8,365 nt of DNA from Spirochaeta sp. GTDB taxonomy: Bacteria; Spirochaetota; Spirochaetia; Spirochaetales_E; Spirochaetaceae_B. Positions 1 through 8,365 of the stretch are shown one piece after another. The notes under the pieces were generated by a model. That model was not told the origin of the DNA, ran no database searches, and saw only the letters and a program-made list of their open reading frames with translations. Position 1 is the first letter of the stretch. Each line of letters opens with the position of its first letter. The DNA lies in assembly GCA_030590585.1 (NCBI GenBank), contig JAUUYD010000080.1, forward strand, positions 1 through 8,365, given 5' to 3'. The position numbers and the translations under genes were made by a program.

Positions 1-404
1 AGATCTTCCCTGCTGAGGATACGGCCTTCTTTAAGCAGAGACTGATCGAAGCCCCATCCCACAACAGTGGTACCGGGTTTCAGCTTCTTGTCCCTGATAT
101 GATTTTTCATCCGCTGGACGATATCCTCAATAGACTGAATATCATCAATGGGGGGTGAAGAGAGGCTCAGGAAACTTGACATCATGGCCACCATGAGAAA
201 GTGACTGTGGGGATCGATGAATCCCGGAAGCATGGTTTTCCCCTTCAAATCCATAAGCCTGGTGCCGGATTTTCGGTACTTCAGGGCCTCTTCCTGATTT
301 CCAACGAATGCGATTCGTCCTTTTCTGACTACTACAGCTTCAGCCTCAGGATGGTTGTCGTCGATGGTGAGGATATCTCCGTTGATGTAAATTGTGTCTT
401 TCAT
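1..404 (-). CDS. YtcJ-type metal-dependent amidohydrolase, N-terminal part
   Basis: This is the first 134 codons of a gene that continues past the left edge. The product begins MKDTIYINGDILTID, the beta-sandwich opening of amidohydrolase-superfamily enzymes (Amidohydro_3, YtcJ-like). GKTMLPGFIDPHSHF follows, with the HxH metal ligands at about residues 66 and 68. Further on, VVGWGFDQSLLKEGR near residue 118 is typical of the YtcJ group. Such enzymes hydrolyse amide, formyl or cyclic amide bonds in the cytoplasm; the exact substrate cannot be read from the sequence. The ATG at 404-402 follows GGAG at 413-410 with a 5-nt spacer. The gene lies 16 bp downstream of the M20 gene on the same strand, so it is probably the last or a late gene of that operon. 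It may act on the same N-acylated compound as the M20 enzyme. The family call is firm and the role is inferred. Confidence 0.88.
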   Translation of the reverse strand, partial: MKDTIYINGDILTIDDNHPEAEAVVVRKGRIAFVGNQEEALKYRKSGTRLMDLKGKTMLPGFIDPHSHFLMVAMMSSFLSLSSPPIDDIQSIEDIVQRMKNHIRDKKLKPGTTVVGWGFDQSLLKEGRILSRED

Positions 405-420
405 AATCACTCCGTTTTAT

Positions 421-1884
421 TCAGCTCAAGTATCTGATCGCAGTCAGTATATAGAGTTTAACTGCATCAACCAGGGTGTCCAGATCGGCGTACTCATTAG
501 CTTCATGAACATTGCCGCCCCCGGGACCGGCGATGAATATATCGGTTAAACCTGCCTGGCGCATATTTCCGGCATCGGTAAAACCCGGTGAGAACAGATA
601 CAGGGGTTTTGTCTCATAAACTGAAGTAAAGGACTCTGCCAGACAGCGGCCGAACTCTGAGGATGTATCGGTGAGGGATCCGTCTCCGGCGGTGATGATT
701 TCAATCCGGATATCCGTCGGCTCATTCCTGAATTTATTCTTATCCTGAAGATTTCTATATCCGCCGGGAAGCTCGACTCTGTAACCCAGTTTCCCGGAAT
801 ATTTCACCAGGGCGTCTAAAAGTTCCTGCACCGGCAGTCCGGGCATAACACGGAAATCCGCTTCAAGCTCGCAGGTATCGGGGATGACGTTAGTTTTCAG
901 TCCGGCTCTTATCTTGTTGAAACTGTAAGTGGTTTTATATATTGATGATATGGACGATTTGTCCCGGTCCAGAGGGTTGGTTTCATCTCCGGTGGTCATT
1001 TTCAGCTTTGGAATATCTTTGAGGGAATAGCGGTCCAGCAAAGACTTTATGAATCCGAAGGGTGTCATGGATATGCGTCTACGGGGAATCTTCAAACCTT
1101 TCTTTGCCCTGCTCATGAAACGGGCGGCTTTGTTCAGGGCGTTGCTCTTCTCTTTGGGCATACTTCCATGCCCTGCCACACCGAAGAAGGTGAACTTGAG
1201 CCAGCATGGCCCCTTTTCCCCGACAGCGATTGCCGGGGTTTGAAAAAAGGCCGCGGTTGTCGGTTCGGATATGATTGCGGCATCGGCTCGAACAACCTCG
1301 GGATGGTATTCGGGCATGAATGCCGAACCGAAAGCACCGTGTGTTTCTTCATCAGGAGTGAACCACATCTGCAGACGGCCTTTGGGGAGACAGTTGTTCT
1401 TAGCCAGTATTTTCATGGCCATCATCTGACAGGCCACTCCCGCTTTCATATCCGCGGACCCCCGGCCGAAGAGTTTGCCATCCTTTACAACTCCGCTTAA
1501 TGGAGGGGTGTCGGGGTTCCATTTACTTTCGTTGAAAGGGACGATATCCAGATGGCCGCAGAACTGCAGGGTCTTTCCCGATTGGGTGCTGCTCAGGGAT
1601 GCGATAAGATTGTAGTAGAAATCAACCCCGGCGGAATCTTCGGCGGGGAAGGGAGCCTTGTAGAGCTCCGTCTCCATCCCGGCATCGTTCATCCAGTCCC
1701 GGGTGAATTCGAAGATTTCACTACGATCGCAGAATTCCTTCTCAGAGTTGTTAGTGGAATCGATCCGGACGAGCTTCGATAGCAGATCGATCAGCTCCTC
1801 TTTTATTTCATCCGCCCTGGACAGCAGCAGCTTTTCCGAGCCGGAAAGAGGCCGGTCCGGAACAACCCTCTTTTCTTTAATCAT
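421..1884 (-). CDS. M20 family zinc metallopeptidase / N-deacylase (ArgE/DapE-like)
   Basis: This 487-residue protein belongs to the M20/ArgE/DapE/CPG2 family, cytoplasmic co-catalytic metalloenzymes that remove acyl or aminoacyl groups from amino compounds. The expected landmarks appear in order: GHLDIVP with H111 and catalytic D113; GRGSADMKAG with bridging D145; TPDEETHGAFG with general base E179 and metal ligand E180; ISEPT with E207; the dimerisation-domain GVAGHGSMP with H239; and GGGNVHEANEY with the last metal ligand H460. All key residues are present, so the enzyme should be active. It is somewhat longer than a typical DapE, with an N-terminal extension of about 25 residues. Its ATG overlaps the stop of the upstream membrane-protein gene by 4 bp (ATGA, 1884-1881). 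No strong Shine-Dalgarno sequence is visible, which suggests translational coupling. Neighbours suggest it releases a free amine or amino acid for the aminotransferase. The substrate is unknown. Confidence 0.93.
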   Translation of the reverse strand: MIKEKRVVPDRPLSGSEKLLLSRADEIKEELIDLLSKLVRIDSTNNSEKEFCDRSEIFEFTRDWMNDAGMETELYKAPFPAEDSAGVDFYYNLIASLSSTQSGKTLQFCGHLDIVPFNESKWNPDTPPLSGVVKDGKLFGRGSADMKAGVACQMMAMKILAKNNCLPKGRLQMWFTPDEETHGAFGSAFMPEYHPEVVRADAAIISEPTTAAFFQTPAIAVGEKGPCWLKFTFFGVAGHGSMPKEKSNALNKAARFMSRAKKGLKIPRRRISMTPFGFIKSLLDRYSLKDIPKLKMTTGDETNPLDRDKSSISSIYKTTYSFNKIRAGLKTNVIPDTCELEADFRVMPGLPVQELLDALVKYSGKLGYRVELPGGYRNLQDKNKFRNEPTDIRIEIITAGDGSLTDTSSEFGRCLAESFTSVYETKPLYLFSPGFTDAGNMRQAGLTDIFIAGPGGGNVHEANEYADLDTLVDAVKLYILTAIRYLS

Positions 1885-2585
1885 ACTTTCGATAATTTTT
1901 TCTGTTCAAAGCGGTAAAGCACATAACGCCAACCCACGGCAATGGCAAGGAATAACGGCATGGTAATAGATGACATTCTTGAAAAGGTTGCGAATCCCAG
2001 GGCAAGGGTGAGAGCTATAGTGATAAGGCTGGGTACCGATGCGGATTTCAACGCCATCCGGTCCTTGAAGAAAATCGGGGTTGCCAGTGCTCCCATCAGT
2101 GCAGGCATCAGATTGTCGAAAGCCGGCTTGAACTGGGGGGACTGCATAATGGGGAGCAGAAAGCCCATGCCTATCATGCCTGCTGTGAGTATCACGACAG
2201 TTACCAGAGATGATACAGCTACAGCAATGAGTGAGATGACTTCAGCTTCTTTGGATCCCTGTTCCACTCCGGCCAGTTTGACACTGCTTACTGCGGAGGG
2301 CAGCTTCAGATTGACTGTATTACCGGTGATGAAGCAGAGATAAAGACCGCTGGCTCCTACGATGGGAGCGTAACTGAAAAACTCAACAAAGGTGAGAATA
2401 CCCATGAGGCTGAAAATACCGATGAATCCCTTTATCGTAGGACCCATATCGATTTTTACATCGCTTGTGATTGTCATTACCAGAGGAACGGCAATCATGG
2501 ATATGACGACGAGAGCCGATGAAATTCTTCCGAACCGATGCATTCCAAGCTGATAACTGTCCAGTGTTTTTTTTGTATCACTCAT
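1881..2585 (-). CDS. Small polytopic membrane protein, putative partner subunit of a transporter
   Basis: This is a 234-residue integral membrane protein with about six or seven hydrophobic segments, at roughly residues 19-42, 52-72, 74-92, 115-144, 158-174, 183-201 and 205-223. It ends in a positively charged tail (RFEQKKLSKV). The most distinctive stretch is SYAPIVGASGLYLCFITGN followed by LKLPSA, around residues 71-98. It is rich in glycine and polar residues inside a hydrophobic region, so it could be a re-entrant or substrate-contact loop. I do not recognise a characterised family. The gene lies 9 bp after the DUF5058-like gene, and its Shine-Dalgarno AGGAGA (2596-2591) overlaps that gene's stop codon. 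It then overlaps the M20 gene by 4 bp. The arrangement points to an obligate membrane pair serving the peptidase pathway, by import of the substrate or export of a product. This is inference from position and topology. Confidence 0.8.
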   Translation of the reverse strand: MSDTKKTLDSYQLGMHRFGRISSALVVISMIAVPLVMTITSDVKIDMGPTIKGFIGIFSLMGILTFVEFFSYAPIVGASGLYLCFITGNTVNLKLPSAVSSVKLAGVEQGSKEAEVISLIAVAVSSLVTVVILTAGMIGMGFLLPIMQSPQFKPAFDNLMPALMGALATPIFFKDRMALKSASVPSLITIALTLALGFATFSRMSSITMPLFLAIAVGWRYVLYRFEQKKLSKV

Positions 2586-2594
2586 ATCATTCTC

Positions 2595-3329
2595 CTAAGC
2601 TGCTAATAGTGTAAAAAGATTATTGAATGGTATGGCCGAAACCATACCGATCACCATACTAATTGGAAAAGAGAAGTCTTTCAGGGCGCTGATACCGGTT
2701 TTATTGGCAATCTTATCCAGCAGGACAACTGAGATTCCGGCAATGATTACCGTTGTGATGCCTGTAGGATTACTGAAATTAACCAGCTGCGGAATACCCA
2801 GAACAGCCATAACACCGACGAACAGGGCCGGAATCGCTTTCTCGATGAAACCGCCCTTTCCCTTCATGGATGTAATCTTCATGTCATAGCGCTTGAGGGC
2901 GATGATGTTCCAGATCGGATACGAAATGATTCCAATGGTCATTACCCAGGCGACACTCAGAAAAATCGAAGGTGTCAACCCTGAGTCGGCAATACCGGAT
3001 AAACCGAATGCCTTCACTGTCATATCCGCGGCCATATTCTCATACATGGCCGAACCGATCACCGAAAGTCTCAGCCAGGGCAGGTATTTTCCCAGAGCGG
3101 GCATCAGAACTGCCATGATGATGATTATGGGCAGTGATGGCACGATGGAGAAAATAGCACTGTTCACCACTACTTTCTTCAATACGCCTTTATCGATACC
3201 GATTCTGTCGGCTTCCCTCCATGCCCTCATCAGAAAGATTACAGCTTGTACCGTAACTATAACGATGGGGATGACGCATAGAATCAGCATGAGGCCTGAA
3301 TTTGCGAGGATTGAAGTTTCACTGTTCAT
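2595..3329 (-). CDS. DUF5058-like membrane protein, putative transporter subunit
   Basis: This is a 244-residue integral membrane protein with about six hydrophobic segments, near residues 12-34, 54-78, 120-144, 163-183, 189-206 and 220-242. A basic loop after the first segment (RAWREADRIGIDKGVLKK) suggests that loop is cytoplasmic. SAIFSIVPSLPIIIIMAVL, and later LPWLRLSVIGSAMYENMAA near residue 83, match my memory of DUF5058, a family without known function. This family assignment is from memory and moderately sure. The start codon at 3329 follows AAGGAG (3342-3337) with a 7-nt spacer. The gene sits 13 bp after the aminotransferase stop and 9 bp before the second membrane-protein gene. No ABC ATPase, binding protein or SLC-type motif is present, so if this is a transporter it is not of a standard class. 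A sensor or channel role is possible. Confidence 0.82.
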   Translation of the reverse strand: MNSETSILANSGLMLILCVIPIVIVTVQAVIFLMRAWREADRIGIDKGVLKKVVVNSAIFSIVPSLPIIIIMAVLMPALGKYLPWLRLSVIGSAMYENMAADMTVKAFGLSGIADSGLTPSIFLSVAWVMTIGIISYPIWNIIALKRYDMKITSMKGKGGFIEKAIPALFVGVMAVLGIPQLVNFSNPTGITTVIIAGISVVLLDKIANKTGISALKDFSFPISMVIGMVSAIPFNNLFTLLAA

Positions 3330-3342
3330 ATAAATACTCCTT

Positions 3343-4710
3343 TTATTCAGCGTAATGATCGATGGTTTTCAGAGCTTCATCCATGATGGCAACGCCTTCA
3401 TCGATATCGGCTCTTGTGGCGATTAGCGGCGGAGCCATGGCGATAACGTTACTCGGGTTGGCCGCCATAGCCATCATGCCGAGTTCCCCCAGCCTTCCGG
3501 CGAGTTCCAGTTTAGGATTCCTGCCCTTTCGGATTTTTGCATCGATGGGCACAAGAGGTTCTTTTGTCTTTCGGTCTTTAACAAGTTCCAGGCCGACGAA
3601 AAGTCCCAGGCCCCGGACATCCCCGATAACCGGATGCTTCTCCATCAGTTCCTTGCCCTTTTCCAGAAGATATTTCCCGAGAACAGCAGAGTTCTCAATC
3701 AGATTGTCTGTTTCGTAGATGCTGATAACTTCCAGCGCGGCTGCGCAGCCAAGGGCATGTCCGGCATAAGTGGCGCCATGGCTGAACATGTGGTTCTCGA
3801 AATGTCGGCCGATTTCCTTCTTTGTTATAGTGGCCCCAAGGGGCACATATCCCGAAGTTATGCCCTTGGCCATGGTGAGAATATCCGGGACTGTATCCCA
3901 ATGATCCATGGCAAACCATTTCCCGGTTCTGCCGAAGCCGGTCATGATTTCATCTGCGATTAAAAGAATCCCATATTTATCAAGAACTTTTCGTAACATG
4001 GGGAAGTACTCGGGAGGCGGAACAATGATACCATTGGCACCGGTAACCGGCTCACAGATCAGTCCGGCTATCTGCTCATCACCACCTTCCAGCTGTATGA
4101 CTTCATCAACATATTTGACACACTGCATATCGCAATCCGGATAGCTTTTTCCGAACATGCACCTGTAGCAGTAGGGCTGGGGAACTGTTACAACTTCGGT
4201 TTTACCGCTGATAACAGCCCAGCTTCGGGGATCCCCTGCTGAGACGGACATGGATGCTCCAGTCCCCCCGTGGTAGCTCCTGTAGCGGCTGATTATTTTT
4301 CTCTTACCGCTGTACTGCTGGCAAATCTTGATTGCCGCCTCATTGGCTTCGGTACCACCCAGGGAAATAAAGGAATAACCCAGATCTCCGGGAGTTATTT
4401 TCTCAAGCAGTTTCCCCAGTTTTGCCCTGGGCTCAGTGGAAAAACTCGGGGCAAAGGAGGTCAGAGTTCTAGCCTGTTTACAGATGGCCTCAACCACCCT
4501 CTCATTCTGATGCCCGATATTGTGGCTGACGAAACAGGAGCTGAAATCCAGCCGTTCCCGGCCGTCTTCCGTTGTAAACCGGATGCCCTTGGCTGACACA
4601 ACTCTCATTGGTGACTTCGGGGGCTGGTAGGTCCAGGATTGATAGAGGTTTTCTACCTCGTAATTATCCAGGTCCTGTTTCTCGGCAGGAATCGCTTTCA
4701 AATCTTCCAT
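3343..4710 (-). CDS. PLP-dependent class III (omega) aminotransferase
   Basis: The 455-residue product is a fold-type I aminotransferase of class III, the group holding GABA, beta-alanine, taurine-pyruvate and ornithine aminotransferases. It moves the terminal amino group of an omega-amino compound to a keto acid and releases an aldehyde. In numbering from the ATG at 4710, it shows GGTEANEAA (about 118), SYHGGTGA with Y146 and H147 to stack on the cofactor, ICEPVTGANG with E220, LIADEIMTGFGRTGKWF with D253 binding the pyridine nitrogen, MAKGIT with Schiff-base lysine K282, and SHGATYAGHALGCAAAL with T314. A four-cysteine cluster lies at about residues 181-197. I chose ATG 4710 over an in-frame GTG at 4725 because GAGGTG ends 7 nt upstream of the ATG. 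This is the first gene of the left operon. The acylating aldehyde dehydrogenase in the divergent operon would consume its aldehyde. Taurine, GABA or beta-alanine are possible substrates, not distinguishable here. Confidence 0.93.
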   Translation of the reverse strand: MEDLKAIPAEKQDLDNYEVENLYQSWTYQPPKSPMRVVSAKGIRFTTEDGRERLDFSSCFVSHNIGHQNERVVEAICKQARTLTSFAPSFSTEPRAKLGKLLEKITPGDLGYSFISLGGTEANEAAIKICQQYSGKRKIISRYRSYHGGTGASMSVSAGDPRSWAVISGKTEVVTVPQPYCYRCMFGKSYPDCDMQCVKYVDEVIQLEGGDEQIAGLICEPVTGANGIIVPPPEYFPMLRKVLDKYGILLIADEIMTGFGRTGKWFAMDHWDTVPDILTMAKGITSGYVPLGATITKKEIGRHFENHMFSHGATYAGHALGCAAALEVISIYETDNLIENSAVLGKYLLEKGKELMEKHPVIGDVRGLGLFVGLELVKDRKTKEPLVPIDAKIRKGRNPKLELAGRLGELGMMAMAANPSNVIAMAPPLIATRADIDEGVAIMDEALKTIDHYAE

Positions 4711-4717
4711 AGTTGAA

Positions 4718-4723
4718 CACCTC
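4718..4723 (-). promoter_or_regulatory. Shine-Dalgarno site that fixes the aminotransferase start
   Basis: GAGGTG on the minus strand stands 7 nt before the ATG at 4710-4708. It also overlaps the alternative GTG start at 4725-4723, which has no ribosome-binding site of its own. The ATG is therefore preferred and the protein loses five residues relative to the longest reading frame. Confidence 0.75.
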
Positions 4724-4811
4724 ACGTGTATCTGAAGGTTGTATATCCGGTGGCGGTGACGAGCATCCCTGCTTTTGCGGCAATATACTGCCGTTAATAA
4801 TCATGCTATCA

Positions 4812-4840
4812 TTGATAAATGTGTTTGTCTATACAAATAT
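4812..4840 (+). promoter_or_regulatory. Possible gntR promoter
   Basis: TTGATA at 4812-4817 could be a -35 box, with AAATAT at 4835-4840 as a poor -10 box after a 17-nt spacer. The -10 match is only three of six, so this is tentative. The operator at 4823-4845 would cover the spacer and the -10, which fits autorepression. I found no convincing promoter for the leftward aminotransferase operon in the same intergenic region. Confidence 0.35.
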
Positions 4841-4845
4841 ACAAC
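4823..4845 (+). promoter_or_regulatory. GntR/HutC-type operator, copy 1
   Basis: The core TTTGTCTATACAAA (4824-4837) is a palindrome with one mismatched pair. A further half-site TATACAA (4838-4844) follows directly, so TATACAA occurs twice, 8 bp apart. The whole 23-bp stretch matches the reverse complement of 5640-5662 at 21 positions. It ends 23 bp before the gntR ATG. Palindromes of the GTNTANAC type are known for the HutC subgroup of GntR regulators, so this is most likely the site of the adjacent regulator. From here it could control both divergent operons. Confidence 0.75.
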
Positions 4846-4868
4846 TATCATAAAAGGCAGGATTGAAC

Positions 4869-5633
4869 ATGGGATTAGATCCAAACAGCAAGATTCCGAA
4901 ATACCTTCAAATCAGAAAGTGGCTTCTTGGAATGATTAACCGGGGCCGGATTGAAGTCGGGTCTAAAATCCCAACTGAAGAGGAAATTGCCAAGCGGTTC
5001 GGTGTGAACCGGATGACTGTAAGACAGGCTCTGGATGAACTGGTACTGGAGAAAATGATTGTCCGGAAAAGGGGTGAGGGCTCAATCCTGATATCCGCAA
5101 AACCAAGAGATTATGTCTATGAGCTTGATAATATTACCAGTTTCGATGATGACATGCAGGTTCATGGGATCGAGCCCATCCATGAGGTTTTGAGGGTTGA
5201 AGCATTTGAGGCGGATAAAACAATTTCAGGGAAGCTGGAGCTCGGTGATGATAATAAAGTTGTACAGCTGCTGAGTGTTAAGAGAGTCGGTGATGAACCG
5301 GTATTGATAGAGCGGAGCTTCCTTCCTTACGCCGAGTTCTCAAAACTCCTTGAGATGAATATCACCGGCCCATTTTACCACCTTCTGGTTGAAGAGTTCG
5401 GTGTAATACTCCACCATTCCACACAGATTTTCAGTGCCGTAAATCCTCCGGAAGAGGAAATGGAGATATTCGGGATGACCGAAACCGTTCCCTGCATGCT
5501 CCTTGAAAGCATCGCCTACGATCCTGATGACATTCCCATTGAGGTTCTTCACTCCTATTACCGGGGAGACCGTTACAGCTTCAAGGCGACTTCCGGTGAA
5601 TATCTGTTTAATCAGGATTTACTTGACAGTTAA
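4869..5633 (+). CDS. GntR family transcriptional regulator, HutC/UTRA type
   Basis: The 254-residue product has an N-terminal winged helix-turn-helix of the GntR family at about residues 10-75. It includes KYLQIRKWLLGMI, the signature IPTEEEIAKRFGVNRMTVRQ, and the wing VRKRGEGS. A C-terminal effector-binding UTRA domain spans about residues 88-245, with VKRVGDEPVLIERSFLPY and IPIEVLHSYYRGDRY as typical strands. Such proteins are usually dimeric repressors released by a small metabolite, often a pathway substrate or intermediate. The ATG at 4869 is preferred over an upstream TTG at 4863 because AGGA (4859-4862) is 6 nt from the ATG and touches the TTG. The gene lies between two copies of a 23-bp palindromic element, so it probably controls itself, the downstream dehydrogenase and ligase genes, and perhaps the divergent aminotransferase operon. 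The effector is unknown; the amine, aldehyde or acid of the pathway is a natural guess. Confidence 0.94.
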   Translation: MGLDPNSKIPKYLQIRKWLLGMINRGRIEVGSKIPTEEEIAKRFGVNRMTVRQALDELVLEKMIVRKRGEGSILISAKPRDYVYELDNITSFDDDMQVHGIEPIHEVLRVEAFEADKTISGKLELGDDNKVVQLLSVKRVGDEPVLIERSFLPYAEFSKLLEMNITGPFYHLLVEEFGVILHHSTQIFSAVNPPEEEMEIFGMTETVPCMLLESIAYDPDDIPIEVLHSYYRGDRYSFKATSGEYLFNQDLLDS

Positions 5634-5651
5634 CCATTCTTTGTATATTTG
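5623..5651 (+). promoter_or_regulatory. Internal promoter for the dehydrogenase-ligase genes
   Basis: A perfect -35 hexamer TTGACA lies at 5623-5628, inside the last codons of gntR. Possible -10 boxes are TATTTG at 5646-5651 (17-nt spacer, three of six matches) or TATATT at 5644-5649 (15-nt spacer, five of six matches). Neither pairing is ideal. The -10 area is inside operator copy 2, so a bound regulator would block it. The leader would be very short, since the Shine-Dalgarno site starts at 5663. Confidence 0.5.
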
Positions 5652-5662
5652 TATATACAAAC
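5640..5662 (+). promoter_or_regulatory. GntR/HutC-type operator, copy 2
   Basis: TTTGTATATACAAA at 5648-5661 is a perfect 14-bp palindrome. The half TTTGTATA is repeated immediately upstream at 5640-5647, so the element has three half-sites. Reversed, it matches copy 1 at 4823-4845 in 21 of 23 positions, including the extra half-site. It abuts the Shine-Dalgarno site of the dehydrogenase gene, so a bound protein would cover the -10 region and likely transcription start. The conservation against copy 1 and the position make a regulatory role convincing, while the binding protein is inferred from the neighbouring gene. Confidence 0.8.
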
Positions 5663-5667
5663 GGAGG
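5663..5667 (+). promoter_or_regulatory. Shine-Dalgarno site that fixes the dehydrogenase start
   Basis: GGAGG stands 8 nt before the ATG at 5676-5678. The same reading frame opens earlier with a TTG at 5649, but that codon lies inside the operator palindrome and ahead of this site, so it is not a credible start. Confidence 0.8.
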
Positions 5668-5675
5668 AACGCTCA

Positions 5676-7115
5676 ATGGACACCCGGGACATCCACACAA
5701 TGATAGATGTAATGATAGATGCCATGATCGAGAGGGCCCGTAAAGCCCAGGAAGCTGTTTCGAACTATTCCCAGGAACAAATCGACGAGGTTTGCCTGGC
5801 CATCGGCTGGCAGATGTACGAAGACGGAAACATTCGGAAGCTTGCAGAAGCCGCTGTTGCGGAAACCGGCATGGGAAATGTCAAAGACAAGATTGGCAAA
5901 CACAAGGGGAAGGTATTAGGTGTCCTGAAAGATATCAAGGGCGCAAAGTCGGTGGGGCTGATTGAAGAAGACAAGGTAAAAGGCCTGAAAAAATACGCCA
6001 AACCAGTGGGCGTTGTAGGTGCCCTCACTCCGGTTACCAATCCCACAGCTACCCCGGCGAGTAACTCCATCTCCATTCTCAAGGGCCGCAATGCTGTAAT
6101 TTATGCACCTCACCCCAAAGCGAAAAAGAGTTCCGGCATGGCTGTGGAGATGATGAGGCAGGGGCTGAAGAAAATTGGTGCCCCGGAAGATCTGATTCAG
6201 ATTATCGAGGAACCGAGTATCGAGGCTTCCAACATTCTGATGGCCAAAGTTGATGTTGTCCTGGCCACCGGCGGCGGTGCCATGGTGAGGGCCGCCTATT
6301 CCAGCGGTACCCCCTCATACGGTGTGGGGCCGGGGAATGCCGTACAGATAATTGCCGAAGATGCTGATGTCAATGACGCGGTGGCTAAAGTTGTTTTGAG
6401 TAAGGCTTTTGATAACGCCACAAGCTGCTCCTCTGAGAATGCCGTCATCGTTCATGAAGACGTGTTTGACGCAGTGATTGCGTCCCTGAAAAAAGAAGGC
6501 ACCTACATATGTTCCCCTGAGGAAAAATCCCGACTTGCCAAGTGGATGTGGGTTCCCAATAAAAAGGGTCATCTGGCCCTCAATCCGAAAATCATCGCTA
6601 AATCCGCCGAAATCATCGCTGCCGATGCCGGTATTAAAGTACCTGAGGGAACAAGGGTTCTGGCTGTGGAAGCGGCTCCTCCTGTTACCGATGAAAAATA
6701 TGCCGACGAGAAGATCTGCCCGGTACTGGCCATCGGGGAATACGCGAATTTCGAAGAGGGCTTCAGTCTCCTCAAAGAGATAACCGACCATGCCGGTACC
6801 GGACATTCCTGCGGAATACATACCTTCAACGAGAAGTATATTCACCGCATGGGGATGGAGATGAAATCCAGCCGGATTATGATTCGCCAGCCCCAGGCTC
6901 CGGCCAACGGCGGTAACTTCTTTAACGGGATGCCTTCCACCGTTACTTTGGGCTGCGGCAGCTGGGGCGGGAATATTACCACTGAAAATATCTATTACAA
7001 ACATTTTCTGAATATCACCTGGCTGTCTGTACCCATTCCCGTGGTGAAACCGACAGATGAAGAGATGTTCGGTGAGTCTTGGAATAGTCACGGAAAAGAG
7101 GGGGCAGGTGAATGA
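5676..7115 (+). CDS. CoA-acylating aldehyde dehydrogenase (sulfoacetaldehyde/succinate-semialdehyde type)
   Basis: The 479-residue product belongs to the acylating branch of the aldehyde dehydrogenase superfamily (EutE/PduP, AdhE N-domain, SauS, clostridial SSADH). These enzymes convert an aldehyde, NAD(P)+ and CoA to an acyl-CoA. The family pattern is clear: PVGVVGALTPVTNPTATP (about 110-127) and nucleotide-binding ATGGGAMVRAAYSSGTPSYGVGPGN (about 197-221, shown in part as motif). The catalytic cysteine is C251 in FDNATSCSSENAVIV, with E254 near it. The loop around C251 reads ATSCSSEN rather than the xxICASEQ of EutE/AdhE, which points to a separate specificity group. No alcohol-dehydrogenase domain or microcompartment-targeting extension is evident. 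The stop overlaps the ligase beta-subunit start (ATGA, 7112-7115), so the acyl-CoA is very likely handed to that ligase. The aldehyde is probably made by the divergent aminotransferase. Sulfoacetaldehyde is my first guess (SauS role), succinate semialdehyde the second. Confidence 0.92.
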   Translation: MDTRDIHTMIDVMIDAMIERARKAQEAVSNYSQEQIDEVCLAIGWQMYEDGNIRKLAEAAVAETGMGNVKDKIGKHKGKVLGVLKDIKGAKSVGLIEEDKVKGLKKYAKPVGVVGALTPVTNPTATPASNSISILKGRNAVIYAPHPKAKKSSGMAVEMMRQGLKKIGAPEDLIQIIEEPSIEASNILMAKVDVVLATGGGAMVRAAYSSGTPSYGVGPGNAVQIIAEDADVNDAVAKVVLSKAFDNATSCSSENAVIVHEDVFDAVIASLKKEGTYICSPEEKSRLAKWMWVPNKKGHLALNPKIIAKSAEIIAADAGIKVPEGTRVLAVEAAPPVTDEKYADEKICPVLAIGEYANFEEGFSLLKEITDHAGTGHSCGIHTFNEKYIHRMGMEMKSSRIMIRQPQAPANGGNFFNGMPSTVTLGCGSWGGNITTENIYYKHFLNITWLSVPIPVVKPTDEEMFGESWNSHGKEGAGE

Positions 7116-8248
7116 AGCTTTTCGAGTACCAGGCCAAAGAGGCCTTTAAAAAGTACGATATACCCACACCGAAGGGGTTGCTCTTTGACGAGGGCGCTTT
7201 TGAGGATACCTCGGCTATAATCGGATTTCCCGTGGTTCTCAAGAGTCAGCTGCTTATGGGCGGACGGGGTAAAGCCGGACTGATAAAAATTGCCAAAGAT
7301 GTCTCTGAGGCAAAGAGTATTACCGATGAACTATACGCTTCTTCTTATGGCGTCCGCCGTATTCTCGCAGAAGAAGCTGTGGATATCGCTTCTGAAATCT
7401 ACCTTTCTGTAACCTGGGATCCGGCGGCTGCTACGGCCCTGGTGATTGCCTGTGCCGAAGGCGGTGTGGAAATTGAGGAACTGGCTAAAACCGCTCCTGA
7501 GAAAATCATCCGGGAAGCTGTTGATGTAGACCGGGGGCTGCTTCCTTTTCAGGCCTCGAATCTAGCCTACCAGCTGGGGCTGGAAGGTGATACGGCCAGG
7601 GCGGCAGCCAAGGTCATCCAAAATCTGTATAAAGTCTTTGATGCCTATGATGCGGAGCTGGCGGAAATCAATCCTCTGTTTATTACAAAAACCGGAGAGG
7701 TAATCGCCGGAGACGGGAAATTGGTGATCGATGATACGACTATCGTGAAGCATCCCGAATACGCACCCGGACGGGATTATTATGAAAGCGATGCGGAATA
7801 TGAAGCTGCCATCGACGGCATCCCATATCTGCAGTTCGACGGAAACATCAGCCTGATGTGTGCCGGTGCCGGACTTACCACCACAGTTTACGATCTGATT
7901 AACGATGAAGGCGGAAAGGTGGCCAACTATCTTGAGTTCGGCGGACCGAATTACCGCAGGGCTAAACGGGCCATGGAGCTCTGCCTCAAGAATGAAAGCA
8001 AGGTGATTCTCGTTGTTACCTTTGGAACCATCGCCCGGGCGGATGTGATGGCCGAGGGGTTGGTGGAGGCCATCAGAGAGCTGAAACCAACAGTCCCCAT
8101 CGTGACGTGTATCCGGGGAACCAACGAGGAAGAGGCGGTGAATATCCTGAAGTCCGCCGGACTTGAACCGATATTTGACACCGAAGAAGCGGTCCGGAAG
8201 GCAGTGGCCATCGCAGGTACGGGTACAGGCACAGGAGCCCAGGCATGA
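7112..8248 (+). CDS. SucC-like acyl-CoA ligase (ADP-forming) beta subunit
   Basis: The 378-residue product is related to the succinyl-CoA synthetase beta subunit. An ATP-grasp domain (about 1-235) opens with MKLFEYQAKEAFKKYDIPTP and holds K44, the GGRGK loop (50-54), E95, N187 in AEINPL, and D201 in AGDGKL. A CoA-ligase domain (about 240-365) contains AGAGL, NYLEFGGPN, TFGTIARAD and IRGTNEEEA. Catalytic ATP-site residues are conserved. Loops that in SucC read VGGGA, FGGIVR and RLEGTN are altered, to FGGPN, FGTIAR and CIRGTN, so the acid substrate is probably not plain succinate. With the alpha subunit the enzyme would convert acyl-CoA, ADP and phosphate to acid, CoA and ATP, or the reverse. 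It overlaps the dehydrogenase gene and the alpha gene by 4 bp each. The C-terminal tail IAGTGTGTGAQA comes from a short GGNACN nucleotide repeat and looks unstructured. A SauC-like sulfoacetate-CoA ligase is a plausible identity. Confidence 0.92.
   Translation: MKLFEYQAKEAFKKYDIPTPKGLLFDEGAFEDTSAIIGFPVVLKSQLLMGGRGKAGLIKIAKDVSEAKSITDELYASSYGVRRILAEEAVDIASEIYLSVTWDPAAATALVIACAEGGVEIEELAKTAPEKIIREAVDVDRGLLPFQASNLAYQLGLEGDTARAAAKVIQNLYKVFDAYDAELAEINPLFITKTGEVIAGDGKLVIDDTTIVKHPEYAPGRDYYESDAEYEAAIDGIPYLQFDGNISLMCAGAGLTTTVYDLINDEGGKVANYLEFGGPNYRRAKRAMELCLKNESKVILVVTFGTIARADVMAEGLVEAIRELKPTVPIVTCIRGTNEEEAVNILKSAGLEPIFDTEEAVRKAVAIAGTGTGTGAQA
8211..8237 (+). repeat. Short hexanucleotide repeat in the ligase beta-subunit 3' end
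   Basis: Imperfect 6-bp units (GCAGGT, ACGGGT, ACAGGC, ACAGGA) run in tandem and encode the alternating Gly-Thr tail of the beta subunit. The unit keeps the frame, so a change in copy number would only alter tail length. Confidence 0.45.
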
Positions 8249-8365
8249 GTATTTACATTGATGAGAAAACCACAGTTCTGATTCAGGGCATCACCGGAAA
8301 AGAGGGGCAGTACTGGACCGAGCATATGATGGGTCTGGGCACACAAGTACTTGCCGGAGTAACGC
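8245..8365 (+). CDS. SucD-like acyl-CoA ligase (ADP-forming) alpha subunit, N-terminal part
   Basis: Forty codons are visible before the right edge. The product starts MSIYIDEKTTVLIQGITGKEGQ, then YWTEHMMGLGTQVLAGVT. This is the CoA-binding Rossmann opening of succinyl-CoA synthetase alpha subunits, with the GITGKEG loop at residues 15-21 matching the GFTGxxG nucleotide loop and the AGVT stretch matching GGVTPGKGG. The active-site phosphohistidine lies further downstream and is not in the window. The ATG overlaps the beta-subunit stop (ATGA, 8245-8248), as expected for subunits made in equal amounts. WTEHMM replaces the usual FHSEQAI-like segment, another sign of divergence from housekeeping SucD. 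It completes the two-subunit ligase that would turn the dehydrogenase's acyl-CoA into free acid with ATP formation. Confidence 0.9.
   Translation, partial: MSIYIDEKTTVLIQGITGKEGQYWTEHMMGLGTQVLAGVT

Follow-up and report, generated by a model that had tools for sequence, protein, structure and literature searches.

Two divergent operons in a Spirochaeta sp. that may convert taurine to sulfoacetate with energy conservation

Gene layout and a repeated operator-like site

The window, i.e., the whole stretch of 8,365 nucleotides analysed here, carries two divergent gene sets next to a gene for a GntR-UTRA regulator (Table 1), and the frames of all named genes are open as far as the window extends. 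In the rightward set the dehydrogenase gene and the gene of the ligase beta subunit overlap by 4 bases according to their coordinates, as do those of the beta and alpha subunits, which is an operon-like arrangement. The leftward set comprises five genes, headed by the aminotransferase and continuing with the DUF5058 protein, a second membrane protein, the M20 protein and the Amidohydro_3 protein; the earlier note had omitted this position of the aminotransferase. Its grouping of an aminotransferase, a dehydrogenase and a two-subunit ligase around one regulator agrees with the genes present, but the window holds only 40 codons of the alpha subunit. Because this gene is cut at the window end, the two-subunit ligase is read from the gene start together with related genomes.

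Table 1. Features of the window, with coordinates, strand and the basis of each assignment
Feature	Coordinates	Strand	Basis or remark
N-terminal part of Amidohydro_3 amidohydrolase, truncated at window start	3..410	-	PF07969, 45 bits
M20 metallo-deacylase, ArgE/DapE kind	421..1884	-	PF01546; TIGR01910, 192 bits, under cut-off 217.6
Membrane protein, no family, possible transporter half	1881..2585	-	helical by low-confidence model
DUF5058 membrane protein, possible transporter half	2595..3329	-	PF16481, 203 bits
Class III aminotransferase, proposed taurine aminotransferase	3343..4725	-	PF00202, 310 bits; NF004718, 442 bits, under cut-off 472
Predicted operator copy 1, TGTCTATACAAATATACA	4826..4843	.	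between both divergent gene sets
GntR-UTRA regulator	ORF 4863..5633, likely ATG 4869	+	PF00392 and PF07702
Predicted operator copy 2	5642..5659	.	immediately 5' of dehydrogenase gene
SqwD-like CoA-acylating (sulfoacet)aldehyde dehydrogenase (putative)	ORF 5649..7115, likely ATG 5676 behind GGAGG	+	PF00171, 77 bits
SqwK-like ADP-forming CoA ligase, beta subunit	7112..8248	+	PF08442, PF00549
SqwL-like ligase alpha subunit, truncated after 40 codons at window end	ATG 8245..8365	+	translation

An 18-bp predicted operator precedes both gene sets, in the window as well as in the related locus L001. Copy 1 shows no mismatch, where shuffles expect 0.00 matches, copy 2 lies on the other strand with one mismatch to copy 1, and a 22-nt inverted pair is 95% complementary. 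At the same places in L001, the unloosened pattern finds copy 1 with one mismatch and copy 2 with two, and in L010 (G010) the same pattern gave 0 matches, only a 10-bp core being present. A single GntR-UTRA regulator is predicted to control both divergent operons.

A SqwD-like dehydrogenase and a SqwKL-like ligase

In a quick tree without bootstrap, for which clusters for the plant sulfo-sugar sulfoquinovose (SQ) were recognised by gene content and which did not include the characterised Acholeplasma SqwD, one clade holds the dehydrogenase together with the SqwD-like copies of eight sulfoquinovose-type clusters (SH-aLRT 100 for 51 rows), and both SauS and the succinate-semialdehyde dehydrogenase SucD of C. 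kluyveri fall outside. It shares 62-69% identity with these eight copies and 44% with SucD. Only one of the 175 columns fixed in both AT-type and SQ-type dehydrogenases differs between them (8 vs 8 rows), which leaves 174 invariant columns; in a control of 4 vs 4 SQ rows, 3 of 202 fixed columns differ. Thirteen residues are common to both types and missing from seven outgroup rows, and the catalytic cysteine is assigned by homology to Cys 251. The NCBIfam SauS model NF047625 reaches 513 bits on the dehydrogenase, below its curated cut-off of 600, and the SQ-cluster dehydrogenases of L007 and L008 likewise stay under that cut-off; the SafD model gives only 33 bits.

The beta subunit of the ligase is 56-66% identical to the eight SQ-cluster copies, in a comparison made without the characterised Acholeplasma SqwKL, and it stays at 325 bits under the curated cut-off of 375.6 of TIGR01016. 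It carries the motif GTIA, as in the SQ clusters, where E. coli SucC has GGIV. In the alpha subunit, which is cut in the window, the motif SLTN, where succinyl-CoA synthetase has TLTY, was read in relatives including L001 and L075; the 40 alpha residues in the window agree with L001 at 32 positions and with other relatives at 23-33. In succinyl-CoA synthetase the beta motif and the alpha tyrosine hold the far carboxylate of succinate (PMC11489063). That GTIA and SLTN define a family is our own observation from the alignments, and since both are absent from Azospirillum SauCD, they would be a mark of the SqwKL group and not of sulfoacetate itself.

The earlier note had named a firm clustering with true succinate enzymes as a finding that would speak against its pathway; the dehydrogenase instead groups with the SqwD-type enzymes and separately from SucD, and the ligase beta subunit is without the succinyl-CoA synthetase motif. 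A conversion of GABA to succinate via succinyl-CoA by SSADH/SucCD-like enzymes would accord with the best solved-structure match of the dehydrogenase, the CoA-acylating succinate-semialdehyde dehydrogenase 8cei, and with the ligase belonging to the succinyl-CoA synthetase superfamily, but SucD, at 44% identity, lies outside the clade, the motif that holds succinate is missing from the beta subunit, and the relatives have no alpha tyrosine. The succinate reading was rejected on the dehydrogenase tree and the ligase motifs, and we regard it as very improbable.

The oxidation of a sulfo-aldehyde via an acyl-CoA and an ADP-forming ligase with gain of ATP is also found in HpfX/HpfYZ of Enterococcus gilvus, which form 3-sulfopropionate from 3-sulfopropionaldehyde (PMC11489063), so that homotaurine could be imagined as the amine. 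This system differs in its C3 substrate and its signature residues: the histidine of HpfZ and the GIN of HpfY are absent, the alpha subunits of the relatives having asparagine and the window beta subunit GTIA. Homotaurine is moreover termed non-natural in the same source (PMC11489063), and this reading, rejected on the signature residues, has very little probability.

The SauS/SauCD systems (Bilophila; Azospirillum L024, beside xsc) catalyse the two reactions proposed here with enzymes of the same superfamilies, and the earlier note had compared the dehydrogenase and ligase pair with them. The closest relatives are instead the SqwD/SqwKL-type enzymes of sulfoquinovose sulfo-transketolase clusters. 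Azospirillum SauS and SauC share 45% and 38% identity with the window proteins, and the ligase motifs differ. Bilophila SauS/SauCD are described in excerpts of PMC12890257 as running towards sulfoacetaldehyde.

The aminotransferase, its neighbours and the leftward genes

The best PDB match of the aminotransferase is 6jix, a taurine:2-oxoglutarate aminotransferase (279 bits), and 18 of 120 homologues among the matches listed, which include Deltaproteobacteria, Thermodesulfobacteri... and Bacteroidetes, were named taurine--2-oxoglutarate transaminase by JGI. In a tree with a single characterised Toa reference and a long-branch warning, it forms its own clade of 31 rows (SH-aLRT 100), apart from the one that holds the Bifidobacterium Toa (6jix); taurine is its proposed substrate. 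A search in the phylum of G002 at E <= 1e-140 returned 0 of 398, an empty answer which is no proof of absence.

The nearest row outside the clade is a Halostagnicola protein adjoining an AFOR gene, and looser relatives (36-46%) adjoin genes for AFOR or a CoA-acylating methylmalonate-semialdehyde dehydrogenase, which suggests beta-alanine use: the aminotransferase would act on beta-alanine from carnosine-like peptides or ureido compounds, freed by the M20 and amidohydrolase enzymes, the dehydrogenase would form malonyl-CoA, and the ligase malonate and ATP. The methylmalonate-semialdehyde dehydrogenase gene accompanies a 46% relative in Deinococcus and, together with an M20 gene, a 36% relative in Thermus; M20, amidohydrolase and AFOR genes surround the 46% relative in Halostagnicola, and malonate and sulfoacetate are similar in shape. 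Against this stand the sulfoquinovose-cluster type of dehydrogenase and ligase, with the single differing fixed column and ligase motifs identical in the beta subunit and in the relatives' alpha subunits, and the M20 protein, whose best model is ArgE/DapE and for which no carbamoylase or hydantoinase model leads. In addition, hydrolysis of malonyl-CoA would waste a biosynthetic intermediate. We consider beta-alanine unlikely as the substrate.

The arrangement of aminotransferase and SqwDKL genes recurs with a DASS carrier in two other spirochaete genomes (L001, G010), where gene content is alike and gene order partly reshuffled across the three genomes. In L001 and G010 the DASS gene stands next after those of the ligase, and in the source genome it would sit beyond the window; the L001 carrier is 63-70% identical to those of the SQ loci L002, L005 and L007. 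Among 12 related loci at >= 63% identity, split-transketolase genes occur in eight, seven of which also have RpiB-like and six GH31 genes, and neither split transketolase nor sulfo-sugar isomerases were found beside SqwDKL in the window or L001. A TauABC-type importer is missing from the window, which counts against the taurine reading. In its favour, Xsc gave no match above cut-off in six of six genomes searched.

The rightward operon might also process sulfoacetaldehyde of a different origin and the leftward one an unrelated amine, with only the regulator in common. Indeed, SqwDKL adjoins the aminotransferase orthologue in two of the seven genomes whose surroundings were read and is absent there in five, other neighbours being an AFOR gene or, in L052, a sphingosine-phosphate-lyase-like gene. 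However, the same pairing with the hydrolase set is kept in three genomes despite the reshuffled order, and the operator-like site precedes both sets in two of these three, so that we hold separate roles to be quite improbable. An acetaldehyde/phosphoethanolamine phospho-lyase reading, prompted by the L052 neighbour, was set aside in view of the sulfoquinovose-type loci in which the dehydrogenase clade occurs.

The remaining leftward genes are shared in part. Amidohydro_3-type homologues also occur in L001 and L010/L075; the M20 copies in L001 and L031 are 58% identical, the DUF5058 protein is 65-67% and the membrane protein at 1881..2585, which has no Pfam or NCBIfam match, 57-58% identical in the same two loci. 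The profiles of the two membrane proteins have no detectable relation, and structures predicted from three-sequence alignments were too low in confidence to use (mean pLDDT 46 for DUF5058, 42 for its partner). A homologue search with the M20 protein indicated no function; of the 71 proteins that it returned, several carry names from Asgard archaea. The M20 and Amidohydro_3 proteins and the two small membrane proteins may import amide conjugates and free the amine from them.

A proposed route from taurine to sulfoacetate

On the observed genes, their order, the repeated operator-like site, the clade and the motifs, we consider it reasonably likely that the two divergent operons, under one GntR-UTRA regulator, convert taurine to sulfoacetate with energy conservation. 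The sequence from amine through aldehyde and acyl-CoA to acid and ATP had been proposed in the earlier note, and the dehydrogenase clade and ligase motifs support it with sulfoacetate as the predicted product. Sulfoacetaldehyde is most likely the aldehyde, given the dehydrogenase clade, the near-identity of fixed columns and ligase motifs matching the SQ clusters in the window beta subunit and in the relatives' alpha subunits; sulfoacetate and ATP are most likely the products, and taurine the amine. The aminotransferase would deaminate taurine, with a 2-oxo acid as acceptor, and release sulfoacetaldehyde. To judge from clade, motifs and the relatives' neighbours, the SqwD-like dehydrogenase would oxidise the aldehyde, with CoA and NAD(P)+ as cosubstrates, to sulfoacetyl-CoA, from which the SqwKL-like ligase would form sulfoacetate, CoA and ATP with ADP and phosphate. 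Sulfoacetate is predicted to leave via the DASS-family carrier. The sulfonate would stay uncleaved, and each taurine would provide the cells with nitrogen, NAD(P)H and one ATP.

In the oxidative sulfo-transketolase pathway (Chu et al., 2023), SqwD/SqwKL run in the oxidative, ATP-forming direction, according to excerpts of PMC11659671 and PMC12890257. The present locus resembles them in this proposed direction, in the grouping of dehydrogenase and ligase, the D-K-L order, the ligase motifs, of which that of the alpha subunit was read in relatives, and, in several loci, the DASS carrier. It differs in that sulfoacetaldehyde would come from an amine via an aminotransferase and not from sulfoquinovose via a split transketolase, and in having a GntR-UTRA regulator and hydrolase genes.

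SafD is a non-acylating dehydrogenase, and its route would therefore yield no ATP. Otherwise that route, described for taurine-nitrogen assimilation in Neptuniibacter in excerpts of PMC12625764, likewise leads from taurine via sulfoacetaldehyde to released sulfoacetate. The combination of aminotransferase and SqwDKL was not found in print, and its single parts are known.

To our knowledge, known taurine routes lead either to cleavage of the C-S bond (by Xsc or isethionate lyase) or to a gain of nitrogen only. If the proposal is true, anaerobic fermenters would have an energy motive for using taurine, sulfonate-respiring bacteria an extra source of sulfoacetate, and the oxidative end of sulfoquinovose breakdown would be a portable module. 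More tentatively, and with rather less probability than the route itself, the locus could be a self-contained regulon of anaerobic spirochaetes for bound taurine, combining import and hydrolysis of amide conjugates, a new aminotransferase clade and SqwD/SqwKL fermentation, in which sulfoacetate is exported, one ATP is gained and the C-S bond stays intact. In the related genome G155 a DASS carrier and, in place of SqwDKL, a ferredoxin-linked aldehyde oxidoreductase accompany the same aminotransferase; in that reading there would be a family of fermentations from taurine to sulfoacetate that supply sulfonate-respiring neighbours.

Gene order and predicted operators

Within the window (8365 bases, G+C 49.6%), ORFs and profile matches place a GntR-UTRA regulator between two divergent gene sets, whose order is listed in the table. 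Judging by the closest relatives of the window, its source is probably a spirochaete. The second leftward membrane protein is without family assignment, the M20 deacylase is of the ArgE/DapE kind, the Amidohydro_3 gene is truncated at the window start, and the window holds no DASS carrier gene. Any role proposed for the hydrolases and membrane proteins would be a guess. The M20 protein (window 421-1884) belongs to a small family of 71 proteins at E <= 1e-60 and, because several named members are Asgard archaeal, the family membership suggests that transfer between archaea and spirochaetes may have occurred.

Gene sets and predicted operators in the window and in the related locus L001
Feature	Coordinates	Content or position
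Leftward set		class III aminotransferase, DUF5058 membrane protein, second membrane protein, M20 deacylase, Amidohydro_3 protein
Rightward set		regulator, CoA-acylating aldehyde dehydrogenase, ligase beta subunit, ligase alpha subunit (40 codons)
Predicted operator TGTCTATACAAATATACA	4826-4843	before regulator
Predicted operator, second copy	5642-5659	before dehydrogenase
L001 (Spirochaeta sp. UBA9216)		two amidohydrolases, M20, membrane protein, DUF5058, aminotransferase / regulator, SqwD-like dehydrogenase, SqwK-like ligase beta, SqwL-like ligase alpha, DASS carrier

The same gene kinds recur in Spirochaetales CSMAG_3007 (genome G010) across contigs C518, C76 and C198 (loci L010, L031 and L075), with one amidohydrolase gene between aminotransferase and regulator and another past the DASS gene; from gene halves at the contig ends, we infer that these contigs would be adjacent.

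The predicted operator, a motif picked from the window itself, has two copies there at <= 3 mismatches, where shuffles expect 0.00. In L001 the pattern has two sites at the same two intergenic positions, with one and two mismatches (expected 0.01), and a looser pattern finds the same two places. Both gene sets are thus predicted to belong to a single regulon. The full pattern has no match in L010, which carries only the 10-bp core, before the regulator; this core occurs in 6 of 62 loci compared, all six from G010 or the L001 genome, G001.

Dehydrogenase and ligase as a likely sulfoacetate-forming pair

The sequence comparisons make the conversion of sulfoacetaldehyde to sulfoacetate and ATP the likely function of the rightward enzymes. 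According to passages of two reports, oxidative sulfo-transketolase clusters of Acholeplasma use SqwD and SqwKL to yield sulfoacetate and ATP, and this variant also occurs in Spirochaetes, Firmicutes and Tenericutes (PMC11659671, PMC12890257). The top NCBIfam match of the dehydrogenase is SauS, at 513 bits against a cut-off of 600, in the PDB it is closest to 8cei, a CoA-acylating succinate-semialdehyde dehydrogenase, and 11 of 120 listed homologues bear the transferred JGI name 'sulfoacetaldehyde dehydrogenase'.

A scan of genome contigs with the dehydrogenase returned 15 loci; identity is at least 63% in 12 (L001-L011, L013). In ORF annotation, eight of these 12 (L002, L004, L005, L007, L008, L009, L011, L013) have split-transketolase genes near dehydrogenase and ligase, with just one half passing the ORF filter in L007 and L013. 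An RpiB-like gene is found in seven of the eight (exception L004) and a GH31 gene in six (exceptions L002 and L009). The GH31 protein of L008 scores 933 bits (cut-off 553) to PRK10426, the YihQ sulfoquinovosidase family. Against the sulfoquinovose isomerase model, the isomerase of L008 reaches 403 bits, under the cut-off of 700. The DASS protein of L001 is 63-70% identical to those of the sulfo-transketolase loci L002, L005 and L007. Two of the 12 loci are window-like (L001, L010), L003 begins at a contig edge, and L006 is without a transketolase gene, with a transaldolase-like gene about 2 kb upstream. In L006 (477-10048), SqwDKL-DASS genes are preceded by transaldolase-like, AP_endonuc_2 and DeoR regulator genes in place of transketolase. 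The dehydrogenase gene of L010 (3357-4744) is not one continuous frame, by assembly error or decay.

L010 was omitted from the dehydrogenase tree because its gene does not read through. In this quick maximum-likelihood tree (63 rows, including P0002-P0040 of the 120 listed homologues; the tool warned of long branches among outgroups), nine rows, namely the window copy, L001 and P0002-P0008, group together (SH-aLRT 99), nested in a 51-row clade (SH-aLRT 100) that contains all eight sulfo-transketolase-type copies. The SauS proteins of Azospirillum and Ruegeria and the SucD of C. kluyveri fall outside this clade. A fasttree run with P0002-P0120 unites the same nine rows (support 90), with weaker deeper nodes. 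Eight aminotransferase-type rows (surroundings seen for the window and L001; P0006, identical to L001, omitted) were compared with eight sulfoquinovose-type rows: among the 175 columns invariant within each set, the sets disagree at one (residue 340, Glu/Asp), compared with 3 of 202 in a control of four against four sulfoquinovose-type rows. Thirteen residues common to both types are missing from seven outgroup rows.

In succinyl-CoA synthetase, the far acid group is held by an alpha Tyr and the beta GIV motif, as stated in PMC11489063. The beta motif is GTIA in the window and all 11 aligned relatives (L001-L009, L011, L013), GGIV in E. coli and GAFA in Azospirillum SauC. The alpha motif is SLTN in the same 11 relatives and TLTY in 2yv1; it lies beyond the window end, and SLTN is therefore only expected for the window. 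L074, from genome G432, and L075 share the motifs of the 11 relatives. Branching order inside the group is mostly unresolved in the alpha-subunit tree.

Taurine as the probable amine substrate

To our knowledge, taurine is the sole amine whose transamination gives sulfoacetaldehyde, and on the sequence evidence it is the probable source. In its favour, the top PDB match of the aminotransferase is the taurine:2-oxoglutarate aminotransferase 6jix (279 bits), and transferred JGI taurine-aminotransferase names stand on 18 of 120 listed homologues. Against it, the window clade (31 rows, SH-aLRT 100) of a quick 42-row tree with 24 of these homologues does not include 6jix, whose own group (support 99) holds L042, L020 and L059, and genes beside looser relatives suggest that some may serve beta-alanine use. 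The nearest row outside the window clade, at a weak support of 89, is a Halostagnicola protein with an adjacent aldehyde:ferredoxin oxidoreductase gene. L042 (G001:C96, 548-3331), from the same genome as L001, has a second SauS-like dehydrogenase (556 bits) adjoining a second, 6jix-grouping aminotransferase, with no ligase recognised beside that dehydrogenase.

An ATP-forming, CoA-linked taurine-to-sulfoacetate route was not found in the open-licence PMC titles and abstract openings that literature searches listed, and its parts are described; the combination therefore looks new. Reference titles in PMC12625764 indicate that a route from taurine to sulfoacetate without CoA is already known.

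Spread and surroundings of the aminotransferase

Orthologues are rare among spirochaetes: 3 of 392 genomes drawn from the phylum have one at E <= 1e-130, and at E <= 1e-140 so do 5 of 394 drawn from the class and 2 of 7 from the order, the draws overlapping and including G001. Of seven genomes with surroundings read, two (G001, G010) have SqwDKL beside the orthologue. No Xsc match above cut-off was found in the six genomes searched; matches below it occur in 6/6 and likewise in 14/14 control genomes. Nothing interpretable surrounds the orthologue in G428 and G225.

In G432, a sodium symporter gene lies by the orthologue and SqwKL-DASS genes lie elsewhere: L074 (G432:C170:72500-92000, 2406-12859) combines SqwK, SqwL and DASS with adjacent MTTB-family, URO-D-family and amidohydrolase genes, and no SqwD was recognised there. 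In L052 (G408:C262, 272-3356), the orthologue (78%) is divergent to a protein whose closest PDB relative is sphingosine-1-phosphate lyase; we speculate that this protein, acting on a capnine-like sulfonolipid, would free taurine. In G155, L029 (G155:C2:384000-403900, 6420-11976) has in a row the orthologue (74%), a GntR-FCD regulator, an aldehyde:ferredoxin oxidoreductase and a DASS carrier (45% to that of L001), possibly a ferredoxin-linked variant of the same conversion.
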